Shown in pieces: positions 1 to 64,000 of a stretch of 64,000 nt of DNA. Origin of the DNA: Pseudomonadota bacterium (lineage in GTDB: Bacteria; Pseudomonadota; Alphaproteobacteria; Geminicoccales; Geminicoccaceae); NCBI GenBank assembly GCA_030549795.1, contig JAUQQO010000053.1, positions 1 through 64,000 on the forward strand, given 5' to 3'. Position 1 is the first letter of the stretch. Each line of letters opens with the position of its first letter. Position numbers and translations under genes: made by a program. The notes under the pieces are model-generated. The model had not been told where the DNA came from, ran no database searches, and was given only the letters and a program-made list of their open reading frames with translations.

Positions 1-72
1 CGCGAAACCGAGCCCACGCGAGGCACCGGTAACGAGCGCGATCCGATCCTCGAGCCAGAACAGGCTGGACAT
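1..72 (-). CDS. SDR-family oxidoreductase, N-terminal fragment cut by window edge
   Basis: The reverse strand from an ATG at 72 reads MSSLFWLEDRIALVTGASRG and stays open to the window edge. This is the first beta strand and the TGxxxGxG dinucleotide-binding turn of a short-chain dehydrogenase/reductase. Only about 24 residues are visible, so substrate and subfamily cannot be judged. It is transcribed divergently from the hydrolase gene starting at 124, and about 50 bp between them must hold both promoters. Another full-length SDR lies in the divergent operon. Confidence 0.7.
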   Translation of the reverse strand, partial: MSSLFWLEDRIALVTGASRGLGFA

Positions 73-123
73 GAGCCCCCTCTCCGACCATCGCTTTTGC
101 CGCTGCTACACGATGGAGCGGGT

Positions 124-990
124 ATGGCAAAGAGCGAAGCCGCGATCACCCCACCGCAACGCCGCCCGCTCTGGCTAGAGGCCGCCGGTGCGCGGATCTA
201 TGCCGAATGGGTGCGCTCAGCCGAGGAAGTATCCGAGCCCGTGCTCGTCCTGCTGCATGAGGGGCTCGGTGCGGTGGGGTTCTGGAAAGACCTGCCGGAG
301 CTCTTAGCAGCCCGCCACCGCCTGCCGGTCTTTCTCTACGATCGCCGCGGCTATGGGCGCTCCGATCCCGAGCCGCTGCCGCGCCCGCTCGACTATCTCG
401 AGCGCATGGCGCTTTGTGAACTGCCGGCGGTGTTGGATGCCGCCGGGATCGCACGCACCATCCTCATCGGCCATAGCGACGGCGGCACCATCGCCCTTTT
501 AGCCGCCGCCGCTTTTCCGGCGCGGATCGCCGGCGTGATCGCGATTGCCGCGCACATTTACGTCGAAGAGAAGACCCTCGCGGGCATCCGCGCCGCGGTG
601 GCGGCCTTTGAAGCGGGCACGCTGCGGCGCAAGCTCGAGCACTACCACGGCGCGCGCACGGATGCGGTGTTCCGCGCCTGGGCCGAAACCTGGCTCGATC
701 CGCGCTTTGTGCACTGGAACATCGCAGATCGCCTAGCGGCGGTGCGCTGTCCCGCTTTGCTCTTGCAGGGCGAAGCGGACGAATATGCCACCCCCGAACA
801 TCTCTTTGCGATCGCGCGCCGGCTTATGGGACCCGTGCGCACCGCGCTCTTGCCGGGCGCCGCACACGTACCCCACCATCAAGCGCGCGCCGCGACGCTT
901 GAAGCGATCGACGCTTTCATCGACGAGATCCGGGCGCGGCCGGCGGGGGAGGCGAAGACATGCCGTTGCGGGGCAAACGCGCCATCGTAA
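124..990 (+). CDS. alpha/beta hydrolase
   Basis: A 288-residue alpha/beta hydrolase, probably a soluble esterase or C-C/lactone hydrolase; the substrate is unknown. The HEGLG segment near residue 45 fits the oxyanion loop. The nucleophile elbow GHSDGG places the catalytic Ser at about 118. The acid is probably the Asp of QGEADEYATPEH, and the His is in PGAAHVPHH. I chose ATG 124 because GGAGCGGG lies just upstream; an in-frame TTG at 97 would add nine residues with no better ribosome site. Its 3' end overlaps the next SDR gene by 31 bp, so it is the first gene of a tightly packed catabolic operon. Confidence 0.85.
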   Translation: MAKSEAAITPPQRRPLWLEAAGARIYAEWVRSAEEVSEPVLVLLHEGLGAVGFWKDLPELLAARHRLPVFLYDRRGYGRSDPEPLPRPLDYLERMALCELPAVLDAAGIARTILIGHSDGGTIALLAAAAFPARIAGVIAIAAHIYVEEKTLAGIRAAVAAFEAGTLRRKLEHYHGARTDAVFRAWAETWLDPRFVHWNIADRLAAVRCPALLLQGEADEYATPEHLFAIARRLMGPVRTALLPGAAHVPHHQARAATLEAIDAFIDEIRARPAGEAKTCRCGANAPS

Positions 991-1739
991 CCGGCGCTGC
1001 TGCGGGTATCGGCCGCGCCATCGCCGAACGCCTCGCGCGCATGGGGGCCGCTTTGACCCTGATCGACCGCGCCCACGAAGCGGTCGAAGGAGCCGCCGAG
1101 GCCTTGCGCGCCCGCGGGGCGCACGCGCGCGCCGTCGTCCTCGATATGGCCGAGCTCGACCAGATCGAGCCCGCGATCCGCGAGTCGGCACGCGCCATGG
1201 GCGGGCTCGAGATTCTCGTCAACAACGCCGGCATCGCCGCCCAGAAACCCTTTCTCGAGCATTCGGTGGCCGACTTCGAGCGGATCTACCGCATCAATGT
1301 GCTGGCACTCTTCGCCGCCAGCCGTGCCGCGGCGGCATGGATGGTCGAGCACCGGGTGCCCGGGCGCATCGTCAACATCGCATCGGTTGCCGGTCTGCGC
1401 GGCTCGACCGGCCGTGCGGCCTACGGCAGCTCGAAAGCGGCGGTGATCAACCTCACCCAGGTGGCGGCACAAGAGCTCGCCCCATACGGGATCACCGTCA
1501 ACGCGGTGGCGCCGGGACCGATCGAGACCGATCTCGTGCGCGCAATGCACAGCGAGCGCACGCGCGCCGGTTGGATCCGAGAGGTGCCGATGGGCCGCTA
1601 TGGCGAGCCCGAAGACGTTGCCGAAGCGGTGGCCTATCTCGTGGGCGATGGAGCCCGCTATGTGACCGGGCACGTGCTGTGCGTCGACGGCGGCTTCGCC
1701 GCAGCCGGGCTTTTGATCCCCGTCGGAGACTTGCGCTGA
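960..1739 (+). CDS. SDR-family NAD(P)-dependent oxidoreductase
   Basis: A classical short-chain dehydrogenase of 259 residues. It has the cofactor motif TGAAAGIG at 11-18, NNAG at 88-91, the catalytic Ser near 142, and Tyr155 with Lys159 (YGSSK). The late PGPIETD segment is the usual substrate-loop start. It probably oxidises a secondary alcohol or reduces a ketone with NAD(P); the sequence does not fix the substrate. The ATG sits inside the 3' end of the upstream hydrolase gene, implying translational coupling. RidA and DadA-like genes follow, so a role in degrading an amino-acid-derived compound is a reasonable inference. Confidence 0.9.
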   Translation: MPLRGKRAIVTGAAAGIGRAIAERLARMGAALTLIDRAHEAVEGAAEALRARGAHARAVVLDMAELDQIEPAIRESARAMGGLEILVNNAGIAAQKPFLEHSVADFERIYRINVLALFAASRAAAAWMVEHRVPGRIVNIASVAGLRGSTGRAAYGSSKAAVINLTQVAAQELAPYGITVNAVAPGPIETDLVRAMHSERTRAGWIREVPMGRYGEPEDVAEAVAYLVGDGARYVTGHVLCVDGGFAAAGLLIPVGDLR

Positions 1740-1815
1740 ACAGCGAGTCGGTCGAAGCGCGCGGCGTTCGATGCATGCGCGGTGCGCGAAAAGAGCGTGT
1801 CGGAGGGAAAAAGCG

Positions 1816-2166
1816 ATGAGCATCGAGCGGATCGAACCCGGCAAGCGGCTGAGCCAGGCGGTCGCCTTTCGCGATCTCGTTTTCCTTGCCGGTCAAGTCG
1901 CCCTCGACAAGCCGGGAGCCTCGATGGCCGAGCAGACGCGCAATGTCCTCGAGCGCATCGAGCACCTTTTAGCCCAGGCCGGCTCGGACAAGAGCAAGAT
2001 CCTGATGGCCAACATCTGGATCACCGACATGCGGCAGTTCGACGAGATGAACCGGGTGTGGGACGAGTGGGTGCCCGAGGGCTGCGCTCCCGCCCGCGCT
2101 ACCGTTGAAGCGCGCCTCGCCTCACCGGATTATTGCGTGGAGATCATGGTGATCGCCGCCCGCTGA
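1816..2166 (+). CDS. RidA family enamine/imine deaminase
   Basis: A 116-residue RidA (YjgF/YER057c/UK114) protein. The family hydrolyses reactive enamine/imine intermediates released by PLP or flavin amino acid enzymes, giving 2-oxo acids and ammonia. The C-terminal ARATVEARLASPDYCVEIM carries the family Arg, which binds the substrate carboxylate, and the usual E-x-x-L pattern. The closing Glu region is CVEIMVIAA. The start is ATG 1816, with GGAGGG about ten bases upstream; an in-frame start at 1771 would add 15 residues not typical of the family. It lies 9 bp before an FAD amino acid dehydrogenase, whose imino acid product is the expected RidA substrate. Confidence 0.9.
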   Translation: MSIERIEPGKRLSQAVAFRDLVFLAGQVALDKPGASMAEQTRNVLERIEHLLAQAGSDKSKILMANIWITDMRQFDEMNRVWDEWVPEGCAPARATVEARLASPDYCVEIMVIAAR

Positions 2167-2175
2167 GGTGATGCC

Positions 2176-3426
2176 GTGCGGGTTGCGGTGCTCGGCGCCG
2201 GCGTGGTCGGGGTCACAACGGCCTGGGAATTGCTGCGCGATGGTCACGAAGTGATCCTCCTCGACCGCCGCGCCGAGCCGGCCTGCGAGACTTCGTATGC
2301 CAATGCCGGGATGATCGCCCCGGGTCACGCTTATGCCTGGTCTTCGCCCGCTGCGCTCAAAACGCTCCTTAAGGCACTCTACCGCGACGACCTCGCACTG
2401 CGCGTTCGCTTCCAATCCGACCCTGCCTTTTGGCGCTGGGCGGTTCTCTTCGCACTGCAGTGCACAGCGCAAAAGGCGGCGCGCAACACCCGCCGTAAAG
2501 TGAGCTTGGCGCTTTTTAGCCAGCGCCGGCTGCACGCGGTGCTCGCTGAGACCGGTATCGCCTGCGGGATGCGCGCGCAGGGCGCGCTCTACCTCTACCG
2601 AGACCCGAGAGGGCTCGCCGCAGCGGATGAGAAAGCGAAGATCCTGCGCGATGCGGGGGTGGAAGTGCGGCGGGTGAGCCCAGAGGAAGCAGCGGCGCTC
2701 GATCCCGTCTACGAGCCGGTCAAGCACCGTTTGGCCGGCGCGCTCTTCGCGCCGGGCGATGAGAGTGGCGATGCCCGCCTTTTCACCCGCGCCCTCGCCC
2801 GCCTGTGCGCCGAAAAGGGAGCGCAGTTGCGCTTTGGGGAAACGGTGGTGGCGTTCGAGACCACCCACAGCCGAATTGAGCGGGTGGTCACCGACCGCGG
2901 CGCGCTCGCAGCCGATGCTTTCGTCCTCGCACTCGGCTGTTACAGTGCGCCACTTGCGCGCAAGCTCGGGCTCGATCTGCCGATCTGGCCGGTTAAGGGC
3001 TATTCGGTGACGTTGCCGATCGGCGGCTCGAACAATCCGCCGCGTCTTTGCGGGGTGGACGAGGACAATCTCTTCGCCTTTGCCAACTACGGCGACCGCG
3101 TGCGCTTGACGGCGGTGGCCGAGCTTAACGGCTGGGATTGGTCGCACCGTCCAGAGGACTTCGCACCCATGCTCAAAGCGGCGCACGAGCTCTTCCCGCA
3201 AGCCGGCGATTGGAGCAAGGCCGAATATTGGGCAGGTTTGCGCCCGATGACCCCCGACAATCTGCCGATCCTCGGCCGCGGCCGGCACGAGAACCTGTGG
3301 GTCAACACCGGCCATGGGCACATGGGCTGGACTTGGGCTTGTGGTACGGCCCGGATCGTGGCCGATCTTCTCGCCGGGCGGCGGCCCGAGTGGGATCCAA
3401 GCGGCCTCGAGCCCAAGCCGCGTTGA
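2176..3426 (+). CDS. FAD-dependent D-amino acid dehydrogenase-like oxidoreductase (DadA family)
   Basis: A 416-residue DAO-family flavoprotein resembling DadA. It has the Rossmann GAGVVG at 7-12 directly at the N-terminus, the DRRAEPACETSYANAGM segment typical of DadA, and the C-terminal FAD-contacting RPMTPDNLPILG and NTGHGHMGWTWACG. It should oxidise an amino acid to the imino acid, passing electrons to the membrane quinone pool rather than O2, as is usual for DadA. The GTG start at 2176 has GAGGTGA just upstream. The neighbouring ridA would clear the imine, and a racemase-fold enzyme follows. Specificity (D-amino acid, glycine or hydroxyproline type) is not decided by sequence. Confidence 0.85.
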   Translation: MRVAVLGAGVVGVTTAWELLRDGHEVILLDRRAEPACETSYANAGMIAPGHAYAWSSPAALKTLLKALYRDDLALRVRFQSDPAFWRWAVLFALQCTAQKAARNTRRKVSLALFSQRRLHAVLAETGIACGMRAQGALYLYRDPRGLAAADEKAKILRDAGVEVRRVSPEEAAALDPVYEPVKHRLAGALFAPGDESGDARLFTRALARLCAEKGAQLRFGETVVAFETTHSRIERVVTDRGALAADAFVLALGCYSAPLARKLGLDLPIWPVKGYSVTLPIGGSNNPPRLCGVDEDNLFAFANYGDRVRLTAVAELNGWDWSHRPEDFAPMLKAAHELFPQAGDWSKAEYWAGLRPMTPDNLPILGRGRHENLWVNTGHGHMGWTWACGTARIVADLLAGRRPEWDPSGLEPKPR

Positions 3427-3447
3427 GGCCGAAGCGGGGCAGCGAGG

Positions 3448-4218
3448 ATGGACTACCGGGGCGGACTGCCGTTCAAGCTGGATGCGGGGATCGGAGCACG
3501 GGCGCGGATCGGCCTTATTGTGCTCGCCACCGATCAGACGATCGAGCACGAGTGGCGGCTCATCTTCCACGGGCTTTCGGGTGTCGCGCTCTACGAGAGC
3601 CGGATGTGGAACGCGGTGCGCATCACCCCTGAAACGCTTGCCGCCCTCGAAGCCGACATCCCCGCCGCGGTGCGGGTGCTCATGCCGGTTCTGCCGCTGT
3701 CCGTGGTCGCCTTCGGCTGCACTTCGGGTGCCATGGTCTTGGGCGAGGCGCGCATCGCCGCGCGCATCCACGCGGTGCGCCCGGGGGTGCCGGTGACCAC
3801 CCCGATCAGCGGGGCGCTCGCCGCCTTTGGCGCGCTCGGTGTGCGCCGCCTGGCCGTGCTCACCCCTTATGCGCGCCCGGTCAACGACTTCGTCGGCCGC
3901 TATCTCGCGGAGCGCGGGTTCGAGATCGTGGTCTTCGGCAGTTTCGAGGAAGAGGACGACAGCAAGGTGGCGCGTATCGATCCCGGCTCGATCGCCGAGG
4001 CGGTGCTCGCGATCGGCTGCGATCCGCGCGTAGAGGCGGTATTCGTCTCCTGCACGAGCCTGAGATTGGTCGAGGCGGTCTCGGGCCTCGAAGAGAAGCT
4101 CGGCAAGCCCGTCACCTCCTCCAACCACGCCATGGCCTGGCACGCGCTGCGGCTCGCCGGCGTCGACGACCCGTTGCCCGGCTTCGGACGGCTCTTCACG
4201 CGACCGCTTCGCATCTGA
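3448..4218 (+). CDS. Asp/Glu racemase superfamily protein (maleate isomerase / EutA-like)
   Basis: A 256-residue member of the Asp/Glu racemase superfamily, nearest in layout to maleate cis-trans isomerase, arylmalonate decarboxylase and ectoine-utilisation EutA proteins. The paired active-site cysteines are visible: Cys91 in AFGCTSGAM and Cys202 in FVSCTSLRL, at the equivalent positions of the two half-domains. The family performs cofactor-independent racemisation, isomerisation or decarboxylation of a dicarboxylate or amino acid. It is the last gene of the operon after hydrolase, SDR, RidA and DadA-like genes, which suggests it prepares a stereoisomer for, or acts downstream of, the flavoenzyme. 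Exact chemistry is open. Confidence 0.75.
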   Translation: MDYRGGLPFKLDAGIGARARIGLIVLATDQTIEHEWRLIFHGLSGVALYESRMWNAVRITPETLAALEADIPAAVRVLMPVLPLSVVAFGCTSGAMVLGEARIAARIHAVRPGVPVTTPISGALAAFGALGVRRLAVLTPYARPVNDFVGRYLAERGFEIVVFGSFEEEDDSKVARIDPGSIAEAVLAIGCDPRVEAVFVSCTSLRLVEAVSGLEEKLGKPVTSSNHAMAWHALRLAGVDDPLPGFGRLFTRPLRI

Positions 4219-4263
4219 TACCTCGCCCGGCGCGTATCGACCGAGAGCGCGAGGAGACGCCCC

Positions 4264-6684
4264 TTGGCTGCACCCGATCCGCTTCCCGCACACGCGCTCG
4301 CCTGGTGCTGCCCTCCCGAGAGCTTGGGCTTCGAGACCACGGCCGAACTCTCCGACCTCGAGGATCCGATCGGCCAAGAGCGCGCCGTCGAAGCGTTGCG
4401 CTATGCGCTCGCCAACCGCCGCCCGGGCTACAATGTCTATGCGCTCGGGCCCGAGGGGATCGGCAAGCACACCACCGTCCGCCGCATCCTGGAAGCGCGC
4501 GCCGCCACCGAGCCACCGCCCTTCGACTATTGCTACGTGTCGAACTTTAAGGATCCGCGCGCACCCAAGCTGTTGCGCCTGCCGGCCGGGCGCGGCCCGC
4601 GGCTCGAGACGGACATGCGCCGGCTCTTGACCGATCTCTTGCCGGCACTGCGCAACGCCTTCGAGAACGAGGAGTACCGCACCCGCCGGCAGGTGATCGA
4701 AGAGGAGCTCAAGGAGCGGCAGGAGCGCGCCATCGCGGAAGTCGAGGAGGAGGCCAAGCGCCACGGCGTCGCGCTCATCCGCTCGCCCATGGGCTTCGCC
4801 TTCGCACCCGTGGCCGACGGCCGCATCGTCACCCCTGAGATCTTCCAGGCGCTTCCCGACTCGATCCGCCGCCAGATCGAGGAAACGGTCGAGCGCATGC
4901 AGAAAAAGCTGCGCGATGCGCTCGCCAATGCCCCACGCTGGATGAAGGAGACGCGCGAGAAGATCAAGGCGCTCAACGACGAAACCGCCGCCTTCGCCGT
5001 CAATTATCTGTTCGATACGATAAAGCCGAACTATACGGATCTGCCCGATGTCGTGGAGTTTTTGGAAGCTGCGCGTAAGGACATCATCGAGCACGTCGAG
5101 GCGTTTTTGCAGCTGCCCGAGCAGGTGAGCCCGGCGGCACTCGCGCTCGAGGATGGCCATCCGCTCTTCCGCCGCTACCGGATCAACCTCGTGGTCGACA
5201 ACACCGGGCGCTCTTGTGCCCCGGTGATCCAAGAGGACGATCCGACCTTCGAGCGGCTCGTGGGTCGCATCGAGCACCGCGCCGAGATGGGGGCGCTCGT
5301 CACCGACTTCCTGATGATCCGGGCCGGTGCGCTGCACCGGGCCAACGGCGGCTATCTCATCCTCGATGCGCGCAAGCTCTTGACCCGTCCGCTCGCCTAC
5401 GAGGCTTTGAAACGGGCGCTTACCACGCGCGAGATCCGCATCGAATCGCCGCTTGCCGCTTTGGGCGTGCTCGGCACCCAAACACTCGAGCCGGAGCCGG
5501 CACCGTTGGACCTCAAGGTGGTGCTCTTAGGCGAGCGGCTTCTTTATTATCTGTTGGTCGAGTTCGACCCCGAATTCGCGCGTCTGTTCAAGATCCCCGC
5601 CGACTTCGACGAGCGGGTGTCGCGCGACGGCGACAAAGTGTCGCTCTTTGCGCGGCTGGTTGCCACCGTCGCCCGGCGCGAGGGTCTTAAACCGGTGCGC
5701 GCCTGCGGTGTGGCGCGCCTGCTCGAACACGCGGCGCGGCGCGCCGAGGACCGCGAGAAGCTCTCAAGTGAGGTCGAGCATCTGGCCGATGTGCTGCGCG
5801 AGGCCGACTTTCAGGCCGGCACGGCACCGGTGATCGACGGCGATGCGGTACGGCGGGCGCTCGATGCGCGCGACCGCCGGCTCGGGCGGCTGCGCGAGCG
5901 GGTGCTCGAGGAGATCACCGCTGGCACCATCCAGATCGCCACGAGCGGCACCGCCATCGGTCAGGTCAATGGTCTTTCGGTGATCCAACTCGGCGATCTC
6001 ACCTTCGGCCGCCCCTCGCGCATCACCGCTCGGGTGCGCATGGGCGGTGGGCAGGTGATCGACATCGAGCGCGAAGTCAAACTCGGCGGTCCCATCCATT
6101 CCAAGGGCGTGCTCATCCTCTCGGGATTCTTGGCGGCCACGTTCGCACCCGATGTTCCGCTCTCGCTTTCCGCCACACTCGTGTTCGAGCAATCCTATGG
6201 AGGCATAGAAGGCGACAGTGCATCTTCGACCGAACTCTATGCGCTGCTTTCGGCGATCGCCGAGGTGCCGATCCGCCAGAGCTTGGCGGTGACCGGCTCG
6301 GTCGACCAATATGGCAATGTGCAGGCGATCGGTGGCGTGAACGAGAAGATCGAGGGGTTCTTCGATCTGTGCGCGAGCCGCGGTCTCGATGGCAGCCACG
6401 GCGTCTTGATTCCGGCGGCCAATGTGCGGCATCTGATGCTGCACGAGCGGGTCCGCGACGCGGTCGCCAAAGGTTTGTTCGCCATTTATCCGGTGCGGAC
6501 GATCGCCGAAGGCATCGAGATCCTCACCGGCCTGCCGGCGGGGGAACGCGGTCCCGACGGTCTCTTCCCGGAGGGATCGGTGTTCCGCCGAGCCGAGGAT
6601 CGTTTGCGCGCGCTGGCGGAAAAGCGGCGGGCGTTCGGCGCCCGCGAGGGTGAAGCGGGCGAGAAGGGGGAGAAAGAGGCGTGA
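4264..6684 (+). CDS. Lon-like ATP-dependent protease (AAA_32 / S16 family)
   Basis: An 806-residue Lon-related protease with an AAA domain fused to an S16 protease domain and no LonA-type N-terminal domain. Walker A is GPEGIGKHT at 62-70, and a GGYLILDARKLL segment serves as the Walker-B-like region. The proteolytic dyad is Ser652 in EGDSASS and Lys695 in GVNEKIEG, 43 residues apart, as in classical Lon. A TTG start at 4264 follows GCGAGGAGACGCCC. The family degrades regulatory or damaged proteins in the cytoplasm. It overlaps the next gene by 4 bp (GTGA), so the 255-residue protein is probably co-translated and may be a partner. The preceding operon ends 45 bp upstream. Confidence 0.9.
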   Translation: MAAPDPLPAHALAWCCPPESLGFETTAELSDLEDPIGQERAVEALRYALANRRPGYNVYALGPEGIGKHTTVRRILEARAATEPPPFDYCYVSNFKDPRAPKLLRLPAGRGPRLETDMRRLLTDLLPALRNAFENEEYRTRRQVIEEELKERQERAIAEVEEEAKRHGVALIRSPMGFAFAPVADGRIVTPEIFQALPDSIRRQIEETVERMQKKLRDALANAPRWMKETREKIKALNDETAAFAVNYLFDTIKPNYTDLPDVVEFLEAARKDIIEHVEAFLQLPEQVSPAALALEDGHPLFRRYRINLVVDNTGRSCAPVIQEDDPTFERLVGRIEHRAEMGALVTDFLMIRAGALHRANGGYLILDARKLLTRPLAYEALKRALTTREIRIESPLAALGVLGTQTLEPEPAPLDLKVVLLGERLLYYLLVEFDPEFARLFKIPADFDERVSRDGDKVSLFARLVATVARREGLKPVRACGVARLLEHAARRAEDREKLSSEVEHLADVLREADFQAGTAPVIDGDAVRRALDARDRRLGRLRERVLEEITAGTIQIATSGTAIGQVNGLSVIQLGDLTFGRPSRITARVRMGGGQVIDIEREVKLGGPIHSKGVLILSGFLAATFAPDVPLSLSATLVFEQSYGGIEGDSASSTELYALLSAIAEVPIRQSLAVTGSVDQYGNVQAIGGVNEKIEGFFDLCASRGLDGSHGVLIPAANVRHLMLHERVRDAVAKGLFAIYPVRTIAEGIEILTGLPAGERGPDGLFPEGSVFRRAEDRLRALAEKRRAFGAREGEAGEKGEKEA

Positions 6685-7448
6685 GCGCGGCTGAGACCGC
6701 ACGGCTGATCGTCGCGGTACCCCCCGATGAGGCCGCGCTGTCGCTGCTCGATGTGGCCTTTGCCATGGCCGAGCGCCTCGAGCGCGAAATGGTGGCGCTT
6801 TTGCTCGCCGATGAACGGCTGTTGGCCTCCGCCGCCTTGCCGTTCACCCGCATCGTGCCGCGCACCGCCGCCGCCGAGTGCGAGTTCGACCTCGCCCAGA
6901 CCGAACGCATGCTGCGCGTGGTGGCCGAGCGTACCCGCCACCGGCTCGAGCGGATCGCCGCCGCACGCCGCGTGCGCTGGCGGCTCGAGATGGCGCGCGC
7001 CCTCGATCTGCCCAGCTTGGCGGCCAACGATCTGCTCGCTTTCGCCGCCGCCTCGTGGGAAGAACCACCGGCGCGTCTGCCCGGCCCGGTTCTGGTCATC
7101 GGCCGCGGCAGCGGGCCCCTGGTGTTGGTGCACGAGCGCGAGGACGGAGGGCTCGCCCTCGCCCGGCAGCTCGCCGAACGGGCGCGCTTGCCGCTCGTCG
7201 TGTTGGCGAGCGATGCAGCCCGAGCCGAAGAGGCGCGGGCTAAGTTGGGCGCGCTCGCGCGGATCGAGATCTGCCCGCTCGCCGCGGAGGCGGAACTCGC
7301 ATCACGCTTGAGCGCGCTTTCGCCGGCCCTCGTGCTCGTTGAAGGGGCGCACAACGGTCCGGCATGGCGGGCGGCTGTGGCGGCCGTGCGCCGTGCGCGG
7401 CTCAAGTCGCCCCCACCCGCCTCGGCACCCGGGCAATCGCAGCTCTAG
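6681..7448 (+). CDS. hypothetical protein, possibly two USP-like Rossmann halves
   Basis: I do not recognise this 255-residue protein. It has two similar-looking halves, each opening with a hydrophobic beta strand (LIVAVPPDEAALSLLDVAFA; LVLVHEREDGGLALARQLAE) followed by helix-rich Ala/Arg/Glu stretches, reminiscent of tandem universal-stress-protein folds. This is a visual impression only. There is no signal peptide, transmembrane segment or metal motif. The GTG start overlaps the stop of the Lon-like protease gene (GTGA), so expression is coupled to that protease. A substrate-adaptor or regulatory role would be inference from position. The tail from about 240 is Pro/Ser-rich and probably disordered. 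Confidence 0.7.
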   Translation: MSAAETARLIVAVPPDEAALSLLDVAFAMAERLEREMVALLLADERLLASAALPFTRIVPRTAAAECEFDLAQTERMLRVVAERTRHRLERIAAARRVRWRLEMARALDLPSLAANDLLAFAAASWEEPPARLPGPVLVIGRGSGPLVLVHEREDGGLALARQLAERARLPLVVLASDAARAEEARAKLGALARIEICPLAAEAELASRLSALSPALVLVEGAHNGPAWRAAVAAVRRARLKSPPPASAPGQSQL

Positions 7449-7451
7449 GAG

Positions 7452-7706
7452 ATGGCGATGAACCGAGCGCCCGCCGATCGCCGGCCGACCTTGAGCGAAA
7501 TCGCGCAGCTTGTGGGCGATGACGACCCCGAGAAGCTCGCCCAGATCCTCGCCACCGGTGCGACCATCGCCGAGATCGAAAAGGCGCTCTTGTGGGCGAG
7601 CGGGGCGCAAGACGCGATGGGAGACGTACCACCGCCGCTCGAGGGGCCGGCAGCGCAGGTGTACGACATTCTTACCGCCGACCAGTTCGAGGACGAGCGT
7701 CGTTGA
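7452..7706 (+). CDS. small hypothetical protein
   Basis: An 84-residue acidic, mostly helical protein of unknown function; no family is recognised. It starts 3 bp after the preceding stop (ATG 7452, or ATG 7458 two codons later), with AGGAG just upstream. Two helices are likely, one around LSEIAQLVGDDDPEKLAQIL and one around AEIEKALLWASG, followed by a short Pro-rich linker and an acidic C-terminus. The spacing places it in the same transcript as the Lon-like protease and the host-attachment-family gene. The codon use matches neighbouring genes, supporting real coding sequence. Confidence 0.6.
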   Translation: MAMNRAPADRRPTLSEIAQLVGDDDPEKLAQILATGATIAEIEKALLWASGAQDAMGDVPPPLEGPAAQVYDILTADQFEDERR

Positions 7707-7740
7707 CGATAGGACAACCGCGAGCAGGGACGATTTCAAG

Positions 7741-8181
7741 ATGCCGAACCGGACGATGTGGGTGGTCGTAGCCGACGGAGCGCGGGCGCGGATCTTCCAG
7801 GGCGACCCGCGCGTCGGCGCTCTCGAGCTCGTGATGCCCGAACTCGTCGGGCGCGGCCGCGAGAAGGGCTCGGAGCTCCTCGCCGACCGGCCGGGCCGGA
7901 GCGTGGATTCGAGCCACATCGGCAACCGGCACGCCATGGAACCCCCGACCGATCCCAAAGAGGTCGAAAAACAGCGCTTTGCGCGCGAGCTCGCCGACAA
8001 GCTCGAGGAGGCCAACAACGAAGGCCGCTTCGCGCGTCTGATGATCGTCGCCCCGCCCAAAATGATCGGCGAACTCCGCGAAGCCCTGTCCGATAGAGTA
8101 AAAGAAAAGATCGTGCGCGAGGTTGAAAAAGACCTGACCTGGGTGTCGGTGCACGAGTTGCCGGAGCACCTGCGCGATTGA
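7741..8181 (+). CDS. host attachment family protein (baeRF-like)
   Basis: A 146-residue protein of the host attachment family, named after an Agrobacterium protein needed for attachment to plant cells and related to the bacterial/archaeal eRF1-like fold. Diagnostic features are the opening TMWVVVADGARARIFQ, the central RFARELADKLEEANNEGRFARLMIVAPPKMIGELR, and the ending VSVHELPEHLR. ATG 7741 was chosen because the family starts with this strand. The molecular function is not firmly known, and the family occurs in many alphaproteobacteria with no host. It is the fourth gene of the Lon-like protease cluster. Confidence 0.85.
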   Translation: MPNRTMWVVVADGARARIFQGDPRVGALELVMPELVGRGREKGSELLADRPGRSVDSSHIGNRHAMEPPTDPKEVEKQRFARELADKLEEANNEGRFARLMIVAPPKMIGELREALSDRVKEKIVREVEKDLTWVSVHELPEHLRD

Positions 8182-8221
8182 GCGAACACGGGCGAAGGGA
8201 AAAGGTCGCGAGGAACGAGAG

Positions 8222-9322
8222 ATGCGCGAGATCGGTACCGTCGGCATCGTCGGCACCGGCACCATGGGGACCGGGATCGCCACCAACTTGGCACAGCACG
8301 GCATCGCGGTGCGGCTCTTCGACGCCCGCCCCGAGCAAGCGCGAGCCGCCGTCGCTCAGGCGCAAGCATTCTATGCGAAAGCGGTAGAGCGCGGACGGTT
8401 GACCGCCCAAGCCGCAGAAACGGCGGCGACCCGGCTCGCGGTGGTCGGTTCACTTGCCGAACTTGCGCCCTGCGACCTCGTCATCGAAGCCATCTTCGAG
8501 GACTTCACCCTCAAAGCGCAGCTCTTTGAAGAGCTCTCGCGGCTTCTGCCTGGCGATACTCTGATCGCCACCAACACGAGCTGCCTGCGGGTGAGCGCCC
8601 TCGCCCAGCACGTTGCCAAGCCCGAGCGCTTTTTGGGCCTCCACTATTTCAGCCCGGCACAGATCAACCCGATCGTGGAAGTGGTCAAAGGCGAAGCCAC
8701 CTCGCCCGAGACGATGGCAGCGGCGCTCGCCTTCTGCCGCGCCACCGGCAAGAAACCGATCACCTGTAAGGACTCGTACGGATTTGCCATCAACCGCTTC
8801 TTCTGCCCCTATACCAACGAGGCTTGCCGACTGCTCGATGAGGGTCTTGCGACTACCGCGGAAGTCGATGTCGTCGCCAGCGAAGCGGTTGGGGCGGCAG
8901 CGGGCCCGTTTCGGGTCCAAAACCTCATCAAACCGCGCATCAACCTCCACGCCATCCGCAACCTGGCTCCCTTGGGGCCCTTCTACGCCCCTGCTAAGAC
9001 ACTGATCGAAGTGGGCGAAGCCGACCGCAGCTTCGAGATCGGCGAAGTCGGCGAGATCCCGGCCGAGCGGCGGGCGCTCATCTGTGACCGCTTGCGGATG
9101 GGCGTGTTCGTGGCCGTGCTGCAGGAGCTCGACGAAGAGGTCGCCACACCCGCCGACATCGATCTCGGCGCGCGCGAGGCGCTGCGCTTTTCCAAGCCGC
9201 CCTGCGCGCTCATGGACGAGCTGGGTAAGGCGGAAGTCGCGCGCATCATCCGCCCGGCGCTCACGCGCTACGGCCTGCCCGAGCCGGCCAGCCTCGCACG
9301 GGTCGGCCGCTTGTCGCGCTGA
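8222..9322 (+). CDS. 3-hydroxyacyl-CoA dehydrogenase
   Basis: A 366-residue 3-hydroxyacyl-CoA dehydrogenase that oxidises L-3-hydroxyacyl-CoA to 3-ketoacyl-CoA with NAD+ in beta-oxidation or related pathways. The N-terminal NAD motif is GIVGTGTMGTGIA. The catalytic His-Glu pair is in GLHYFSPAQINPIVEVVKG, and the conserved Asn is in FAINRFFCPYTNEA. A second C-terminal 3HCDH segment (SKPPCALMDELGK) makes it longer than short Hbd enzymes, and there is no crotonase domain as in FadB. ATG 8222 lies 40 bp after the host-attachment gene, and a TetR-like regulator follows after 5 bp. A link to the nearby phasin and to PHA/acyl-CoA flux is inference. Confidence 0.9.
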   Translation: MREIGTVGIVGTGTMGTGIATNLAQHGIAVRLFDARPEQARAAVAQAQAFYAKAVERGRLTAQAAETAATRLAVVGSLAELAPCDLVIEAIFEDFTLKAQLFEELSRLLPGDTLIATNTSCLRVSALAQHVAKPERFLGLHYFSPAQINPIVEVVKGEATSPETMAAALAFCRATGKKPITCKDSYGFAINRFFCPYTNEACRLLDEGLATTAEVDVVASEAVGAAAGPFRVQNLIKPRINLHAIRNLAPLGPFYAPAKTLIEVGEADRSFEIGEVGEIPAERRALICDRLRMGVFVAVLQELDEEVATPADIDLGAREALRFSKPPCALMDELGKAEVARIIRPALTRYGLPEPASLARVGRLSR

Positions 9323-9327
9323 CCACG

Positions 9328-9939
9328 GTGGGCGCGGTCAGGCAAGCGGACAACGGCTTCGACCTCGACCGCGTGCTCGCGGTCGCTCTTTCGCTCGCCG
9401 AAGAGTTCGGCTGGGACCAGCTGCGCCTGTCCGAGGTCGCCGAGGTGGCGGGTGTGCCGCTGGCTTCGCTCGCGGCCCGCTTTCCCGATACCAACGCGAT
9501 CGCCGATGCCTGGTTCGCGCGCGCGCTCGACGCGGTCTGGTCCACCCCGCCCGAGCTTCTCGCCGACCCCGATCCAGCGGTGCGGCTCGAGCGGGTGATG
9601 TGGCGCTGGTTCGAGGCGCTCGCCCCCCACCGCCGCCTCACCGGCACCATGCTCGCGAGCAAGCTGTGGCCTTCGCATCCGCACCATTGGGTACCGATGG
9701 TCTTTTCCCTTTCCCGCCTCGTGCACGCGTTCCTCGACGTCGCCCGGGTGCCCGGGCGGGGCGCTGAGCGCGCGCTGCAGGAGATCGGCGGCACCCTTCT
9801 CACGCTTCAAACCCTGGCCGTGTGGCTGCGCGACGACAGCCCCGGTCAGGAGCACGCGCGCGCCGTCCTGCGCCGCAGTCTCGCCCTGGGCGGCGCGCTT
9901 CTCGGTCGTCTCGGCCCCACCCTCAGCCGCATCGGGTGA
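9328..9939 (+). CDS. TetR/COQ9-like regulator
   Basis: A 203-residue helical protein with a TetR-type N-terminal helix-turn-helix, around LRLSEVAEVAGVPLASLAARF (the second helix has the usual AGVP turn), followed by an all-helical ligand or dimer domain. The C-terminal layout with RLTGTMLASKLWPSHPHHW resembles bacterial proteins described as TetR/COQ9-like, so the domain may bind a lipid or hydrophobic ligand. It starts with GTG 5 bp after the 3-hydroxyacyl-CoA dehydrogenase gene, so the natural hypothesis is local control of that gene or of the phasin 130 bp downstream. No operator is evident at its own start. Confidence 0.7.
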   Translation: MGAVRQADNGFDLDRVLAVALSLAEEFGWDQLRLSEVAEVAGVPLASLAARFPDTNAIADAWFARALDAVWSTPPELLADPDPAVRLERVMWRWFEALAPHRRLTGTMLASKLWPSHPHHWVPMVFSLSRLVHAFLDVARVPGRGAERALQEIGGTLLTLQTLAVWLRDDSPGQEHARAVLRRSLALGGALLGRLGPTLSRIG

Positions 9940-10039
9940 ACCACGCCTGCGGCGCCGAGTCGCAGCGGCTGCGCCGGAAATGGGTCCGCCGTCGGTCGGC
10001 CACCCCTTGTCGCGCCTTGTTGCGATGCGATATTCATTG

Positions 10040-10049
10040 TGCGCTGCAG
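10040..10049 (+). promoter_or_regulatory. candidate PhaR-like operator before phasin gene
   Basis: TGCGCTGCAG, 24-33 bp before the phasin start, contains a TGC-N3-GCA dyad and the 8-base palindrome GCTGCAGC. PhaR repressors of PHA metabolism in alphaproteobacteria bind CTGC-N3-4-GCAG-type sites; this one has G instead of the first C. The match is partial and the motif is short, so chance is possible. The GATATTC stretch just upstream could serve as part of a -10 region. Confidence 0.3.
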
Positions 10050-10072
10050 CAAACCCAGCGACGGAGGACACC

Positions 10073-10447
10073 GTGACTGCCGCTAAGACCAATTCGCCGA
10101 CCTTCCCCAAGTTCGACCTCGACGCTTGGATCGCCTTGAACAAGGCGAACCTCGAGACGCTCGTCGCGGCACAGAAGATTCTCTTCGACTTCTGGCAGAC
10201 GGTGGCCAAGCGGCAGGCCGAGATGCTCAAAGAGACGGTCGGTAAGGCCGAGAGTTTCTTCAAGGCCTTCGACGTCCGCAAGCAGCCCAAAGAGTACGTC
10301 GAGGAGGCCAAGTCCGTCCTCGAGAAGGCGATGGCTGATGCCAAAGAGACCTTGGACCTCGGCATGAAGGCGCAGGCCGAGGTGGTCGACCTGCTCGTCA
10401 AGCGCGCCACCGCCAACCTCGACGAGGTCAAGACCCTCGCCGCCTGA
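10073..10447 (+). CDS. phasin family protein
   Basis: A 124-residue phasin, an amphipathic helical protein that coats polyhydroxyalkanoate granules. It shows the family pattern NLETLVAAQKILFDFWQ followed by long heptad-like helices (VAKRQAEMLKETVGKAE; AKSVLEKAMADAKETLDLGMKAQAEVVDLL), with no signal peptide and no cysteine. I chose GTG 10073 because GGAGGAC precedes it by a few bases; an upstream in-frame start at 9980 would add 31 residues unlike phasins. It is probably monocistronic: a possible operator lies upstream and a strong terminator follows 43 bp after the stop. The window also encodes a class I PHA synthase at 27.4-29.2 kb. Confidence 0.9.
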   Translation: MTAAKTNSPTFPKFDLDAWIALNKANLETLVAAQKILFDFWQTVAKRQAEMLKETVGKAESFFKAFDVRKQPKEYVEEAKSVLEKAMADAKETLDLGMKAQAEVVDLLVKRATANLDEVKTLAA

Positions 10448-10490
10448 GGCAGCCTCCCCCCCTCCCTTCCCCGCTTCGGCGGCGAGTCGA

Positions 10491-10528
10491 CGGCCCCGAG
10501 GGCTCTTCTCGGGGCCGTCTCTTTTCTC
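10491..10528 (+). terminator. rho-independent terminator of phasin gene
   Basis: A perfect 10-bp GC-rich stem, CGGCCCCGAG (10491-10500) with CTCGGGGCCG (10508-10517), a 7-base loop, then the T-rich tract TCTCTTTTCTCC. It lies 43 bp after the phasin stop codon and is the clearest intrinsic terminator in the window. Confidence 0.9.
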
Positions 10529-10631
10529 CTTCTCGGTGCGGTGCGACGAGATCGCGTTTGAGTTGCATGCGCTTGCGCCGTGCGCGACAAGGACGGCCCG
10601 CGAGCGAAATCATGGGAGGCCGAAGACAGCC

Positions 10632-11525
10632 ATGGCGTTGCGTGAATCCGACCCACATGTGCCGTTGCCGAGCGCACGCGAGGATGCCCTGCGCGAGCCG
10701 CCTCGGGTCGACTCCCCACAGACCCGCTCTCCCAGCTATCGCCTCGCCTTTACCGACATCGACTTTCTCTTGCGCGAAGAGCTGCGCCCGGTGCGCCTGC
10801 AACTCGAACTGCTCAAGCCGGAACTCGAACTGCAGCGGCACGGGATCGAATCGACCATCGTGGTCTTCGGCAGCTCGCGCATCCTCGAGCCCGAACAAGC
10901 GCGGCGACGCCGCGAGGAAGCGGAAGAGGCGGCGCGCGCCAATCCCCTCGACCAACACGCCAACCGCCGGCTCGCCATCGCCCGCCGGCTCGAGCATCTC
11001 TCCCGGCACTATGAGGAGGCGCGACGCTTCGCGGCCCTCGTCGCACGCGAGAGTGCGCAGGGCAATCCGTACCGGTTCGTCATCGTCACCGGTGGCGGTC
11101 CGGGGATCATGGAGGCGGCCAACCGCGGCGCGTGCGAGGCCGGTGCCCCCACCGTCGGTCACAACATCGTGTTGCCGGAGGAGCAGGCGCCCAACCCCTG
11201 GGTCACCCCCGAGCTCTGTTTCCGCTTCCATTATTTCGCGCTGCGCAAGATGCATCTCTTGACGCGAGCCCGAGCATTGGTGGTATTTCCGGGAGGCTAC
11301 GGCACGCTCGATGAACTCTTCGAGACACTATGCTTGATTCAGACCAAGAAGGCACGCAAGATACCGGTACTTCTGTTTGATGAGGCCTATTGGCGCAGCA
11401 TCATCAATTTCGATGCTATGGTCGAGCATGGCGTGATCGACGAGCATGACCTTACCATATTCCGCTTCGTCGAGACCGCCGAACAGGCGTGGGAAGCCAT
11501 CCGGCAACATTACGCGGGTGATTGA
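10632..11525 (+). CDS. LOG family protein (lysine decarboxylase-like fold)
   Basis: A 297-residue LOG-family protein. Members are nucleoside 5'-monophosphate phosphoribohydrolases (cytokinin-activating LOG in plants; PpnN-like nucleosidases in bacteria). The signature PGGYGTxxE is at 220-229 (FPGGYGTLDELFE), preceded by the phosphate-binding ITGGGPGIMEAANRGA-like segment VTGGGPGIMEAANRG. About 60 N-terminal residues (ELRPVRLQLELLKPELELQ) extend beyond the minimal LOG fold, as in the larger bacterial TIGR00730-type proteins. ATG 10632 has GGGAGG 12 bases upstream, a rather long spacing. It probably cleaves purine or pyrimidine nucleotides to base plus ribose phosphate. Confidence 0.85.
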   Translation: MALRESDPHVPLPSAREDALREPPRVDSPQTRSPSYRLAFTDIDFLLREELRPVRLQLELLKPELELQRHGIESTIVVFGSSRILEPEQARRRREEAEEAARANPLDQHANRRLAIARRLEHLSRHYEEARRFAALVARESAQGNPYRFVIVTGGGPGIMEAANRGACEAGAPTVGHNIVLPEEQAPNPWVTPELCFRFHYFALRKMHLLTRARALVVFPGGYGTLDELFETLCLIQTKKARKIPVLLFDEAYWRSIINFDAMVEHGVIDEHDLTIFRFVETAEQAWEAIRQHYAGD

Positions 11526-11605
11526 CCGCGGGCTTTGTCCCCTTTTAGTTGAAAGCGCCTGCCATCAGTCGGCGCGGGCCGGCGAACGGGCGCACGGGAG
11601 CGAGG

Positions 11606-13186
11606 ATGGCGATCCGCATCGGCTTTTACGGCGGCGTGTCAACCACCACCGGCACCTGCTTCCTCATCGACTATCCCGCCGGCCAGCTGCTCATCGACTG
11701 CGGTCTGTTCATGGGCACGCGGACGATCCGCGCCCTCAACCGCCACGCGCTGCCCTTTAACGCCTTGCGGCTGCACGCCGTCCTTGTGACCCACGCCCAT
11801 ATCGACCATGCGGGCCTGTTGCCGCGCCTGCTCGCCGAGGGCTTGCGGGCGCCGATCATGGCCACCGAACCGACGCTCGCCCTGCTCTCAGTCCTTCTGC
11901 CCGAGACCGCCCGAGCTCTGGCGGCCGAGGCCGAGCGCCTCAACCGGAGCGGCCGTCGGCGCGGACAGCCCGACATCGTTCCCATCTACGGCGAGCGCGA
12001 GGTCCGCTCCTGCCTTGAGCGGATCGAGGCCTGCGACTACGGCCGCTGGTTCGAGCCCGCACCGGGGGCGCGCGCACGCTTTTGGGACGCGCGCCACATC
12101 CCCGGCTCGGCCTCGATCGAGCTCGAAATCGAAGACGACGACGGCCGCCCGGTCCGCCTCCTCTTCTCGGGTGACCTCGGACCCGAAGCGGCGCTTCTTC
12201 GAAGCCCCTACGTCCCCTCGGCTTTCGACTATCTCGTGGTCGAAAGCCTGTGCGGCGACCGCACGCGCGTTGATGTGACCGCAGAACAGCGCCGGCGGCG
12301 GCTCGTGCGCGCGCTCAGCGAGGCGCTCGAAGGCGACGGTATTGCCCTTGTGCCGGTGCTCGGGCTCGAGCACACGGGCGAGCTGATCCACATCCTCGTC
12401 GAGGCGATGAGCCGGGGCGAACTGCCGCGGGTGCCGCTGTGGTTCGCCTGCGAGGGCGGCAAAGGGGTGCTCGAGACGCTCACCGGATGGTATGCCAGCC
12501 GAGCGTTCGCAAGCGCGCTGCGCGAATGCGTGCAGCTGTGCCCGTCGCTTTCCCCCATCCTCCCCCAAGACCCGGCCGAGGGCTCGCTCAAAGGACCGCT
12601 CGTGGTGCTCGCTGCCGGTGGCACGGGCGAGGCCGGACCCGCGCGTACAGCACTTCTCGAGCTCTTGTGGCGCCCGGAGGTCACCGTGCTCTTCCTTGGC
12701 CATCAACCCGCCGGCAGCTTGGGCCAGGTCATTCTCTCGGGGGAAAAGCGGGTGCGGATCGACGGCGCCGAGCTTTCGGTGCGCGCGCGCATCCGCGCGA
12801 TCGAGAGTGTCTTCGGGCATGCCGACCGCGATGAGCTCGTACGGTGGATCCTCGCCCGCCAGCCGATTTCCCACGCCATCTTTCTCGTACGCGGTGCGGA
12901 ATGCGCCACCACCGCCTTGCGCGCTGCGCTCGCTGCCGAGGGGTTCGATCCGATGGCCATTCTGGCCCCCCACCTCGACCAGCGCTTCGAGCTCGCGCGC
13001 GGCAAACCGCCACGCCCGCTCCCCGGCCCGACCCGGATCGATCCCCGCTTCGCGGCGGTGGCGGCCGATTGGCACAACGCGCACGCCCGGCTTCTCCTCG
13101 ATATTGCCGACGAGTTGCGCGTGCTGCCTGACGATCGCTCGCGCCTGGAGCTGCTGGGGCGGTTGCGGCGCACGCTGCGCTCGTGA
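11606..13186 (+). CDS. MBL-fold / beta-CASP metallohydrolase
   Basis: A 526-residue metallo-beta-lactamase-fold protein with beta-CASP features, as in RNA-processing nucleases of the CPSF73/RNase J group. The metal motif HAHIDH is at 63-68, the second metal ligand lies near DARHIPGSASIELE, and the third is in FSGDLG. Beta-CASP-like elements follow: VPVLGLEHTGEL, FLGHQPAGSLGQVI and GHADRDELVRWI. ATG 11606 has GGGAGCGAGG upstream; an earlier in-frame TTG at 11549 is less likely. It could be an exo- or endoribonuclease, but bacterial proteins of this group are not all tested. The C-terminal 60 residues are Pro/Arg-rich and lack a KH or S1 domain. Confidence 0.8.
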   Translation: MAIRIGFYGGVSTTTGTCFLIDYPAGQLLIDCGLFMGTRTIRALNRHALPFNALRLHAVLVTHAHIDHAGLLPRLLAEGLRAPIMATEPTLALLSVLLPETARALAAEAERLNRSGRRRGQPDIVPIYGEREVRSCLERIEACDYGRWFEPAPGARARFWDARHIPGSASIELEIEDDDGRPVRLLFSGDLGPEAALLRSPYVPSAFDYLVVESLCGDRTRVDVTAEQRRRRLVRALSEALEGDGIALVPVLGLEHTGELIHILVEAMSRGELPRVPLWFACEGGKGVLETLTGWYASRAFASALRECVQLCPSLSPILPQDPAEGSLKGPLVVLAAGGTGEAGPARTALLELLWRPEVTVLFLGHQPAGSLGQVILSGEKRVRIDGAELSVRARIRAIESVFGHADRDELVRWILARQPISHAIFLVRGAECATTALRAALAAEGFDPMAILAPHLDQRFELARGKPPRPLPGPTRIDPRFAAVAADWHNAHARLLLDIADELRVLPDDRSRLELLGRLRRTLRS

Positions 13187-13387
13187 GCGGAAGACATACC
13201 GAGATGCGCGCCTTACCGTTGCCGTTACATTTCCTCAACGATAGCCCGACAAAATAACGACGCGATTAAGACCGAGCTTGCCCGGGCGGCGGCTTCTGCG
13301 GCAGCGTCCGCTCCGTCGGGGAGGACGGAAAGCGGCGGCCGCGCCAGTCGCTGGGCCGTAACGCGGGATAAGGAAGGAACGGCCACG

Positions 13388-13870
13388 ATGATGCTTCGGG
13401 CCGACCAGATCGGGCGCATGACCGCCCTGCCGAAGGCGGTCAACGACAACCATGTGCAGTGCGACAGCTTGGCCGTGGGATCGCCGCGCGTCTACCGAGC
13501 CGGCAGCTGCACCCTGGACGCGTCGCGCTTGCCCTCTCGACCCAGCCGCTCCGCCCGATCCGCGCCGCACCGCGCCGGCCGAACGGAAGGGTCGGCGCTT
13601 GCCGGATGGTTGGTCCAACCCGCTTTTTCCTGGGCTTGCGCCTCGCTCGATGCGACCCGGGTCGCGGCGACCCCATGGCGCGTCTGTGAGGCGGCGCTGT
13701 TGTGGGGCGAGCTCGGATTGGCCAGTGCTGCCGGCTTTACCCGACTCGCGGCAAGCGGTCTCGAGCTCGCGCAAACGGTGATCGGCGGGCTCTTTTCGGC
13801 CTTGCTCGCTCCCCTTCCCTTTAGCGCCCGCAATGAGGTGCCTGCGGCGCCCGCGATCGGGCGGCTTTGA
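13388..13870 (+). CDS. short hypothetical protein, weakly phasin-like C-terminus
   Basis: A 160-residue open frame preceded by GGAAGGAAC before tandem ATGs at 13388 and 13391. Residues 45-75 are Ser/Pro/Arg-rich low complexity. From about 85 there is an amphipathic helical stretch (WRVCEAALLWGELGLASAAG, then LELAQTVIGGLFSALLAPLP) that recalls small granule-associated or phasin-2-like proteins. No family is recognised. It ends 2 bp from the stop of the convergent molybdopterin gene. The frame could be fortuitous, as GC-rich DNA gives many open frames, but the ribosome site and position favour a gene. Confidence 0.4.
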   Translation: MMLRADQIGRMTALPKAVNDNHVQCDSLAVGSPRVYRAGSCTLDASRLPSRPSRSARSAPHRAGRTEGSALAGWLVQPAFSWACASLDATRVAATPWRVCEAALLWGELGLASAAGFTRLAASGLELAQTVIGGLFSALLAPLPFSARNEVPAAPAIGRL

Positions 13871-13872
13871 CC

Positions 13873-16188
13873 TCAAGCTGCCCGGCGCGCGCGCGTGAGC
13901 CGCCAGATCTTCTCGGGTACGGCCGGCATATCCACATGCCGCACGCCAAAGGGCGAAAGCGCATCGACGAGCGCGTTGATGACCGCAGCGCAAGCGCCCA
14001 CCGAACCCGCCTCCCCGCAGCCCTTGACGCCCAAGGGGTTGTTGCGGCAACGCACCTCGACGGTCGAGAAATCGAAGAACGGCAGATTATCGGCGCGCGG
14101 CAAGCAATAATCCATAAAGGAGCCGGTCAACAGCTGCCCCGATGCATCATAGACGGTCTGCTCGTAAAGCGCCTGTCCGATACCCTGTACTACGCCGCCG
14201 TGTACCTGCCCCTCGACGAGGAGCGGATTTACCACCACTCCGAAATCGTCGACGACCGTATAGCGCACGATGCGCACCACGCCGGTTTCGGGTTCGACTT
14301 CGACTTCGGCTATGTGACAGCCGTTGGGAAACGTCCACGCGCCGAGCTCGATGCGGGCGCTCGCATTGAGCCCGTCTTCGAGACCCGGGGGGCGATTGGT
14401 CATGGCCCGCACCTGGCGCGCGAGCTCGAGGACCGAGATCGCCTTGTCGGTGCCGGCGACCCGGAAGGTGCCGTCCGCGAAGGTGATGTCGGCGACCGCC
14501 GCCTCGAAGAGATGCGCAGCGGCGAGCTTGCCCTTCTCGATCACCCGATCAGCGGCCTCGCAGATCGCCACACCTTCGGCGGTCAGCGAGCGCGAGCCAC
14601 CGGTTCCGCCACCCCGCGGGATCAGATCGGTGTCGCCTTGAACGATGCGGACGCGCTCGAAGGGCACTCCAAGGCGCTCGGCGAGCACCTGAGCATAGGC
14701 GGTCTCGTGCCCTTGGCCGTTGCTTTGCGTTCCAACCAGCACTTCGACCCAGTCATCGGCCGTAAAGCGCACGCTCGCGTGCTCGACCGGATCGCCCATG
14801 GTCGATTCGATATAATAGCACAGGCCGATGCCGCGCAGCTTACCCTGTGCTTGCGCCGCCGCGCGACGCGCCGGGAAGCTCTCCCACTCGGCGCGCGCGA
14901 GCGCTTTGTCCATCACCCGCGCGAATTCGCCCGAATCGTAGACTTCGCCGGCAGCGGTCTTAAACGGCATCTGATCGGGACGGATGAAGTTCTTCCGCCG
15001 CAACTCGATCCGATCGACCCCGAGTTCGGCCGCTGCGACATCCATGAGCCGCTCGATGCAGTAGATCGATTCGGGGCGTCCGGCGCCGCGGTAGGCGTCG
15101 ACCGGCACCGTGTTGGTGAACACGGCACGCACGCGATAGCTCAAATTCTTGACGTCGTAGACGCCCGGTAAGACCTTGAGTGCCGCTCCGGTGGGAATGT
15201 ACGGGGCGTAGAAATAATAATAGGCACCCATATTCGCGATGACGTCGACTCGCATCGCGAGAATATGGTTGTTTGCGTCGAAGGCGAGCTCCGCCAATGT
15301 GACGTGGTCGCGCCCCTGACTGTCGGAAAGAAAGCTCTCGGAGCGTTCTGCCGTCCATTTGACCGGGCGTCCGAGCTTGCGCGCCGCCACTGCGCACAGC
15401 GTGTACTCGCCATAGTACATCGCCTTCATACCGAAGCCGCCGCCGACGTCGGGGGTGACGACGCGCACCTTTTCCTTGGGCAAGCCGAGATGGCCGGCGA
15501 GCACGTCGCGGAAGGCCCATCCACCCTGGGTGCAGGTATAGAGGGTGAGCTTGCCCTCACTCGGATCCCAGCTCGCCACCGCCGCCCGCGGCTCCATGGG
15601 ATTGCACACGAGCCGGTTGTTGACGAGCTCAAGACGCACCACCCGCGCCGCTTGGGCGAAGGCTTGCGCGACCTTGTCGGGATCGCCGTACTGCCAGTCG
15701 AAGGCGATGTTGTTGGGACATTCGGCGTGGACCTGCGGCCGCCCGGGTTCGAGGGCCGAGGCCGTGTCCACAACCGCCTCCAGCACGTCCCAGTCGATGT
15801 CGACGAGCTCGGCGGCATCGCGCGCCTGGGCTTTGGTCTCGGCTACGACGAATGCCACCTTGTCGCCGACATAGCGCACGCGATCGCGGCACAGCACCGG
15901 ATGGCGCGGCATGGGCGCGCGGCTGCCGTCGCGATTGGTGATGGGGATGAAGCAGGGGATCGAGGCCTCGCCCAAGTCCTCGGCGGTGAGCACGGCGAGT
16001 ACCCCGGGTGCCGCGCGCGCCCGGCTCACATCGATGGAGCGGATGCGCGCATGCGCATGGGGGCTGCGCACCACCACGCCATAGGCCTGGCCCGGGAGAT
16101 TGATGTCGTCGGTGTACCGGCCGCGCCCGACAACCAGGCGCTGGTCTTCGACGCGGCGCACGGGCTGGCCGATTCCGAACTTCGCCAT
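13873..16188 (-). CDS. xanthine dehydrogenase family molybdopterin-binding (large) subunit, CoxL-like form II
   Basis: A 771-residue large subunit of the xanthine oxidase/CO dehydrogenase family, which hydroxylates aldehydes, N-heterocycles or similar compounds at a molybdenum centre. It shows GGGFGMKA, the active-site loop AYRGAGRPE near 364 (form I CO dehydrogenase would have AYRCSFR with a catalytic Cys), GQGHETAYAQ, and the C-terminal VKGCGEAGS with catalytic Glu726. The start has a very strong site, AAGGAGGAGGGG before ATG. Unusually, neither the FAD subunit nor the 2Fe-2S subunit is next to it; a thioesterase gene lies upstream. Partners must lie elsewhere. The substrate is unknown; this is not a true CO dehydrogenase. 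Confidence 0.9.
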   Translation of the reverse strand: MAKFGIGQPVRRVEDQRLVVGRGRYTDDINLPGQAYGVVVRSPHAHARIRSIDVSRARAAPGVLAVLTAEDLGEASIPCFIPITNRDGSRAPMPRHPVLCRDRVRYVGDKVAFVVAETKAQARDAAELVDIDWDVLEAVVDTASALEPGRPQVHAECPNNIAFDWQYGDPDKVAQAFAQAARVVRLELVNNRLVCNPMEPRAAVASWDPSEGKLTLYTCTQGGWAFRDVLAGHLGLPKEKVRVVTPDVGGGFGMKAMYYGEYTLCAVAARKLGRPVKWTAERSESFLSDSQGRDHVTLAELAFDANNHILAMRVDVIANMGAYYYFYAPYIPTGAALKVLPGVYDVKNLSYRVRAVFTNTVPVDAYRGAGRPESIYCIERLMDVAAAELGVDRIELRRKNFIRPDQMPFKTAAGEVYDSGEFARVMDKALARAEWESFPARRAAAQAQGKLRGIGLCYYIESTMGDPVEHASVRFTADDWVEVLVGTQSNGQGHETAYAQVLAERLGVPFERVRIVQGDTDLIPRGGGTGGSRSLTAEGVAICEAADRVIEKGKLAAAHLFEAAVADITFADGTFRVAGTDKAISVLELARQVRAMTNRPPGLEDGLNASARIELGAWTFPNGCHIAEVEVEPETGVVRIVRYTVVDDFGVVVNPLLVEGQVHGGVVQGIGQALYEQTVYDASGQLLTGSFMDYCLPRADNLPFFDFSTVEVRCRNNPLGVKGCGEAGSVGACAAVINALVDALSPFGVRHVDMPAVPEKIWRLTRARRAA

Positions 16189-16257
16189 CCCCTCCTCCTT
16201 CAGTTGGCCGGGCCTTAGGGCTCCTTTGCCCTCGTATAGGTGAGCTCTTAAGCGCGC

Positions 16258-16701
16258 TCAACCGGCGCGGCGGAACAGGCGATAGGCTGCGGTTGCGGTG
16301 GCGAGCAGAGGCCCCGCTACTTCGCGTTCGTGCAGCTGCATGGCGAGGTGGGCGACGCTCGTGCCCAAATGATCGAGACGCGCAGTCGCCACCACCCGGC
16401 CCGGGGTGACGGCGCGGATGAAGTTGGCGGCGAGCGCGATGGTGGCGATCCGTGCGAGCGTTTCGCCCGCTGCGAGCGCCGCCACCACGCCTCCGATGGT
16501 GTCGAGGAGCACGAGCGTGACTCCGCCATGCGCGATCCCGTATTGGCTCAAGTGGCGCTCGTCGATGTCGAGCTCGACCGTCACCCCCGCCTGCTCGTCC
16601 CAGCCGAACCGATAGCCGAGGAGCTGCTCGAAGGGCCCGGTAAGTGGCCGTCCGCCGAGCGCGGCGAGCGCTGCTTCGAACCGATCGCGGGAAAAGGACA
16701 T
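16258..16701 (-). CDS. PaaI family hotdog thioesterase
   Basis: A 147-residue hotdog-fold protein of the PaaI type, which hydrolyses (hydroxy)aryl- or acyl-CoA thioesters. The core family motif is YGIAHGGVTLVLLDTIGGVVA, with the catalytic Asp in that helix and the HGG turn, followed by TIALAANFIRAVTPGRVVATAR. I chose ATG at 16701 because the family begins near here; a longer frame to 16827 has a basic, low-complexity extension. It lies 69 bp upstream of the molybdopterin subunit gene on the same strand, so the two may be co-transcribed, suggesting action on CoA esters of an aromatic or aldehyde substrate. That link is inference. Confidence 0.85.
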   Translation of the reverse strand: MSFSRDRFEAALAALGGRPLTGPFEQLLGYRFGWDEQAGVTVELDIDERHLSQYGIAHGGVTLVLLDTIGGVVAALAAGETLARIATIALAANFIRAVTPGRVVATARLDHLGTSVAHLAMQLHEREVAGPLLATATAAYRLFRRAG

Positions 16702-17040
16702 GGGCGAAATCCTCTCGAGCGCCTTTTGCCCGGCGCATGGGTCAGACCGAGGTGGCGCGCAAGCCCTTAAGCTAGCGGGCGCACGCAAAGGCCGGCTCGC
16801 CGCCGCGCATCGGCGAGCGGCCTTCAATATGTATCCCGGTATTTTCGAGCGCGGCTCTGCGGGGCCAGACAGAAACGCACAACCGTACGCTTTAGCGTGC
16901 TAACCGACTCGCGGCGCTCAGCAACCAAAAAGTGAACAAACTCGACGCGCTTTGGCATGAAAATTTATTGCGCGCCGCGCGCCAAAGCCACTATCCTGTT
17001 AACGAACGACTGATATTCCTCTTGGGCATGGTGACGCGAC
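16702..17040. other. divergent intergenic region
   Basis: 339 bp between the minus-strand thioesterase gene and the plus-strand diguanylate cyclase gene, without a convincing ORF. It becomes AT-richer from about 16820. A weak sigma-70-like arrangement for the cyclase gene is TTGCGC near 16968 with TATCCT near 16993. No riboswitch or RNA gene is recognised. Confidence 0.4.
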
Positions 17041-18138
17041 ATGCAGGCATGTGATCGCGCTGGGTTACCTTTTGTCCTCCTTTTGCTCGGCACACAAACG
17101 CGCGAACCACAGCTGCACACAAGCTCTTGGCCGAACGAGCTTAAGTCAACCCGCGGTGAAGACCAGCTCCAAGCCGATGTCATCCTGCGCGCGCTTGTGC
17201 TCGCCGGCGCCAACGGTAATGGAGAGATCACGCCAAAAGAGCTGGATCCCACCCTAGGCGCAGTGTTCGCCCACCTGCCCGATGCGCTCTTGATCATCGA
17301 TTCGCATCGGCTCGTTCGCGTCGCCAATGCGGCAGCAGCGCGCCTTTGGAACGAACCCGAAACTGCGCTCGTCGGCCGCGCGCTCGCAGAACTCCTCGAA
17401 GCCCCCGAAGCGGTCTGGGACGAACTCTTCGCCCACCCGGGAGCGGTCGTCGACATGCTGGCGCGCCGCACCATAGGCGCCCCGTTGCCGGTCGAAGTCG
17501 CCGCTGGACCGAGCGGCTTTTTGGGACGCGAACTGCGCCTTTTGGCGGTGCGCGATGCGACCAGCCGCTTCGCCCGCGAGGCGGTGCTGGCGCGCTTGGC
17601 GCTGTCCGATCCGCTCACCGGTCTTCCCAATCGGCTCGTCCTCCAAGACCGCGTGCAGCAGGCAATCGCGCGCGCCGACCGCTACGGTGGGATGATCGCG
17701 CTGCATCTCATCGACCTCGACGGCTTTAAGGCGATCAACGACCAGCATGGCCATCGCGTCGGCGACGCCCTGCTCCTCGCCTTCGCCGAGCGGCTCAAAC
17801 CGGCGATCCGCAGCACCGACACGCTCGCGCGCATCGGCGGCGACGAGTTCGCTTTCTTGCAGCCCGATCTGCAATGTCCCGAAGGGGCGCGGCTCGCCGC
17901 CGAGCGGCTCCTTGCCCGCCTTGCCGACCCACTTCGCGTGAACGAAACCGAATTAACCCTTCGCGCGAGCATCGGCACCGCCACCTATCCGCTCCACGGG
18001 CGCAACTTCGAGGCGCTCGTCGAACGAGCCGACCGCGCCCTCTATCGCGCCAAGCAACGCGGCGGCCAGTGCGTGGTCATTGCCGACGGCGAGGAAAACG
18101 GCACCAACACGCCCGAAGCGGGCCCAAACCCCCCTTGA
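17041..18138 (+). CDS. diguanylate cyclase with N-terminal PAS-like domain
   Basis: A 365-residue PAS-GGDEF protein that makes cyclic di-GMP from two GTP. The PAS-like region is about 75-170 (LPDALLIIDSHRLVRVANAA). The GGDEF domain runs about 190-345, with DPLTGLPNR at its start and the active loop GGDEF at 266-270. The RSTD I-site ends five residues before it, so product inhibition is expected. No EAL domain and no clear transmembrane helix are present, so it is probably cytoplasmic. The start is uncertain: ATG 17041 has a poor ribosome site, and the first 40 residues look unlike folded protein. The PAS ligand is unknown. Confidence 0.85.
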   Translation: MQACDRAGLPFVLLLLGTQTREPQLHTSSWPNELKSTRGEDQLQADVILRALVLAGANGNGEITPKELDPTLGAVFAHLPDALLIIDSHRLVRVANAAAARLWNEPETALVGRALAELLEAPEAVWDELFAHPGAVVDMLARRTIGAPLPVEVAAGPSGFLGRELRLLAVRDATSRFAREAVLARLALSDPLTGLPNRLVLQDRVQQAIARADRYGGMIALHLIDLDGFKAINDQHGHRVGDALLLAFAERLKPAIRSTDTLARIGGDEFAFLQPDLQCPEGARLAAERLLARLADPLRVNETELTLRASIGTATYPLHGRNFEALVERADRALYRAKQRGGQCVVIADGEENGTNTPEAGPNPP

Positions 18139-18233
18139 GCCGACCGCTGAGCTCAAAGATGGCGCGTGGCCCGCGCGGCGTGCTGCACGGACAAGCCCGA
18201 TGTGGTGCCAGCGCTGAGCCCGGCGCACACCGC

Positions 18234-19586
18234 TTAGAGAGCAAGGGCGTGGCGTGCCGCGCTCGCCTCGAGATAGCGATCGAAGATCGCAGCGACGACC
18301 CGCAACAGCGGCCGGTATTCGGCCGGTACCACGAGCCGATGACCGTCGCGGTGCACGACCCCCAACTGTTCGAGCGCGCGCAGCCGCTCGGGTGCGGCGA
18401 TACAGCTCTCGGCGTCGATCCCAAAACGCGCCGCGGTCGCGGCGATGTCGACCGCGCCGTAGCACATCACCGCTTCGATGAGCGCGCGCTCGAGGCGATC
18501 GCGCGCGCTCAGTGCGATCCCCCGCGCGGTGGGCAGTCGGCCCGCGCCTAAAGCCGCGCGCCAGGGGACGAGTTCATGCTGGTTCTGGACGTAGCCCTCG
18601 CGGAAGGTCGAGATCGCGGAAGCGCCGAGCCCGATCAGGGTTTCTGCGCTGTCGGTCGTATAGCCCTGGAAGTTGCGTCGTAAGCGCCCAGCTCGAGCAG
18701 CCTCTGCTAGCGGATCCTCCGGCAAGGCGAAGTGATCGAGACCGATCGGGACATAACCTGCTGCTTCGAGCTCTTCTGCCATCGCCTCGAATTGCGCGAC
18801 CCGCGCGAACGGGTCCGGCAGCTCTTCGGCTGGAATAAGGCGCTGGTGCCTTTTGAGAGCGGGCACATGCGCATAACCGAAGATGGCAAAGCGGTCGGGC
18901 CGCAAAGGTAAAAGCGCGCGCACCGTCTCCCGGCAACCCTCGACTGTTTGCCGCGGTAGGCCATAGAGCAAATCGACGTTGATCCGCTCGATACCGGCTG
19001 CGCGCAGATCTTCGATGACTGCGAGCGTCTGCGTCACCGGCTGGATGCGGTTGATCGCCTCTTGGACCGCGGGCTCGAAGGACTGCACCCCAAGGCTCGC
19101 GCGGTTGATCCCCGCCTCCTTCAAGGCGGCAATCATCTCGGCCGAGAGATAACGGGGGTCGATCTCGATCGCGCGTTCCGCTCGCTCGAGGATCACAAAG
19201 CTCTGCGCGATGCGCGCGTTAAGACGCAGGAATGCTTCGGGTCCGATGGCAGTGGGTGTGCCGCCGCCGAAGTGCAGGTGCGCAAGCGTAAGCCGTCCCG
19301 GCAAGAGCGCCGCAACGAGCGCGAGTTCGGCTTCGAGCAGCGCCGCATAGGCGCGCGGGCGAGCGGGATCGCTGCTCACCCGCGTGGTGCAGCCGCAGTA
19401 CCAGCAGAGCTTGTGGCAATAGGGAACGTGCACATAAAGCGAAACGGGCTGATCCTCGGGCACGTTCTGCAGCCAAGCGGCATGTTCGGCCGGCCCGATC
19501 GCGGACGAGAAGTGGGGAACCGTTGGATAGCTCGTATAGCGCGGCACGCGCGACGATTCGAACAGACGGACGAGCTCCGCGCGCAC
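18234..19586 (-). CDS. hemN: oxygen-independent coproporphyrinogen III oxidase
   Basis: A 450-residue radical SAM enzyme that decarboxylates coproporphyrinogen III to protoporphyrinogen IX without O2, in haem and (bacterio)chlorophyll biosynthesis. The cluster motif is Cys57-x3-Cys61-x2-Cys64, followed by Cys66, within HVPYCHKLCWYCGC. The HemN hallmarks RYTSYPT at 16-22, HFGGGTPT, and NFQGYTT near the C-terminal part separate it from HemW. The GTG start has GGAGG nine bases upstream. A perfect FNR-type box lies about 61 bp before the start, with TTTAAG suitably spaced as a -10, so oxygen-responsive activation is expected. The full length and the HemN-specific C-terminal domain favour a true HemN. 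Confidence 0.95.
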   Translation of the reverse strand: MRAELVRLFESSRVPRYTSYPTVPHFSSAIGPAEHAAWLQNVPEDQPVSLYVHVPYCHKLCWYCGCTTRVSSDPARPRAYAALLEAELALVAALLPGRLTLAHLHFGGGTPTAIGPEAFLRLNARIAQSFVILERAERAIEIDPRYLSAEMIAALKEAGINRASLGVQSFEPAVQEAINRIQPVTQTLAVIEDLRAAGIERINVDLLYGLPRQTVEGCRETVRALLPLRPDRFAIFGYAHVPALKRHQRLIPAEELPDPFARVAQFEAMAEELEAAGYVPIGLDHFALPEDPLAEAARAGRLRRNFQGYTTDSAETLIGLGASAISTFREGYVQNQHELVPWRAALGAGRLPTARGIALSARDRLERALIEAVMCYGAVDIAATAARFGIDAESCIAAPERLRALEQLGVVHRDGHRLVVPAEYRPLLRVVAAIFDRYLEASAARHALAL

Positions 19587-19640
19587 AGGTCACGACCTCC
19601 AGATCGTTGCGAAAGCTTAAAGCCCTGCGCGTGCCGCGCT

Positions 19641-19654
19641 TTGATCCAGATCAA
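19641..19654 (-). promoter_or_regulatory. FNR/Anr-type box upstream of hemN
   Basis: On the hemN-coding strand this reads TTGATCTGGATCAA, a perfect TTGAT-N4-ATCAA match to the FNR/Anr/FnrL consensus. Its centre is about 61 bp before the hemN GTG. TTTAAG lies about 27-32 bases downstream of the centre, which suits a class II activator site at -41.5 and a transcript start near 19606. The box is also about 122 bp upstream of the divergent ABC transporter gene, so an effect there is possible but less likely. Confidence 0.85.
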
Positions 19655-19775
19655 GCTCGAGGGTCGGCAGCGGCTTGAAAGCCCGCGCGCATCGTTCCAT
19701 ATCCGCGACCGCAGGCGCCCGCGAGGCGGAGCCGGAACGCACCAACCTCGCCCAAGTCTCGGGAGGAGAAGAAGC

Positions 19776-20723
19776 GTGCAGGAGATGGTCAGGCTCGAGC
19801 GGCTGACCAAGCGGTTCGGTGACGTCCGCGCTGTAGAGGAGGTGAGTTTTTCGGTCGGCCGCGGCGAAGTCTTGGGCTTTTTGGGCCCCAACGGCGCCGG
19901 CAAATCGACGACGATGCGGATGCTTACGGGCTATCTTTTGCCCACTTCGGGCACCGCGAAAGTCATGGGCTTCGATGTCGTCGATGAGCCCCGCGAGGTC
20001 AAAAAGCACATCGGCTACTTGCCCGAGGGCGCGCCGCTTTACGCAGACATGAGCCCGCTCGGGCTCTTGCGTTTCGTGGGTGGGATGCGGGGACTGGAGG
20101 GCAAAGAGCTCGAGCGCAAGATCGCTCGCGCGATCGAGCTCACCAGTCTCGAGGAGGTGGCGCACCGGCCGATCGACACGCTTTCCAAGGGCTTTCGCCG
20201 ACGCGTGGGCCTCGCGCAAGCGATCCTGCACGATCCGCCCGTCCTCGTCCTCGACGAGCCCACCGACGGCCTCGACCCCAATCAAAAACACGAGGTCCGC
20301 AAGCTCATCAAAACGATGAGCGCTGAAAAAGCGATCATCATCTCCACCCATATCCTCGAGGAAGTCGACGCCGTGTGCGATCGCGCGGTGATCATCGCCC
20401 GCGGCCGAGTCGTCGCTGACGCTACGCCCGCCGAGCTCGAGCGGCGCGCGCCCAACCACAATGCCGTGCGCATCACCATCGACCGCGAACGCGTGCAAGA
20501 GGCCGTGGATGCTCTGCGCATGCTCAACACCGTGCGCGACGTGCAGCGGCTCGAGGAGGTCGATGGTGTCGCCTCGCTTCTCGTCCTGCCCACCAACGGT
20601 GCCGAGATCGGTGCCGCGGTGAGCCAGATCCTCAACGAGCGAGGCATCCGCGTCGAACGGTTCGCCGTCGAGCGCGGGCGCCTGGACGAAGTGTTCCGCG
20701 CGCTCACAGCTGAGGCGGCGTGA
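19776..20723 (+). CDS. ABC transporter ATP-binding protein, GldA-like
   Basis: A 315-residue ABC ATPase of the ABC-2/GldA group. Walker A GPNGAGKST is at 38-46, the signature-like segment is LSKGFRRRVGLAQA, Walker B is VLVLDEPTDGLDPNQ, and the switch His is in IISTHILEEVDAV. About 90 C-terminal residues after the core fold (NAVRITIDRERVQEAV onward) match the extended domain of this group. The GTG start at 19776 has GGGAGGAG seven bases upstream. The permease, a GldG-type protein and a DUF4340 protein follow in close order, forming one transport complex at the inner membrane. The exported substrate is not known in proteobacteria. Confidence 0.9.
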   Translation: MQEMVRLERLTKRFGDVRAVEEVSFSVGRGEVLGFLGPNGAGKSTTMRMLTGYLLPTSGTAKVMGFDVVDEPREVKKHIGYLPEGAPLYADMSPLGLLRFVGGMRGLEGKELERKIARAIELTSLEEVAHRPIDTLSKGFRRRVGLAQAILHDPPVLVLDEPTDGLDPNQKHEVRKLIKTMSAEKAIIISTHILEEVDAVCDRAVIIARGRVVADATPAELERRAPNHNAVRITIDRERVQEAVDALRMLNTVRDVQRLEEVDGVASLLVLPTNGAEIGAAVSQILNERGIRVERFAVERGRLDEVFRALTAEAA

Positions 20724-20734
20724 GGGAGCCGGCC

Positions 20735-21469
20735 ATGGACGTCGTTCGCACGGTGATGCGGCGCGAGCTCGCCGCCTATTTCGCCACCCCACTCGCCTAT
20801 GTGTTCATCGTCATCTTTCTCGCGCTCGCAGGCGCCTTCACGTTCTTCATCGGTGGCTTCTTCGAGCGCGGCCAAGCGGATCTCGAGAGCTTCTTCGTCT
20901 TTCACCCGTGGCTTTATCTCTTCCTCGTGCCGGCCGTTGCCATGCGGCTGTGGGCGGAAGAGCGGCGCACCGGTACGATCGAGCTTCTGCTCACTTTGCC
21001 TGCTTCCACTTTCGAGATCGTGCTCGGTAAGTTCTTGGCCGCTTGGATTTTCACCGGCATCGCGCTCGCCTTGACCTTTCCTTTTTGGATCATGGTGAAC
21101 TATTTGGGTGATCCCGACAATGGCGTGATCCTCGCATCATATCTCGGATCCTGGGCGATCGCGGGAGCCTTCATCGCGATCGGCGCCTGCGCATCGGCGC
21201 TCACGAAAAACCAGGTGATCGCCTTCGTGCTCGGTGCCGCCATCTGCTTTCTGTTCCTCATGAGCGGGGTGGAGCTCGTGCTCGCCGCCTTTCGGCCCTG
21301 GGCACCGCCCGTGGTGGTCGACATCGTCGCGAGCTTCAGCCTGCTCACCCATTTCAGCGAGCTCATGAAGGGTGTGGTGAGCGCAGCCACCGCAGTCTAT
21401 CTCGCGACGCTCGTCGGCTGTTGTCTTCTCGTCAACACGCTCATCGTCGAACTCGAGAAGGCGGCGTAA
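20735..21469 (+). CDS. ABC-2 type transporter permease, GldF-like
   Basis: A 244-residue inner-membrane permease with about six hydrophobic spans, including AYVFIVIFLALAGAFTFFIG, FLAAWIFTGIALALTFPFWI, VIAFVLGAAICFLFLM and a last one near ATLVGCCLLVNTLI. The cytoplasmic loop RLWAEERRTGTIELLLTLPAS is the ABC-2 coupling region that contacts the ATPase. ATG 20735 has GGGAG upstream; an in-frame GTG at 20720 overlaps the ATPase stop. It is the membrane half of the GldA/F/G-like cassette. Proteobacterial members are common, but their cargo is unassigned, so gliding motility should not be inferred. Confidence 0.9.
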   Translation: MDVVRTVMRRELAAYFATPLAYVFIVIFLALAGAFTFFIGGFFERGQADLESFFVFHPWLYLFLVPAVAMRLWAEERRTGTIELLLTLPASTFEIVLGKFLAAWIFTGIALALTFPFWIMVNYLGDPDNGVILASYLGSWAIAGAFIAIGACASALTKNQVIAFVLGAAICFLFLMSGVELVLAAFRPWAPPVVVDIVASFSLLTHFSELMKGVVSAATAVYLATLVGCCLLVNTLIVELEKAA

Positions 21470-21481
21470 GGGGACGAGACG

Positions 21482-23341
21482 ATGAAGGATCGCCGCACGC
21501 TCGCCATCCTCGGCCTTTTCCTTTCAGCGGTTCTGCTGATCGCAACGACCGCCTGGGCGACCTTGACCCTGCGCGGCTTCAAGCTCGATCTCACCGAAAA
21601 GGGTCAATACACGCTCTCAAAACCGACCCTCGATCTTTTGGCCGAGATGAAGGAGCCCATCACCTTGCGGCTCTACGTCTCGCGCGGGGTACGCGACGCC
21701 AACCCCTTGCTCGCGTCTTATGCCGACCGCGTGCGCGATCTGTTGAAGGCGTATGTGGTTGCGAGCAACGGCAAGATCACCCTCGAGCTCATCGACCCGG
21801 AGCCCTTCTCGGTGGAAGAGGACCGCGCAGTCGGCTTCGGTCTGCAGGCGATCGCCCTCGAAGGCGGTCAAACCGGTTATCTCGGGATTGCTGGGACCAA
21901 CGGCACCGACGACGTCGACGTCATCCCCTTGCTCTCGCCGGAGCGTGAACGGTTCCTCGAGTATGATCTCACGCGCCTCGTCTACAACCTCGCCAATCCG
22001 GAAAAGCCGGTTGTAGCGCTGATCTCGGGGCTGCCGATCAACGGCGATCCCATGAGCCAGTTCCGTCCCTGGCAGATCTACGAGCAGCTCCGCCAGTTCT
22101 TCACCATCCGCTACATGGCGGGGGACATCGAAAAGTTCGACTCTGACGTGCAAATCCTCGTGCTCGTCCACCCGACCCGCCTTTCCGACAAGACTCTCTT
22201 CGCCATCGACCAGTTCGTGCTCGCCGGTGGCAAGGTCTTGGCCTTCATCGATCCGCACTCGGAAGCGGCGGCGATGCGCTCGCGCGTTCCGCCCGCGGGC
22301 GCGCAGGCCTCATCGCTCGGCAAGCTGCTCGAGGCCTGGGGCGTAGAGATCGTCGCCGACCGCTTCGTCGCCGATCGGCGCGCCGCCCGGCAGGTGCAAT
22401 ATCCAGCCGGTGGTCGACAGCAGATCGTCGACTATCTCGCGTGGCTCGCCTACGACCGCACAGCGTTCAACCGCGCCGATCCGATCACTGCCGAACTCAA
22501 CCGCCTCACCTTCATGACCGTAGGCGCCATCAAGCTGCGCGAGGGGGCTTCGGTCGAGCTCGTGCCGCTCGTCACCTCGAGCCCGGAGAGTGAACTTGTG
22601 GACGTCGGCAAGGTCGCGATGTTCCCCGACCCCTTCGGCCTGTTGCGCGCCTTCAAGCCGGATGGCGAGCGGCGGGTGCTGGCCGCGCGCCTCACTGGCC
22701 GTTTTAAATCCGCATGGCCGGAAGAGTTGCCGGAGGGCGTCGGGGAACCTTCAGAGCGCTTGCGCGAATCGAAGGCTCCGGCGACCATCGTGCTCGTCGC
22801 CGATACCGATCTTCTCGAGGATCGCGCCTGGCTCGCGAGCCAGCAGCTGCTCGGCCAGCAGGTGTTGATCCCGGTCGCCGACAACGCCGACTTTGTCGCC
22901 AACGCACTCGACTATCTGGCCGGCGCCTCGGCCCTCGGCGGACTGCGCGGCCGCGAGGTGACGCTGCGTCCCTTCACCCGTGTCGAGGAAATCCGCCGCG
23001 CCGCCGAAGCCGCCTACCGCGCCAAGGAACAGGAGCTCTTAGAGCGGCTCAAGAGCCTGCAGGACAAGCTCGCCTCGCTCGAGGTCAAGCGCGCCGAGGA
23101 CTCGGCGATGTTGGTGACCGCCGAACAGCGCGCCGAGATCGACGCGCTTAAAGTCCAGCTCTTGGATACGCGCCGGGAGCTGCGCGATGTGCAGTACGCG
23201 CTGCGTCGGGACATCGAAAGCTTGCGCGATCGGCTGCGCCTTGCCGGGATCGTGGCCGTTCCGGCACTGGTCGCGGTGATCGGGATCATCGTCGCGCTCG
23301 TCCGCCGCGCCCGCTGGCAGCGGCGGTTCGCGACCGCCTGA
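21482..23341 (+). CDS. GldG-type ABC transporter-associated exported protein
   Basis: A 619-residue protein anchored by an N-terminal transmembrane helix (about 9-30) and a C-terminal one (about 591-610, LAGIVAVPALVAVIGIIVAL). Between them is a periplasmic domain of the ABC_transp_aux/GldG type: LDLTEKGQYTLSKPTLDLL is the usual opening, and LVLVHPTRLSDKTLFAIDQF is a typical internal segment. Residues about 510-590 are strongly coiled-coil (long Glu/Lys/Arg/Leu helices), probably spanning toward the membrane. It sits 12 bp after the permease and 17 bp before the DUF4340 gene. Role in the complex: extracytoplasmic partner of the ABC-2 transporter. Confidence 0.85.
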   Translation: MKDRRTLAILGLFLSAVLLIATTAWATLTLRGFKLDLTEKGQYTLSKPTLDLLAEMKEPITLRLYVSRGVRDANPLLASYADRVRDLLKAYVVASNGKITLELIDPEPFSVEEDRAVGFGLQAIALEGGQTGYLGIAGTNGTDDVDVIPLLSPERERFLEYDLTRLVYNLANPEKPVVALISGLPINGDPMSQFRPWQIYEQLRQFFTIRYMAGDIEKFDSDVQILVLVHPTRLSDKTLFAIDQFVLAGGKVLAFIDPHSEAAAMRSRVPPAGAQASSLGKLLEAWGVEIVADRFVADRRAARQVQYPAGGRQQIVDYLAWLAYDRTAFNRADPITAELNRLTFMTVGAIKLREGASVELVPLVTSSPESELVDVGKVAMFPDPFGLLRAFKPDGERRVLAARLTGRFKSAWPEELPEGVGEPSERLRESKAPATIVLVADTDLLEDRAWLASQQLLGQQVLIPVADNADFVANALDYLAGASALGGLRGREVTLRPFTRVEEIRRAAEAAYRAKEQELLERLKSLQDKLASLEVKRAEDSAMLVTAEQRAEIDALKVQLLDTRRELRDVQYALRRDIESLRDRLRLAGIVAVPALVAVIGIIVALVRRARWQRRFATA

Positions 23342-23358
23342 CGATCGGGGAGGGTGCG

Positions 23359-24447
23359 GTGTCGCCCAAAGGCTTGCTCATCCTTGCGACCCTAACGCTC
23401 GGCGCGGTGGCACTCGCCGCCCACGCCGTGCTCACGCGCGACGTGCCGGTGTCGGCCGTCCTCTATGACGAACCGCTCTTACCGGGTCTGGCCGAGCGCA
23501 TTGGCGAAGTCGCCACCATCCGCGTGCGCTACGAGGACAAGACTGCGAACGTGCGGCGCGGCGAGCGCGGCTGGGTGATCGACGAACTCGACGGCTATCC
23601 GGTCGATCCGAGCAAAGTCCAGTCGCTCGCGCGGAGCCTGGTCGCGGCCCGCCTGCTCGAAGCCAAGACCGACCGGCGCGAGCGCTGGAACCGTCTCGAG
23701 CTCGACGAGCCCGGCACGACGCGCCCAGATGGCAGCAAATCGCGCGCCAAAGAGCTCATCCTCCTCGACGGCCAGGGCAACGAGCTCGCCCACCTGTTCG
23801 TCGGCAAGACGCGCTACGGCCTGTTCGGTCCGGGGCGGGGCGGCGTGTATGTGCGGCGCGCGCAAGACGAGCGCGCCTGGCTGCTCGATCGACGGATCGA
23901 GGTCCCAGAAGAACCGATCGATTGGGTCGAGCGCCAGTTCGTCGATATCCCGCGCGCACAGATCGCCCGCGTGGTTCTGCGCCCGGGACGCGAAGATCAG
24001 ATCGTCATCCAGCGCAAGAGCCGCGATGGCGAGGAGTTCGTGCTCGAACCGCTTCCGGAGGGGCGCAAAGCCGACCCCTACCGCATCGAGCGCCTCGCCG
24101 ATGCGCTTTCCGGGCTTACGCTTCAAGACGTGCGCGCCGCCGGCAAACTGCCTTTCGCCGAGGATGCGCCGCGCGCCCGCTTCGAGACGGTCGACGGTGT
24201 CGTGCTCGAAGCCCAGGTGCACAAAGAAGGCGATGGTGACGAGGCGAATTTCTGGGTGCGCTTTGCGGTGTCGGAGGGCACGCCGATGCCGGGCGAGGCC
24301 GCTTCGGACGCCAAGCCGGCAGCCGAGCAGGCGCGCGCGCTGGTTGCCCGCCTCGAGGGTTGGGCGTTCAAGCTCTCCAAATGGTCGGCGGAGCGCTTCT
24401 TGTGGCAACTCGAAGATCTCCTCGAGGCGGCCGAGAAGACCTCCTAG
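23359..24447 (+). CDS. DUF4340 domain protein
   Basis: A 362-residue protein with an N-terminal signal anchor (LLILATLTLGAVALAAHAVL) and a beta-rich extracytoplasmic region matching DUF4340, usually found last in GldA/F/G-type operons. RRGERGWVIDELDGYPVDPSKVQSL is the repeated unit typical of the family. A second related unit, around FLWQLEDLLEAAEK, closes the protein. The GTG start at 23359 follows GGGGAGGGTGC. It probably forms the periplasmic part of the transporter with the GldG-like protein. No catalytic motif is visible and the function is not established. Confidence 0.85.
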   Translation: MSPKGLLILATLTLGAVALAAHAVLTRDVPVSAVLYDEPLLPGLAERIGEVATIRVRYEDKTANVRRGERGWVIDELDGYPVDPSKVQSLARSLVAARLLEAKTDRRERWNRLELDEPGTTRPDGSKSRAKELILLDGQGNELAHLFVGKTRYGLFGPGRGGVYVRRAQDERAWLLDRRIEVPEEPIDWVERQFVDIPRAQIARVVLRPGREDQIVIQRKSRDGEEFVLEPLPEGRKADPYRIERLADALSGLTLQDVRAAGKLPFAEDAPRARFETVDGVVLEAQVHKEGDGDEANFWVRFAVSEGTPMPGEAASDAKPAAEQARALVARLEGWAFKLSKWSAERFLWQLEDLLEAAEKTS

Positions 24448-24737
24448 GCAAGTGGGCGCACTGCTCTTGACCCCTCTTAGGGCATGCGCGGCCGCGGCCA
24501 CCGCGCAGAGAGCCAAGCCACGATCTCGCGAAGGCGTTTGCGCGCGGGGGAAGCGCATGTCGAAAGCGCGCGCAGCGATCCGCGCCGGGAAGAGCGAGCC
24601 CAGGGCTTAAAGCTGTTCGCGCACCGGCGGTAGGCCCTCAAGCGGGGCCTTACTTTCGATGCAGCTTCCATCTTGCTGGGCGCGCCAGCTCGGTTAGGGT
24701 GCCCTCGGTGAGACCGGGAACCGACCCTGGAGGGCGC

Positions 24738-25502
24738 GTGCGCTGTCTCGTCAATCCGCTCAAGGACAAGCTCGCCCGCGGCGAGCCGGTGGTCGGGACC
24801 TTCGTCTCCCTCCCCTCGCCGCCGTTTGTGCAGATCCTCGCCGGCTGCGGCTTCGACTTCCTCATCGTCGATTGCGAACACGGGCCCATTTCGATCGAGA
24901 CCGCGCAGGCCATGATCACCGCGACCGCGGTCTCCTCCTGCGTGCCGCTCGCGCGCGTACCCTGGAACCTGCCGTGGCTTGCCAAGCCGCTGCTCGATGC
25001 CGGAGCGCTCGGCATCGTCACCCCCCTTGTTCGCTCACCGGAGGACGCGCGCACCGCGGTTGCGGCCTGCCGCTATCCGCCCGCGGGCGAGCGCGGCTGG
25101 GGGCCGTTCTACGCTCCCTCGCGTTGGGGGCTCGATGCCTTCGCCTATACGAGCCAGGCGAATGATGCGGTGCTCACCGTGTTGCTCATCGAACATGTCG
25201 ACGCGGTGCGGGCCATCGACGCCATCGCCGCCATCCCCGGCATCGACGTCGCACTCATCGCGCCCTACGATCTCTCGAGCAGCCTGGGCAAGCCGGGCGC
25301 CTTCGAGGATCCGGAGTTCTTGGCCGCGGTGGCGGAAGCCGAGCGCGGCATCCGCGCCGCCGGGATCGTCTTGGGCGGGCTCGCCGCCACGCCCGAGCGC
25401 GCCCGCGCCTTGCTCGCCGCGGGCTATCGTTTCCTGTGTCTTGCCTACGACGTGCTGTTGATCGAGACCGCGATTCGCCGCCTGCTCGCCGAACTGCGCT
25501 GA
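24738..25502 (+). CDS. HpcH/HpaI family aldolase
   Basis: A 254-residue class II (metal-dependent) aldolase of the HpcH/HpaI/citrate lyase family, which cleaves or forms 2-keto-acid C-C bonds, often releasing pyruvate. Visible landmarks are FLIVDCEHGPISIETAQ, the metal-binding Glu in LLIEHVDAV, the Asp in IDVALIAPYDLSSSLGKPG, and ARVPWNLPWLAKPLLDAGALG for the substrate Arg and the barrel strand. GTG 24738 is favoured by TGGAGG just upstream; another in-frame GTG at 24699 lacks a site. It stands alone after 290 bp with no recognised gene. Candidate substrates are 4-hydroxy-2-oxo acids or sugar-acid intermediates. Confidence 0.85.
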   Translation: MRCLVNPLKDKLARGEPVVGTFVSLPSPPFVQILAGCGFDFLIVDCEHGPISIETAQAMITATAVSSCVPLARVPWNLPWLAKPLLDAGALGIVTPLVRSPEDARTAVAACRYPPAGERGWGPFYAPSRWGLDAFAYTSQANDAVLTVLLIEHVDAVRAIDAIAAIPGIDVALIAPYDLSSSLGKPGAFEDPEFLAAVAEAERGIRAAGIVLGGLAATPERARALLAAGYRFLCLAYDVLLIETAIRRLLAELR

Positions 25503-25509
25503 TGAACGC

Positions 25510-26493
25510 TCAGAGCGTCTTGGCGGAGCCCGTGGGCTTTACCGCGGCGGGCTCGACCGTCGGCGCGGGTGGCGTCGGTCGCTCGAGTGCAGGCGGGTTC
25601 GCCTTGGCTTCCGGCTCGACCACCGCGCGGATCGGACGCGGCTCCTCCTTTTCGCGGCCGACCTCGCCGGCCGGCACGGAACGGCCCGTGGGCTGATCGA
25701 TGCCGCGCAGGACCGATTGCACCGCCTGCAACAGCTGCGGGCTACCCGCTGGTCCCACGAGCGCGAACACGAGTCGGCCGCGACGCCAGTGGAGCGCGAC
25801 ACGGCTGTCGCCCACCATGGTGAAGGCCTGGTCGGCATCCGAGGTGACGACGCCCACGTAGAGATCGATGATGCCGCCCTGCCCGTCCGACCAAGCGAGG
25901 CGCACGGCAGGCGAGCGGGCGCGCTCGAGCACCTGTCCGCCGACCGGCACGAGACCGAGTTCGCGCAGATCCGGGATCTCGAGCGTCTGGTCGCGCAGAT
26001 GGCTGGCGAACCAGGCAAGCGAACGCTCGCGATCACCATCCAATCGCCGATCTTCCCGACCGAACGCGTCACCGAACGGAAACTCGGGGGTGGGGAAGTC
26101 GGGCTCGAAGACGTTCGCCACAAGGCGCGCGCTCGGTAGCTGCACTTCGCGCACCGTCCACACGCCGAGTGCGAGCACTGCGCTCGCGACAAGCGCCGCC
26201 GCCAGGAACCGCACCCGACGCTGCGCGCTCCGCGCGCGCGCGATGCGGCTCGCGAGCGCGCGCTGGAGTTCGGGCGCGAACCCCTCGCCGTAGCGATCCA
26301 AGCCGGCGCGGATTCGCGCCAGACCAGCGAGTTGCCGGCGATAGGCCTCGACTCGTTCGCGATCCTGACGGTCGAGCAAGAGATGCGCGAGCACGGCGGC
26401 GCGCCGCTCGCCCGTGAGGCGACCGTCCACGAAGGCGTGCAGATCACCCTCTTCGATCGCCGACCGCGCTCCCTTCTCCGCCCCTTGTCTCAT
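25510..26493 (-). CDS. transmembrane anti-sigma factor
   Basis: A 327-residue regulator with a cytoplasmic N-terminal anti-sigma domain (EEGDLHAFVDGRLTGERRAAVLAHL), one transmembrane helix at about 97-113 (FLAAALVASAVLALGVWTV), a periplasmic sensor region, and a Pro/Glu-rich tail (about 270-327) that is probably disordered. The N-terminal domain has the FVDGRL signature of Fec/RsiW-type anti-sigmas but no CxxC zinc-binding pair, so it is a non-zinc variant. Its gene overlaps the 3' end of the sigma gene by 4 bp (ATGA), the classical arrangement for a cognate pair. The signal it senses is unknown. Confidence 0.85.
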   Translation of the reverse strand: MRQGAEKGARSAIEEGDLHAFVDGRLTGERRAAVLAHLLLDRQDRERVEAYRRQLAGLARIRAGLDRYGEGFAPELQRALASRIARARSAQRRVRFLAAALVASAVLALGVWTVREVQLPSARLVANVFEPDFPTPEFPFGDAFGREDRRLDGDRERSLAWFASHLRDQTLEIPDLRELGLVPVGGQVLERARSPAVRLAWSDGQGGIIDLYVGVVTSDADQAFTMVGDSRVALHWRRGRLVFALVGPAGSPQLLQAVQSVLRGIDQPTGRSVPAGEVGREKEEPRPIRAVVEPEAKANPPALERPTPPAPTVEPAAVKPTGSAKTL

Positions 26494-27077
26494 TTGACCA
26501 CCCGGAGCCTCGCCGCGCTGCCGTGGGTCATAAGGCGCCGTAGCGCCTCGCGTCCGCGCGACAACCGTGACATGACCGTTCCGAGCGGAACTTGTAGCAC
26601 GTTTGCCGCCTCAAGGTAGCTCATCCCCTCGAGCCCGACGAGCAGCACCACCTCGCGTTGCTCTTTGGGCAACAGTTGTAGCGCGGCGACCAGATCCCGC
26701 AGCTCCACCCAGTCCTGCTGCCGCGGCGGCGCTAACAGATCGGCGATCACGGTTTCGATCGGCACTTCGCTCGGCCGCACGCGCCGGCGCCGGTGACCGT
26801 CGACGAAGACATTGTGCAGCGTGGTAAAGAGATAGGCCCGCAGATCGCGCACCTGTTTCCAGGACCGCGTCTGGGCGATCACCCGCACGAGGGTCTCCTG
26901 CACGAGGTCGTCGGCTTCGTCCGGGTCTCCGATCAACAACAGCGCGTAGCGTCGAAGACCCGAGACATGTTCGAGCACCTCCTCATCGACGCCGCGAGGA
27001 GAGACACGGTCAACCCCACAATCGGACTCAGAGATCGAGGCAGAGATGGCTTTTTCGACCTTGGGGTCCCAGGGCAA
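26490..27077 (-). CDS. ECF-type sigma-70 factor
   Basis: An ECF sigma factor of about 195 residues that directs RNA polymerase to stress promoters. Region 2 is visible as DPDEADDLVQETLVRVIAQ with the -10 helix and DLRAYLFTTLHNVFVDGHRR. Region 4 is LLPKEQREVVLLVGLEGMSY with the -35 helix-turn-helix VPLGTVMSRLSRGREALRRL. The frame remains open to 27311, but the upstream part is unlike sigma factors. A TTG at 27077 preceded by CGGAGG seven bases earlier is the best start, giving MPWDPKVEKAISAS. The exact start is uncertain. It is co-translated with the anti-sigma factor and is probably autoregulated. Confidence 0.85.
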   Translation of the reverse strand: MPWDPKVEKAISASISESDCGVDRVSPRGVDEEVLEHVSGLRRYALLLIGDPDEADDLVQETLVRVIAQTRSWKQVRDLRAYLFTTLHNVFVDGHRRRRVRPSEVPIETVIADLLAPPRQQDWVELRDLVAALQLLPKEQREVVLLVGLEGMSYLEAANVLQVPLGTVMSRLSRGREALRRLMTHGSAARLRVVK

Positions 27078-27417
27078 GGCTGGGCCTCCGTGCTGGTTGG
27101 TTATTGTTGTGGTCCACGCACGCCGACCATGGACTTGGCGACGGCGCTGCGGCAACCGAGAGGTCTCACCGCGAGCTTGTGACCCGAACCAGTGTTGAAC
27201 ACAGCCGAAAGTCCGGCGCAACCCGGTGCCCGTCGGCCACGAATTGATGCAGAAATGACACACACGCGGCACAGGCGGAGCGAAGAAACAGGCGGATGGC
27301 CGACCTCCCATCCCGCGCGACCCGTGGACGCAATCTCAACGTGTGCGTGGGACCAACGGCTCGGGTTGGCCGCTGATCGGCGGGCAGGGTCGCGACGATC
27401 TCGGCTGCGACCGCGCA
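27078..27417. other. intergenic region between phaC and the sigma gene
   Basis: 340 bp between two minus-strand units: the phaC stop and the ECF sigma start. It should hold the sigma promoter and the end of the phaC transcript. I see no convincing ECF-type promoter pair, no hairpin with a T-tract and no RNA gene. Open frames here are extensions or shadows without ribosome sites. Confidence 0.4.
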
Positions 27418-29226
27418 CTAATTCGGATCTTCAGCGCCCATGCGCACATAGTGGCCGGGGGCCGGCTCGAGCACGGGAACGGGACCCGCGCCGGGGATCC
27501 GTGCTGCCACCATGCGGCCGGAAAAGCGCGCGAGCCAAGCACGCCAGTGCGGCCACCAGCTCCCGGGTCGAAAGCGCGCCCCTTTAAGCCAAGCCTCGGG
27601 ATCGCTCGGCAGAGCGGCACGCGTCCAATAGCCATATTTGCGGGCTTCGGGCGGGTTGACCACGCCCGCGATATGACCGGAGCCGGCGAGCACGAAGCGC
27701 ACGCGCCCTTTAAGGTGAAGGGCTCCGCGATAGGTCGAGCGCCAGGGCGCGATATGATCCTCGCGCGTGGAAAGAAAATATGCCGGCGTGCGAATTCGGC
27801 CGAGGTCGATCGGCGTGCCGAGGAGCGTGATGCCGCCGGGTTGGACCAAGCGGTTCTCGAGATAGCAGTTGCGCAAATAAAACTTGTGCATCATATAGGG
27901 CATGCGCGTGCCGTCCGCGTTCCAATGCAAGAGATCGAACGGAGGCGGCTCGCGTCCCAAAAGATATCGCTGAACGAAGAAACTCCACACGAGATCGTTG
28001 GCGCGCAAGAGCGAAAAGACCTGCTGCATCCAACGCGCTTCGAGATAACCCTTTTTCGCCATGTGGCGTTCGAGGAGCTCGAGCTGCCGCTCGTCGATGA
28101 ACACGCCGAGCTCACCCGGCTCAGCGAAATCGAGCATAGTGGTCAGGAACGTGGCGCTCGCCACCCGTCTTCCCGCGCCTTGCGCCCACAGATAAGCGAG
28201 AAGACAGGCGGTGAGCGTGCCACCGATGCAATAGCCGACAACGCTCGAACGCCGCTCGCCGGTAATGCGTTCGATCACATCCAGAGCGGCGAGCGGCCCT
28301 TCTCGCAGATAGTCTTCAAAGGTCTTGTGTGCCAGATCCTTGCCAGGATTGACCCAAGACAGAACGAATACTGTAAAGCCTGCGTCGACCAGATATTTGA
28401 TCAGGCTGTTGCGCGGCCGCAGATCGAGAATATAGTATTTGTTGATCCAGGGGGGTACAATCAGAACTGGTCGTGCGAATACGGTTTCCGTCGTCGGGGC
28501 ATATTGGATGAGCTCGGCGAGATCGGTCCGGAACATCACGGCGCCCGGTGTGGTCGCGAGATCGCGCCCGAGCGCGAAGGAGTCCGTACGGCCAGGTGCG
28601 ACGGGCAAACGCCCGTGGTTGCGCTCGAGATCCTCTAAGAGCCGCTCGAGACCGCGCAAAAGCGTGGCACCCCGGCTTTCGATCGCAGCACGCAACACGA
28701 CCGGATTGGTGGCGGGATAATTGGTGGGTGCCAGGGCTTCGAGCGCGAGACGCACATAAAAAGAGGCGCGCATCCGTGTCTTCGCATCCAAACCGGCCAC
28801 GCTCTGGATGAGCTCGTGCATCCAGGCGCAGGTCATGAGATAGACCTGCTTGAGCGTGTCGAAGCGCAGATCTTCCGACCATTCCGCATCGACGAAGCGG
28901 CGGTCGGAAGCTTCGGGCTTGTAGAGCGGCTCGAGCTTCGGGTCGGCACGGCGCGCGAGCTGTCGGTTCATGAGCGCAGCGAAACGGGCGTGCCAATCGA
29001 GGATCGCCGCGGCGAAGCGATCCGGCTCGCGCAAAAGCGCCTGCGCGAGCGCTTCGAGCGTCTCGCCGACCACCTCGGGAGCGGGGATCGCAAAGCCCGG
29101 ATCGTCTTCCGCGATCGCCTGCTCGAACAGGAGCGCGGCGACCCGCAGCCATCGCGCACGAAGCGCGGCGAGCCGATCGGACAGCGCTTCGGGCTGCGAA
29201 GCGTCGAACGTTCCCTGCTCGGCCAT
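27418..29226 (-). CDS. phaC: class I poly(R)-hydroxyalkanoic acid synthase
   Basis: A 602-residue PHA synthase that polymerises (R)-3-hydroxyacyl-CoA into storage polyester at the granule surface. The lipase-like box is VGYCIGGT with catalytic Cys333; the general-base Asp490 is in STREDHIAPW and His518 is in GSGHIAGVVNPP. The N-terminal region carries NPLLL-type elements and LVPPWINKYYILDL-type landmarks (here VLIVPPWINKYYILDLRPRN). Length and the absence of a phaE/phaR partner indicate class I. I chose the ATG at 29226; the frame stays open to 29472 but would overrun the upstream CapA gene's end. The ribosome site is weak. A phasin is encoded at 10.1 kb; phaA and phaB are not in the window. 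Confidence 0.95.
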   Translation of the reverse strand: MAEQGTFDASQPEALSDRLAALRARWLRVAALLFEQAIAEDDPGFAIPAPEVVGETLEALAQALLREPDRFAAAILDWHARFAALMNRQLARRADPKLEPLYKPEASDRRFVDAEWSEDLRFDTLKQVYLMTCAWMHELIQSVAGLDAKTRMRASFYVRLALEALAPTNYPATNPVVLRAAIESRGATLLRGLERLLEDLERNHGRLPVAPGRTDSFALGRDLATTPGAVMFRTDLAELIQYAPTTETVFARPVLIVPPWINKYYILDLRPRNSLIKYLVDAGFTVFVLSWVNPGKDLAHKTFEDYLREGPLAALDVIERITGERRSSVVGYCIGGTLTACLLAYLWAQGAGRRVASATFLTTMLDFAEPGELGVFIDERQLELLERHMAKKGYLEARWMQQVFSLLRANDLVWSFFVQRYLLGREPPPFDLLHWNADGTRMPYMMHKFYLRNCYLENRLVQPGGITLLGTPIDLGRIRTPAYFLSTREDHIAPWRSTYRGALHLKGRVRFVLAGSGHIAGVVNPPEARKYGYWTRAALPSDPEAWLKGARFRPGSWWPHWRAWLARFSGRMVAARIPGAGPVPVLEPAPGHYVRMGAEDPN

Positions 29227-29305
29227 CGAGCTCGGCTTTGTGTACGCGCGCGGCGATGGTCGGTCGATCACAGCCGCCGCGCAACGCGGCTCTTCGCTTT
29301 TTTCC

Positions 29306-30430
29306 TCAGTGCTGCTCTGTTCGCGCTTCGATGATGAGGCGCGTACCAGCGAGACGGATGTGCGTGCCGAACGGCCGGCTCTTTCGATCGAGCGTGCGCG
29401 CGAGCCAATCCGCTTCCTCTTCCCGCGCCCGCTCGAGGCGAAAGCGGCGGATGCGGAACGGCAAGGCGACAAAATTCGCGAGATGGCCGTCGTCCCGGTC
29501 GAGGTCGAGGAGATAAACGAGGACGAGCTCGGGGCGGAATTCCTCGTACCCGCCGATGCCCTCGTAGTCGTTCAAGACGTCCCCGGCCCCGTAGAGGATC
29601 GCCCGCCCTCTGTGGATCTCGACCGGTCGGGGATGATGGGAGGAATGGCCGAAGACGAGGTCCACCTCGGCGCGTTCGATGAGCCCGTGCGCGAAGCGCC
29701 GATGCGATTCGGGCACTTCATAACCCCAATTCGACCCCCAGTGCAGGGAGACGACCACTCGATCATGCGATCGGCGATGGCGCGCGATGCACGCCGCGAC
29801 CTCTTCAAGGCTGGCCGCCGAGAGATCGGCGAGCCGCGCCACGCCCGGGCGGCCCGGGCCCGCCGCCCAATCCGCCGGCACACCGGATGAGCCATGGGCG
29901 AACGCGAAGAGAAGGAGCCGACCGCCGCCGGGAAGCGGCAGCACCGCCGGCGCTTGCGCCTCTTCGCGGTCGCGCCCGGCACCGGCAGTGGCGATTCCGG
30001 CAGCGCGCAGATGCGCAAGCGTCTCGAGCAGCCCCTCTTGGCCCCAATCCAAAAGGTGATTGTTGGCGAGAGCGACGGCGTCGAGCCCTACTCCTTTCAA
30101 CACCGGCAGGTTGCCCGGGCTCATGCGGTAGTTGATGCCCTTCGGCAGCCACTGTTCGCTTCGGGTAACCGCGGTTTCGAGGTTAGCGATGCGCAGCTGC
30201 GGTTGGGCTTCGGCGAGCAGCGGCAAGAGATCGCCCCACACATACTCCCAGCCCACGGGCCGCGGGATCGGCCCGTTCACCCGTTCCGCGAGCTCGACAT
30301 AGCCGCGTGCCGAGGCCATCACCGGCTCGTGAATGGTGGGATCGACCGGATCGGGCAGGATCTGATCGATCCCTCGGCCGGTCATGACATCGCCCATGAG
30401 CGCCAGACGCAGCGGGCGGTTGGTACTCAT
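29306..30430 (-). CDS. CapA family protein (poly-gamma-glutamate synthesis type)
   Basis: A 374-residue CapA/PgsA-family protein with a metallophosphatase-like fold. Landmarks are LRLALMGDVMTGRGIDQ at the start, IANLETAVT, VALANNHLLDWGQEGL, VVSLHWGSNWGYE and VDLVFGHSSHHPRPVE, with conserved Asp, Asn and His in the usual metal-site positions. It lacks a signal peptide, unlike capsule CapA proteins, so this version is probably cytoplasmic, and a role in polyglutamate export is not supported by context: no capB or capC is nearby. ATG 30430 is the first Met of the conserved domain. It lies 80 bp upstream of phaC on the same strand. Confidence 0.85.
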   Translation of the reverse strand: MSTNRPLRLALMGDVMTGRGIDQILPDPVDPTIHEPVMASARGYVELAERVNGPIPRPVGWEYVWGDLLPLLAEAQPQLRIANLETAVTRSEQWLPKGINYRMSPGNLPVLKGVGLDAVALANNHLLDWGQEGLLETLAHLRAAGIATAGAGRDREEAQAPAVLPLPGGGRLLLFAFAHGSSGVPADWAAGPGRPGVARLADLSAASLEEVAACIARHRRSHDRVVVSLHWGSNWGYEVPESHRRFAHGLIERAEVDLVFGHSSHHPRPVEIHRGRAILYGAGDVLNDYEGIGGYEEFRPELVLVYLLDLDRDDGHLANFVALPFRIRRFRLERAREEEADWLARTLDRKSRPFGTHIRLAGTRLIIEARTEQH

Positions 30431-30449
30431 CGCGGGCTCTCGTGCGGGT

Positions 30450-30803
30450 TCATCGCGTCGGCGCCGGCACCTCGCCCGCGGCGCAGGCGCGCAACCAGGA
30501 GATGATCTGCTGCCGTTCTTGCGGATCGCGGGCGTGATGCCGTTCGAGGAACCGGTCGAGCCCCTCCTCGCCCCGCCGTTTTTCACAACTGACGAGGAGG
30601 TCGGGCAACGTCTTCCCGTGGCAGCCACCACAGCGCAGCTCAACGAGCCGTTGCGGATCGGAGACGGGCTGGGCAGCCGCCGTTACGCTCGCGCCGAGGA
30701 CGCCCAGACTAGCGGCGGCGACGCGCAGGGCGTGTGGGAGCCCAAAAAGTGGGCGGCTTGTTCTTAAGCCAGGCGATGAACTTGCGGATTTCGGGATGCT
30801 CAC
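30450..30803 (-). CDS. small periplasmic cytochrome c-type protein
   Basis: A 117-residue protein with one haem motif, CGGCH (about 58-62), preceded by a signal-peptide-like stretch (LRVAAASLGVLGASVTAAAQ). It should carry one covalent haem in the periplasm. No Met follows the haem site, so the sixth ligand may be His (HHARDP) or the site may be open; an extra Cys sits at SCEKRR. The only usable start upstream of the signal region is GTG 30803, which overlaps the HNH gene by 95 bp. The C-terminal QERQQIISWLRACAAG matches short c-type cytochromes. Its redox partner is unknown. Confidence 0.65.
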   Translation of the reverse strand: MSIPKSASSSPGLRTSRPLFGLPHALRVAAASLGVLGASVTAAAQPVSDPQRLVELRCGGCHGKTLPDLLVSCEKRRGEEGLDRFLERHHARDPQERQQIISWLRACAAGEVPAPTR

Positions 30804-31038
30804 GGATCGCCTCGAGGTCGAAGGCTAGGCGTTCGAGCTCGCGCTCGCTCCACAGACTGTGGAGCTTACGATGGCAGATGCGGTGCAAAAAGACCATCCT
30901 GCGACCACCGCGGCTCTTGGGGACGAGATGGTGGCGGTCGACGCTTCCGCCTTCGATCATCGGCCGACCGCACAGGGGACAGGGACCGAGCTCGCGCCCG
31001 CCCACATCGCGTTCCTTTTCGTCCCACCTTAGGTCCAT
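30709..31038 (-). CDS. HNH endonuclease family protein
   Basis: A 109-residue HNH-fold nuclease. CPLCGRPM forms the first zinc half-knuckle. DRHHLVPKSRGG carries the His-His of the ββα-metal motif, and HRICHRKLHSLWS completes it with the usual C/H pairs, as in alphaproteobacterial HNH proteins. ATG 31038 has AAGGA upstream, and the preceding hydrolase gene overlaps it by 10 bp. No intron, intein, methylase or phage packaging gene is nearby, so it is neither a clear homing nor a restriction enzyme; its target is unknown. Its 3' end overlaps the proposed 5' end of the cytochrome gene. Confidence 0.85.
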   Translation of the reverse strand: MDLRWDEKERDVGGRELGPCPLCGRPMIEGGSVDRHHLVPKSRGGRRMVFLHRICHRKLHSLWSERELERLAFDLEAIREHPEIRKFIAWLKNKPPTFWAPTRPARRRR

Positions 31039-31940
31039 CCGATCCTTGCAAGGAAGTGCAGGAGAGCCTGCGCGCTCAGCTCGGGCTCCTCTCGAAAGGG
31101 AAAATGGCCCGAATCCTCGGCAAAAGAACATTCGAGATCGGTGAAGATCGCGCTCAACCCATCTGCCCACTCGGCGCGCAGGATCGGATCGTGGCGGCCC
31201 CACAAGACGCGGGTCGGAATGGTGATCGGCTCGGGCGGTTGCACGCGCCCCTCGATCACCGCCAGGCGCGCAGCCGCGATCGAACGATACCAGTCGAAGC
31301 CGCCCTCAAGATTGTGCTCCATACGATAGACTTCGGTCCAAAGATCGAGCTCGTCGTCGAAGACGTCCTTGCGGTGGGCCCAATGGCGCAAGAAATGGGC
31401 GAGAAAGGCACGGCAGCTCAGCTGGCTCGCGCCCACGAGCAACGCTGCGATCGGCAGCTGATTGAAGCTCTGGTACCAGATCTCGGCGAGCTGAGATGGT
31501 TGGGCCCAGCGGGCACCGATCAAGACATGGGGGCAATCGAAGAAAAAGAGCCCGGTGATGCGCGCAGGTGCCAGCCGGGCCATCGCCTGCATCACATAAG
31601 CGCCGATGTCGTGGCCGATGAGCACCACACGTTCGATCTCGAGCGCATCGAGAAGATCGAGGCAATGCCGGGCATGGACTTCCGGACCGATGGCGCTCGA
31701 GGGCTCGCGCTCCCATTTGCCGGTGGCACCGAATCCGCGCAGATCCGGCGCGATCAGAGTGTAGCGCGATGCCAACCGCTGCATGAGCGGACGCCAAGTG
31801 AGCCAGAACTCGGGCCAGCCGTGCAGCAACAAAAGCGGCGGCCCTTCGCCTGTGCGCACGAGATGGATGCAGCCGCCTGCCACCGGAACGCGGGCGCTTT
31901 GCCAACCCAATGCCTGTGCGGCGCGGATCGCCGGGTGCAT
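31029..31940 (-). CDS. alpha/beta hydrolase, haloalkane dehalogenase / epoxide hydrolase type
   Basis: A 303-residue hydrolase of the dehalogenase/epoxide hydrolase branch, which uses an Asp nucleophile. The oxyanion motif is HGWPEFW at 40-46, the nucleophile is Asp111 in IGHDIGAY, and the catalytic His is about 279 in DSGHFPFREEP. A cap domain occupies about 135-230. The Asp nucleophile separates it from esterases and suits epoxide hydrolysis or dehalogenation of haloacids. The ATG at 31940 overlaps the stop of the upstream SDR gene by one base (TGATG), so the two are translationally coupled. The substrate cannot be fixed from sequence. Confidence 0.85.
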   Translation of the reverse strand: MHPAIRAAQALGWQSARVPVAGGCIHLVRTGEGPPLLLLHGWPEFWLTWRPLMQRLASRYTLIAPDLRGFGATGKWEREPSSAIGPEVHARHCLDLLDALEIERVVLIGHDIGAYVMQAMARLAPARITGLFFFDCPHVLIGARWAQPSQLAEIWYQSFNQLPIAALLVGASQLSCRAFLAHFLRHWAHRKDVFDDELDLWTEVYRMEHNLEGGFDWYRSIAAARLAVIEGRVQPPEPITIPTRVLWGRHDPILRAEWADGLSAIFTDLECSFAEDSGHFPFREEPELSAQALLHFLARIGWT

Positions 31941-32707
31941 CAGCTGCTCTCCGGACCACCGGGGGTGAGCCAGCCGAGCTGTTGCCCGCCATCGAGCGTG
32001 ATCATCTGGCCGGTCATGGAGCGCGCGCGCAGGATGAACAAGAGCGCATCGGCGAGCTCTTGCGGGCTCGAGCCGCGGCGCAGCGGCATGCGCGCGCACA
32101 AGGAGGCGAACTCGGCCTCCGTCATGCCCGCCTCGGGCAGCGTGGGGCCGGGACCGATGGCGTTGACACGGATGCGCGGGGCGAGCTCGCGCGCCAGCAC
32201 CTGGGTGACACCCCACAGCCCGAAGCGGCTCGCCGTGTAGGAAAGATAGTTGGGCGTGGGATTGAAGATGCGCTCGTCTAAGATGTTGACGATGAGCCCC
32301 TGCGCGCCTTCCGGCAGTTGGCGGACGAAGGCGCGGCACAGAAAGGTGGGGGCGGTAAGGTTGATGGCGATGTGCCGCTGCCAGCTCGTCTCGGTAAGCG
32401 TGCGGATGCGGTCGAGCTCGAAGATCGAGGCATTGTTGACGAGAACACCGAGTGGCCCGAGCGCGGCAACTGCCTCTGGCACCAACCGCTCCACCTGATC
32501 CAGCTGCTCGAGGTCAGCTTTGAGCGCAACCGCCCGGCGGCCGAGCGCGCGGATCTCATCCGCCGTCGCCTGCGCTTCGGCTTCGGAAAAGCGGTAGTGG
32601 AGCGCGATGTCGAACCCGGCGCGCGCGAGCGCGAGCGCGAGCACCCGCCCGATGCGGCGCGCCGAACCGGTCACCAGTGCCGCCTTGGGAAGCTCCGGCT
32701 CTGCCAT
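31940..32707 (-). CDS. SDR oxidoreductase, pteridine-reductase-like, with Arg at the catalytic Lys position
   Basis: A 255-residue SDR. The TGSARRIGR cofactor turn at 14-22, with Arg pairs, and NNAS are typical of pteridine reductase (PTR1/FolM-like) enzymes, which use NADPH. In that family Asp-Tyr-Lys are catalytic; here Asp144 and Tyr157 are present with the right 13-residue spacing, but the position four after Tyr is Arg161 (YTASR), encoded by CGC. Activity may be altered or lost, or Arg may serve as a conservative replacement. The C-terminal MTGQMITLDGGQQL is normal. It heads a tightly packed minus-strand series (hydrolase, HNH, cytochrome). Confidence 0.85.
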   Translation of the reverse strand: MAEPELPKAALVTGSARRIGRVLALALARAGFDIALHYRFSEAEAQATADEIRALGRRAVALKADLEQLDQVERLVPEAVAALGPLGVLVNNASIFELDRIRTLTETSWQRHIAINLTAPTFLCRAFVRQLPEGAQGLIVNILDERIFNPTPNYLSYTASRFGLWGVTQVLARELAPRIRVNAIGPGPTLPEAGMTEAEFASLCARMPLRRGSSPQELADALLFILRARSMTGQMITLDGGQQLGWLTPGGPESS

Positions 32708-32836
32708 GCTCTCCTCGGTGCACAGCCATCAGCCCTTCCCTTAAGACGCCGCATCCGCTCACGAAAGCCGGGCCGCTTAGGGTTGTTCCGAGGCGCGCTT
32801 GCCATTAGCTCTCGGCTGCAGCGGCTCGAGGACGAC

Positions 32837-33601
32837 ATGGCTGATTCCCCGCGCGTCGCGCTCTTCGTGACCTGTCTTGTCGATCTGTTCCGGCCGAGCG
32901 TCGGTTGGGCCGCGGTTGCGCTGCTCGAGGCGGCCGGTTGCAGGGTCGAGGTGCCCGAGCCGCAGGTCTGCTGCGGCCAACCGGCGTTCAACTCGGGCGA
33001 TCGACGCACCACCGAAGACCTCGCCCGCCAGCTCATCCCCGCTCTTGAGCCGTTCGACTATGTGGTGGCGCCTTCGGGCTCCTGTGCGGGGATGTTGCGC
33101 AGGCACTTCCCGGAACTGTTCGAGGGTGATCCGGCGTGGAGCGCACGGGCGCGCGCCGTTGCCGCGAAGAGCTTCGAGCTCGTTTCGTTTCTGGTCGAGG
33201 TGCGGGGGATGCGGGTCCCGCCGGGGCGCTTTTCGGGGCGCGTGACCTATCACGACAGCTGCTCGGGATTGCGCGAGCTCGGCATCAAAGACCAGCCGCG
33301 CCGCTTGTTGCGGGCGATGTCCGGCCTCGAGCTCATCGAGATGGAGGGTTGCGAAGTCTGTTGTGGCTTCGGCGGCACCTTCTGTGTCAAATATCCGGAA
33401 ATCTCGACCAAGATGGTCGACGACAAGGCCGCCCGCGCCGAAGCGAGCGGCGCTGAACTGTTGCTCGCGGGCGATCTCGGCTGTCTTATGAACATCGCCG
33501 GTCGTTTGGCACGGCGCGGAAGCAACATGCAGGTGCGGCACGTGGCCGAAGTGCTCGCCGGCCGGCTCGATGCGCCGCCGATCGCCCAGAGCCGGGGGTG
33601 A
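32837..33601 (+). CDS. lutA: L-lactate oxidation iron-sulfur subunit LutA
   Basis: A 254-residue cysteine-rich-domain protein with two CCG-type repeats (VCCGQPAF and VCCGFGGTFC), plus SGSCAGM and HDSCSGLREL, as in LutA/YkgE and the heterodisulfide-reductase-like subunits. Together with LutB and LutC it oxidises L-lactate to pyruvate in the cytoplasm. ATG 32837 is preceded by GAGGACG. The gene starts a three-gene operon: lutB follows within 3 bp and lutC overlaps lutB by 4 bp. No LutR-type regulator or lactate permease gene is adjacent. It is divergent from the SDR gene 129 bp upstream. Confidence 0.92.
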   Translation: MADSPRVALFVTCLVDLFRPSVGWAAVALLEAAGCRVEVPEPQVCCGQPAFNSGDRRTTEDLARQLIPALEPFDYVVAPSGSCAGMLRRHFPELFEGDPAWSARARAVAAKSFELVSFLVEVRGMRVPPGRFSGRVTYHDSCSGLRELGIKDQPRRLLRAMSGLELIEMEGCEVCCGFGGTFCVKYPEISTKMVDDKAARAEASGAELLLAGDLGCLMNIAGRLARRGSNMQVRHVAEVLAGRLDAPPIAQSRG

Positions 33602-33603
33602 TC

Positions 33604-35016
33604 ATGGAACCCCTGAGCCTGGCCTTTCGCGAGCGCGCGGCGCGGGCGCTTCACGATCCCGTGCTCGCCACCGCCATGCAGCGGCTCGAGCGCGGCTGGC
33701 AGGCCGCGCGGGCCCGCGCGGCGGCAGATCTGCCGGAATTCGAAGCCCTGCGCGATGCCGCGGTGGCAATCAAAGACCACGTGCTCGCCAATCTCGACCT
33801 CTATCTCGAAGAATTCGAGCGCCGTTTTACCGCCGCAGGCGGTGTGATCCATTGGGCCCGCGATGCGGCCGAAGCGCGCGCGATCATCCTCGACATCTGC
33901 CGCCGGGCAAAAGCGCGCACGGTCACCAAGTCCAAGAGCATGGTGGCCGAAGAGATCGGCTTGAACGCTTACCTGGAAGCGCAGGGACTGCGCGTGATCG
34001 AGACCGATCTCGGCGAGTACATCATCCAGCTCGCAGGCGATGTGCCGAGCCATCTCGTAGGTCCGGCCGTGCACATGACGCGCGAGCGCATCGCCGAGCT
34101 CTTCGCCAAAGCCCACGGCGGACCGCCCAAACAGGACTCGGCCGCGCTCGTGGCCGAGGCGCGGCAGGTGCTGCGGCAGCGTTACCTCGAAGCCGATGTC
34201 GGGATCACCGGCGCCAATTTCCTGATCGCCGAGACCGGCTCGATCGTGACGGTTACCAATGAGGGCAACGCCGAACTCACCCAGGGCCTGCCCAAGGTCC
34301 ACATTGCGCTCACCGGCATTGAGAAGATCGTCCCCACGGTCGCGGAGGCCTTCGTCTTCTTGCGTCTTCTCGCCCGCTCGGCGACCGGACAGGAATTTTC
34401 CGCCTACACCACCTTTTTGACCGGTCCCAAGCGGGAAGATGAGCGCGATGGGCCACAGGAGATGCACCTCGTGCTCCTCGACAACGGCCGCAGCCGCATG
34501 CTCGGTGGACCGTTTCGGGAGATGTTGCGCTGCATCCGCTGCGGAGCGTGCATGAACCACTGCCCGGTCTATCTCGCCGCCGGCGGCCACGCCTACGGCT
34601 GGGTCTATGTGGGCCCCATGGGCTCGGTGCTCACCCCTCATTTCGTCGGGATCGACAAGAGCTGGCCTCTTCCCAACGCCTCCACTTTCTGTGGCCGCTG
34701 CGAAGAGGTCTGCCCGGTCCGCATCCCCTTGCCCAAGCTCATGCGGCTTTGGCGTGAAGAGGCGCACAAGCGCGGCCTCGCCCCGCCCGCTGCCCGCGTG
34801 GGCCTCACGCTATGGGCCTTTTTCGCGCGCCGGCCGGCGCTCTACCGCCTCGCAACCCGGCTGGCGATGGCAGCCTTGGGGGCGCTCGGGCGCCGACGCG
34901 GGCGTTTTTCCCGCCTGCCCTTCGCCTCGGGCTGGACGGTGAGCCGCGAGTTTCCTGCCCCGCAGGGGCCGACCTTCACCGCGCAATGGCGCGCCGCCCG
35001 CGGAGCCAAGGGATGA
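33604..35016 (+). CDS. lutB: L-lactate oxidation iron-sulfur protein LutB
   Basis: A 470-residue protein with an N-terminal LUD domain (KSKSMVAEEIGLNAYLEAQG, then GDVPSHLVGPAVHM), GANFLIAETGSIVTVTNEGN, and a C-terminal bacterial ferredoxin domain with two 4Fe-4S motifs, CIRCGACMNHCPVY and CGRCEEVCPVRIPLP. These features define LutB/YkgF. It couples lactate oxidation to electron transfer. The start could be GTG 33598, overlapping the lutA stop, or ATG 33604 with CCGGGGG upstream; I prefer the latter. The C-terminus after the clusters is Ala/Arg-rich. It is co-expressed with lutA and lutC. Confidence 0.93.
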   Translation: MEPLSLAFRERAARALHDPVLATAMQRLERGWQAARARAAADLPEFEALRDAAVAIKDHVLANLDLYLEEFERRFTAAGGVIHWARDAAEARAIILDICRRAKARTVTKSKSMVAEEIGLNAYLEAQGLRVIETDLGEYIIQLAGDVPSHLVGPAVHMTRERIAELFAKAHGGPPKQDSAALVAEARQVLRQRYLEADVGITGANFLIAETGSIVTVTNEGNAELTQGLPKVHIALTGIEKIVPTVAEAFVFLRLLARSATGQEFSAYTTFLTGPKREDERDGPQEMHLVLLDNGRSRMLGGPFREMLRCIRCGACMNHCPVYLAAGGHAYGWVYVGPMGSVLTPHFVGIDKSWPLPNASTFCGRCEEVCPVRIPLPKLMRLWREEAHKRGLAPPAARVGLTLWAFFARRPALYRLATRLAMAALGALGRRRGRFSRLPFASGWTVSREFPAPQGPTFTAQWRAARGAKG

Positions 35017-35693
35017 GCGAGGCGCGCCGTGCCATCTTGGCGCGCATCCGCGCGCAGCTTGCGCGCCCGCCCTCCGCCGAGGAAGCAGCGCGCCACGACG
35101 TCGCGGCGCGGCTCGCACGAACCGCGCCCGTCCTCATCCCCGCCCGGGCTCAGCTCGAGGGCGAAGCGCGCATCGCGCTTTTTTGCGAAAAAGCGCGCAC
35201 ACTCGGCTGCGCAATCGAACGCCTGCCCGATCTCGGCGCGCTCTCGGGAGCCGTGCTTGCGGCCTTGCGGCGCCACAATCTGCCGCTTGAGCTCGTGCGT
35301 GCCGCCGATCCCTTGCTCGATGCCGCGGCGCTTGAAGCCGAGCCGCTGCTTTCCGTGCGCATTGGGGTTCCCGAAGAGTCGGATGCGGTTGGCCTTACCG
35401 TGGCGCTTGCCGGAGTTGCCGAAACCGGCACGATCATGCTCGCCTCCTCCCGCGCGCGGCCGACGCTGCTCGCCTTTTTGCCGGAAACGAGTCTCGTCGT
35501 TTTGCCGTGCGCGTGGATCAAGGGAAGCTATGAAGAGGCCTGGGCCATGCTGCGCGCGTTACCCGGCTGGCCGCCGCGCTCGGTCAATCTCGTCACCGGT
35601 CCCTCGCGCACGGGCGACATCCCGCCTTCGATCGAGCTCGGCGCGCATGGACCCAAGCGGCTGATCCTCTTCTTGATCGATCGCATCGGGTAA
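35013..35693 (+). CDS. lutC: L-lactate oxidation protein LutC
   Basis: A 226-residue LUD-domain protein, the third subunit of the lactate oxidation complex. Key segments are VGLTVALAGVAETGTIMLAS, the core LUD motif, and NLVTGPSRTGDIPPSIELGAHGPKRL-type ending (here VTGPSRTGDI and ELGAHGPKRL). The ATG overlaps the lutB stop by 4 bp (ATGA), showing translational coupling. The N-terminal 30 residues are helical and Arg/Ala-rich (RRAILARIRAQLARP), as is usual. No cysteine cluster is present, consistent with LutC lacking Fe-S. Confidence 0.92.
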   Translation: MSEARRAILARIRAQLARPPSAEEAARHDVAARLARTAPVLIPARAQLEGEARIALFCEKARTLGCAIERLPDLGALSGAVLAALRRHNLPLELVRAADPLLDAAALEAEPLLSVRIGVPEESDAVGLTVALAGVAETGTIMLASSRARPTLLAFLPETSLVVLPCAWIKGSYEEAWAMLRALPGWPPRSVNLVTGPSRTGDIPPSIELGAHGPKRLILFLIDRIG

Positions 35694-35701
35694 AAAGCAC
35701 C

Positions 35702-36235
35702 ATGCACGCGCGCATCCGCGAAGTCTCTGCGCTCGAGCTCGCGCTCTGGCACCGGGCGGTGCGCGATGTGGTGCGGCTGATCGAAAGCGAGCACCCGGGG
35801 CAACGCCCAACTCCACCGACCCCCGAGCCGGCCTCGCCGCTCATCGAGTCGACACCGGCGCCGCGCGAGCGTCCTCGCCCGACGGCGGGGCGCCCGCCCT
35901 CGCCTCCGCGCCCTACCCCACTCGATCGGCGCACGCTGCGGGCGCTTGAGCGCGGGCGCTATCCGATCACCGCCCGGCTCGATCTCCATGGGATGACGCA
36001 GGAAAGCGCACACGCGGCGCTTGAAAGCTTCTTCGCGCGGGCTCAGGCTCAAGGGCATCGCTGCGTGCTCGTCATCACCGGCCGTGGCGAGCGCAAGGGC
36101 GGAGTCTTGCGCGAAGCCGTGCCGCGCTGGTTGGCTGCGCCGCCGCTTGCCGAGCATGTCCTGAGCTGGGCGGAAGCAGCCCCCCGCCATGGGGGCGCCG
36201 GCGCACTCTATGTGCTCCTGCGCCGCAAGCGTTGA
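35702..36235 (+). CDS. Smr domain protein
   Basis: A 177-residue protein with a C-terminal Smr (small MutS-related) domain, a DNA/RNA nicking or cleavage fold. LDLHGMTQESAHAAL (about 96-110) is the domain start, TGRGERKGGVLR is the HGxG-like loop, and GGAGALYVLLRRKR is the ending. The first 90 residues hold one helix and a Pro-rich linker, giving the standalone YdaL/SmrA-like layout of alphaproteobacteria. It begins 8 bp after lutC but is functionally unrelated; the spacing may give read-through. It ends 28 bp from the convergent rmuC. Confidence 0.88.
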   Translation: MHARIREVSALELALWHRAVRDVVRLIESEHPGQRPTPPTPEPASPLIESTPAPRERPRPTAGRPPSPPRPTPLDRRTLRALERGRYPITARLDLHGMTQESAHAALESFFARAQAQGHRCVLVITGRGERKGGVLREAVPRWLAAPPLAEHVLSWAEAAPRHGGAGALYVLLRRKR

Positions 36236-36263
36236 CGCGCCCATCTTCCTTTAAAGCGCGGGC

Positions 36264-37460
36264 TCACGGCACGCCAAAGCCGTCGCGCCGATCGCTGTTC
36301 GCGGGCGCTGCGCTCAGCAAGCGATCGAGATGGCGGTCGAGACGGTCGATGCGGATGGATTGCACGGCACGGAACGCCTTAAGCGCCTCTTCAAGACGCT
36401 TGCCGAGCCGCTCGAGCTCGCCTTCGAACGCGCTACGGGCCTCGGCCAACGCTTCGGCTTCGGCTGCGAGCTGCTTGAGCGCCCCCTCGAGCCGGAAGGC
36501 TTCGAGCGCGCGGCGGATCACCAACAGCACGACCACGAGGCTGGCAGGGGAGACCAAGAGGACCTTGCGCGCGAGGGCTTCATCGAAGAGCTCGGGCGCG
36601 AGGTTCCAGATCGAGGCAGCGAGAGCTTCGTTAGGCACGAACAGGAGAGCGAGACCGATCGATCCCTCGGTTGGGTCGGAGTAGGCCCGCCGCGCCACTT
36701 CGGCGACCGCTGCCCGCACGTCTTGCAAAAACGCCGCCTCAAGGCGCTTGCGCTCGGCCTCGTCCGGCGCGTCTTGCGCCGCGAGCCATTTCTCGAAGGG
36801 GAACTTGACATCGAGGTGCACGCGCGCGCCATCTGGCAAAAGGAAGGTGATATCGGGTCGCCCGCCACCCGAAAGCGGCTTTTGGCGCACCCAGCTCACG
36901 CCCTCGACGAGACCGGCGGCGCGCAGCAAGTCCTCGGCCAACCGTTCGCCCCATTGGCCGCGCAGCCGCGCCTGCCCGAGCACGCGCGCGAGCTTGCCGG
37001 TTTCGACCGCTAACGTGTCGATCCGCTCGCCGGTGCGCGCGAGTTCGGCCGCCACCGCGGCGAGCTTGGCCTCGCGGTCGCGTTCGAGTTCGCGCACCAC
37101 GCCCAACAGGCGCTCGAGCTGAGTGGACACAGCGCTCAAGCGCGCTTCGAGCGCGTCGCGCTCGCCGGCCGAGCGAGCCGTCTCCGCCCGCCGCTCGGCG
37201 GCGAGCGTGGTTTGCAGGCCTTGGGCGAGCTGTTCGGAAGCGCGGCGCAGTTGCTCCAAGGCGATCTCGGAAAAGGCGAGCTTGACACCGTCTAAGAGGG
37301 CTTCGGTATCCGCTTCGCGTTTGCGCTCGAATTGGCCGATCAGCTCCGCCGTCCGGCGCTCGTCTCGCGCCGCCCAAATGCGGCCGAGGACGAGCCCCAA
37401 CACGAAACCCAAGGCCAGGGTGAAGAGCGCCAAAAGAAGCGGATCGGCGATCGCAAACAC
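36264..37460 (-). CDS. rmuC: DNA recombination protein RmuC
   Basis: A 398-residue RmuC-family protein, associated with DNA recombination and limiting of inversions; the core resembles PD-(D/E)XK nucleases. An N-terminal membrane anchor (LLLALFTLALGFVLGLVLGR) is followed by about 130 residues of coiled coil. The conserved core is LRGQWGERLAEDLLRAAGL, then GGRPDITFLLPDGARVHLDVKFPF with the catalytic Asp and Lys positions. I favour GTG 37460, with GAGG upstream, over TTG 37496. The C-terminal helices are again coiled coil. Convergent with the Smr gene; an interesting but common DNA-repair neighbourhood. Confidence 0.9.
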   Translation of the reverse strand: MFAIADPLLLALFTLALGFVLGLVLGRIWAARDERRTAELIGQFERKREADTEALLDGVKLAFSEIALEQLRRASEQLAQGLQTTLAAERRAETARSAGERDALEARLSAVSTQLERLLGVVRELERDREAKLAAVAAELARTGERIDTLAVETGKLARVLGQARLRGQWGERLAEDLLRAAGLVEGVSWVRQKPLSGGGRPDITFLLPDGARVHLDVKFPFEKWLAAQDAPDEAERKRLEAAFLQDVRAAVAEVARRAYSDPTEGSIGLALLFVPNEALAASIWNLAPELFDEALARKVLLVSPASLVVVLLVIRRALEAFRLEGALKQLAAEAEALAEARSAFEGELERLGKRLEEALKAFRAVQSIRIDRLDRHLDRLLSAAPANSDRRDGFGVP

Positions 37461-37555
37461 AGATCGAGCCTCGCAACGAGGCCCCTTTGCCTTCAAGGGG
37501 GACCCGTCGCGAGGCTAGCAGCGTCGCGCAGGGATAGCCAAACGCCAGCGGCCGT

Positions 37556-37930
37556 TTACGCTTTTTGGCTGAGCGTTCGCCAGTAACCTGTCGCGTCGCG
37601 GCAGGCACGCCGGTGGCGTTCGACCTGCTTGCCGCTGATCCTTAGGGTTTCGCGGTAGTCGCGGCAGTAGCGCCCATCGGCCAGGCGCAGCGTGCGCACG
37701 ACCACAACCTCGCCCGCTCGGCCCGTAGCCGCGCTGCCCCACGCTACGGGCTCACCGCTCAACCGTCGCTCGAGCGCTTCTTGGCGCGCCGTCTCCAAGC
37801 GCGCCCGCTCGTCGGCAGAAAGCGAGCGCCAGACCGAAGCGGTCTTTTTGCCCGTGCCGCTGCTCGTTGCACAGCCCGCCGCGAGTACCAGGAAAAGGAC
37901 CAGCGCAACGCGCCCGAACGCCCGGGTCAT
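37556..37930 (-). CDS. RT0821/Lpp0805 family surface lipoprotein
   Basis: A 124-residue lipoprotein with a type II signal peptide; the lipobox LAAGC places the lipidated Cys at about 20. The C-terminal half matches the rickettsial/Legionella RT0821/Lpp0805 surface antigen type: GRYCRDYRETLRISGKQ and ACRDATGYWRTLS, where two Cys residues could pair. It should sit on the inner leaflet of the outer membrane. Its ATG overlaps the stop of the Hint-domain gene by 4 bp, so the two are translated from one message, which suggests they work in the same compartment. The molecular function is unknown. Confidence 0.85.
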   Translation of the reverse strand: MTRAFGRVALVLFLVLAAGCATSSGTGKKTASVWRSLSADERARLETARQEALERRLSGEPVAWGSAATGRAGEVVVVRTLRLADGRYCRDYRETLRISGKQVERHRRACRDATGYWRTLSQKA

Positions 37931-38958
37931 CGCCAGCCTCCCGCGATGGCGTCACGCTCCTCGCGCGCGCTTAAGACCTTGCCTTGTGTATGCTCACCTG
38001 CGCTTGGCGCGTTTCGGGCGGCGGCTGCGAGATCTGTTATCGTGTCCTCGTCATCCGCCGCGCTGTCGTCGTCCCCTTCCGCGACGTCGTCGTCTTCATC
38101 ATCCTCGTCGGAAGCGTCGGCAGCGTCGTCTGGATCGGAACTGTCGGTGTCGTCGTCCCCATCGTCGTCTGAACCACCGTCCGAGTCGTCCTCGGAATCG
38201 CTGTCCGAACCGCTGTTCGAATCGTCGTCGTCGGAGTCGTTGGAGTTTCCACCCGTGCCGGGGCCATCTGAGGGACCGTCGTCATCATCGTCGTCATCCC
38301 CCGAGGAGTCGCCACCACCCTTGTTGTGCACGAGCCAACCATCGGCAACATAGGTATGGTCGCCGTCGAGGCGCAGATTGTAAAGTGGTGTATCCTCGTC
38401 GTAGACGACCGCAATGAGACTTGTGATTTCGACGGTTTCTTCGATCAACGTGACGGCCGCTTCGAGTGCAGCCGCCCCATTGCTTAGCGTATTCGTCTGT
38501 GCAACGAGGCGGATCAGACGAACACCGCGTGCGAGTGGGCGGACCGAGAGGGCGGGATTTTCGCATGCTGTCGCTTTCGGGTCGATCGCGTACCAGCCGT
38601 CGGGGCCGAGGAAGGGGTGTTCGGCGGTCACAAAGGGACGCGAGCCGTTGATCGACCACAGGCGCCGACGCCCAAGGCGCGTCCGCTCCACCCCCAAGAC
38701 CGTGTTGATACGGCCGTCGCGCCCGCGCACGCGATCGCCCGGGCGCAGGGACTCGATGGGCCGTTCCTCGCCGTCGGCCATGAGCACCCGCGTTCCCGCC
38801 CGAAAGCAGCACGAGTCCGCATAGGCAGCCTTAAGGCCGAAGCCGGTCGGGCCATCGAGGCTAAGCGGAGAAGCGGCGAAGCCCAAGGCGACCAAGGAAA
38901 CTGAAGCGAGCAGCAAAAGCTTTTTGCGCGCGCGTTGGGGCAAGGGATCCATCCTCAT
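37927..38958 (-). CDS. secreted Hint-domain (hedgehog/intein-type) protein with long Asp/Ser-rich tail
   Basis: A 343-residue protein. Residues 1-48 form a signal peptide or anchor (KKLLLLASVSLVALGFAASP). A Hint autoprocessing domain follows from Cys51: CFRAGTRVLMADGEERPIES (block A), TAEHPF with the block-B Thr and His near 111-114, and YNLRLDGDHTYVADGWLVHN at about 193-212 ending in the His-Asn pair. Residues 217-305 are almost entirely Asp, Ser, Gly and Glu; a 38-residue ordinary tail follows. The +1 residue after Asn is Lys, so it is not a splicing intein. If active, it could cleave at Cys51 and/or after Asn212, freeing the acidic tail. ATG 38958 has GGAG eight bases upstream. It overlaps the lipoprotein gene downstream. 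Confidence 0.8.
   Translation of the reverse strand: MRMDPLPQRARKKLLLLASVSLVALGFAASPLSLDGPTGFGLKAAYADSCCFRAGTRVLMADGEERPIESLRPGDRVRGRDGRINTVLGVERTRLGRRRLWSINGSRPFVTAEHPFLGPDGWYAIDPKATACENPALSVRPLARGVRLIRLVAQTNTLSNGAAALEAAVTLIEETVEITSLIAVVYDEDTPLYNLRLDGDHTYVADGWLVHNKGGGDSSGDDDDDDDGPSDGPGTGGNSNDSDDDDSNSGSDSDSEDDSDGGSDDDGDDDTDSSDPDDAADASDEDDEDDDVAEGDDDSAADDEDTITDLAAAARNAPSAGEHTQGKVLSAREERDAIAGGWR
38044..38310 (-). repeat. low-complexity GAC/GAT/TCC-type tract coding for the acidic tail
   Basis: About 267 bp of simple, degenerate trinucleotide sequence (GTC, GTC/ATC, GGA and TCC triplets on the plus strand) coding for residues 217-305 of the Hint-domain protein. The reading frame is kept open throughout. 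Such tracts expand and contract by slippage in units of three, so length variation between strains is expected. An Asp-rich region of this sort could bind calcium or other cations, though no ordered EF-hand or RTX nonamer is visible. Confidence 0.8.
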
Positions 38959-39069
38959 CGTACGCACTCCGCAGATCCGAAAACCGCAAGCAGAACGGCA
39001 CGATGCTTTCTTTATTCCCCCACCCCGAACTTCCGTTGCCGCGCGTTCATACCCGAATACGTATCTCGC

Positions 39070-40893
<1,824 letters not shown>

Positions 40894-41007
40894 GGGATGT
40901 TCCGGAGGTGGAAGGGGCGGACGCGTGACGCGCTTCGGCATATAAGCGCGCTTAGCGCGGCCCTCAACGTGTCGTCGGCAGAACATCGAGAGGAGCGAAC
41001 CCTGCGC

Positions 41008-42861
41008 GTGCCCCGATCCGTTTCCTTAAGCGCTCTGCTGATTGTGGCTTTTGGTGGCCTCGTGTCGCTTGGCGTCGCCGCTGCGGTAGCGATCGGCTGG
41101 ACGGTCGTGCGCGATCTTACCTTCTCCCTCGTGCGCGAACGGGCGAGCCAAACCATCGAGCGGCTCGAGCAGGGCGTGGTCGAGCATCTCGAGCAGGCCG
41201 AGCGCGATGTGTGGGCGCTTGCCGCGCTCATCGAACAGGGGCGTGTCTCCCTAAACGACGAGGCGCTCCTCGATACGACCCTGCGCGCCTTGCTCGCGAG
41301 CCACACCGAGCTCACCGGGATCGGGGTGGCCAGCTTGGACCGCAGCGTGCACGCCGTGTTGCGTCGTCGCGACGGCAGCATCGAGAGCCACCGCGAGCGC
41401 TGGGGTTTCAACCGCGACCCGGCGCTCGAAACGCGCCTCGAGCGCGCCGCAGCCGCATCGGGCCCGGTGTGGCTCGAGCCCGCGTACGGTGGGCGGTTGG
41501 GCGAAGCCGTGCTGATGGTGGTGCACCCGGTACGCCGCGATGGCCTGCTCGTGGCGGCCGTGAGCGCGGGCATCTCGGTCGGTCGGTTGTCGGCCCTGGT
41601 CGAGGGGCTCGCAGGCGCAGACGGTACCCGCCCGTTCGTGCTCTTCGGCGGCGATCGCGTGCTGGCCCATCCGCTTCTGCGCTTGGTCCCGACTGCGAGC
41701 CGCAGCGAGCCGCTCGTACCCGTGGGGCGCTTCGCCGACCCCGCCCTGCGCCGCCTCGAGGAGGGGGAGCCGATACCGGCTCTCTTGAGCGACGGTGCGG
41801 GGGTGCGCGGGGCTCGCGTGCGCTATCCAGACGGCCGCAGCGAACTCGTGATCGCCAAGGACATCACAGGGTTCGGCGAGGTGCCATGGACGATCGGCTT
41901 CGTGCTCCCCGAGGTCTTCATCCACCCGCTGCTCGCGCCGATGCGGTTGTTCGCGTTCGCTGCGCTCGCCATCGCCGCGGTAGCGGTAATCCTCGCCGTC
42001 CTGCTCGGCCGCACGCTCGCGCGGCCGGTAACGCGCGCCACCGCCGCGGTCGAGCGGATCTCGAGCCTCGAGCTCGACCGACTCGAGCCGTTGCCGCCGA
42101 GCCGACTGCGCGAGCTGGATGCGCTCGCGCGCGCCTTCAATGCCATGCTCGCTACGTTGCGCGCCTTTGCCACTTATGTGCCCAAGAGCCTCGTCCAGCG
42201 CTTGATCCGCGCCGGCCGGCCGGATGCGGTGCCGTCGCGCGAGCGTGATCTCGCGGTCATGTTCACCGACATCCAGGGTTTTACGGCGATCGCCGAGCAG
42301 TTGCCGCCCGCCGAAGTGGCGCAGCTGCTCAATGAGCACTTCACCATCCTCGCACGCTGCGTCGAAGACGAAGGTGGCACGGTGGATAAGTATTTGGGCG
42401 ATGGCATGCTCGCCTTTTGGGGTGCGCCCGAGAAGATCAAGAACCGCGCCTTACGCGCCTGCCGCGCGGCACTCGCCATCCGCCGCGCGATCGAAGCCGA
42501 CAACGCGCGCAAGCGTGCGCGTGGCGAACCGACGTTGCGCCTGCGCATCGGCATCCACCGGGGGCCGCTCGTGGTCGGCAACATCGGTGCCCCCGGCAAG
42601 GTCGACTATACGGTGGTCGGCGACACGGTGAACGTCGCTCAACGCTTAATGGAGCTCGGCCGCGAGCGACTGAGTCCAACCCGTGAGGTCGCGATCGTGG
42701 TGAGCGAAGCGGTAGCGCGCGAGACCGCGACCGCCTTGCGTTTCGCCGAGATCGGCGTGCTCGCCCCGCGCGGCCGCGAAGCGCCGGTGCACGCCTTTGA
42801 GCTCTTGGGTGAGCGCGCGGCCGTCGCACCCGCTGCCCACACCGGTGCCGCAGCCGAGTAA
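41008..42861 (+). CDS. membrane-bound adenylate/guanylate cyclase with Cache-type sensor and HAMP
   Basis: A 617-residue class III nucleotidyl cyclase. TM1 is about 5-30 and TM2 about 310-335 (LFAFAALAIAAVAVILAVLL), flanking a roughly 280-residue periplasmic sensor with Cache-like features. A HAMP linker follows (LARPVTRATAAVERI), then the catalytic domain with metal-binding Asp in VMFTDIQGFT, YLGDGMLAFWG, and the base-recognition segment KVDYTVVGDTVNVAQRL; the Lys and Asp/Thr pattern favours ATP over GTP. GTG 41008 was chosen with GAGAGGAGCG upstream. It should turn an extracellular signal into cAMP; no CRP-type gene lies nearby. Confidence 0.87.
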   Translation: MPRSVSLSALLIVAFGGLVSLGVAAAVAIGWTVVRDLTFSLVRERASQTIERLEQGVVEHLEQAERDVWALAALIEQGRVSLNDEALLDTTLRALLASHTELTGIGVASLDRSVHAVLRRRDGSIESHRERWGFNRDPALETRLERAAAASGPVWLEPAYGGRLGEAVLMVVHPVRRDGLLVAAVSAGISVGRLSALVEGLAGADGTRPFVLFGGDRVLAHPLLRLVPTASRSEPLVPVGRFADPALRRLEEGEPIPALLSDGAGVRGARVRYPDGRSELVIAKDITGFGEVPWTIGFVLPEVFIHPLLAPMRLFAFAALAIAAVAVILAVLLGRTLARPVTRATAAVERISSLELDRLEPLPPSRLRELDALARAFNAMLATLRAFATYVPKSLVQRLIRAGRPDAVPSRERDLAVMFTDIQGFTAIAEQLPPAEVAQLLNEHFTILARCVEDEGGTVDKYLGDGMLAFWGAPEKIKNRALRACRAALAIRRAIEADNARKRARGEPTLRLRIGIHRGPLVVGNIGAPGKVDYTVVGDTVNVAQRLMELGRERLSPTREVAIVVSEAVARETATALRFAEIGVLAPRGREAPVHAFELLGERAAVAPAAHTGAAAE

Positions 42862-42869
42862 CGCCCGTT

Positions 42870-43643
42870 TCAGCTCGCGCTCTTGCCGCGCATCAAACCG
42901 GTGAGGAATTCACCCGGCAGCGGGAAGACGATGGTGTTCGAACGCTCGCTTGCGATCTGCAACAGCGTGCCGAGATAGCGCAGCTGCATGGCCTCCGGCC
43001 GGTGGCTCAAGATCTCCGCGGCCTGGGCGATCTTCTCGGCCGCCTGCAACTCGCCCTCGGCATCGATGATCTTGGCACGGCGCAGCCGTTCCGCTTCCGC
43101 TTGCTTGGCGATGGCACGGATCATGCTCTCGTTGAGATCGACGTGCTTGAGCTCGACGTTCGAGACCTTGATCCCCCAAGCATCGGTCTGGGCGTCGAGG
43201 ATGCGCTGGATATGAGCATTCAGCTTGTCGCGCTCGGCCAGCATCTCGTCCAGTTCATGTTGTCCGAGCACCGAGCGCAGGGTAGTCTGCGCGAGTTGGC
43301 TCGTCGCTTCGTCGAAGTCGACCACGTTGATGATCGCTTTTTCGGGGTCGAGCACGCGATAATAGACTACGGCGTTGACCTTGACCGACACATTGTCGCG
43401 GCTGATCACGTCCTGGCTCGGCACGTCCAGCACGCGGGTGCGCAGGTCCACACGCACCATCTGCTGGATGAGGGGTACGACGATGATGAGACCCGGTCCT
43501 TTCACTTTCCAGAAGCGGCCGAGCATGAACACCACACCACGCTCGTACTCGCGCAGAATGCGAAACGAATAGGCGAGAATGATCAACACAACCACGAGCG
43601 GTAGACCACTCGCCACCAGCTCTGAAACGATGTCCACGGTCAC
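42870..43643 (-). CDS. SPFH domain / slipin family membrane protein
   Basis: A 257-residue stomatin-like slipin with an N-terminal membrane helix ([18 protein letters not shown]) and an SPFH (band 7) domain: [34 protein letters not shown] and [22 protein letters not shown]-type core (here [20 protein letters not shown]). A C-terminal coiled coil ([19 protein letters not shown]) drives oligomers. It organises membrane microdomains with NfeD. The GTG at 43643 overlaps the nfeD stop by 4 bp (GTGA). It runs convergent to the cyclase gene, with stops 8 bp apart. Confidence 0.9.
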
Positions 43644-45016
43644 GACGCTTTCTCCTCGATCGGCTCGACGTCGAGCACGAGGCCGCGGCGCTGTTTGACG
43701 CGAACACGCGTACCGGGAGCAAGGGGATGCTCCGCGCGCGCGTCCCAAAACTCGCCCTGGACGAGGACGCGCCCCTCCCGACCCTCCCACGCCGTGACCC
43801 GTCCTTCCGCGCCGATGAGCGCCTCCGCCCCGGCGACCACGCGCCTGCGCCGTGCGCCCATCGCCGCTCCGAGCACGCCCATGAGCAACAGCGCCGACAT
43901 GCCGGCAGCAGCGATCAACACGGGCCAAGCTACGCGAAGGTCGAAGTCGGCGGCCGTGGGATCGAAGAGGAAGAAGGCACCGGCGATGAAGGCAGCGAGC
44001 CCGCCGAGACCGAGGATGCCGATCCCGGGGGTAAACGCCTCTGCCACCATAAGCGCGATGCCCAAGAGCAACAGGGCGATGCCCGCTGTTTGCACGGGCA
44101 ACACGCTCAACGCGGCAAGCGCCAAAAAGAGCGCGATGCCCCCGATAATGCCGGGCAGAAACGTACCCGGGTTCCAGAACTCGAAGAGAATACCGTAAAC
44201 GCCGATCAAAAGCAGGATGAACGCGATGTTGGGGTCGGCGATCGCCTGCAGGATCTTCAGCCTGAGCCCGGGATCGAGGGTCTCGATTGGGCGGTCGCGC
44301 AAGCTCAAAACCCCTTCGCCTTCCGCCATGCGTACCGTGCGCCCATGCGCTTTCTCGAGAAGTTCGGTAAGGCTGGCCGCGAGCAGCTCGACCACGCCCT
44401 TGGCCACCGCCTCTTCGGCGGTGAGGGTCGCCGCCTCGGCGACCGCCGCTTCCGCCCACTCCGCGTTGCGGCCGCGCAGCTGGGCGAGGGCCCGCAAGTA
44501 CGCGATCGCATCGTTGAGTACCTTGCGCTCGGCGGCATCGCCGGCCGGTACCGGCTCGCCCTCGCGCCTCGGCTCGCGCGGTTGCGCGGGCGGCGCACCG
44601 AGTGCGATCGGAGTGGCGGCGCCGATGTGCGTGCCCGGGGCCATTGCGGCGAGATGGGCAGCGTAGGCGAGATAGGTGCCAGCACTCGCTGCCCGAGCCC
44701 CGGAGGGCGCCACCCAGAGAATGACCGGAACCGGTGCCCCCAAGATGGCCTTGATCATCTCCCGCGTCGAGCTCACGAGGCCACCGGGGGTGTCGAGTCG
44801 CACCACAAGGGCCGTGGCGTCGCGCTCGCGCGCGGCCATGAGAGCCTTTTCGAGCTGCTCGGCAGCTGCGACCCCGATCGCTCCCTCGATCTCGATGACG
44901 AGTACGGGTCTTGTGGGTTCGCGCGCCAGCGCCGCGCTCACACACGCGAAGAGGAGCGCAAGTAAGACGGCCAGGGCGGCGCCTTTCGGCCGCAGAGCGG
45001 ATCGCCCGTGCTGCAT
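43640..45016 (-). CDS. nfeD: NfeD family membrane-bound serine protease (ClpP-class)
   Basis: A 458-residue long-form NfeD protein with a signal anchor ([18 protein letters not shown]), an N-terminal ClpP/crotonase-fold protease domain, four to five transmembrane helices (about 245-350) and a C-terminal OB-fold NfeD domain. The probable nucleophile Ser is in [18 protein letters not shown], and the oxyanion turn is [11 protein letters not shown]. Archaeal 1510-N homologues cleave stomatin, and here the slipin gene overlaps the stop by 4 bp, so protease and substrate or scaffold are co-translated. ATG 45016 was chosen; a longer frame to 45052 exists. Confidence 0.9.
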
Positions 45017-45068
45017 CGTCACGATGTCAGCCGATCCCGAGGCGGTCGGCAAGGGCCGCGGCGAAGCA

Positions 45069-45800
45069 TCACATGACGAGACCGCCGTCGACGATATGGA
45101 TCGTGCCGGTGGTAAAGCTGCTCTCGTCCGAAGCGAGATAGACCGCGAGCCACGCCACCTCTTCGGGTGTGCCGAGCCGCCCCATCGGCTGGCGGGCTAC
45201 GAAGGCCGCCCGCGCCTTCTCATAGTCGCCTTGCGCGCGCATGCGCTCCTGCAACGAAGGCGTGTCGATGGTCCCGGGGCAGATGGCGTTGCAGCGAATG
45301 CCGCGCGTGACGAAATCCGCCGCGATCGCCTTGGTAAGCCCGATCACCGCCGCCTTGCTGGTTCCGTAGGCGAAACGGTTGGGTAGCCCCTTCACGCTCG
45401 AGCAGACGCTCGCGATGTTGACGATCGAGCCCGAGCCCTTGGCGAGCATACCCGGCAGCACGGCTTTGCACGTCCAGAACATCGAGCGGACGTTCAGGTC
45501 CATCGTAAAGGCGAAGTCCTCGTCCGAGCATTCGAAAATGGTGCCGTGATGCACGAAACCGGCGCAGTTCACGAGGACATCGAACGGCCCTCTTGTCGCT
45601 ACCAATCCCTCGATCGCCGCCTTGTCGAGCACATCCAGCCGCGCCGTACAGCAGCCGTCCAATCCCGTGAGCTTGGCGGGATCCACATCGGTGGCCCACA
45701 CTTCGGCGCCTTCGCGCGCGAACAGCTGGGCGATCGCGCGCCCGATGCCCTGCCCCGCTGCCGTGACGAGGGCGCGCTTGCCGCTCAATCGTCCGCTCAT
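45069..45800 (-). CDS. SDR oxidoreductase, BDH2/DHRS6-like
   Basis: A 243-residue SDR with the non-standard cofactor turn TAAGQGIGRA, Tyr-x-x-x-Lys in YGTSKAAVIGLTKAIAADFV, and the distinctive CPGTIDTPSLQERM, which together recall cytosolic 3-hydroxybutyrate dehydrogenase type 2 (BDH2/DHRS6) and bacterial sugar-acid dehydrogenases of this branch. NAD is the likely cofactor. The start, ATG 45800 (MSGRLSGKRALVT), has GGAGGGTGGGATCG upstream. It may oxidise (R)-3-hydroxybutyrate or a keto-deoxy sugar acid; a link with the PHA genes is speculative. The gene lies 53 bp upstream of nfeD. Confidence 0.88.
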   Translation of the reverse strand: MSGRLSGKRALVTAAGQGIGRAIAQLFAREGAEVWATDVDPAKLTGLDGCCTARLDVLDKAAIEGLVATRGPFDVLVNCAGFVHHGTIFECSDEDFAFTMDLNVRSMFWTCKAVLPGMLAKGSGSIVNIASVCSSVKGLPNRFAYGTSKAAVIGLTKAIAADFVTRGIRCNAICPGTIDTPSLQERMRAQGDYEKARAAFVARQPMGRLGTPEEVAWLAVYLASDESSFTTGTIHIVDGGLVM

Positions 45801-46025
45801 CGATCCCACCCTCCCCACAGCCGAGTCTCAACCCGCGCGCTCGGTCGTCAAGGCGGCGCCGGTCGCGCCCAAGATGCACTTCAACCAGACACGTCCCGCA
45901 ACACCAGAAAAGCGCGCACGCCCAAGACCCGCTTCGCTTCGACGCACAGGCACACTTGCTTCGGCGCGCATGTGAACCGAAGATCGACTCTGCCGAACGC
46001 TCGCGCCTTGAGAGGGAGCAGGCGC

Positions 46026-47528
46026 ATGCAACGGTGCGCGCGCATTGTTCTGGTTCTCGTTTCCCTCGTGGTACTCGGCCGGCTGGGTGGCGCCGGCCCC
46101 GCCCTCGCGGCCGAAACAGTCGATCGCATCCACGGGATTGCCTATCCCGAGCGGCCGGGGTGGGTGCTGCGCGTCGGTCCCGAAGGCTTCGTGTGGACCG
46201 ATCGCCGGCGCTTCGTGCACTGGCGTACGCTTCCGCCGGCCGCCCGCGACCCACAGGCAGCGATCATGGCCTGGGCGCGGGAGCGCGGCGTGGTCGACCC
46301 GCGCGCCGGCGTGGTTTGGCGACGCTTCGGTGACATCCTCGCGCTTCGCGCTCGCGGCATGCCCTTTCCGGCCATGCTCGCCAACTATGTCGATCTGCGA
46401 CAGTTGCACGCGGCCTATGACGAAATCGCTCTGATCGAACCGACGCCCGAAGCGGTGGTCGTTCTTTCAATTCTTGCTCCTGAGGGGAGCTCCCCGGAGG
46501 CAATCGACGAGCTCATCGCCTTCGCCCGCGCCATCCGCGCACTCCCGCAGCATGAGCGCATCCCCGCCCGCAAGGAAACCTTTTTCGACCTCGAAACGGG
46601 CCAGCCGGCCGGATGGGTCCACATTCCCCAGGATGCGGTTCTGCGCGGCGGAATCCTCCCCCAGGGGAGCAAGCGGGTACCCGTTCTCGAGATCCGCTCG
46701 CCCAACGTCCTCGTGCGCCTCGATGCGGTGGACGTGAACGTGAGCGTTGTGCAAAGCCCGTTCGGCGCCCAAGGGCAGGTTCTGCTCATCGTCAACGGGC
46801 AAAGCGCGCTCTGGCCCGGCTTTGTGCGCCTCGCTTCTGCCTCCGACTTCGCTGCCTTTTTGTGCTCGCTTTGGGAAATGGAGACGGGAACCCGCTGGCA
46901 GCTCGAAAGGCTCGCGGAAGTTCCCCCGCCAGACGTCGGCGCGCGCGCACTCATTCAGCCCTCGGGCTCGCACAGCTTACGCCTTTCCTTCGAGCTCCTC
47001 GCGCACGGTGGAACCATGCAGCGGCGAGCTTTCGTCGACGGCTTTTCTGTCGCCGGTGGCGATGCCTCGCCCTGGGCGGCGAGCAGTCAGCTGTCCGCCA
47101 ATCTCTCCGTCTTCCTCTACGAAGCGGCTCCGCGCGCGTGGGACATCGCGACCGGGATCGCGCAGGGCATCGTCAATAGTCTGCAGCTCGATGCCCAGGC
47201 GGCGCGCGCTGCTGCCGAACGATGGCACGCAGAACAGAAGCAAATCAATCGGTGGGTTCAAGATTGGCTCGCGCAGCGCCGCGAGGAACGCTCGCGCAAT
47301 GCCACCGCCTGGAGCAATCTCTTGAGCGATCAGACCTATGTGCGCGATCCAGCCACGGGCGAGGTGAGCCGCATCGCCAAACCCTCTTGGGCAGAGGGCA
47401 GCTTTTGGCGCGAGCCGATCTTCGCGGATAGCATCATCGGGCCGTTGCGCGAAGGAAGCGCGCTCGAAACCCTCCTGCGCGAAGAGGGCTGGCGACGGCT
47501 CGAGGAATCGCTCGAAGGCTTCCGCTGA
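46026..47528 (+). CDS. exported hypothetical protein
   Basis: A 500-residue protein of no family I recognise. It has a clear signal peptide (about 1-28: IVLVLVSLVVLGRLGGAGPALAA), so it is periplasmic or surface located. After it, the protein alternates beta-rich stretches (YPERPGWVLRVGPEGFVWTD; VPVLEIRSPNVLVRLDAVDV) with long charged helices near 390-450 (ARAAAERWHAEQKQINRWVQ) and many Trp residues. No cysteine-rich or catalytic motif is visible. ATG 46026 has GGGAGCAGGCGC upstream. It stands alone, 225 bp from the divergent SDR gene, and ends before a hairpin. It is probably lineage restricted. Confidence 0.7.
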   Translation: MQRCARIVLVLVSLVVLGRLGGAGPALAAETVDRIHGIAYPERPGWVLRVGPEGFVWTDRRRFVHWRTLPPAARDPQAAIMAWARERGVVDPRAGVVWRRFGDILALRARGMPFPAMLANYVDLRQLHAAYDEIALIEPTPEAVVVLSILAPEGSSPEAIDELIAFARAIRALPQHERIPARKETFFDLETGQPAGWVHIPQDAVLRGGILPQGSKRVPVLEIRSPNVLVRLDAVDVNVSVVQSPFGAQGQVLLIVNGQSALWPGFVRLASASDFAAFLCSLWEMETGTRWQLERLAEVPPPDVGARALIQPSGSHSLRLSFELLAHGGTMQRRAFVDGFSVAGGDASPWAASSQLSANLSVFLYEAAPRAWDIATGIAQGIVNSLQLDAQAARAAAERWHAEQKQINRWVQDWLAQRREERSRNATAWSNLLSDQTYVRDPATGEVSRIAKPSWAEGSFWREPIFADSIIGPLREGSALETLLREEGWRRLEESLEGFR

Positions 47529-47570
47529 AGGGCAAGCCCCGCAGCGCATGAGCGGGCGATGCGCGATCGC

Positions 47571-47606
47571 GCGCACCGCTGCCTGTCGGTGTCGACAGCG
47601 GTGCGC
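47571..47606. terminator. candidate bidirectional hairpin terminator
   Basis: GCGCACCGCTG (47571-47581) pairs perfectly with CAGCGGTGCGC (47596-47606), an 11-bp stem with a 14-base loop, between two convergent genes. There is no T-tract on either strand, so intrinsic termination is only possible; it may be a rho-dependent or RNA-stabilising structure. Confidence 0.55.
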
Positions 47607-47614
47607 GTCGGTGC

Positions 47615-48553
47615 CTAGGCGGCGCGCGCAAGGCGCGGCGCCAAAAGATCGAGCTGGTCGAGATCGGGAGTGCGCGCCAACACCTCGAGCGCATCGTGGC
47701 GGACGTGGTTCTTCGCCATGTGCTCTTTGAGGAGCTGTTCGTCGAGCACCCCTGCTTTCAGCGCGTCTTTGAGAAGCGCGAAGAACAGCCGCTCCTGGCG
47801 CGGATCGGGATGCGGCTTGTAGGTGCCGCGATAGGCGTAATGGCCAAAGAGCGTGCGGTGGATCTTCTGGGCCCAACCTTTGGGTGACCAGAGCTTGAAC
47901 TTATCCGCCTCGACGAAGTCGATGGGAAGGCCGGTTTTCCACGGCTGCGTGTGACGCTTGGTGTTGTGGATCAGTTTGGTTTTCTCATCGAGATGGTCGA
48001 AATCGTTCCACTCCGGCTCGAACAGCCCGATCGTTTCCGGATCTTCGTATTCGAGCTCGATCCACTTCGCATAGTCCCGTTCGCCGGTAAACAGCTCGGC
48101 GAAGTTCTTCTCGACATCCCAGTGCCGCAGCTTGGCGCAATCCAACAGCATGCACGAGGAGGCGTAGTGCCCGGGGATGTTTTCCTTCCCGGGGCGCTTG
48201 CGGCACATGATCGCCTTGCCACCCATGTCGCGGGTGAGCAGCTCCCACACGTCGCCGATCGCGAAGATGTCGGGATCGACGATCACCGCCCGCCCCTCGT
48301 AGCCCATCTCTTTGGGCGGCGCGAAGCGCAAGGGCGTAAAGGACTGCAGATCGTTCATCCGCCATTCGCGCCATTCACGACCGCGCTTGAAGCGCTGGCC
48401 CTCGCGCGCCCACAAAAACGGGTAATCCTTGGTGTGCAGGATGCGGATGTCGAGCGCATCCGCGTGCTTGGAAAAGCGCCGCATGGAGTGGGCGGAAACC
48501 AAGGCGCCCACATACTGTTTCTCGTTGGTGTGGATGAAGACCGCGAGCTTCAC
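47615..48553 (-). CDS. glycosyltransferase-like protein
   Basis: A 312-residue protein with GT-A-like features. The N-terminal strand is LAVFIHTNEKQYVGALVSAHS, and VIVDPDIFAIGDVWEL looks like the DxD metal motif (here DPD) of family 8-like transferases. NTKRHTQPWKTGLPIDF has the C-terminal His typical of retaining transferases. No signal peptide or membrane helix is present, so it is cytoplasmic. The substrate is unknown; it may add sugar to lipid or cell-wall precursors. A GTG start (48553) has GGAGAGCC upstream. No other polysaccharide genes are nearby. Confidence 0.65.
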   Translation of the reverse strand: MKLAVFIHTNEKQYVGALVSAHSMRRFSKHADALDIRILHTKDYPFLWAREGQRFKRGREWREWRMNDLQSFTPLRFAPPKEMGYEGRAVIVDPDIFAIGDVWELLTRDMGGKAIMCRKRPGKENIPGHYASSCMLLDCAKLRHWDVEKNFAELFTGERDYAKWIELEYEDPETIGLFEPEWNDFDHLDEKTKLIHNTKRHTQPWKTGLPIDFVEADKFKLWSPKGWAQKIHRTLFGHYAYRGTYKPHPDPRQERLFFALLKDALKAGVLDEQLLKEHMAKNHVRHDALEVLARTPDLDQLDLLAPRLARAA

Positions 48554-48686
48554 GGGTGGCTCTCCTGGCCGGGGACGGATGCGCGAGTAGCAGAAGGGTG
48601 ACGATGCGAAAAGGCGCGCGATGGCGCACCGCTTGCCGCCCGACGGTTGGCCCTTTACCTCGATCTCGTGGAGCGTGGAGCCGTCG

Positions 48687-49850
48687 ATGTCCTCGCCTCG
48701 TTGTCTTCCGATCCTCGAAAAGCTCGTGTCCTTCGATAGCGTGAGCCGAAACCCGAACCGGCCACTCGCCGAGTGGGTGGAAGCTTACCTGCGCGATCTC
48801 GGCGTCGAGGTCCAACGAATTACCGACGAGACCGGCAACTGGGTCAATCTCTTGGCTACCGTCGGTCCTAAGGACGTGCCCGGGTATTTGCTCTCCGGCC
48901 ACACCGACGTGGTCCCGGTCGAGGATCAGGAATGGACGAGCGACCCGTTTCGGCTGCGGGTCGAGGGAGGGCGCGCCTATGGGCGGGGCACGACGGACAT
49001 GAAGGGCTTCGATGCCTGCGTGCTCGCGCTCGTCCCCGCCATGCTCGAGCGGCCGCTCGCCCGCCCGTTGCACATCGCCTTGAGCTATGACGAAGAAGTG
49101 GGTTGCCGGGGCGTACGCCGCTTAATTTCCGAGCTCGATCGGCTGCTGCCGGTCAAACCCTTGGGCGTGATCGTCGGTGAGCCCACCGGCATGGAGGTGG
49201 TGATCGCGCACAAGGCCAAGCAGAGCTACCGCACCACGGTGACCGGTACTGCCGCCCACTCCTCGCTCGCCCCCAAGGCCGTGAACGCAATCGAATACGC
49301 CGCCGAGCTCGTGCTGCGCATTCGCGACATCGGACGCCGTATGGCAACCGAAGGGCCGTTCGACCGCGCCTTCGACGTGCCCCACTCCACCGCTCACGTC
49401 GGCCAGATCCACGGAGGTACGGCGCTCAATATCGTTCCCGAACTCTGCTGGTTCGAGTGGGAATTCCGTACACTTCCCGAAGTTGACCTCGCCGGCCTGG
49501 TCGCGGAAGTGATCGACTATGCGAAGACGACACTTTTACCCGCCATGCGCGAGCGCGCGGCCGGAAGTGCGATCCACTTCGAGCAACTCACCGAGTTGCC
49601 GGCGGTCGATATCGCTCCGGACCATGCGCTCACGCAATTGGTCAAACGGCTGACCGGCCGAACCGATCACAAGAAAGTGGCTTATGGTACCGAAGGCGGT
49701 CTTTTCCGCCGCGACGCCGGCATCCCGGCGATCGTATGTGGCCCCGGCAACATCGAGCAGGCCCACAAAGCCGACGAATACATCGAGCTCGCCCAGCTCG
49801 CCGCCTGCGAGGCCTTTCTCGCGCGGCTGATCGACCACTGTCGCGCCTAG
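48687..49850 (+). CDS. argE: acetylornithine deacetylase
   Basis: A 387-residue M20A metallopeptidase resembling ArgE, which deacetylates N2-acetylornithine to ornithine in arginine biosynthesis. Metal ligands and catalytic residues are visible: SGHTDVVPVE (His, Asp), GRGTTDMKGFDA (Asp), YDEEVGCRG (catalytic Glu-Glu), VGEPTGMEVVIAHKAKQSY and the late His in NIEQAHKADEYIE. The dimerisation insert lies between about 180 and 290. ATG 48687 has GGAG nine bases upstream. Other arginine genes are absent nearby, so a related role such as succinyl-diaminopimelate or N-acyl amino acid hydrolysis cannot be excluded. Confidence 0.85.
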   Translation: MSSPRCLPILEKLVSFDSVSRNPNRPLAEWVEAYLRDLGVEVQRITDETGNWVNLLATVGPKDVPGYLLSGHTDVVPVEDQEWTSDPFRLRVEGGRAYGRGTTDMKGFDACVLALVPAMLERPLARPLHIALSYDEEVGCRGVRRLISELDRLLPVKPLGVIVGEPTGMEVVIAHKAKQSYRTTVTGTAAHSSLAPKAVNAIEYAAELVLRIRDIGRRMATEGPFDRAFDVPHSTAHVGQIHGGTALNIVPELCWFEWEFRTLPEVDLAGLVAEVIDYAKTTLLPAMRERAAGSAIHFEQLTELPAVDIAPDHALTQLVKRLTGRTDHKKVAYGTEGGLFRRDAGIPAIVCGPGNIEQAHKADEYIELAQLAACEAFLARLIDHCRA

Positions 49851-49865
49851 CGCGACTTTTCGCCC

Positions 49866-50489
49866 TCAGCCGAGGAAAAAGCCGACGATCCCCGCTGCAG
49901 CGACCACACCGCCGCCGATCCGCGGAACCAGCGGCAGGGTAAGGCGTTGCGCTGCCGTTCCGAGCACCACGCCAACGAGGTGCAAGAAGATCGACGCCGA
50001 CACAAATCCCAGCACATAGAGCGCGGGTGCAGCCGTCTCGGGCACTTCCGTGCCGTGCGCATGGCCGTGGACGAGGCCGAACAGGGCGACCAAGGCGAGG
50101 CCGGCTGCGAGCGGCAGGCGCACCGCGAGCGCGATCAACGCGCCCACAACGACGAGCGAAGCGAGGATCCCGCTCTCCACGGCGCTGAACGCGACACCGT
50201 TCATGCCCAAAAGCCCACCGCAAAGAAGACCGACCACGAAGGCCGCGGGGGCAGCCCACATCGCGCGACCACCGAGCTGCGCCGCCCACACCCCAACCGC
50301 CAGCATGGCCAAGAGATGGTCCCAACCGCCTAAGGGATGGGCGAAGCCTTCGACGAGACCAGCACCTGCAGCACCGTAGGTGTGCGCCCAGGCCCCAGAG
50401 AGCGCGGTTGAGGATCCGATGACAGCGAGCACGAGAACGAGACCACGGTTCACGGAAGCCATTCCCCTCGTTCGACGATACAAACTCAT
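49866..50489 (-). CDS. hupE: HupE/UreJ family membrane protein
   Basis: A 207-residue HupE/UreJ-type protein, thought to carry nickel (or cobalt) into the cytoplasm. A signal peptide (LVLVLAVIGSSTALSGAWAH) is followed by GLVEGFAHPLGGWDHLLAML, the diagnostic His/Asp motif in TM1, and six transmembrane helices in all, including FGLVHGHAHGTEVP with further His residues in a later helix. The start is either ATG 50489 or ATG 50462; neither has a good ribosome site. No hydrogenase or urease genes are in the window, so the metal user lies elsewhere. Confidence 0.88.
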   Translation of the reverse strand: MSLYRRTRGMASVNRGLVLVLAVIGSSTALSGAWAHTYGAAGAGLVEGFAHPLGGWDHLLAMLAVGVWAAQLGGRAMWAAPAAFVVGLLCGGLLGMNGVAFSAVESGILASLVVVGALIALAVRLPLAAGLALVALFGLVHGHAHGTEVPETAAPALYVLGFVSASIFLHLVGVVLGTAAQRLTLPLVPRIGGGVVAAAGIVGFFLG

Positions 50490-50633
50490 AACCTAAGACA
50501 ACGCTCTGCTCCGTACAATCGCGTGCAGCAAGTCCCTTGCCAGCCAGCGTAAACCGATCACGCCCGCACGGGCGCAAACCGACCGGCGCTCAAGCAACAG
50601 GCACAATGCCCAGGCAGTGCGCAAAACGGGCGA

Positions 50634-51350
50634 TCAGCGGAAGAGCGAATCCGGCACCGTGCGTCGCACCGCCACCGCCGCCCCGACCCGCCGGCCCGCG
50701 AGCAGGACGCTGCCGAGATGCACACCCACCACGCTCCATTTCTCGCCGTCGGGGACCAAAAGCGGGGCTCCGGAGAGCCCCTGCGGGGCCGGGCACTCGT
50801 GGAAGATCAACGGGCCCGCTCGGTCTTGCGCGACCACCGGACAGGGGGCCAGACGAACGGGCAGATGCGGGCGATCCTGCGCATAGCCCAAAAGCTGCGC
50901 CCGCGATTCAGCGCGCGGACGACCCTCGGGCCAACCGACCGGCAGCGGGTGCAAGAGCTCAACGCCCGCAAGCGGCCGCTCGAGGCGCAGGACTGCCCAA
51001 TCCGCATCCAGACGCGTCGGCACCCCGCGCTCGTCGAAGGCGAGATCCGGCGACAGGCGGAACGAGACGGCGCGTGCGTGCGCGACCCAGGTTCCGCGCC
51101 GCCACCCGGCGACGAAATGCACCTCGTCGGGATCGTAGAGCCGACCGCGCCGACGCGCCCAAAGGCAGTGGGCGACGGTCAAGACTTCGGAAGCGCTCAC
51201 AAGCGCTCCGGTACAAAATCCGTGCGGGACATTGACGCGCCCGATCGCGTTCCAGGCAAAAAACGGCTCGAGCGGCTCGGGAGCGGCTTGCGCCGTGCGC
51301 GCAAGCGCGAAGAGAGCAAAGAGCCACCCGATCGATGTGCGCGCTCTCAC
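50634..51350 (-). CDS. trypsin-like serine peptidase (S1)
   Basis: A 238-residue exported S1-family peptidase with an N-terminal signal sequence (about 1-22) and the triad His in VLTVAHCLWA, Asp in LDADWAVLRLERP and Ser in PAPQGLSGAPLLVP. The usual GDSGGP is relaxed to GLSGAP, which is compatible with activity. No PDZ domain is present, so it is not DegP; it resembles secreted trypsin-like proteins of alphaproteobacteria. The start is GTG 51350, with GAGGGG a few bases upstream, or GTG 51356. Cysteines at positions flanking the His (FCTGAL, AHCL) suggest a disulfide. Confidence 0.83.
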   Translation of the reverse strand: MRARTSIGWLFALFALARTAQAAPEPLEPFFAWNAIGRVNVPHGFCTGALVSASEVLTVAHCLWARRRGRLYDPDEVHFVAGWRRGTWVAHARAVSFRLSPDLAFDERGVPTRLDADWAVLRLERPLAGVELLHPLPVGWPEGRPRAESRAQLLGYAQDRPHLPVRLAPCPVVAQDRAGPLIFHECPAPQGLSGAPLLVPDGEKWSVVGVHLGSVLLAGRRVGAAVAVRRTVPDSLFR

Positions 51351-51704
51351 CCCCACCCCTCGGCTCGCTTCCCCGGCTCGACGATGGCCCGCGCCCTCTT
51401 AAGGGACAAGCCCACGCAGCAATCGAGCGCGTGCAGGTCGCGAGGACCCGAGCGCGCTTTCCCTTCCCTGGGCTTTGGGCGAGCGCGCAGCCCAGGTTTC
51501 GAGCTTGTGGGCCCTGTTCCGCGGCGGTCGCAAGCGCAGGCGCGCGGTCCATAAGCTGCGCCTTTGCGTTGATCGCGCGGGCTCACTTCGCGTGCGAGCA
51601 AAGCCACGCCAAGGCTGAGCGAACGCCTTTTTCAGGCCGCAGCGGTGCCTAGCGTTGGCACCGCGATCTGATAGCCTAGAGCTATTCTCTTCGCGAGGTG
51701 AGCT
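51351..51704. other. divergent intergenic region without recognised feature
   Basis: 354 bp between the minus-strand S1 peptidase gene and the plus-strand exported protein gene. Both promoters must lie here. Short open frames on both strands have biased, low-complexity composition and no ribosome sites. An AT-richer patch near 51660-51690 (GATAGCCTAGAGCTATTC) lies just before the plus-strand gene and may include its -10. I see no RNA gene or clear operator. Confidence 0.4.
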
Positions 51705-52538
51705 TTGATCGTCGGATGTATCACAGGGCGGGTGCGCACGCCGCCCGCCGCCAGCACGGGTGTAGGGCAGCAAGGGGTTAAAGGAGCGCTGATTTCGTTT
51801 TCCTTGCTCATCGCAGCGCAAACGGCAGCCGCAGCGAGCCTGGTAGCCGGCGGCCTCGAGTTCAGCGATGAGGAAGGCGGGTTCGTCCTGCGCGATGCCT
51901 GGGGGACCGGGACTCCCGAGGATCCGATCACGCTGGTTGAAGAGATCACCGAGGAAGGACCCGCCGTGCTCACCGTGCGCGGGATGCGCGGGAGCTTCGG
52001 CAATCGCGCGACGGGCGGACACGGGGTCGGCTTCGTGCTCGTCAAGATCGTGACCAATCGCACGAGCCAGCCCTGGCACAGTTTCGAGATTGAGGTCCGC
52101 GAGCTCAAAGGGCGGGCGAGCCCCTTCGAAGATGGCCTCTCCTTCGGTCAGGCGATCGGACCCGCACGCTTGTTCGGCTCTGATCGGTTTGAAAGCGTAC
52201 ACGTAACGGATGAGCCGCTCGATGCGGTGGTCTTCAGCGGTAGCGTCATTCGACCCGGTGAAAGGGTCACGGTACGCGTCGTGGTGACCGATTTCTCGCC
52301 CACCTGGCAGTTCTACATCCTCCAACGGCGCGATTCACCGCTTGCGGCGCTCGCCACGAGCCCCCTTCCCGGCGGCTCGCAAAGCGCGGAGGCGTGGTCA
52401 ACGGCAGCGACGCCGCATCGCGACCAGCAGCCGCCGCTCACGGACGTCGAAAGCGTCACCGAGCACGCCTATTTTGGATCTGAGGCTGAACCGGTGCGTA
52501 AGCCGCACGGGGTTCTCCTTGCGGAGGAACGCTCATGA
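51705..52538 (+). CDS. exported hypothetical protein
   Basis: A 277-residue protein of unknown function. After a possible signal sequence (ALISFSLLIAAQTAAAASLV near 29-48) comes a beta-rich core (GFVLRDAWGTGTPEDPITLV; VGFVLVKIVTNRTSQPWHSF) that looks like a small secreted beta-sandwich, then a Ser/Pro/Thr-rich, probably disordered tail from about 220. No catalytic motif is visible. The start TTG 51705 has GAGGTGA upstream but lies long before the hydrophobic stretch, so the true start may be inside. It overlaps the next gene by 4 bp (ATGA), hinting at a functional pair. Confidence 0.65.
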   Translation: MIVGCITGRVRTPPAASTGVGQQGVKGALISFSLLIAAQTAAAASLVAGGLEFSDEEGGFVLRDAWGTGTPEDPITLVEEITEEGPAVLTVRGMRGSFGNRATGGHGVGFVLVKIVTNRTSQPWHSFEIEVRELKGRASPFEDGLSFGQAIGPARLFGSDRFESVHVTDEPLDAVVFSGSVIRPGERVTVRVVVTDFSPTWQFYILQRRDSPLAALATSPLPGGSQSAEAWSTAATPHRDQQPPLTDVESVTEHAYFGSEAEPVRKPHGVLLAEERS

Positions 52539-52729
52539 CGACCAATGTCGGAACGATCGATCGGGTGATCCGGGGCCTGGTTGGGATCTTCTTGATCCTC
52601 ATGGTGTTCGTGGGCCCGCAAACACCGTGGGGATGGATCGGGATCATCCCGCTTGCCACCGCCATCTTGGGCTTCTGCCCAGCGTACAAGCTGTTGGGTT
52701 TGTCCACCTGCCCCACGAGCAAGAGCTAA
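52535..52729 (+). CDS. DUF2892 family inner membrane protein
   Basis: A 64-residue protein with two transmembrane helices (GLVGIFLILMVFVGP; WGWIGIIPLATAILGFCP), the N-terminal NVGTIDRVIRG and the C-terminal CPAYKLLGLSTCP, all diagnostic of the DUF2892 family (YgaP membrane part-like). The two cysteines in the terminal loop are characteristic. It may bind or move a sulfur-containing ligand; the function is unproven. The ATG overlaps the previous stop, so it is co-translated with the exported protein. A stem and T-rich stretch about 150 bp downstream may end the transcript. Confidence 0.88.
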   Translation: MTTNVGTIDRVIRGLVGIFLILMVFVGPQTPWGWIGIIPLATAILGFCPAYKLLGLSTCPTSKS

Positions 52730-53132
52730 GTCGCCGCAAGCCGCATTCGCCGCCCAGCCCGCGCTCGGTGCGCGCCGCGCCGTTTGCGCCGGCGAAGGCG
52801 GGCGGCGCATGCGGTCCGAGCTGACGCGCAGGTACCGCAGCGCAACTCCAAAGCACGGTTGAAGGACGAGCCGCGCGCTCTGTTTCGCGTTCGCGCGAGC
52901 GTTTTTCTTTTGCGTTTTTACGCCTTTATTTGATTTGCGCCGTCGCGCGCGCGGCAAGCCCGCGCGCAGTGTTCCTGATCGGCCGCAGAACCGGCTCAAA
53001 CGTTATCTTCACGCCATGCCCTTTGTGCGCTGCGCTCTGCGTGGACAGCGCGAGTACGGGGTTGGAGCTTGTATGGCGCGGATGATCTGAGATCGTTGGG
53101 GCAGCAGTAGCGTGGAGGGGAGGACGAGGGTG
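52730..53132. other. intergenic region with candidate terminator
   Basis: 403 bp without a convincing gene. About 150 bp in, CGCTC and GAGCG (52876-52901) enclose a GC-rich loop and are followed by TTTTTCTTTT; another small hairpin, GCGT-TTTT-ACGC (52912-52923), precedes CTTTATTTGATTT. This T-rich patch is the likely transcription end of the DUF2892 unit, though stems are short. The SDR promoter must lie in the last 150 bp, but I see no clear element. Confidence 0.4.
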
Positions 53133-53906
53133 ATGCGCTTTGCGGGCAAGAGCGTGATCGTGACCGGTGGGGCCTCGGGCATTGGGCTTGCCTGTGTGGA
53201 GGCGTTTGCGGCCGAAGGAGCCTCGGTATTGATTGCCGACATCGATCGCGCGCGCGGGCAAGCGGCGGCGGTGCGGCTGGGCGCCGAGGGCCGCGCCGTG
53301 CGCTTCGAGCCTTGCGATGTGAGCCGGCGCGATCAATGCGCGGCGGCGGTGGAAGCGATGTTGGCGTGGACCGGTCGGCTGGATGTGCTCATCAACAATG
53401 CCGGGATTCTCAAGCGCGGCGATATTCTGGAGCTCGAGGAAGAGGATTTCGATGCGGTCCTGGCCGTCAACCTCAAGGGCGCGTTTTTGATGGGTCAAGC
53501 GGCGGCCAAGGCGATGGTAGAGGGAGGTGGCGGGGCGATCATCAACATGTCGAGCGTGAACGGGATCCTCGCCATTCCCGATCAGCTCGCCTATGTGGTC
53601 AGCAAAGGTGGACTGAACCAACTCACGCGTGCGATGGCGCTCGCGCTCGCCGACAAGAAGATCCGCGTCAACGCCATCGGACCGGGCTCGATCGCTACTG
53701 ATCTGTTGCGGCAGGTGATGACGGACGAGGCGGCACGCCGCAAGATCCTCTCGCGCACGCCCTTGGGCCGGCTCGGCGAGCCTGCCGAGGTGGCGCGGCT
53801 TGCCCTCTTCCTCGCGAGCGAGGAGGCGAGCTATATCACAGGGCAGATCGTCTATATCGACGGCGGTCGGCTGCCGCTCAACTATACCGTTTCGGTACCC
53901 GACTGA
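53133..53906 (+). CDS. SDR-family oxidoreductase
   Basis: A 257-residue classical SDR with TGGASGIG at about 11-18, NNAG in LINNAGILKRG, catalytic Ser in INMSSVNG, and Tyr/Lys in YVVSKGGLNQL. GPGSIATDLLR follows, and the C-terminus is IVYIDGGRLPLN. NAD(P)-dependent alcohol or sugar oxidation is likely; the substrate is not identified. ATG 53133 has GAGGG just upstream; an in-frame GTG at 53112 is possible. It stands between two unrelated genes, with trcR 73 bp downstream, and has codon use like its neighbours. Confidence 0.88.
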   Translation: MRFAGKSVIVTGGASGIGLACVEAFAAEGASVLIADIDRARGQAAAVRLGAEGRAVRFEPCDVSRRDQCAAAVEAMLAWTGRLDVLINNAGILKRGDILELEEEDFDAVLAVNLKGAFLMGQAAAKAMVEGGGGAIINMSSVNGILAIPDQLAYVVSKGGLNQLTRAMALALADKKIRVNAIGPGSIATDLLRQVMTDEAARRKILSRTPLGRLGEPAEVARLALFLASEEASYITGQIVYIDGGRLPLNYTVSVPD

Positions 53907-53979
53907 AGGTCGTCGCGGCGACCCTTGCGGGTGCCCAAGATCTTGGGTCGGCAGCACGATCGCGATCATGGAGTGTTCG

Positions 53980-54576
53980 ATGGAGAAGAGCCAGGAACGG
54001 CCCTTGATGCCCAAGGCCACGGCGGTGTGGCTGGTCGAGAACACTTCCTTGACCTTCGAGCAGATCGCCGAGTTCACCGGCCTTCACCCGCTCGAGGTCA
54101 AGGCGATCGCCGACGGCGACGTGGCGGCGGGAATTCGTGGACTCGATCCAACCATCTTGGGCACGCTCACGCGTGAGGAGATCGCCCGCTGCGAGAAAGA
54201 TCCCAAGGCTCGGCTGCAGATGGCCAAGCCCGTAGCACTCACGATCAAGACGCCCAAGCGCAAGGAGACGCGCTACACGCCCCTGGCCAAGCGGCAGGAC
54301 CGCCCGGATGCGATCGCTTGGTTGCTGCGCAACCATCCGGAACTGTCCGATTCGCAGATCTGTAAGCTCTTGGGCACGACCAAGGCGACGATCGAGGCGG
54401 TGCGCAACCGCACGCACTGGAAGAGCCAGGACATTCGGCCGCGTGATCCGGTGCTGTTGGGCTTGTGCACGCAAAGCGAGTTGGACGAGGCGATCGCGCG
54501 CGCCCGCGCGGAACAAGTGGCCACTCCCGAGCCGAGGAACGTGCCGCTCGAGACGCTGGGCGAGCTCGCCGAGTGA
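53980..54576 (+). CDS. trcR: DUF1013 protein, TrcR-type cell cycle transcriptional regulator
   Basis: A 198-residue DUF1013 protein, the alphaproteobacterial family that includes TrcR, a Caulobacter cell-cycle transcriptional regulator. Diagnostic segments are MPKATAVWLVENTSLTFEQI, FTGLHPLEVKAIADGDVA, a basic linker KTPKRKETRYTPLAKRQDRP, and a second helix-turn-helix-like module DSQICKLLGTTKATIEAVRN. Two DNA- or polymerase-binding modules are therefore likely. I prefer ATG 53980, with GGAG seven bases upstream; ATG 54007 (MPKATAV) is an alternative. It is a strong lineage marker for Alphaproteobacteria. Convergent with the next gene, with stops 4 bp apart. Confidence 0.88.
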   Translation: MEKSQERPLMPKATAVWLVENTSLTFEQIAEFTGLHPLEVKAIADGDVAAGIRGLDPTILGTLTREEIARCEKDPKARLQMAKPVALTIKTPKRKETRYTPLAKRQDRPDAIAWLLRNHPELSDSQICKLLGTTKATIEAVRNRTHWKSQDIRPRDPVLLGLCTQSELDEAIARARAEQVATPEPRNVPLETLGELAE

Positions 54577-54579
54577 GCC

Positions 54580-55080
54580 TCAGCAGCGCTCCGTTTGCTC
54601 TGCGAGCCAGAACCGGCGGGATAAGAGCCGCCGGTCACGCTCGATCAGACGCGCAATACGGCGGAGCGTGCGCGCCGCCACACTCGGCAGCGTGCCGGGT
54701 TGGACGACCACCGCCAGACCGTCCGCCGGCATGCCGCCGCTGGGATCGAGACGTACAGAAGGCGGCAGGCGCGGATTGGCATTGCTCGAGTCTTGGAAAA
54801 CGACCCACGGTCCGCCTGTGCGCGACGGTCGGCCTGAGCCCGGCTCGTCGTTGGTTCCCGCCACCAAAGCCCCCGAGAGGGCGCGGCGGCGGTCACGCGG
54901 CAAGAGATTGAACATTTGCCGCGCCCGCCGCAGATCGGCGAGGCTGCCTGTGTGCAGGGCGCGGCGGATGGCGTGATAGAGCAGGCTCGAAGGCCCGAGC
55001 TCGCGCGCCACCACCGGTAATAGGCCACTGAGGAAGTTCCGGAGACCCGCCGCCTCACCTGGATAGCGTTCGCGTTGCAT
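54580..55080 (-). CDS. hypothetical protein
   Basis: A 166-residue protein with no family I recognise. The first 70 residues are helical and basic (LRRARQMFNLLPRDRRRALS), the centre is Gly/Pro/Ser-rich, and a basic helix (VAARTLRRIARLIERDRRLL) precedes the C-terminus. There is no signal sequence or membrane helix. The start is ATG 55080, with GAGAC upstream. It fills the space between trcR and the M20 hydrolase gene. It could be a small nucleic-acid-binding protein, but this rests only on charge; a spurious frame is possible. Confidence 0.5.
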   Translation of the reverse strand: MQRERYPGEAAGLRNFLSGLLPVVARELGPSSLLYHAIRRALHTGSLADLRRARQMFNLLPRDRRRALSGALVAGTNDEPGSGRPSRTGGPWVVFQDSSNANPRLPPSVRLDPSGGMPADGLAVVVQPGTLPSVAARTLRRIARLIERDRRLLSRRFWLAEQTERC

Positions 55081-55188
55081 CGTCTCGGCCCCGGCGCTCC
55101 CGACGGCACAAGTTTAACCGCTCGTTACCACGCGGCAACAGCTGCGTGACCACTGCGGCACTCTTGGATGCGCCTTTGAGGCCGCCGC

Positions 55189-56373
55189 TCAAGAGCGCTC
55201 GCGATCGCGTGGCAAGAGATGCTCGACCAGGCGCACCCAGTAACTTGCGCCAAGCGGCAAGACTTCGTCGTTGAAGTCGTAATAGGGGCTGTGGCACACT
55301 CTGCCTTCTGCGCCGCCACCCTGGCCGAGCCAAATGTAGGATCCCGGCTTTTTCTCGAGCATGAAGGCGAAATCCTCGGCTCCCATGCAGGGAGGATAGT
55401 CAGTGTGGACCTTAGCGGGGCCCACGAGTTCGGCGGCGACAGCAGCCGAGAGACTCACTTCTTCAGAACTGTTCACAAGTGGCGGATAGCCGCGCTCGTA
55501 AGCGACGGTGGCGCTCATGCGGTGGGCGGCGGCGATCCCTTCCGCCAGCTCGCGCAGCCGCCGCTCGAGCATGGCGCGCGTATCGGCCCGAAAGCTGCGC
55601 ACCGTCCCCCACAGTTCGGCGCTGTCCGGGATGACATTGTAGGCGTCGCCGGCGGCGATCCGCGTCACCGAAACGACGGCGTTGTCGATCGGGTCGACCT
55701 CGCGCGCAACCAGCGACTGCAGAGCTTGGACCAGAGCCGCCGCGGCGACCACCGGATCGCGCCCCTGATGCGGCATGGCACCGTGGCAGCCGATCCCCTC
55801 GAGGCGGATGGTGAAGCGATCGGCGGCCGCCATCGCCGGGCCCGCGCGGATGGCGAATTCGCCGGGCGGCAAATCCGGCCAATTGTGCAAGCCGAAGACG
55901 CGCTCGATGGGAAAGCGCTCGAACAACCCCTCTTCGATCATCTTCGCCGCACCGCCATAGATCTCTTCGGCCGGTTGGAAGATGAGGTAAACGGTGCCCG
56001 CGAAGTTGCGGCTGCGCGCCAGATGGCAGGCGGCGCCGAGCAGCATGGTGGTGTGGCCATCGTGGCCACAGGCGTGCATCTTGCCCGCGACGCGCGACGC
56101 CCAGGGCTTGTTGGTGCGTTCGACGATCGGCAGAGCATCCATATCCGCGCGCAGCCCGATCGCCGACCCCGGTCCGCGGCCGCGGATCACCCCCACGACG
56201 CCAGTGCGGGCGATGCCCTCGTGGACTTCATCGACCCCGAAGGCGCGCAGTTTGTCCGCTACAAAGCGCGCCGTTTGCTGTTCCTCGAAGGCGAGTTCGG
56301 GATGCGCGTGGAGATGGCGGCGCCAGGCCGTCATCTCCTCCTGCATCGCGGCGATGTCGGGAACAATGCGCAT
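55189..56373 (-). CDS. M20 family amidohydrolase (hippurate hydrolase-like)
   Basis: A 394-residue M20D amidohydrolase of the hippurate/IAA-amino-acid/N-acyl-amino-acid hydrolase group. Metal ligands are in GKMHACGHDGHTTMLLGAA (Cys, His) and PAEEIYGGAAKMIEEGLF (Glu-Glu), followed by VFGLHNWPDLPPGEFAI and CHSPYYDFNDEVL with the late His. It cleaves amide bonds of N-acylated amino acids in the cytoplasm. ATG 56373 begins the family start MRIVPDI. Length is typical. It lies 162 bp downstream of ohr on the same strand; separate transcription is likely. Confidence 0.9.
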   Translation of the reverse strand: MRIVPDIAAMQEEMTAWRRHLHAHPELAFEEQQTARFVADKLRAFGVDEVHEGIARTGVVGVIRGRGPGSAIGLRADMDALPIVERTNKPWASRVAGKMHACGHDGHTTMLLGAACHLARSRNFAGTVYLIFQPAEEIYGGAAKMIEEGLFERFPIERVFGLHNWPDLPPGEFAIRAGPAMAAADRFTIRLEGIGCHGAMPHQGRDPVVAAAALVQALQSLVAREVDPIDNAVVSVTRIAAGDAYNVIPDSAELWGTVRSFRADTRAMLERRLRELAEGIAAAHRMSATVAYERGYPPLVNSSEEVSLSAAVAAELVGPAKVHTDYPPCMGAEDFAFMLEKKPGSYIWLGQGGGAEGRVCHSPYYDFNDEVLPLGASYWVRLVEHLLPRDRERS

Positions 56374-56535
56374 CGACCCGTCCTCACTTTCGAGCGCCTG
56401 GTATCCGCTCGTTTCCGCTGCCGGTTCTTAAGCCGCTGCAGTGAAGCCGCGATCAGAAAGAACGCACCCACGGCTTCCCCTCATCACGCGTTGCGCGGCG
56501 CTTTGCGCACACGACCACGCGCGCGATGGCATTCG

Positions 56536-56970
56536 TCAAGGCGCTTGGACGAGCTCGAGCGCGACGTCGACGTTGCCCCGCGTGGCGTTCGAGTAGGGGC
56601 AGACCTGGTGGGCCTTTTCGATCAGCGCGCGCGCCTGCTCGGATGGCACGCCCGGAAGCGCGATCGCGAGCGCGACGGTGATCCCGAATCCGCCTTCCGA
56701 GCGCGGGCCGATGCCGACGGTCGCGGTCACCTTGGCGTCGTCGGGAACAGCGATGTTCTCTTGCCGCGCGACGAACTTGAGCGCGCCGAGAAAGCAGGCC
56801 GCGTAGCCGGCTGCGAAGAGTTGCTCGGGATTGGTTCCCGGCCCGCCGCCACCGCCGAGCTCTTTGGGTGTGGAAAGGGTTACTTTCAGCCGACCGTCGG
56901 GCGTCTCGGCGCTTCCCTCGCGCCCCCCGGTGGCGGTGGCCGAGGTCGTGTAGAGGACGTTTACGGGCAT
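56536..56970 (-). CDS. ohr: organic hydroperoxide resistance protein
   Basis: A 144-residue Ohr/OsmC-fold peroxidase that reduces organic hydroperoxides using a Cys pair. The peroxidatic Cys is in [12 protein letters not shown] (about 60) and the resolving Cys is in [15 protein letters not shown] (about 124). The start [19 protein letters not shown] is diagnostic of Ohr rather than OsmC. It should detoxify lipid peroxides in the cytoplasm with lipoyl reductant. An OhrR gene is not adjacent. The livJ stop lies 64 bp upstream on the same strand. Confidence 0.95.
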
Positions 56971-57034
56971 CTGCGGTGTTCCTCATCGCGGATCGAGGCC
57001 GGCTCGACCCGGCCTCGATCCTCTCTTCTCCGGA

Positions 57035-58138
57035 TCAGCCCTTGATTTCCGCGTACTGGCCGTTGCTCCAGCGGTACATGACGTATTCAGGATTCTTAAT
57101 ATCACCTTTCTCGTCGAAAGCGATCGGTCCGAGCACGGTATCGAAGGTGTTGGTGCGCATCACCTTGATGAGCGCCTCGAGATCCGTCGACTTGGCCTTG
57201 TTGGCGGCCTCGGCGAAGACTTGGATCGCAGCATATGTGTAGAGCGTGTAACCCTCGGGGTCGTAGCCCTGGGCCTTGAACTTCGCGACCACGTCTTTGG
57301 CAGCGGGATTGTTGCGGGGATCGGGCGAGAAGGTCATGAGGGTGCCTTCGCCCGTCGGCCCGGTGATCTGCCAGAACTGCTGGTCGACGAGCGCGTCACC
57401 CGACATGATCTGGGCGTTGAAGCCCTGCTCGCGCGACTGACGGGTGATGAGGCCAGCCTCGGTGTGGTAGCCGCCGATATAGACGAGGTCGACGCCGGCC
57501 CCCTTCATCTTGGTAATGAGCGCCGAGAAGTCCTTGTCGCCCTGATTGTAGGCCTCGTACATCACCTCCTGCACGCCGCGCTTGTTGAGCTGCTTTTTGA
57601 ACTCATCGGCGAGGCCCTTACCATAGGCCGATTTGTCGTGCAGGATAGCGATCTTGGTACCCAGCTTCTTGTCGACGACGTAGTTGGCGGCATAGATTCC
57701 CTGAACGTCGTCGCGGCCGCAGGTACGGAAGACGTTCTTGAAGCCCTGCTCGGTCAGCAACGGATTGGTCGAGGCCGGGGTGATCTGCAGAATGCCTTCT
57801 TCGTTGTAGACCTTCGAAGCCGGGATCGAGCTACCCGAGCAGAAGTGGCCGGCGACGAACTTGACCTTCTTGTTGACAAACTGGTTGGCCACCGCCACAG
57901 CCTGCTTCGGATCGCAGGCGTCGTCGCCGATCTCGAGCACGAGCTTTTGTCCGAGCACGCCGCCCTTGGCGTTGATGTCGGCGACCGCCATCTCGGCCCC
58001 GCGCTTCATTTGTTCGCCGAAGCTCGCATAGGGTCCGGTGATCGGTCCCGCGGTGGCGATCACGATGTCCGCCTGCGCGGCCGTCGCCACCAGAACGAGC
58101 GCCGCGCTGCCGAGAAGAAGCCCTGTTAGCCGTTTCAT
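57035..58138 (-). CDS. livJ: branched-chain amino acid ABC transporter substrate-binding protein
   Basis: A 367-residue periplasmic binding protein of the leucine/isoleucine/valine family. A signal peptide (LLLGSAALVLVATAAQADI) is followed by the family opening IVIATAGPITGPYASFGEQM, then GGVLGQKLVLEIGDDACDPK and FVAGHFCSGSSIPASKVY; a Cys pair (DDACDP and GHFCSG) may form the usual disulfide. It delivers a branched-chain or related amino acid to LivHM. It lies last in the liv operon, 96 bp after the DUF6867 gene, with a GC-rich hairpin between. Specificity cannot be read from sequence. Confidence 0.94.
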   Translation of the reverse strand: MKRLTGLLLGSAALVLVATAAQADIVIATAGPITGPYASFGEQMKRGAEMAVADINAKGGVLGQKLVLEIGDDACDPKQAVAVANQFVNKKVKFVAGHFCSGSSIPASKVYNEEGILQITPASTNPLLTEQGFKNVFRTCGRDDVQGIYAANYVVDKKLGTKIAILHDKSAYGKGLADEFKKQLNKRGVQEVMYEAYNQGDKDFSALITKMKGAGVDLVYIGGYHTEAGLITRQSREQGFNAQIMSGDALVDQQFWQITGPTGEGTLMTFSPDPRNNPAAKDVVAKFKAQGYDPEGYTLYTYAAIQVFAEAANKAKSTDLEALIKVMRTNTFDTVLGPIAFDEKGDIKNPEYVMYRWSNGQYAEIKG

Positions 58139-58170
58139 CGCACCTCTCCTGCCCTCTGACCTGTGCTTGC

Positions 58171-58189
58171 CCCGCCACGGCCGGGCGGG
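58171..58189. other. small GC-rich hairpin upstream of livJ
   Basis: CCCGCC (58171-58176) pairs with GGCGGG (58184-58189) across a 7-base loop, in the gap between the DUF6867 gene and livJ. It has no T-tract. It may stabilise or attenuate the mRNA between the membrane genes and the highly expressed binding protein. Chance hairpins of this size are common in DNA of this composition. Confidence 0.3.
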
Positions 58190-58234
58190 CCTGAGAGCTA
58201 GCCTAGTGTCCGGCGAGGGGCTGGCAAGGCCCCT

Positions 58235-58606
58235 TTAGGGTCGAAGACCGCCTCTGCCTTCGAGCTCTTCGTAAGAAAAGAGCGAAACGCGGCGATATTT
58301 CCACGGATATTGCCGCGCCAACCGCGCAACGTGGTGGATACGGAAGGAGAGCAAGCCCAAGCCGCTCAACACCAGCCAAGCAGCGAGAAAGCCGGAGAGC
58401 GAGAACAGCGGGCCCTCGAACAGCGCGAAGGTCAAAAAGCGCGCCGCGATCGCAAGCCCGAAGCAGGCTGCGATCACCTGCAGCGGCCCGCGCCAGTGCT
58501 CGGCCATGGCCCGCCCGGTAAGCCAAGCGGCGAAACCCATGAGCACCACCGTCAGGCCTAAGAAGACCGAAAGCGAACTGCCGAGTATCGCTTCCACCGA
58601 TGTCAC
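58235..58606 (-). CDS. DUF6867 family small membrane protein of liv operon
   Basis: A 123-residue protein with about three transmembrane helices (LSVFLGLTVVLMGFAAWLTG; LQVIAACFGLAIAARFLTF; LSGFLAAWLVLSGLGLLSF) and a basic cytosolic tail with the motif ARQYPWKYRRVSLFSYEE. Proteins like this are found inside liv operons of Rhodospirillales and relatives. It overlaps the livF stop by 4 bp (ATGA), so it is co-translated with the transporter. It may assist permease assembly; no function is demonstrated. Confidence 0.75.
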   Translation of the reverse strand: MTSVEAILGSSLSVFLGLTVVLMGFAAWLTGRAMAEHWRGPLQVIAACFGLAIAARFLTFALFEGPLFSLSGFLAAWLVLSGLGLLSFRIHHVARLARQYPWKYRRVSLFSYEELEGRGGLRP

Positions 58607-59313
58607 TGCCCTCCCTCGAGATAGGCGGCGCGCACCTCGGGATCGGCGAGCAGCTGGCGGCCGGTGCCCTCGCGAACCACGCGTCCGCTCGCGAGCACAT
58701 AACCACGGTGCGCGATCTTGAGCGCTTGGTAGGCGTTCTGCTCGACCAACAAGATGGAAAGGCCGCGTTCACGGTTGATGGCGACGATCGCCTCGAAGAT
58801 CTGGCGCACCAGGATCGGCGCGATGCCGAGCGACGGCTCGTCCAAAAGCAAAAGCTTCGGTCGCGCCATGAGCGCGCGGCCGATGCACAACATCTGCTGT
58901 TCGCCACCCGAGAGGGTGCCACCGCGTTGGTGCAGACGCTCTTTAAGGCGCGGAAAGAGCGCAAAGACGCGCTCGAGATCTTCTTCGAGGTAGCGGCCGC
59001 CGGTCGGCACCGCCCCCATCAACAGATTCTCGTACACGGTCATACGCGGAAAGATGCGGCGGCCTTCCGGCGCCTGCACGATCCCGAGGCGGACGATGTC
59101 GTAGGTGGGAAGGTCGGTGATCTCCCGCCCCTCGAAACGGATGCGCCCCGAGGCAGCGCGCGGTTGACCACAGATGGTCATCAACAGAGTCGACTTGCCG
59201 GCCCCGTTCGCCCCGATGATCGCGACGATCTCGCCGCGCTCGACCCGAATCGAGACTCCTTTTAGAGCCTCGATCACTCCATAGCGGGTGACGACGTTTT
59301 CGACCTCCAACAT
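58603..59313 (-). CDS. livF: branched-chain amino acid ABC transporter ATP-binding protein LivF
   Basis: A 236-residue ABC ATPase. Walker A is GANGAGKST (about 37-45), the LivF signature is LSGGEQQMLCIGRALM, Walker B is LLLLDEPSLGIAPI, and the region QAPEGRRIFPRMTVYENLLM is diagnostic of LivF. It hydrolyses ATP with LivG to power import through LivHM. The ATG (59313) overlaps the livG stop by one base (TGATG). The C-terminus overlaps the small membrane gene. A longer in-frame extension upstream is a shadow within livG. Confidence 0.96.
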   Translation of the reverse strand: MLEVENVVTRYGVIEALKGVSIRVERGEIVAIIGANGAGKSTLLMTICGQPRAASGRIRFEGREITDLPTYDIVRLGIVQAPEGRRIFPRMTVYENLLMGAVPTGGRYLEEDLERVFALFPRLKERLHQRGGTLSGGEQQMLCIGRALMARPKLLLLDEPSLGIAPILVRQIFEAIVAINRERGLSILLVEQNAYQALKIAHRGYVLASGRVVREGTGRQLLADPEVRAAYLEGGQ

Positions 59314-60157
59314 CAGGCACCCCGGCCCGCAGCGGCGAGATCGGCTGCCACTTCGGGCGGCAGTTCCTCCTCCTCGGTCTCGCCGAGATAGGCCTTGATC
59401 ACGAGTGGATCGCGCTTGACCCGCTCGCGCGGGCCGTCGGCGATCTTGCGACCGTAATCGAGCACGACGATGTGGTCGGCGATGCGCATGACCAGGCTCA
59501 TATCGTGCTCGATCAAGAGCACGGCGATGCCATGGCGATCGCGCAACTCGACCAAGAGCTCGCCGAGCTCGAGGGTTTCGCGCGGGTTCAAGCCGGCCGC
59601 CGGTTCGTCCAGACAAAGCAGTTTGGGTCCGGTGCAGAGCGCGCGGGCGATCTCGAGCTTGCGCTGCTCGCCATAGGGGAGCGAGGCCGCCGGCCAATCG
59701 GCGCGCTCGAGAAGACCCATGCGTTCGAGCCAAAAGCGCGCCCGCTCGACCGCCTCGGCCTCGGCCTGCCGGTAGCCGCGCGCGCCGACGAGCCCAAGAA
59801 GGGTGTAACCAGAGGCGCGCATGAGCGCGTTGTGCTGAGCGACGATGAGATTTTCGAGCACGCTCATGCCACCGAAGAGGCGGATGTTCTGGAAGGTGCG
59901 GGCAAGGCCGTGCCGCGGCACCCTAAAGCCGTCGAGCCGCTCTAAGAGCACGGGCCCGAAATGGCCATAGAAGGTCAGCTGCCCGGTCGTGGGGCGATAA
60001 AAGCCGGTCAGACAGTTGAATACCGTCGTCTTGCCTGCGCCATTGGGACCGATGATGGCCGTGATGTCTTCTTTGAAGGCGGTAAACGACAGGTCGTCGA
60101 CGGCTATAAGACCGCCGAAGCGCATCGAAAGATGCTCGACCTCGAGGATCGGCGTCT

Positions 60158-60161
<4 letters not shown>
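59313..60161 (-). CDS. livG: branched-chain amino acid ABC transporter ATP-binding protein LivG
   Basis: A 282-residue ABC ATPase. Walker A is GPNGAGKTT (about 39-47), then RTFQNIRLFGGMSVLENLIV, the signature ASLPYGEQRKLEIARALC and Walker B LLCLDEPAAGLNPRE, all of the LivG type. It pairs with LivF on the cytoplasmic face of the permease. It overlaps livM by 4 bp (ATGA) and livF by one base. The C-terminal GETEEEELPPEVAADLA extension is acidic and slightly longer than usual. Confidence 0.96.
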
Positions 60162-61438
<1,277 letters not shown>

Positions 61439-61443
61439 GGCCC

Positions 61444-62358
61444 TTAGACCTTTTCGACTTCAGGCTGCCCCAAAATGCCGGTCGGCAGAAAGATCAATAC
61501 GATCACGAGGATCGTAAAAGCCGCCACGTCCTTATACTCGATCGAGAAATAGCCGGACCAGAAGGCTTCGACGAGACCCAACACGAGACCACCCAACATC
61601 GCCCCCGGGATCGAGCCGATGCCTCCCAGCACAGCGGCGGTGAACGCCTTCACTCCCGCCAAAAAGCCGATGAAGAAATCGATCACGCCATAATAGAGTG
61701 TGGCCATGAGACCCGCCACCGCCGCCAAAGCCGCCCCGATCACGAAGGTCAAGGAGATGGTGCGGTCGACGTCGACTCCGCACAGGGCGGCCATCTTGAG
61801 ATCTTGGGCGCAGGCCCGCTGCGCGCGGCCCAACGGCGTCTTGGCGATGATCCACGTGAAGCCGGCCATGAGCGCCACGGTGAGCACCACGATGAGGACT
61901 TGAATCCAGCTGATCGTGACCGTGAAGCCGCTCGCATCGGTGAAGGTGATGCCTCCTGTGATCACCGGCTGCAGCGGCTTGATCTTGGCGCCCTGCGTGA
62001 CCTGGACGTAGGTTTGCAAAAAAATCGACATACCGATCGCGGAAATGAGCGGCGCCAGGCGGAACGAACCCCGCAACGGCCGATAGGCGATGCGCTCGAC
62101 CGTCCAGCCGTAGAGCGAGGTGATCACAATCGCCGCTAAGAGCACGAGTACGAGCGCAAGCGGCGCCCATGAGATGCCGAGCATACCAAGCAGCGTGAAA
62201 AAGATGATCGAGACAAAGGCGCCGATCATGTAGATCTCGCCATGCGCGAAATTGATCATACCGATGATCCCGTAGACCATCGAATAGCCGATGGCGATCA
62301 GCCCATAGACCATGCCCAGGGCGATACCGTTGATAAGCTGTTGCAAAAAGTATGCCAT
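61444..62358 (-). CDS. livH: branched-chain amino acid ABC transporter permease LivH
   Basis: A 304-residue permease with about eight hydrophobic segments. The opening QQLINGIALGMVYGLIAIGY and INFAHGEIYMIGAF are diagnostic of LivH, and GRAQRACAQDLKMAALCGVD is the ATPase-coupling loop. GVKAFTAAVLGGIGSIPGAM follows near the end. It is the first gene of the minus-strand liv operon (livH-M-G-F-DUF6867-livJ). ATG 62358 is preceded by GAGGCGCG. The promoter should lie in the 146 bp upstream, where I see no clear element; regulation by Lrp or AsnC is only a guess. Confidence 0.96.
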   Translation of the reverse strand: MAYFLQQLINGIALGMVYGLIAIGYSMVYGIIGMINFAHGEIYMIGAFVSIIFFTLLGMLGISWAPLALVLVLLAAIVITSLYGWTVERIAYRPLRGSFRLAPLISAIGMSIFLQTYVQVTQGAKIKPLQPVITGGITFTDASGFTVTISWIQVLIVVLTVALMAGFTWIIAKTPLGRAQRACAQDLKMAALCGVDVDRTISLTFVIGAALAAVAGLMATLYYGVIDFFIGFLAGVKAFTAAVLGGIGSIPGAMLGGLVLGLVEAFWSGYFSIEYKDVAAFTILVIVLIFLPTGILGQPEVEKV

Positions 62359-62504
62359 CGCGCCTCGCCCAAGTCCGATGGTCGTGCTGGCGGGCTCTCG
62401 CACCCGCGAGGCGGCGCCCGTTGGTGCTCCTGGCCTCGGCTTTAAGCCAGCCTCTCTTTGTGCGCAATGGAGACCCCGCGCGGACGCATGGCCCGCCGGC
62501 GCAG

Positions 62505-63101
62505 CTACCGGCCGGCGAGCATGCGCACGCGCTCGAGATCCCAGCGGCTTGCGAGCTCGATAAGGGGCTCCGGACCCGACAGCCCCGAGCCTCTCAGGAA
62601 AATCGTAACCTTTCCGCTTAGATCGAGGACGAGTTGCCCCTCTTTCGTGTCCGGATTCCAGCTGGTGGTGGCCATTTCGCGCTGGATGCGGACCCGCTTG
62701 GCATTCGCCTGCATCAGCAGCAGCTGCGGATTGGCGAGCATCTGCGCGAGGCCCTGCAGCACACCGCCGCGCGAGAGCTGCGCTTCGATCTCGCCCGAGC
62801 CTTCGATCTGCCGATAGATGCGCACCACCGTCGTCCCGCCGAGGAGCGGAATGCCAACCGGGTTGCCCGGCCGATCCTCGATCGTCCAACCAGCGGGCGG
62901 CTTCGGGAAGGTCGCCACAAAGGCTTCCCCAAATTTCGCCCGCAACGCTTCGAGCGCGAATTCGAGCTCGCGCACCGCACCAGCGAGATCACCGTCCTGG
63001 TAAAGCTGCCGCGCGGTGTCGAGTTGATCCAAGATCTCATCGGCGCGCACAGTCGCACACGCGAGCCCGACCGTAAGAGCCGATGCGATCAGCAGCCTCA
63101 T
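62505..63101 (-). CDS. exported hypothetical protein
   Basis: A 198-residue protein with a signal peptide (about 1-20: LLIASALTVGLACATVRA) and then a helical TPR-like stretch (LDTARQLYQDGDLAGAVREL) followed by a beta-rich region (IPLLGGTTVVRIYRQIEGSG, with VTIFLRGSGL). No family is recognised. Strong start: GGGGAGGGGGCC just before ATG 63101. It lies 146 bp upstream of livH on the same strand but there is no sign of a functional link. It may be periplasmic or outer-membrane associated. Confidence 0.7.
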   Translation of the reverse strand: MRLLIASALTVGLACATVRADEILDQLDTARQLYQDGDLAGAVRELEFALEALRAKFGEAFVATFPKPPAGWTIEDRPGNPVGIPLLGGTTVVRIYRQIEGSGEIEAQLSRGGVLQGLAQMLANPQLLLMQANAKRVRIQREMATTSWNPDTKEGQLVLDLSGKVTIFLRGSGLSGPEPLIELASRWDLERVRMLAGR

Positions 63102-63293
63102 GATGGCCCCCTCCCCGCCTGGGACGCCTAGCTGGCGCTCGCGCGCACGTGCCGTCAATCCCTCCCCCACCTTGGCGTATCGATGCGTTCGCACTCGACA
63201 CTTTGTCCGCGCTTTTGGGCTCGGGCCATCATCCTTCGGCCGCTCGCACAGGTGCGCGGATCGGCGCGGGATCGCCGCTTCGAGCCCCTTTAC

Positions 63294-64000
63294 TTACGGC
63301 GATGCGCGGGAGCGCGCCCCATACGTTCGGCCCACCACCCGATGCCGAGCCGGCGCTGGCTTGTGCGCCTTAAAGCGCGCGGCTGCGACCGCAGCGTCGG
63401 GTACGATGGGCGAGCTTTGATGCTTGATTTCTCTTTGGCGCTCCATGACCGCGAATTGGTGCCAACTCTCGCCCCGATCCGAGGACACGAAGATCTCACC
63501 TTTTCCGATCAGCGGACCACGCCCGTGTGGACCCACGTCGTCCCGCGATCGTGGGAGCGATACACCCCGCTACAGGTGTACACGTACACGTCCCCTTTGC
63601 GCCCCAGCGCGATCGAGGAGACGAATTCTTTGCCTTTGGGTGGCGCGATTCGCAACCAACTTCGTCCACGGTCGTCGGAGCGGTAGAGAATGCCCTCCAC
63701 CTCGCCCAACAACTCCCCCAACGGCAGCGGCGTTATCACCCCGGCTCGATAAAGCGTGGAGCTGTTCGGATCGGCCGCAAGCGCTGTAAAGCGCCGGAAC
63801 AATTCTCGCTGCGGCTCCTCGAGTCATATCGACTCGCTCCAGCTCTCGCCGCCGTCTTCCGAGCGATAGACCTGACGGATAGCGTACAACGGCGACGGGT
63901 AAGCGGTCCCGGCCGCGAACAGCTCTCCCCGCTCCGTGGCGGCGAGCAGGTGAATATTGAAGGATCCGGCCAGGGGCCTGCCAAGGAGGACCCAAAGGGG
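63294..64000 (-). pseudogene. decayed Asp-box (BNR/sialidase-type) repeat protein gene
   Basis: Three minus-strand pieces carry four Asp-box motifs (SxDxGxxW): YRSEDGGESW and, after an in-phase TGA at 63826-63824, YRSDDRGRSW and YRSHDRGTTW. A second stop at 63511-63509 follows; VSSDRGESW then appears in another frame (open from 63536). The repeat spacing shrinks from about 33 residues to about 17 at the last junction, so a frameshift with a small deletion is likely. Such proteins are beta-propellers (Ycf48-like or exported glycosidase-like). The gene starts outside the window. A sequencing error is the alternative. The exact end is uncertain. Confidence 0.7.

Follow-up and report, generated by a model that had tools for sequence, protein, structure and literature searches.

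The palindrome TTGAT-N4-ATCAA upstream of hemN is very probably the site of an FNR-type (FnrN/FnrL-like) oxygen regulator, which, judging from comparative sequence analysis, would activate hemN as a class II promoter. The palindrome lies in the 64,000-nucleotide stretch of DNA analysed here (henceforth the window), where it reads TTGATCCAGATCAA at positions 19641-19654 and, in the direction of hemN on the minus strand, TTGATCTGGATCAA. A check of the sequence bears out both the motif and its place as given in a first-pass annotation made from the raw letters. The features on the hemN side are as follows:

18234..19586, minus strand: hemN, oxygen-independent coproporphyrinogen III oxidase, 450 aa, with a CxxxCxxCxC motif (TIGR00538, Radical_SAM, HemN_C)
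19595..19600, minus strand: ribosome-binding site GGAGGT, 8 nt upstream of the hemN GTG, from the sequence
19641..19654, minus strand: FNR-type box TTGAT-N4-ATCAA, palindromic, from the sequence, with a perfect copy in all six genomes of the genus that were searched

The hemN product scores 401.6 bits against the TIGR00538 equivalog (cut-off 324.95), the next family reaching 153.7 against a cut-off of 380. Its translation contains the stretch CHKLCWYCGC, an instance of CxxxCxxCxC, the radical-SAM motif that is canonical for HemN; the Radical_SAM domain is matched, as is the C-terminal domain HemN_C (PF06969; 35 bits, cut-off 24). The GTG at 19586 is supported as the start codon because GGAGGT stands 8 nt before it. 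The closest named hemN records come from Geminicoccaceae metagenome bins, with 79% identity at best in a list that may leave out the window's own record. The genome also encodes HemF, which carries out the same step in an oxygen-dependent manner, as an intact frame of 291 aa on the same contig; the HemF search match showed one TAA, and the intact frame ends near there. Elsewhere in the window, 13873-16188 codes for the large subunit of a molybdopterin dehydrogenase of the aerobic CO dehydrogenase/glyceraldehyde dehydrogenase kind, which reaches the cut-off of none of the 13 families listed.

The box sits in the 189-bp gap between hemN and a divergent gene for a GldA-like ABC protein. From its centre (19647.5) to the GTG of hemN the distance is 61.5 bp, in agreement with the 61 bp noted at first sight, and 54 bases separate the box from the start codon. 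Under a first-order Markov model of the window, this gap should hold 4.4e-5 perfect boxes and the whole genome of 3.16 Mb about 0.8. Six were observed in the genome: hemN, ccoN and a DUF2267 gene are each preceded by one, and the other three fall inside long reading frames (L003, L004, L006); the pattern read backward has no copy in the same 3.16 Mb. When one mismatch is allowed, the window holds two boxes against 0.54 expected, a count that is unconvincing by itself because 14 of 100 shuffles reach two. What makes the box convincing is its conservation in all six genus genomes searched. The three copies within reading frames do indicate that chance copies exist, and many relatives have no box before hemN; nevertheless, the low expectation for the intergenic stretch and the recurrence of the box at about the same place throughout the genus, though the surrounding gap mostly differs (in an alignment of five loci), leave a functionless chance palindrome extremely improbable. 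In that alignment, only the box and a second block, discussed below, stand out from the divergent intergenic sequence.

The wider distribution of the box was surveyed in 40 genomes, namely the window's own and 39 relatives. Matches to hemN were found in 38 of these, 25 of them strong (E 1e-110 or better; L012-L041 minus L037-L041) and the others only weaker HemN-like proteins; L037-L041, being weak matches to other HemN-like proteins, were left unscored. Among the strong loci, 22 were anchored on the motif RYTSYPT and scored, with L017, L029 and L035 left out as the anchor was missing. A perfect box lies within 420 bp upstream in 10 of the 22 scored loci, and a box matching 9/10 positions in two more. 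Within the genus all five scored loci have a perfect box, and the sixth genome (G002), whose hemN is split over two contigs, shows it in a separately fetched locus (L164), which brings the genus to six of six, the window's own included. Beyond the genus, a perfect box precedes hemN in four genomes of the family (G010, G011, G017, G021) and in one class-level relative (G038), where it lies farther upstream. The remaining 12 of the 22 scored loci (own and relatives) have no perfect box within 420 bp. Ten of these 12 come from genomes with a cysteine-bearing homologue of the regulator (G006, G013, G014, G016, G019, G020, G022, G023, G024, G032), and a co-occurrence of regulator and box across relatives was accordingly not borne out: outside the genus, presence of the regulator does not predict a box before hemN. 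A further set of named genomes yielded 80 hemN loci, two of which were skipped for too little upstream DNA; 3 of the 78 scored have a perfect box and 12 a box at 9/10 or better, with the proviso that some of these records may equal G001-G003. Among 156 coding-sequence control windows of the same length none has a perfect box and three have one at 9/10 or better, and in control windows farther upstream the corresponding figures are zero and one.

The spacing between the box and the gene points to the mode of activation, by way of two predicted elements:

19613..19619, minus strand: hemN promoter, predicted -10 region (TAAGCT, 19619-19614), with the A at 19617 invariant in six genomes
19606, minus strand: position at which hemN transcription is predicted to begin, 41.5 bp away from the centre of the box

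When the six hemN promoters of the genus are aligned at the box, the best -10 match begins 23 nt after it, where the TATAAT score averages 2.33 out of 4.5, compared with 0.62 as the mean of 40 offsets; the six sequences come from related genomes, and their columns are not independent. The A at +24 after the box is found in all six and is the sole invariant column of the next 60 besides positions 2 and 3. Taken alone, TAAGCT is a weak hexamer and a poor match to TATAAT. The plausible -10 about 30 bp further on that the first-pass annotation had proposed stands as to its place, about 31 bp from the box centre and near the position favoured in the six genomes, and is less persuasive as a sequence. 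The start is predicted at 41.5 bp from the box centre because the invariant A was taken as position -11; at about 19606 it would give hemN a 20-nt leader containing GGAGGT. At FNR-activated promoters the usual position of the box is -41.5 (PMC3688515). The disposition of the box, the -10 region and the start codon in the six genomes, with the start as predicted, fits a class II FNR geometry.

The intergenic region is shared with a divergently transcribed gene. The features on the plus strand are:

19776..20723, plus strand: gene for a GldA-like ABC ATP-binding protein, which heads a GldA/F/G-like operon (TIGR03522, 308.8 bits, below the cut-off of 402.6)
19675..19703, plus strand: separate predicted promoter for the ABC operon, sigma-70-like (TTGAAA-N17-CATATC), conserved as TTGAAA-N16/17-CATAT in all six genus genomes

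The operon as a whole (19776-23341) is of the GldA/GldF/GldG-like kind, which is named for gliding motility, and occurs here in an apparent alphaproteobacterium; all its members score below their family cut-offs. Homologues of gldA at E 1e-80 or better were recovered from 22 of the 40 genomes. Where gldA adjoins hemN, a perfect box is present in 7/7 cases; where it does not, none of 15 loci has a box of 9/10 or better within 400 bp upstream. Conversely, hemN loci with no gldA match in the fetched stretch (G010, G017, G021, G038) keep the perfect box. One of the gldA matches (L172, G011:C29:78433-79374) contains an in-frame TAG; the gene might naturally end there, or the stop might reflect a pseudogene or an error in the sequence. 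The second conserved block of the gap, TTGAAA-N16/17-CATAT on the plus strand, would provide gldA with its own -35/-10 pair in all six genus genomes, and the distance from the box centre to the predicted gldA start varies among them (59.5, 62.5, 65.5, 68.5, 70.5 and 86.5 bp). The box as an element of the ABC operon was rejected on these grounds, viz., its absence from all 15 gldA loci without an adjacent hemN and the variable spacing to the gldA promoter. By this distribution the box belongs to hemN, and the GldA-like ABC gene is probably not a target. A single box might still serve both directions, acting as class II at hemN and as class I at the ABC operon in this genome: its centre is here 62.5 bp from the predicted gldA start, near the class I position, and Dinoroseobacter shibae is reported to use one Fnr/Dnr box both ways between nirS and nosR2 (PMC5398030). 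We regard such bidirectional action as very unlikely, given the gldA promoter's own -35/-10 pair, the 15 unaccompanied gldA genes that have no box, and a range of spacings over which the helix face is not kept.

The reading of the box as the site of an FNR-type regulator calls for a protein of that type. A genome scan for an FNR-family gene, set beforehand as a possible refutation, found one, as the first-pass annotation had predicted in calling for an FNR/Anr-type regulator. HTH_Crp_2 has five matches in this genome, one of which combines the FNR-type cysteines (C-x2-C-x7-C and a central Cys) with the E-x2-S-R helix. This protein, encoded at L007:1483-2241 (minus strand), displays CESCRVRGVAIC and the central cysteine C129, and its recognition helix LTIETVSR aligns with the LTVETISR of FNR-type chains. 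Among solved proteins it matches FixK2 and FNR-type regulators best, and its best family match is NCBIfam FnrL (NF045989); on these sequence criteria we classify it as FNR/FnrN-type, and not as a member of the FnrL equivalog because its 175.9 bits are under the cut-off of 300. A C-x2-C-x(4-9)-C motif is found in all six genus genomes and in 25 of the 30 regulator homologues fetched. The regulator's own gene is preceded by a box matching 9/10 positions. This asymmetric TTGAC-N4-ATCAA (L154:1501-1514 = G000:C11:118582-118595) occurs at 12 of 30 loci, i.e., in all six genus genomes and six more of the family, and its TTGACC half is followed by a TA-starting hexamer at 19 bp (five of six in the genus) or 18 bp (five of six in the family). 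The TTGACC half could therefore double as a -35 element, with self-repression as the outcome. The FnrN of Rhizobium leguminosarum acts on its own gene via two boxes, as an activator and as a repressor (PMC7888657).

The search for other boxes in the genome, likewise suggested at the outset, turned up, in addition to the near-perfect one of the FNR-type gene, a perfect box before ccoN. The gene is a known FnrN target (PMC4999443); its product matches TIGR00780 with 764 bits (cut-off 583). A perfect TTGAT-N4-ATCAA precedes ccoN in all five genus genomes with a ccoN match and in 9 of 15 loci overall; loci L210-L212, each a partial or second copy, were left out of the box-type counts. At the five ccoN promoters aligned (L195-L199), the class II position is not the best one, as the top -10 match lies 9 nt after the box and the 23-nt position comes second. 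An offset of 9 nt would put the box centre near -27.5, which is odd for an activator; a further stretch on the upstream side of the box likewise seems to be conserved in the ccoN promoters. The third intergenic perfect copy (L005:1501-1514, G000:C46:435632-435645) has the same 14-mer as hemN and precedes the DUF2267 gene, which is a candidate further target; the reading frame after it encodes what we take to be a BON-like protein. In all, 18 sites of the form TTGAY-N4-RTCAA, the six perfect ones among them, are present in the genome and were examined by their reading frames.

A second member of the Crp/Fnr family in this genome also bears on the assignment of the box. This protein (L009) is without a cysteine cluster, has a P-E-T-L-S-R helix and is DNR/NnrR-like; its gene shares a contig with a nirS-like cytochrome d1 gene and lies about 2.3 kb from the start of the latter. 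One TTGAC-N4-GTCAA (L157:1501-1514, G000:C36:21957-21970) lies between this nirS-like gene and a divergent NosR-like gene, whose product scores below the cut-off of the NosR model; the layout is that of the bidirectional nirS/nosR2 box of D. shibae (PMC5398030). Were the L009 protein to read the hemN box mainly or in part, hemN would answer to nitric oxide in denitrification rather than to oxygen. The proximity of its gene to nirS, the box shared by the two denitrification-type genes and the make-up of the protein itself agree with this, the leading alternative, as do published DNR or NnrR sites before hemN in Burkholderia and some alphaproteobacteria (PMC1274295), the published view that alphaproteobacterial FNR, FixK and DNR sites cannot be told apart (PMC2908626) and the sharing of a site by the FnrL and Dnr proteins of Dinoroseobacter (PMC5398030). 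An attempt to tell the FNR-type from the L009 regulator by presence and absence failed, as homologues of the latter occur in all six genus genomes (partial in G002 and in two pieces in G003) and in G010, G011, G017 and G021.

Box types were compared because presence and absence could not separate the two regulators. Among 10 nirS loci (with the second nirS copy L194 left out of the counts), eight have TTGAC-N4-GTCAA, one a mixed box and one none; TTGAT-N4-ATCAA precedes nirS at none of the 10. The genus boxes before hemN (6/6) and ccoN (5/5) are, against this, uniformly TTGAT-N4-ATCAA, so that the hemN box, tested as a DNR/NnrR site by this comparison, does not share the type of the denitrification genes. 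Further, G002 keeps its hemN box and has no nirS match at E 1e-80. Outside the genus the division is looser, in that mixed boxes precede hemN in G013 and G024 and ccoN in G009, and the ccoN of G024 is preceded by both types. This split of box types by target is only suggestive as to which protein binds. Within the genus the box types favour the FNR-type protein for hemN, and control of hemN, in the main or in part, by the L009 regulator appears unlikely to us. A more elaborate proposal would be that the FNR-family regulators of the genus are insulated from each other by the fifth base of the half-site, with TTGAT-N4-ATCAA at hemN and ccoN, TTGAC-N4-GTCAA at nirS/nosR, and the asymmetric hybrid TTGAC-N4-ATCAA, acting in self-repression, at the FNR-type gene; we offer this as a speculation that we ourselves doubt.

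Under the favoured reading, in which the FNR-type regulator acts at hemN, the following course of events is inferred, from the cluster chemistry through binding and activation to the site where transcription starts. As oxygen falls, the Fe-S cluster of the regulator would stay intact and the protein would dimerise; the dimer would then bind the box, some 41.5 bp ahead of the hemN start, and recruit RNA polymerase, and the oxygen-independent HemN may in this way replace or supplement the oxygen-dependent HemF. This extends a known oxygen-control circuit, in which an FNR-type regulator governs hemN and the cbb3 oxidase, to a Geminicoccaceae-related lineage with denitrification-type genes. A box spotted by eye in raw sequence correctly foretold the regulator gene. 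The general picture is unchanged; only the possible division of box types between oxygen and nitric oxide deserves specialist attention.

The hemN box is a further instance of a known circuit in an ordinary arrangement, because hemN is a known target under FnrN (PMC4999443), in Sphingopyxis (PMC7713065) and under Anr in Pseudomonas (PMC6588701). The initial statement that FNR-family control of hemN is known elsewhere agrees with the FnrN/FnrL control published for other alphaproteobacteria: hemN, hemA, cco and fnrN are known FnrN targets in Rhodobacterales, Rhodospirillales and Sphingomonadales (PMC4999443). The system described here resembles the FnrN/FnrL regulon in having a cysteine-bearing FNR protein and FNR-type boxes upstream of hemN, of ccoN and of the gene for the regulator itself (PMC4999443, PMC2908626), and differs in its lineage from those studied, the word stem 'geminicocc' being absent from the main text of PMC4999443. 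The hemN site of R. sphaeroides is imperfect, TTGCG-N4-ATCAA (PMC2908626), whereas the box here is perfect. In Pseudomonas, hemN belongs to the core Anr regulon, and Anr-box-like sequences precede it in every species analysed in that work (PMC6588701); the Anr/Dnr proteins concerned belong to another proteobacterial class and another regulator lineage than ours. DNR and NnrR regulons, too, have FNR-family boxes at denitrification genes and, in some species, at hemN (PMC1274295). The published alphaproteobacterial NnrR consensus is ctTTGcgnnnncgCAAag (PMC1274295), and in the genomes studied here the nirS box is mostly TTGAC-N4-GTCAA and the hemN box of the TTGAT type. A likeness to the present hemN promoter is also seen at hemN2 of Sphingopyxis granuli, a class II promoter with an FNR box centred at -42.5 before the gene for an oxygen-independent coproporphyrinogen oxidase (PMC7713065); starts in that organism come from RNA sequencing (PMC7713065), whereas the hemN start here is predicted.
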